A DNA stretch of 11,020 nucleotides from Candidatus Micrarchaeum sp. (GTDB lineage: Archaea; SpSt-1190; DYHY01), in NCBI GenBank assembly GCA_020723935.1, contig DYHY01000010.1, positions 29,964-40,983 on the forward strand, in the 5' to 3' direction. This document shows positions 1 to 11,020 of this stretch, one piece after another. Below the pieces are notes generated by a model. That model was not told the origin of the DNA. It did no database searches and worked only from the letters and a program-made list of their open reading frames with translations. Every line of letters starts with the position of its first letter. The first letter of the stretch is position 1. The translations under genes and the position numbers were made by a program.

Positions 1-67
1 TGGGTCCCCCTTTGGGTCCCCCTTTGGGTCCCCCTTTGGGTCCCCCTTTGGGTCCCCCTTTGGGTCC
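1..67. repeat. 12-bp tandem repeat (minisatellite), open at left edge
   Basis: Five perfect copies of the 12-bp unit TGGGTCCCCCTT occupy bases 1-60, followed by a partial copy to base 67; the array probably continues to the left of the window. The unit is a multiple of three, so it keeps frame on both strands. On the minus strand an ATG at 69-67 would read Met followed by Asp-Pro-Lys-Gly repeats; the other minus frames read Pro-Lys-Gly-Gly and Thr-Gln-Arg-Gly, and a plus frame reads Gly-Pro-Pro-Leu. It may be the repetitive part of a low-complexity protein or a non-coding minisatellite; the window does not decide. The perfect identity of the copies suggests recent expansion by slippage. Confidence 0.95.
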
Positions 68-79
68 ATTTGCGGCCCC

Positions 80-163
80 TTATTTCCACCGCTCGCCCCT
101 TTGGCGCCCCCGGCGGGCCTTTTCCGCCTTCTTGGCCGCCGGAGGCTCTATAACTTTGTTCAT
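80..163 (-). CDS. possible small basic ORF (27 aa)
   Basis: A minus-strand ATG at 163 opens a 27-residue frame that ends at a TAA (82-80). The predicted peptide begins MNKVIEPPAAKKAEKARRGR and is strongly basic. A TATA-like element (TATAAAT on the minus strand, about 184-190) lies about 20 nt upstream, the same arrangement as the convincing promoters in this window. After the stop the same frame continues as Gly-Ala-Ala-Asn-Gly followed by Pro-Lys-Gly-Gly repeats, so a longer low-complexity protein broken by this TAA is also conceivable. I recognise no family. The call rests only on promoter position and peptide composition and is weak. Confidence 0.22.
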   Translation of the reverse strand: MNKVIEPPAAKKAEKARRGRQRGERWK

Positions 164-182
164 TGGCAGGTGGTCGGCTTCG

Positions 183-191
183 CATTTATAC
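183..191 (-). promoter_or_regulatory. TATA-like element, possibly bidirectional
   Basis: The plus-strand text CATTTATAC reads GTATAAATG on the minus strand. It is about 20 nt upstream of the minus-strand ATG at 163, fitting a leaderless archaeal promoter. The same AT block could serve the plus-strand gene at 279, which would then have a leader of roughly 65 nt that includes its Shine-Dalgarno site. Confidence 0.35.
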
Positions 192-262
192 TAGGCGCGC
201 GGAATGGTACTGACGCACGGTCGCAGGCGACACTCGTGGTGATGAGAAAAAAGGCGAATCGT

Positions 263-268
263 AAGGAG
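263..268 (+). promoter_or_regulatory. Shine-Dalgarno site for the gene at 279
   Basis: AAGGAG lies 10 nt before the ATG at 279. It supports this start over the ATG at 242, which opens an arginine-rich frame with unnatural composition. This gene appears to use a leader with a ribosome-binding site, unlike the leaderless-looking genes elsewhere in the window. Confidence 0.6.
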
Positions 269-278
269 TTGATCAATC

Positions 279-605
279 ATGGTTTATCGCATCGTTCTGG
301 ACGGTCTCAGGAAGTTCATTGTCAACGGCGGAATAGATCAGGCCCGCAAGGCCGCGCTCTCCGCCTCAAAGAAGTTCGGGCGCGACGTGGAACTTGATTT
401 CGCGGAGCCCGGCGAGCACTGGACGGAGGTTGAGTTCATCTGCCCCGGAGGCTCCGAAATCTCAACTCTCAAGTCCCCGATTGTCGCGCCCTCCGACTTC
501 GGCCTCATCAACCGCGAGCCCTTCTTCGACTCCAAGAACCAGTCGCAGGCCGTTTTCTCCTTCAAGCAGGGCCGGGCTGTGCAGAATCCGATGTTCTTTG
601 TGTAG
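279..605 (+). CDS. hypothetical protein, 108 aa
   Basis: This is a complete frame from ATG to TAG with an AAGGAG site upstream and the strong preference for G or C at third codon positions seen in the other genes here, so it is very likely real. The protein is small and soluble-looking, with no signal peptide or membrane segment. The first third (residues 1-35) looks helical and amphipathic; the rest is rich in Phe, Ser and Pro and suggests a compact beta or mixed fold (for example VEFICPGGSE near 51-60). A single cysteine lies near residue 55. I do not recognise a family. It stands alone: divergent from the tiny ORF on the left and followed by a gene-poor, decayed stretch. No function can be assigned from sequence or context. 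Confidence 0.72.
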   Translation: MVYRIVLDGLRKFIVNGGIDQARKAALSASKKFGRDVELDFAEPGEHWTEVEFICPGGSEISTLKSPIVAPSDFGLINREPFFDSKNQSQAVFSFKQGRAVQNPMFFV

Positions 606-745
606 TGCCGCGAGGTGGCCCGAGGGCCAACGGGCCGCACAAGGCCCTATGCGTTCCGTCTAGTATGTATTCTGCGAATTATTACCATTTTTAGACAGCT
701 TTTCAGAGCAAAAGCTAAAAGCCCGCGCGGCCGGCTCCCCAGCCT
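606..745. other. intergenic stretch with AT-rich patch and short inverted repeats
   Basis: No gene is visible. Directly after the stop at 605 there is a GC-rich inverted repeat (GGCCC 617-621, GGGCC 624-628). From about 658 to 720 the composition becomes markedly AT-richer than the surroundings and includes TTTTT at 688-692. This could hold the terminator of the upstream gene, but no single element is convincing. Confidence 0.5.
697..716. repeat. perfect 7-bp inverted repeat (hairpin)
   Basis: AGCTTTT at 697-703 and AAAAGCT at 710-716 are perfect reverse complements around a 6-nt loop (CAGAGC). It lies in the AT-rich patch between the gene at 279-605 and the gene fragment beginning near 746. 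It may be part of a termination region or a trace of a rearrangement; no flanking duplication is evident. Confidence 0.6.
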
Positions 746-1130
746 AACATTGGGGCGAGACGGGTTCTTGTCATCGGCGCGGGGAGCGATGCCGCGACGA
801 TCAGGTTCCTTTCCGGCGCGCCCCTGAGCGCGGAGGCCGCGGCCTCCGCGCACGCCCGAGCGCGTACTCGCCCTTCCTTGACGACGTCCTTCCGTTCTCC
901 GAGATAGTCGCATCGGACCCGGACGCGCGCAGCCTCGAGAAGCTGGGCTGGGGCGGGATCGGCCCCGGGGTGCAGAGGATCGTCGCGGAGGTCCCGACTG
1001 GCGGTGCGCCGATGCCATCCGAGGGCGAAGAGGGCTGGTTCCGGATCCTTGAAGGAGAAAAATACGATGCGGTGATAGTCCCACACGTCGCCGGATATTT
1101 CGCGTCGAGGGAGGACCCGCGCGCCGCAGG
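746..1130 (+). pseudogene. fragment of a Rossmann/methyltransferase-like protein, frameshifted
   Basis: Two plus-strand frames together read like natural protein. The first contains RRVLVIGAGSDAATIRFLS (from about 758), which resembles the glycine-rich motif I of class I SAM-dependent methyltransferases. After about 845-865 sense passes to a second frame with SEIVASDPDARSLEKL (an acidic strand end like motif II) and EKYDAVIVPHVAGYF, which resembles the post-motif strand of that fold. The change of frame implies an indel. No start codon lies before the first motif in frame (a TAA is upstream), and natural-looking sequence fades near 1125-1130, where the opposite-strand remnant begins. It is therefore truncated at both ends and frameshifted. 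The methyltransferase assignment is an inference from motif pattern; another nucleotide-binding Rossmann protein is possible. The frame shift could also be a sequencing error, but the missing ends could not. Confidence 0.5.
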
Positions 1131-1510
1131 TGCTGCCTGTCGCGCGAGAGGATGCCCTCGGAATCCCTCACGCGGAAATGTAGCTCGAACTTGCCGCTGT
1201 CGGAGTGGAAGCTGTAGCTGAAGTAGCCGAAGCCCGTCTGGTTCTCCCGCACGCTCGCGGTTTTCTCGTTCTTCAGATAAAGATTGTAGAAATAGGCGAG
1301 CTCGTCTTCTGCTCCCTCTGGCTTCTTCCTACTGATCTCGGCCCAGCGCAAGGCGTCCTCCCGCGGCGGGCGCTCGTCATTGTAGCCGAAGATGCGCACG
1401 AACATGCAGGTGTTCAGGAATATCGAGCGCGCGAGCGAGACGCCCGTCCTCTCGGAGATTATCCTTGCGAACTCCAGCTAAAGGCGGAAGGATTCCCTGG
1501 AGACGGTCAC
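1130..1510 (-). pseudogene. remnant of gene downstream of dedA, amber-interrupted and 3'-truncated
   Basis: A GTG at 1510-1508 shares its first G with the TAG stop of the DedA gene (TAGTG), the usual sign of a translationally coupled second gene. The frame reads Val-Thr-Val-Ser-Arg-Glu-Ser-Phe-Arg-Leu, then TAG at 1480-1478, then continues naturally with LEFARIISERTGVSLARSIF, an ATG at 1405 (MFVRIFGYNDERPP) and about 90 more sensible residues, including GYFSYSFHSDSGKFELHFRV. After about 1130 the frame stays open to 647 but becomes arginine- and proline-rich antisense text over the plus-strand fragment, so the true 3' end is lost. One C-to-T change of a CAG codon would create the TAG. I do not recognise the family. 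An internal ATG start at 1405, or readthrough of the TAG, cannot be ruled out, but the missing 3' end argues for a pseudogene. Confidence 0.55.
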
Positions 1511-2172
1511 TATCGTCTCTTGGGTTTATTTTTCTTCCTTGCTTGGAGGCGGTGTTTCCAGAGCCCGACAGCCATCGGAAGCATCGAGACGGCTATTATC
1601 GCGAGGATGACGAGGGAGAAGTTCTCCCTCACGAACGGGATGTTCCCGAAGAAGTAGCCGCCGAAGAGGAAGCCGCCGACCCATGCGAGGCCTCCGATGA
1701 CGTTGTAGAAGAGGAACTCCGGATAGGGCATGCTCCCGACCCCCGCCATGAACGGGGCGAAGGTCCTCACGATCGGGACGAACCTCGCGAGCAGTATCGT
1801 CTTCCCGCCGTGCTTTTTGTAGAACTCCTCGGTCCTTTGCACGTATTCCCTCCTCAGGAACCACAGCTTCTCCTTCCTGAGGACCGCCGGGCCGAGGAGG
1901 TTCCCCACCCAGTAGTTCAGGCTGTCGCCGATGATCGCCGCGAGGGAGAGGATGGAGAGGAGCGCCCAGATGTTGAGGGGCCCCACCGCCGCAAGGGCCC
2001 CGACGGCGAAGAGGAGCGAGTCGCCAGGGAGGAACGGGGCGATGACGAGGCCCGTCTCCGAGAAGATTACGAGGAAGACGATGAAATAGACCCATTTGCC
2101 GTACGCGAGGAGGATCCCCGCAAGATACCTGTCCACGTGCAGAGTGTATTCCAGAAGGAGGGGGAGGGCCAT
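1510..2172 (-). CDS. DedA/VTT-family integral membrane protein, 220 aa
   Basis: The protein matches the DedA (SNARE-associated/VTT) family in length and motifs. An acidic residue lies in the first re-entrant region (FSETGLVIAPFLPGDSLLF, about 37-55), followed by GDSLNYWVG (82-90), the signature RFVPIVRTFAPFMAG (130-144), and NVIGGLAWV (157-165). Hydrophobic spans fall at about 27-46, 52-88 and 140-205, with a very basic C-terminal tail. Members are polytopic membrane proteins; bacterial and archaeal relatives have been linked to flipping of polyprenyl phosphate or phospholipid and to membrane homeostasis, but the substrate cannot be read here. The ATG at 2172 is supported by a TATA box 29 nt upstream. 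Its stop overlaps a GTG that began a second, now broken gene, so this was once a two-gene operon. It is divergent from the gene at 2391. Confidence 0.93.
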   Translation of the reverse strand: MALPLLLEYTLHVDRYLAGILLAYGKWVYFIVFLVIFSETGLVIAPFLPGDSLLFAVGALAAVGPLNIWALLSILSLAAIIGDSLNYWVGNLLGPAVLRKEKLWFLRREYVQRTEEFYKKHGGKTILLARFVPIVRTFAPFMAGVGSMPYPEFLFYNVIGGLAWVGGFLFGGYFFGNIPFVRENFSLVILAIIAVSMLPMAVGLWKHRLQARKKNKPKRR

Positions 2173-2201
2173 CCTTTTTCCCCGGACTGCCGGCGACCCG
2201 C

Positions 2202-2209
2202 TTTATAAA
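2202..2209 (-). promoter_or_regulatory. TATA box of the DedA gene
   Basis: TTTATAAA (self-complementary) ends 29 nt before the ATG at 2172 on the minus strand. The implied transcription start would leave a leader of only a few bases, ending in the purine-rich AAAAAGG just before the ATG. Confidence 0.7.
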
Positions 2210-2361
2210 TTGGCTTCCCGGGCACGCGCAGCCCTCTGAAGGACATCGGATTCTTCGCAGCCGGATTTCCCGGCAGCCCCGCACGCAGCAGGAAAGGTTC
2301 TGCCCGTTTTCGTCCATTTTACAACTTTCTTCCAGTAAAAAATACGGCCCTTTCCACAACC

Positions 2362-2370
2362 TTTATATTA
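2362..2370 (+). promoter_or_regulatory. TATA box of the gene at 2391
   Basis: TTTATATTA lies about 20 nt before the ATG at 2391, consistent with a leaderless transcript. The 218-bp divergent region to the DedA start (2173-2390) holds both TATA boxes; between them I see no clear palindrome or repeat. Confidence 0.7.
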
Positions 2371-2390
2371 GAGTCCAAATCAGCCGACCG

Positions 2391-3167
2391 ATGGCTCGCG
2401 GGGCGGCGAAGTCTTCCTTCCTTCCGACCCAGCACGAGATCGAGCGCAAGCTCGTCGAGGATATGTGCCACAGCTACCGCGTCGAATACTACCTCTACAA
2501 GCTCTTGTGCTTCCCACAGTTCTCGGCGTTCGCGGGCTTCCCCGACGACCAGAGGCCCCACGACATCGCGGGCCTGAACAACAAACTCGAATGGGACGTC
2601 CTCTACGGCCTCGCGCTTGAGCGGCGCGCGGTCAAGCATGAACTGACGCAGGCGGAGAAGGAGGCGCTGAAAAGCCTCGTCTGGGCTTCGGTGAACTTCC
2701 ACCGGGGGCAGAACCACCACCTCATCTTCAACGGCAGGAGGGATCGCGTGCCGCTCGCGCGCCGTGACTACGAGGATTTCGTCGGGGGTGTTGACATGCT
2801 TGTCGCGCTCAACGAGGGAAGATGGTACGTCGGGACGAGGGATTTCGAAGCCTCGATGCAGCTCGTCCTGGACGAGGGCAACCCGCACAAGATAGCCGCC
2901 GTCCAGTCTGTGATCAAGCCGATGGCGCAGCTGCCGCAGCCCCTCGCACAATATTCCATAAGGGGTGTTCCCGACGTGGCGTGCCTGAGGCCCGGCGACG
3001 TTGAGTTCCCCTGGGAGACCTACGAGGGGATGTACGCCGCGCTCAAGGGATGCGTCCAGAAGCTTTCGGACCGCGGCTACGAGATCAACCTGCCTGCCCT
3101 TCGCGGCGCCTACTTACTTGGCTCCGGAAGATCCGCCGGCAGCAGCCTTCAGGAAGCCCAGGTATAG
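2391..3167 (+). CDS. hypothetical protein, 258 aa, predicted mostly helical
   Basis: The ATG follows a well-placed TATA box and codon use matches the neighbours, so the gene is secure. The protein appears soluble and largely alpha-helical, with no signal peptide or membrane span. Notable parts are an aromatic-rich N-terminal helix (CHSYRVEYYLYKLLCF, about 26-41) and a histidine cluster in VNFHRGQNHHLIF (101-113; His104, His109, His110), which might bind metal. Near the end are ALRGAYLL and a Gly/Ser-rich tail. I do not recognise the family; the His spacing is loosely like small helical His-rich domains such as DUF5662, but that is not enough for a call. The last 17 codons lie inside the 3' end of pyrG on the other strand and use codons rare here (TTA, GTA), so the ancestral stop may have lain before 3114. 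Confidence 0.8.
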   Translation: MARGAAKSSFLPTQHEIERKLVEDMCHSYRVEYYLYKLLCFPQFSAFAGFPDDQRPHDIAGLNNKLEWDVLYGLALERRAVKHELTQAEKEALKSLVWASVNFHRGQNHHLIFNGRRDRVPLARRDYEDFVGGVDMLVALNEGRWYVGTRDFEASMQLVLDEGNPHKIAAVQSVIKPMAQLPQPLAQYSIRGVPDVACLRPGDVEFPWETYEGMYAALKGCVQKLSDRGYEINLPALRGAYLLGSGRSAGSSLQEAQV

Positions 3168-4787
3168 CGGGTGCGGCTCCAGGAGGCGCGACTTGTACTC
3201 GGGGTGCGCCTGCGTGCCGACGAAGAACGGATGGCCCCTGAGTTCCATGAATTCCATGAGCCGCCCGTCCGGCGACGTCCCGGAGAACACGACGCCTGCC
3301 TTCTCCAGGTCCGGGACGTACCTGGCGTTCACCTCGTACCTGTGCCTGTGGCGCTCCGACACGCGGGCGGCCCCGCCGTAGAGCTTCCTCACGGCCGTCC
3401 CCTCCTTCAGGATCGCCGGCCAGCTCCCGAGGCGCATGGTCCCGCCCAGGTTCCCCTCCGCGACGTTCCGCTTCTGGCTCTCCATCACCGAGACGACGGG
3501 CGCGGGCGTTCTTGCGTCGCATTCCGTCGTGTGCGCGCCGGCAAGGCCGCAGACGTCGCGGGCTATCTCGACGATCGCAAGCTGCATCCCGTAGCAGATC
3601 CCCAGGTACGGTATCTTCTTCTCGCGCGCGAACTTCACCGCCGCGATCTTGCCCTCGACGCCCGTCTCGCCGAAGCCCGGGAGGCCGATGATCCCGTCGA
3701 ACTTCGCGAGTTCCCCGAGCCTCGCGGGCGCCCCTTCGTATTCCTTGGCGTTGATCCATTCCAGCTCCGGCCGGATGCCGAGGTGCGCGCCGGCGTGCAG
3801 GAGAGCCTGGGATATCGAGACGTAGGCATCGGGCAGGCGGAAGCTCCCGGATTCTATGTACTTGGCTATCAGGGCGATCGCGACGCTCCTCCTTGCCGAA
3901 TCCATCCTCCCGACGAGGCGCTTCCATTCCAAGAGGTCCGCCTTCCTGTCGGGGGAGCCGGTGCGCTTTAGGATGTTGGCTACGAGGCCCTGGCCCTCGA
4001 GGAGCAGCGGCACGCAGTAGACGTTCCCGACGTCGGGCGCGGCGGTGACGTTCTCCGTCGGCACGTTCGTCACGTTAGCTATCTTCTCCCTCCTCACGCC
4101 GTCCACCTCGACGGGCGCGCGCACAACAAGGAAGTCCGGGAACGCCCCGAGGGCGCCCATCGCGCTTATCGCGTGCTGCGTCGGCTTGCTCTTCATCTCC
4201 TTGAGGTGGCTCGGGACGGGCATGTACGCGACGAGGACGTTGCAGACTTTCTCGCGCCCCTCCTGGAGAGCTATCTTCTGCATCGCCATGATGAAGAGTA
4301 TGTTCTCGTAGTCGCCGACGACCCCCCCTATCTCCACGACGCCGTAGTCGGCCCCCGCCGTCGCCAGGCGGATGCGCCTCACTATCTCGTCGACCACATG
4401 CGGTATTGGCTGGACTGTCCTCCCGAGGTATTTGCCCGCGCGCTCCGCGTCTATCACCGAGCGGAAGATCTGGCCCGTTGTTATGTTGTTTGCGCGAAGG
4501 ACGTTCTGGGAGAGGAACCTCTCGTAGTGGCCGAGGTCCTCGTCCGTCTCCCCCCCGTCCTCCGTGACGAACACCTCGCCGTGCTCGGTGGGCCTCATCG
4601 TCCCGGCGTCGCAGTTGATGTAGGGGTCTATCTTCACCGGAAGGACGGAGTACCCGCGGCTCTTGAGCAGGCGCGAGATGGATGCAGTGATTATCCCCTT
4701 GCCGACGCCGGATATGACGCCGCCGATGACGAAAACGAACTTTGTCCTTTTCGGCCCCCGCCCCGCCGAGTTTTTGGATGTTGGCAC
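3114..4787 (-). CDS. pyrG: CTP synthase (glutamine-hydrolysing), 557 aa
   Basis: CTP synthase converts UTP to CTP using ATP and glutamine ammonia in the cytoplasm. Both domains are present. The synthetase part has the P-loop-like FVIGGVISGVGKGI (about 19-32), KIDPYINCDAGT (52-63) and HGEVFVTEDGGETDEDLGHY. The glutamine amidotransferase part has the nucleophile motif GICYGMQ (Cys398), GGTMRLG, and HPE (His528, Glu530). The start is set at GTG 4787: a TATA box (TTATAAA) ends 21 nt upstream, and the frame's earlier ATG at 4868 lies upstream of that box and would add 27 arginine- and proline-rich residues foreign to the family. Odd points are LPGFG (369-373) where most homologues have PGGFG at the oxyanion strand, and VGDYEN where many have VGDIES. 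The N-terminus is still about 15 residues longer than typical. The 3' end overlaps the convergent gene by 54 bp. Confidence 0.97.
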   Translation of the reverse strand: MPTSKNSAGRGPKRTKFVFVIGGVISGVGKGIITASISRLLKSRGYSVLPVKIDPYINCDAGTMRPTEHGEVFVTEDGGETDEDLGHYERFLSQNVLRANNITTGQIFRSVIDAERAGKYLGRTVQPIPHVVDEIVRRIRLATAGADYGVVEIGGVVGDYENILFIMAMQKIALQEGREKVCNVLVAYMPVPSHLKEMKSKPTQHAISAMGALGAFPDFLVVRAPVEVDGVRREKIANVTNVPTENVTAAPDVGNVYCVPLLLEGQGLVANILKRTGSPDRKADLLEWKRLVGRMDSARRSVAIALIAKYIESGSFRLPDAYVSISQALLHAGAHLGIRPELEWINAKEYEGAPARLGELAKFDGIIGLPGFGETGVEGKIAAVKFAREKKIPYLGICYGMQLAIVEIARDVCGLAGAHTTECDARTPAPVVSVMESQKRNVAEGNLGGTMRLGSWPAILKEGTAVRKLYGGAARVSERHRHRYEVNARYVPDLEKAGVVFSGTSPDGRLMEFMELRGHPFFVGTQAHPEYKSRLLEPHPLYLGFLKAAAGGSSGAK

Positions 4788-4808
4788 TCCTCCGCCTGGG
4801 TTTCGGGG

Positions 4809-4815
4809 TTTATAA
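4809..4815 (-). promoter_or_regulatory. TATA box of pyrG
   Basis: TTATAAA on the minus strand ends 21 nt before the GTG at 4787. It sits between the stop of the small membrane-protein gene (4885) and pyrG, giving pyrG its own leaderless promoter. It also argues against the upstream ATG at 4868, whose frame would translate through it. Confidence 0.75.
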
Positions 4816-4884
4816 GAAAATCTGTGGCCCGCCGGTCGGTCCGTCCCCGGAAGGGCTCGGGCAAGCACGCAGATCCGGCCCGCC

Positions 4885-5097
4885 TTATTTCTGCCGCCCT
4901 TCCCGCCGCCCCGGGAAAAGCCTGTCGAGAATCGCGGAGACGAAACCCAGCACCGCCGCGAGGGAGAACATGGCCCCCAGGGCGAGGAGGATCTTGAAGT
5001 TCAGGAGCGCGACAATGTCCCCTGCGGGCTCAGAGCTTCTTTTGGTAGTGGCGCTTCCTGGAGAGCAGCCCCGTGAGCCTGAACCAGAACGAGTCAA
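4885..5097 (-). CDS. small single-span membrane protein, start uncertain
   Basis: The C-terminal 43 or so residues (from Ile28, base 5016) form a convincing small membrane protein: a hydrophobic stretch containing LLNFKILLALGAMFSLAAVL and ending in a basic tail (FPGRREGRQK). The start is unclear. The listed start is a TTG at 5097, which would overlap the preceding gene by 68 nt and add 27 residues of Ser/Gly/Arg-rich text that looks like frame shadow. No ATG, GTG or TTG occurs in frame between the upstream stop (5030) and the membrane span; an ATT at 5016, 13 nt after that stop and just behind AGGGG, is a non-canonical candidate. The next ATG would cut into the membrane span. It follows the Ig-like surface protein on the same strand and probably shares its transcript. 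Function unknown. Confidence 0.55.
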   Translation of the reverse strand: MTRSGSGSRGCSPGSATTKRSSEPAGDIVALLNFKILLALGAMFSLAAVLGFVSAILDRLFPGRREGRQK

Positions 5098-6952
5098 TCT
5101 TCTGGCCCAGCGTCTCAGCGGTGTACCCCTCGTAGTGCGCCTCGAGCCTGTGCTTCCTCACGGTCTTTGTGTAGGCCCAGTAGAGGAATATTGCGACGAG
5201 CACGAACGCGAAGGCGTGCACGAGCAGGCCGACAACCACTATTTGGAAGAGGTTGGCTTCCATCACGCCCTTCTGGACGTTCCCCGCGGCGTCGGCTGCG
5301 GAGAACTCGACCGAATAGCCCGCCTTCAGGTCCGTCCTGGGGGCGAACGCGGCCGCCCATGTCTTCCCGTCGCCCGCATTGTATAGCTCCACCGTCTGGG
5401 GCGCCCCGCCCGTCTCCGTCACGAGCGCGACGACCTTCGTCACGGGCGTCGTCTCGTCGGAGACCTCCGCGGAAAGCGTCACCTTGTCCAGGCCCCCGAG
5501 GAGCTTGAATGTCGCCGAGACCTTGGGCATCGCGGGGGGCCTCGTGTCAACGGTGAAATCCTTCCTCACTGGCTCGGCCGCGTTCCCGGCGTAGTCGGAT
5601 GCCGCGATCTCCAGAGCGTGCGCCCCTTCGGAAAGGCCTTCCGCGGAGGAGGTGCATACCCCCTCCTTCGTGCATGTCACCTTGATCGGGCCCGAGTCGA
5701 TGAGGACGCTTGCGGAGGCCGAATCCACGCCGCTCCCACCCAGGTCGTCTTGGACGGCGAACGGGAGCTGGAGCGAGCTTGCAGCGGAGATGGCCGGGAC
5801 TTCTGCCTGGAGCTTTATCGCGGGCTTCCTGGAGTCGAAGATGGCGCCCGCCTCCTTGAAGACGCTACCGCTGGAGCTCCTGTCCGTGCCGAAGACCGTT
5901 ATGAGCGCCCTGCCGCCGGCCTCGCCGCTGGGGTCGGCGACGACCTTCCAGCTGCACGAAGCCGCGTCGCAGAACGATGGCTGCACCTGGACGTCCGCGC
6001 CCTTGCCGGTGAGCCTGTGCAGGTCCGCCGAGATTGTCGCGGCCGAGAAGCCGGAGCCCGAGTCCCTGATGTCCGCCTTGACCACGACCTCGGCGCCGGG
6101 CCGCACGAACCCTGGCTTCTCGCTCCCGAGGTTGCGCGCCTCTATCCCCGAGATCACTGGCGGCGTGTTGTCGATGTTAAGCTCCACTTGCCTCGTCTGC
6201 CTGTTCCCCGCGACGTCGTACTCGTCGATCACGAGGAAGTGCTTGCCTTCCTGCATGACGGCCGGGAGCGCGAAGATGCCCTTGCAGTTGTTCTCCACCG
6301 AGGAATAGTTGAGCTGCGTCGGGGTCCCGTAGCCTATGAACGGGTCTATTGATGCGGTGCAGGACGCGAAGCCCGACTCCATGTCCTCGGCGCTCCCCTC
6401 GACGTAGACTCCCGCGCCCTCCTTGTACCAAGAGCCGCTCGCGGGCGACGTGAGCGCTATCTCCTGCGGCGCGGTGCGGTCCAGCTTTATCGGGACGAGA
6501 TAGGTTGTCTCGCTGTTCTCGGTCCCGTTGTCCGTGGTCAGGACGGTGAGGTTGTAGACGTAGCCCTCGCCGAACGTGACGTGGAGGCTCACCTGCATCT
6601 TCATCCCCGCCGCGAGGGGGTTCGTGCTCGTCGCATACGCACACACCGCGGTACCGAACGGGCTCGCGAGGTCCCACTCCGAGATCCTGCTGTCACAGGT
6701 TATCGACGTCCGGCTGACCGCCGGTTTCATTATCCTTATCTCGTTAACCGCGTCGACGGAAGTCGGACCGCTTTCGAAATAGAGCGTGAAGGTCCTGTTG
6801 GCCAGGCTGTTTATCCACTCCGGCGTTATGGAGATGGAGATGTCGCTGGACGGATATGCGGCGTGGAAGGAGAGCATTCCTGCGAGGACGACCGCGATGC
6901 AAACGAGAATCAGGCTCCGGTGAGCATTATGGGCCAATTTGCGTCCAACCAT
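5030..6952 (-). CDS. membrane-anchored surface protein with about five Ig-like domains, 640 aa
   Basis: An N-terminal hydrophobic segment (about 13-30) acts as signal peptide or anchor. A large extracytoplasmic region follows, then one transmembrane helix (about 569-594) and a basic cytoplasmic tail of about 45 residues. The ectodomain is built of beta-sandwich modules of about 105 residues joined by linkers of similar form: LDRTAPQ (157), IDNTPPV (260), FDSRKPA (372), VDTRPPA (468). Several modules end with D-x-AGN (246, 453, 554), typical of bacterial-type Ig-like adhesin or stalk domains. Eight ectodomain cysteines fall in pairs (86/104, 198/223, 328/333, 427/433), suggesting disulfides. 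N-glycosylation sequons (52, 134, 142, 215) lie in the first third. The ATG at 6952 has a TATA box 22 nt upstream. It may be a surface or adhesion protein; the glycosylation genes lie just upstream. No catalytic domain is visible. Confidence 0.88.
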   Translation of the reverse strand: MVGRKLAHNAHRSLILVCIAVVLAGMLSFHAAYPSSDISISITPEWINSLANRTFTLYFESGPTSVDAVNEIRIMKPAVSRTSITCDSRISEWDLASPFGTAVCAYATSTNPLAAGMKMQVSLHVTFGEGYVYNLTVLTTDNGTENSETTYLVPIKLDRTAPQEIALTSPASGSWYKEGAGVYVEGSAEDMESGFASCTASIDPFIGYGTPTQLNYSSVENNCKGIFALPAVMQEGKHFLVIDEYDVAGNRQTRQVELNIDNTPPVISGIEARNLGSEKPGFVRPGAEVVVKADIRDSGSGFSAATISADLHRLTGKGADVQVQPSFCDAASCSWKVVADPSGEAGGRALITVFGTDRSSSGSVFKEAGAIFDSRKPAIKLQAEVPAISAASSLQLPFAVQDDLGGSGVDSASASVLIDSGPIKVTCTKEGVCTSSAEGLSEGAHALEIAASDYAGNAAEPVRKDFTVDTRPPAMPKVSATFKLLGGLDKVTLSAEVSDETTPVTKVVALVTETGGAPQTVELYNAGDGKTWAAAFAPRTDLKAGYSVEFSAADAAGNVQKGVMEANLFQIVVVGLLVHAFAFVLVAIFLYWAYTKTVRKHRLEAHYEGYTAETLGQKIDSFWFRLTGLLSRKRHYQKKL

Positions 6953-6974
6953 GCGCCAAGGGGCGCGTTTTCAG

Positions 6975-6982
6975 CATATAAA
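6975..6982 (-). promoter_or_regulatory. TATA box of the Ig-like protein gene
   Basis: TTTATATG on the minus strand ends 22 nt before the ATG at 6952, fitting a leaderless mRNA and separating this unit from the glycosylation genes upstream. Confidence 0.72.
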
Positions 6983-7040
6983 CGTTTTCAAAAACCGCCG
7001 GCAAGCGCGCCTTTTGCACCTGTTTCCAGTGACGTTTTCC

Positions 7041-7060
7041 CCGGTGCGCCGAAGAACCGG
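7041..7060 (-). terminator. weak hairpin after the lipid kinase gene
   Basis: CCGGT (7041-7045) and ACCGG (7056-7060) are inverted repeats beginning 6 nt after the stop at 7067. No T-run follows directly; a TTTTT on the minus strand occurs further on, near 6990. It may help end the two-gene transcript, but archaeal terminators are usually T-rich and do not depend on hairpins, so support is limited. Confidence 0.22.
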
Positions 7061-7066
7061 GCCGCC

Positions 7067-7663
7067 TCACTTGAGGAGCGCCAGCGCCGCAGCAGAGATT
7101 AGCGGGACGAGCAGGTTGTCGTCGACGATCTCGGAAGGGAGCGCCTCCGCGGCGGCGGAAAGGAGGGCGGCGATCGCGCAGGAGGAGAACCTGAACGGCG
7201 AGGCGAGCGACGCTGCGAAATTGGCCGCCGCGCATGCGGCGAAGCCCTCCCAGCTCTTTTCCGTCCCTGGGATCCGGTGCCTGCCGAAGGCGAGGCCCGC
7301 GACCGTCGCCACGGAATCGCCGAGGGCGAGGAACGCTATCCCCCAGAATGCGGCGTCCCGCTCGAAGATTGCCGCGGTCGCGAGAGCGCCGATCGTGAAC
7401 GACAGGGCGCCCTTGCCCGCGCGCGCCCCCTCCCTCTCGAACCTCTCGAGGAAGGGCCGCACGAGGCCTATCTTCCTGCTGTGGAGTGAGAGGAAACCGC
7501 CGAGGACCGCGAGGGAAGAAAGGAGCAGGACGGAATAAGCCTTTGGGAGGAGGAAGACCGGGAACGCGAGGAGGAGGCCGTACGCTAGGTGGAATGTCTG
7601 GCGGGGGATTTCCTTCCTGAGTTTGGCCGCCCCCTGCCTGCCCTCCTCTTTCCCCTTCGTCAT
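7067..7663 (-). CDS. Sec59/DGK1-type CTP-dependent lipid kinase (dolichol kinase-like), 198 aa
   Basis: This small polytopic membrane protein carries the conserved points of the COG0170 dolichol kinase/phosphatidate cytidylyltransferase-like family: KEIPRQTFHLAYGLL near the N-terminus (17-31), FLALGDSVATVAGLAFG (111-127), GTEKSWEG (133-140), and the C-terminal EALPSEIVDDNLLVPL (173-188). Known members phosphorylate dolichol, diacylglycerol or phytol with CTP as donor; here a polyprenol substrate is most likely because the gene is coupled to a lipid-sugar-dependent glycosyltransferase. The ATG at 7663 overlaps the upstream stop as ATGA, which decides the start against an in-frame upstream candidate at 7708 that would overlap by 49 nt. 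A CTP synthase gene lies nearby on the same strand, a fitting but unproven link. Confidence 0.88.
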   Translation of the reverse strand: MTKGKEEGRQGAAKLRKEIPRQTFHLAYGLLLAFPVFLLPKAYSVLLLSSLAVLGGFLSLHSRKIGLVRPFLERFEREGARAGKGALSFTIGALATAAIFERDAAFWGIAFLALGDSVATVAGLAFGRHRIPGTEKSWEGFAACAAANFAASLASPFRFSSCAIAALLSAAAEALPSEIVDDNLLVPLISAAALALLK

Positions 7664-9213
7664 GGCGCGCTTCCTGCCTCCCGCCGGTACGGCCCCAGCA
7701 GCAACCACGCGTGATCCCCTATCTCTTTAACTTTGCGCCATCTTGCGCCCTCCGGGCCGATGCTTGCGTACTCGCCCTTCCTGATGTAGACTGCCGTGCG
7801 CTCCCCTGTCCCCGAAAGGCGCGCCCGCCAGACCGGGTCCAGGACCGCGTGCTTGGACGTTACGAAATTGTCGACGAACGGGACGTAGCCGGGCATCCTG
7901 CCCTGGAGATAGAAGCCGAAGAAGTCAGGGTCCTCCCGCGTGAGGAACGCCATCTTGGTCCCCCGCAGGTTCTCCTCGTAATAGAACGCCCCGTCCTCGG
8001 TCGTGTCTATTCCCTTCCATTCCGGCGGGAGATCGAGCGCGAAGGAGAAGATGACGCAGACTGCGGCGCACAGGACGAGAAGCCCCGCGAATGCTCTGAG
8101 CCGGCCGGCCCTTGAGAAGAGGATCGCGAGCGCGAGCGCGCAGGCCGGGAAGGTCGTCATCGCCTGGTAAATCTTGGGGCCGGGCATCGGGACGAAGAGG
8201 AACGCGATGCTGAGCGCGGCGAGGGCGCAGAGGAACCTCTGCATGGCCGGAGCCTTCCTGTCTAGGGCCGCCCTTGCGAGGAGGCACGCGAAGAGGAGCT
8301 CGAGCGCGAAGCCGGCGGCTAGGCTGAGCGAGCGCCCGGAGATTGGCGGCATCCCGGAGACGAAGATCGGGATGCTGCGCGGGAGGGGGAGGAAATACCT
8401 CGCTACGTCGCTCACCTGCGCGAGCCTCCCCGCCCAGGACGTCACAACTGCTTCCTCCGTCCGGGGGAGATAGAGCGGGAGTTGCACCAGGCTTTCCAGG
8501 TAGAACAGCACGTGGAGGCACGCCGCGAGGACCGCCGCGCCGACGATCGCCCAGTCCGCCCCGCGCAGGCCCTTGAGCTCGCCGAAGAGGAAGGCGCACG
8601 CGAGGAACGGGAACAGGAAGAGGAGATAGACTAGCTTTGCCGACGCCCCGGAAGCCGCGACGAAGGCGAGGAGGAAGAGCAGGCGCCTGTCCTTCGAGCG
8701 CCGGTAGAGCATCCAGCAGAACAGCGTGAGGGCGATGAAGAGCGTCGTCGTCACCTCCAACAGCGAGCCCATCCCTGCGAGGAAAAAGTTGGCCGGAAGG
8801 AAAAGGTAGAGGAGCGCCGCGAGGGCGCCCGTCTTCCTCGGGACGGCGCCGCTCTTGAGGGAAAACATCGCCAGGAAGACGAAGGCGAGGGCGGTCGTGG
8901 CGATCGCTTGCATCCTCGCCCGGGCGAGGGGCGGCCCCAGGTCGCGGAAGAGGTCCTCGAAAAGGGCGCCTATTTGGAAGGACGTCGCGTAGATGTAGGA
9001 GTTGACTGCCGTGGGGCTGCTCCCGATCTCTGTCGTAGACCTCCCGTTGTCGTAGATGAAGACCTCGTCGTAGTCCAAGGGCGACCAGCTGAGGATGGTC
9101 GGGAGGCGCAGGAGGAGGAAGGCTGAAAGCGCCGCCAGGATGAACAGGAGGACGAGGATGCCGTCGCCTCGCCCATTGCCGGGTCGCCCGCCAGGTTTCC
9201 CCTTCTGCCGCAC
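7660..9213 (-). CDS. GT-C family membrane glycosyltransferase (PMT/ArnT-like), 517 aa
   Basis: A short basic N-terminus is followed by a first transmembrane helix (about 18-36) and then SPLDYDE (44-50), the acidic loop motif typical of GT-C enzymes that use lipid-phosphate sugars. About ten further hydrophobic helices extend to residue 415, including LYLFLPANFFLAGMGSL; a soluble extracytoplasmic domain of about 100 residues ends the protein. By family, it would move a sugar from a polyprenyl-phosphate donor to a protein, lipid or glycan on the outer face of the membrane; donor and acceptor are not readable. The start is GTG 9213, with a TATA box ending 20 nt upstream. It is the first gene of a two-gene unit with the lipid kinase (ATGA overlap), and both faces of polyprenyl-phosphate-sugar use are thus co-transcribed. 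It is divergent from the HerA-like ATPase gene. Confidence 0.85.
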   Translation of the reverse strand: MRQKGKPGGRPGNGRGDGILVLLFILAALSAFLLLRLPTILSWSPLDYDEVFIYDNGRSTTEIGSSPTAVNSYIYATSFQIGALFEDLFRDLGPPLARARMQAIATTALAFVFLAMFSLKSGAVPRKTGALAALLYLFLPANFFLAGMGSLLEVTTTLFIALTLFCWMLYRRSKDRRLLFLLAFVAASGASAKLVYLLFLFPFLACAFLFGELKGLRGADWAIVGAAVLAACLHVLFYLESLVQLPLYLPRTEEAVVTSWAGRLAQVSDVARYFLPLPRSIPIFVSGMPPISGRSLSLAAGFALELLFACLLARAALDRKAPAMQRFLCALAALSIAFLFVPMPGPKIYQAMTTFPACALALAILFSRAGRLRAFAGLLVLCAAVCVIFSFALDLPPEWKGIDTTEDGAFYYEENLRGTKMAFLTREDPDFFGFYLQGRMPGYVPFVDNFVTSKHAVLDPVWRARLSGTGERTAVYIRKGEYASIGPEGARWRKVKEIGDHAWLLLGPYRREAGSAP

Positions 9214-9233
9214 GCCGGGAGGAGCCCCGGCCG

Positions 9234-9241
9234 GTATATAA
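9234..9241 (-). promoter_or_regulatory. TATA box of the glycosyltransferase-kinase unit
   Basis: TTATATAC on the minus strand ends 20 nt before the GTG at 9213, consistent with a leaderless transcript that begins at the GTG. Confidence 0.75.
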
Positions 9242-9250
9242 CGCTTGTAT

Positions 9251-9284
9251 CCGGACGGAGGCGTCCGCAGGCGCCGACGTCCGG
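9251..9284. promoter_or_regulatory. interrupted palindrome, candidate shared operator
   Basis: CCGGACG (9251-9257) pairs with CGTCCGG (9278-9284), and inside it GGCG (9260-9263) pairs with CGCC (9272-9275), all about one centre at 9267.5. The two spacers are both GA and do not pair. The centre is equidistant from the two divergent TATA boxes (centres about 9237.5 and 9297). This symmetry suggests a regulator dimer or tetramer controlling both genes. An overlapping shorter repeat (GGACG 9253-9257, CGTCC 9262-9266) is also present. Confidence 0.55.
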
Positions 9285-9291
9285 AGAATTC

Positions 9292-9300
9292 TATTTATAG
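9292..9300 (+). promoter_or_regulatory. TATA box of the HerA-like ATPase gene
   Basis: TATTTATAG ends 26 nt before the ATG at 9327. No Shine-Dalgarno site precedes the ATG, so the mRNA is probably leaderless or nearly so. Confidence 0.72.
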
Positions 9301-9326
9301 TCGGTTTCCGTTCCTCTGAGACGCAA

Positions 9327-11020
9327 ATGGCTGTTTTCCTGCGAGGAGACCTGCGCGCCGCGCGCGCCGCCGTAGCCCTCTTGCTGCTTGCGGCCCTCTT
9401 GGCTATCGCTCCGGCCCTTGCGGCCGAGGCCTCCTCTGGGCCGGCGACCGCCGAGACAATCTCCAACGTCTACGGCCAGAGGCTCTTTCAGCTGGACGTC
9501 AAGGCCGTGACGCACGAGGTGCGGCCGGGGGAGTATTTCCGCTTCTACACGAAGGTCTCCTTCAACACTGGGACGAAGATATCGACTAGCTACCGGATGA
9601 ACTACACGATCTACCCGCAGAACGCCCCGATCAAGGCGGTCCTCAGCTTCACGCGCGAGGGCGTGCTCCTCTACCAGGAGAATTTCAACGACGCGTACTA
9701 CATCCCAAAGAACGCGACCCTCGGCGTCTACGTCGTCGAGGCGACGATAACGGCCGAACAGTACAACAGCACGCCCGTCGCCGCGGCCGACTATTTCACG
9801 GTCGATAGGCCCTTCCTCCTCTGGTCGATCCTCTACACTCTCGTGGACAACCCGCTCGTATACGTGATCTACCTCGTCATCGCCCCGCTCGTCTTCCTCG
9901 GCTACAATGGGTACAAGAAGCTGCGCGAGATGGTGAAGAAGAAGCAGAAATACGTCTCCCCGGTCGACCCGAACAAGCTCCCCAAGTCAGGCCCGCGCTC
10001 CATCTGGCTAGGCAAGGTGGCGGAGACCCCCTTCAACGCCTACTACGACATGGACAAGCTCCAGATGCACATGGTCGCCGCGGGCGGCACGGGCAGCGGC
10101 AAGTCCGTCTCCATCCAGGTGATCGTGGAAGAGCTCCTTCTCAAGAACATCCCGGTCATTGTCTTCGACCCGACCGCCCAGTGGACGGGCTTCATCCGCC
10201 CGCAGAAGGACCCGGCGATGCTTAGGCTCTTCACCAGCTTCGGCATGAAGCCCGAGGACGTCAGAGCCTTCCCGACAACCCTCATAGACATCACCGACCC
10301 GACAACTGAAGTCGACATCCGCAATTACATGAAGCCCGGAGAAATCACCGTCTTCAACGTCAACAAGATGCCCCCGACCGACCTGGACCCCTTCGTCCGG
10401 CGCACGATCGAGAAGATCTTCTCCGTTCCCTGGCCCGAATCCCACGAGCTCAAGCTCATGATAGTCTACGACGAGGTCCACCGCCTCTTGCCCAAGTTCG
10501 GCGGCAAGGGCGGCTACATTGCCCTCGAGCGGGGCTGCCGCGAGTTCCGCAAGTGGGGCCTGGGCCTCGTCATGATTTCCCAGGTCCTTTTGGACTTCAA
10601 GGGAGCCATCCGCACGAACATAGGCACAGAAATCCAGCTGAGGACCAAGTACGAGGGCGACATCAACCGCGTCAAGACCAAGTACGGCCCCCAGTTCGCC
10701 GCGACGATCACCAAGCTCAACATCGGAACCGGCATCATGCAGAACCCGGAATACAACGACGGCAAGCCCTGGTATGTCCAGTTCCGCCCGCTCCTCCACT
10801 CCACCTTCCGCATTGGCGAGGAGGAGCTCGCCCAGTACAAGGCGGTGACCGGCTCCCTCGCCGAGCTACGCGAGAGGATCAACTCCCTCAAGGCGGCCGG
10901 CCGGGATGTCTACGACGTCGAAATGGAATACAACCTCGCCGCCGACAAGGTGAAGGCCGGGAACATGTCGATGGCCGCGACCTATCTGGAGAGCCTCAAG
11001 GGGAAGCTGGAGAGCCTGGG
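9327..11020 (+). CDS. secreted-domain/transmembrane/HerA-like ATPase fusion, 3' end beyond window
   Basis: An open frame of 564 codons runs from ATG 9327 off the right edge. A signal peptide or anchor (about 11-33) is followed by a beta-rich ectodomain (about 35-160) with three N-glycosylation sequons (Asn92, 129, 147), a transmembrane segment (about 176-193) with basic inner flank, and a cytoplasmic P-loop ATPase. The ATPase shows Walker A GGTGSGKS (253-260), VIVFDPTAQWTGF after the next strand, Walker B LMIVYDE (377-383), a GLVMISQ sensor (413-419) and an arginine region near QLRTKYE (437-443). This order fits the FtsK/HerA superfamily (HerA/DUF87 type), whose members pump DNA or protein through hexameric rings. 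The C-terminus after about 500 is helical and looks like the start of a coiled-coil or helical repeat. It may power export, conjugation or surface-filament assembly; the substrate is unknown. Codon use matches the neighbours. Confidence 0.88.
   Translation, partial: MAVFLRGDLRAARAAVALLLLAALLAIAPALAAEASSGPATAETISNVYGQRLFQLDVKAVTHEVRPGEYFRFYTKVSFNTGTKISTSYRMNYTIYPQNAPIKAVLSFTREGVLLYQENFNDAYYIPKNATLGVYVVEATITAEQYNSTPVAAADYFTVDRPFLLWSILYTLVDNPLVYVIYLVIAPLVFLGYNGYKKLREMVKKKQKYVSPVDPNKLPKSGPRSIWLGKVAETPFNAYYDMDKLQMHMVAAGGTGSGKSVSIQVIVEELLLKNIPVIVFDPTAQWTGFIRPQKDPAMLRLFTSFGMKPEDVRAFPTTLIDITDPTTEVDIRNYMKPGEITVFNVNKMPPTDLDPFVRRTIEKIFSVPWPESHELKLMIVYDEVHRLLPKFGGKGGYIALERGCREFRKWGLGLVMISQVLLDFKGAIRTNIGTEIQLRTKYEGDINRVKTKYGPQFAATITKLNIGTGIMQNPEYNDGKPWYVQFRPLLHSTFRIGEEELAQYKAVTGSLAELRERINSLKAAGRDVYDVEMEYNLAADKVKAGNMSMAATYLESLKGKLESL

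Follow-up and report, generated by a model that had tools for sequence, protein, structure and literature searches.

Nanohaloarchaea encode giant SPEARE proteins with a C-terminal, cytoplasmic ATPase together with a short companion ATPase (PMC6642349, PMC10266531), and SPEARE-like giants of 12,127, 8146, and 3105 aa have been described in EX4484-52 (PMC8470020). Hamm et al. (2019) read the inner domain as a type III restriction enzyme, listed similar sequences in Woesearchaeota, Aenigmarchaeota, Micrarchaeota, and Altiarchaeales together with a 655-aa version from SG9, and reported Ca. Nha. antarcticus peptides of the ATPase that migrated at less than 315 kDa (PMC6642349). Reva et al. (2023) interpreted the domain as a VirB4/TraG-like ATPase of a type IV secretion system, partly from PF03135 in the short companion (PMC10266531). 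The CedD protein of Saccharolobus, which consists of a helix, an N-terminal domain, and a HerA/VirB4-like ATPase, is required for DNA import, but not for DNA export (PMC11868833). VirD4/TraD coupling proteins and VirB4 are membrane-associated, hexameric ATPases of the same superfamily. HerA itself, the DNA translocase that works with NurA, is a cytoplasmic protein with a HAS-barrel N-terminus and a nuclease partner. As a group, the HerA/FtsK ATPases are polymer translocases, and EccC and other protein pumps belong to the same superfamily.

The window (i.e., the entire stretch of 11,020 nt that was analyzed) ends in a gene whose product combines a signal peptide, an ectodomain, a membrane helix, and a HerA-like ATPase in one polypeptide, as the initial annotation had proposed. 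Its ATG lies at position 9327 and the frame is open up to the window edge, in agreement with the coordinates first assigned to it. The features of the gene and its flanks, in window coordinates, are:

9214..9326: intergenic region of 113 bp to the divergent gene, read by eye
~9232-9240 and ~9290-9297: TATA-like boxes facing both ways, serving the divergent gene and the ATPase gene, respectively, read by eye
9327..11020 (+): gene for a short membrane ATPase of the SPEARE type; 564 codons lie within the window, and the whole protein has 569 or 577 aa across a contig fork
9327..9425 (+): signal peptide, residues 1-33, with a hydrophobic core at residues 14-32 (mean hydropathy 2.63) and an AxA-type end
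9426..9821 (+): ectodomain, residues 34-165, formed by a single Ig-like domain with homology to the preceding repeat in giant proteins
9840..9896 (+): single transmembrane helix, residues 172-190, mean hydropathy 1.95, with a basic stretch after it
10080..10106 (+): Walker A, AGGTGSGKS, residues 252-260, from Pfam and an alignment of 74 modules
10164..10184 (+): family motif FDPTAQW, residues 280-286; D281, P282, T283, and W286 invariant in the 74 modules
10455..10475 (+): Walker B, LMIVYDE, residues 377-383, from the alignment of 74 modules
10539..10559 (+): REFRKWG, residues 405-411, a likely arginine finger; R405 and R408 invariant in the 74 modules
10578..10583 (+): sensor S418-Q419, invariant in the 74 modules
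10818..11018 (+): conserved C-terminal end of the module, residues 498-564, with helices that belong to the small better-scored fraction of a poor model
10966..11020 (+): final 55 bp of the contig, shared with contigs C28 and C29

Since the predicted signal peptide is preceded by TATA-like boxes in the 113-bp gap, the start of the ATPase gene looks genuine. At its other end the window stops where contig C45 stops, and C28 and C29 both begin with the 55 bases that close C45; a 34-base core of this overlap was found at no other site in the bin with up to three mismatches allowed. Read onward, the protein is 569 aa long via C28 and 577 aa long via C29, with the stop codon 5 or 13 codons past the window edge. 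The overlap thus completes the frame, and almost none of the C-terminus is missing from the window. Contig C28, a possible true continuation of the window gene, is either a strain variant or the neighbor of a second copy whose upstream contig is absent from the bin; it carries a gene for an 885-aa protein without a Pfam family and outside of the conserved neighborhood. Contig C29 carries a coiled-coil gene (144-2039; locus L130), a gene for a 1525-aa surface protein (3691-8265) that resembles the ectodomains of giants (29% over 406 aa), and two ParA-like genes. The same order (ATPase, coiled-coil protein, surface protein, ParA, ParA) was found in G001, another genome of the same family. No second copy of the ATPase was present in the bin, which is 91% complete, and no giant gene was found in the stretches read from this genome, where three contigs read N and the largest complete frame is that of the 1525-aa protein.

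Elsewhere in the window, the divergent neighbor (7660-9213, -) encodes a 517-aa protein that has numerous membrane helices and a DYDE motif near its start; by eye it resembles GT-C glycosyltransferases, and it has zero Pfam matches. A 640-aa surface protein (5030-6952, -) has bacterial Ig-like domains (Big_13, Big_3), a C-terminal helix, and a weak similarity to the giant of genome G027. A membrane protein with a VTT domain (DedA-like) is encoded at 1510-2172 (-), and the left edge of the window (1-80) consists of a short tandem repeat that reads GSPF in one frame.

The strongest hydrophobic stretches of the ATPase protein are residues 14-32 and 172-190, in accord with the segments at residues 11-33 and 176-193 that had been expected to enter the membrane, and a net charge of +6 directly after the helix places the ATPase on the inside. 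All three sequons previously noted in the ectodomain are present (N92-Y-T, N129-A-T, and N147-S-T); a fourth (N546-M-S) is cytoplasmic. Using hhalign, the membrane-proximal domain could be aligned along its entire length to the Ig-like repeat that precedes it in the giants (92.8%), and this repeat to an NPCBM/NEW3-type domain (82.4%); when the membrane-proximal domain was itself compared with NPCBM/NEW3, the result was negative (3.2%; control region, 0). Among relatives, the ectodomain is far more variable than the ATPase.

Conservation of the ATPase domain was assessed in the 74-module alignment, in which G253, G256, G258, K259, D281, P282, T283, W286, D382, H385, R405, E406, F407, R408, S418, Q419, and N431 show no variation, and 73 modules retain E383. 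The Walker A, Walker B, and sensor motifs, described earlier as intact, are represented by residues (K259, D382, S418, Q419) that no module lacks, and the DPTxQW signature seems to mark this ATPase family. In Pfam searches the window protein passed the cut-offs of DUF87 (42.0 bits; cut-off 23.2) and HerA_C (29.2 bits; cut-off 22), while the FtsK, T4SS-DNA_transf, and TrwB (coupling-protein) models remained below theirs. DUF87 and HerA_C matched all 11 family members, whose best NCBIfam matches were without exception CedD (1e-13) and HerA (3e-12); the closest solved structures by profile are HerA proteins, and TraD, TraC, and VirB4 models were matched more weakly. Against the equivalogs themselves the window protein scored far under the cut-off for CedD (26 of 600 bits) and under it for HerA (28 of 800 bits). 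Taken together, the DUF87/HerA core, Walker A and B, the putative arginine finger, and the sensor glutamine place the ATPase, as judged from its sequence, in the HerA branch of the HerA/FtsK superfamily. AlphaFold models of the full-length protein and its ATPase domain, both run as monomers with a two-sequence alignment, each had a mean pLDDT of 39.

A survey of the domain order in other archaea had been suggested, and was done with a profile built from 11 members against 394 archaeal genomes, after which nearly all loci were fetched and measured. The ectodomain-helix-ATPase unit was detected in 59 genomes of 27 families, in frames of up to 12,145 aa; five of the 10 surveyed genomes of the window's own small phylum possess it, and 57 of the 59 positive genomes are no larger than 1.5 Mb. 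Most of these small-genome carriers are symbionts. The window protein shares 54% identity over ~515 residues with its relative in G001 and 35-43% with others, in matches that span residues 44-563, values that point to relatedness far beyond chance. Giants of 8891 (G027), 7944 (G023), at least 5258 (G005), 3110 (G022), and 2960 aa (G013) end in the shared unit. The ATPase was C-terminal in all 75 loci with a complete module end and a stop codon, with tails of 0-483 aa, and wherever the N-side was uncut by a contig end, the membrane-proximal Ig-like domain, the helix, and the ATPase formed one polypeptide; the ectodomain and the ATPase are thus not separate genes in all relatives, and the coupling of a surface part to an inner ATP-driven motor, inferred at first from one locus, is general across these genomes. 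No relative was found on the viral contigs searched, and a separate contig scan returned only one, from a Nanoarchaeota MAG.

Phylogenetic analysis was performed on 74 usable modules, comprising 41 giants (>1500 aa outside), seven intermediate forms, 14 short forms, and 12 that are cut by contig ends. The window protein pairs with that of G001, next to a clade that comprises 11 giants and a single cut row. The G001 module, whose N-side is cut by a contig end, follows a further Ig-like domain and a Gly-rich linker. At least six changes on the tree are needed to explain the short label, which implies that short forms arose, or arms were lost, repeatedly.

Three gene layouts were observed: a fused giant, a giant with a short paralog, and a separate arm gene with a short ATPase. 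In G027, G068, G178, G320, and G333 the giant is directly followed by the short paralog (the upstream gene being cut by the contig start in G333), and in G104 a giant is followed by a 1393-aa form. In G208, G226, and G280 a separate, long gene for a surface protein plus helix overlaps the 5' end of the short ATPase frame. By visual inspection, the complete short forms have an N-terminal signal peptide. Because the published short forms likewise do not have an arm, we assign the window gene, from its sequence, to the short companion subtype, which does not carry the giant arm in the same polypeptide, and not to the giants.

Clustering of neighboring genes produced one dominant family, consisting of 62 sequences from 46 genomes, that encodes a coiled-coil protein of commonly 300-800 aa with a GE(L/I)RSM-like motif. 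All 62 genes lie downstream of the ATPase in the same orientation, in most cases no more than 100 bp from the ATPase frame or the short paralog. The gene also occurs in G001, in G005, and in the window's genome, where the contig that bears it (C29) begins in the overlap with the window's end; downstream of ATPase genes it was seen in 48 genomes. Pfam matches of its members were to generic coiled-coil families, nearly all sub-cut-off, and none was to a family of its own. In an independent scan, the coiled-coil profile was found in 60 of the 394 genomes, 56 of which are shared with the ATPase, leaving three genomes with only the ATPase and four with only the coiled-coil protein (Fisher p 3e-59, without correction for relatedness). 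Completeness of the three genomes with only the ATPase is 85-89%, and in one of them (G119) the contig ends just past the ATPase, with a 74-aa start of the partner. Identity of the partner with FlaC of the archaellum was considered and rejected, as it appeared as one sub-threshold match among generic coiled-coil matches.

A short helical motif (YxxGxISxxxYxxL; SHOCT-like by eye) is shared by the coiled-coil protein, the surface protein (within its cytoplasmic tail), and ParA-like proteins encoded in the same gene group, with sites in L130 on C29 (144-2039, 2917-3663, and 3691-8265) and in G001 (L034); it is perhaps a shared docking element. In eight genomes, mainly ones with short or intermediate forms, a gene for a KaiC-like ATPase occurs near the ATPase locus (e.g., L077, 6760-7470, +).

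Compared with the systems described above, the window protein shares with the SPEARE giants (Ca. Nha. antarcticus; SG9; SVXNc_0300; BNXNv_0298) a C-terminal HerA-type ATPase, one helix, and an Ig-like outside, and is 38% identical to the giant of G027 over the shared unit. Unlike these giants, it is a minimal form of the SPEARE-type ATPase, with a single Ig-like domain and no giant arm, from a phylum other than that of the nanohaloarchaea and from a genome in which no giant was found. It resembles the short companions SVXNc_0299 and BNXNv_0297 and the short SG9 version in having a signal peptide, an Ig-like stalk, a helix, and an ATPase, and the companion in G027 is 39% identical to it; those proteins, however, carry an additional Ig-like domain, and their genes immediately follow that of a giant, whereas the gene upstream of the window gene is divergent. 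A short paralog, alongside cleavage, would offer an explanation for the ATPase peptides that ran below 315 kDa. CedD and CedB of the Sulfolobales are similar to SPEARE-type ATPases in that a membrane helix is joined to a HerA-type ATPase and two paralogs occur in one system, but CedD has a VirB4-like N-terminal domain (PMC11868833) and no described secreted ectodomain, while the window protein has an ectodomain. DUF87 and HerA_C cores with the same motif order are common to HerA and the window protein, but the N-terminus of the latter consists of a signal peptide, an Ig-like domain, and a helix, and the recurrent neighbor is the coiled-coil gene. In contrast to the N-terminal helix pairs of VirD4/TraD and VirB4, SPEARE-type ATPases have a predicted type I topology with a signal peptide.

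Neither published classification agrees with these results. PF03135, the VirB4 N-terminal domain, was absent from the full short companions of G027 and G178 (L026, 4417-6327, -; L046, 7342-9210, -), whose N-termini consist of a signal peptide and Ig-like domains, and was not found anywhere in 12 ATPase-positive genomes; the authors who reported it may have used a more sensitive method. A VirB6-type channel (PF04610) was likewise found in none of the 12 genomes, a search in which a divergent channel could be missed. Type IV secretion proper was rejected on the absence of these two domains from the 12 genomes. PF04851 (ResIII) does pass its cut-off of 22.5 in the short companions (28.3 and 29.8 bits), with scores below those of DUF87 and HerA_C, and these matches probably reflect just the shared P-loop motor.

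Tentatively, and giving it somewhat less than an even chance, we propose that the short SPEARE-type ATPase is a membrane-anchored, hexameric translocase that probably moves DNA and is coupled to host-binding arms. The proposal draws on what the sequences show, namely the topology and active site, the fusion to arms, the gene layouts, and the partner gene. As in other ATPases of the HerA type, six subunits would form a ring around a pore, held at the membrane by six helices, and short subunits would build this ring alone or together with giant subunits. The arms that bind the partner cell would belong to one or a few of the subunits or to surface proteins with genes of their own, and the coiled-coil protein would dock at the cytoplasmic side of the ring. 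ATP hydrolysis could then drive a polymer inward, through or along the membrane. DNA from the host cell would be the likeliest substrate, given the affinity of the ATPase to HerA and the DNA-import ATPase CedD, and may feed small symbiotic archaea with nucleotides. That profile affinity leaves the substrate unfixed, since TraD, TraC, and VirB4 models are matched more weakly and the superfamily includes protein pumps. A pilin or channel protein for the translocase was not identified.

The opposite direction of transport was proposed by Reva et al. (2023) for nanohaloarchaea, in which the ATPase would power the export of effector proteins into the host cell by a simplified type IV secretion. Changes in host metabolism were cited for this hypothesis (PMC10266531), cytoplasmic bridges have been seen by cryo-ET (PMC11001535), and the weak TraD, TraC, and VirB4 matches are compatible with it, but the absence of PF03135 and VirB6 from the 12 genomes and the signal peptide and Ig-like domains at the N-terminus of the short companion lead us to regard it as unlikely. 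Alternatively, the ATPase may transport nothing and instead pull, extend, or organize the giant arms in adhesion, retraction, or membrane fusion. In most loci the arms are directly fused to the ATPase, the coiled-coil protein could serve as a cytoplasmic tether, and ParA/MinD-like genes follow in G001 and on C29; this role is nevertheless rather improbable in view of the established function of HerA/FtsK ATPases in polymer translocation, the short forms that have no arm to pull, and the little leverage that a single-pass helix would provide.

The initial annotation had suggested that an outside cue could control the motor; the Ig-like ectodomain would then be a sensor and switch. Fusion of the membrane-proximal domain to the ATPase in every uncut locus is what a receptor would show, but the domain is an ordinary Ig-like repeat, much less conserved than the ATPase, in which no ligand-binding fold was identified, and we consider such a function very improbable. 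Most improbable, in our estimate, is that the window gene, instead of being a functional short form, is a chimera or the remnant of a giant whose arm was lost. It sits on a long branch (0.66) in a clade otherwise made up of giants and contig-cut rows, its contig ends at an assembly fork right at its 3' end, and a giant copy may be missing from the incomplete genome; against this, it has its own predicted signal peptide and TATA-like box and an intact active site, and 13 other short forms occur in other genomes.

The idea that the gene belongs to an undescribed machine was only partly right, because the giants that end in the shared unit include the published SPEARE proteins of nanohaloarchaea, which are accompanied by a short ATPase of the same domain order. 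The family is partly known, but it is wider, differently classed, and better partnered than published: its spread to 27 families, the co-occurring coiled-coil gene, the three layouts, and a placement with HerA and CedD without a VirB4 N-terminal domain (12 genomes) are new. As a broader speculation, in which our confidence is low, the family might constitute a widespread archaeal machine for cell-to-cell uptake outside of the type IV secretion lineage, built from mixed short and giant rings and the coiled-coil partner, whose arms would bind a host and whose motor would draw DNA, or a different polymer, from that host; the window protein would then be the minimal motor subunit.

Giant SPEARE proteins rank among the foremost candidates for the means by which small archaea that depend on a host obtain material from it. 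Our results indicate that the conserved part of these proteins is the motor, not the arm, and argue against two published readings of it, as a restriction enzyme and as a VirB4 with its own N-terminal domain. The near-obligate, unannotated coiled-coil partner is directly testable, and the short, stand-alone forms, with ~570 residues in place of thousands, are, unlike the giants, practical for structural and biochemical work.
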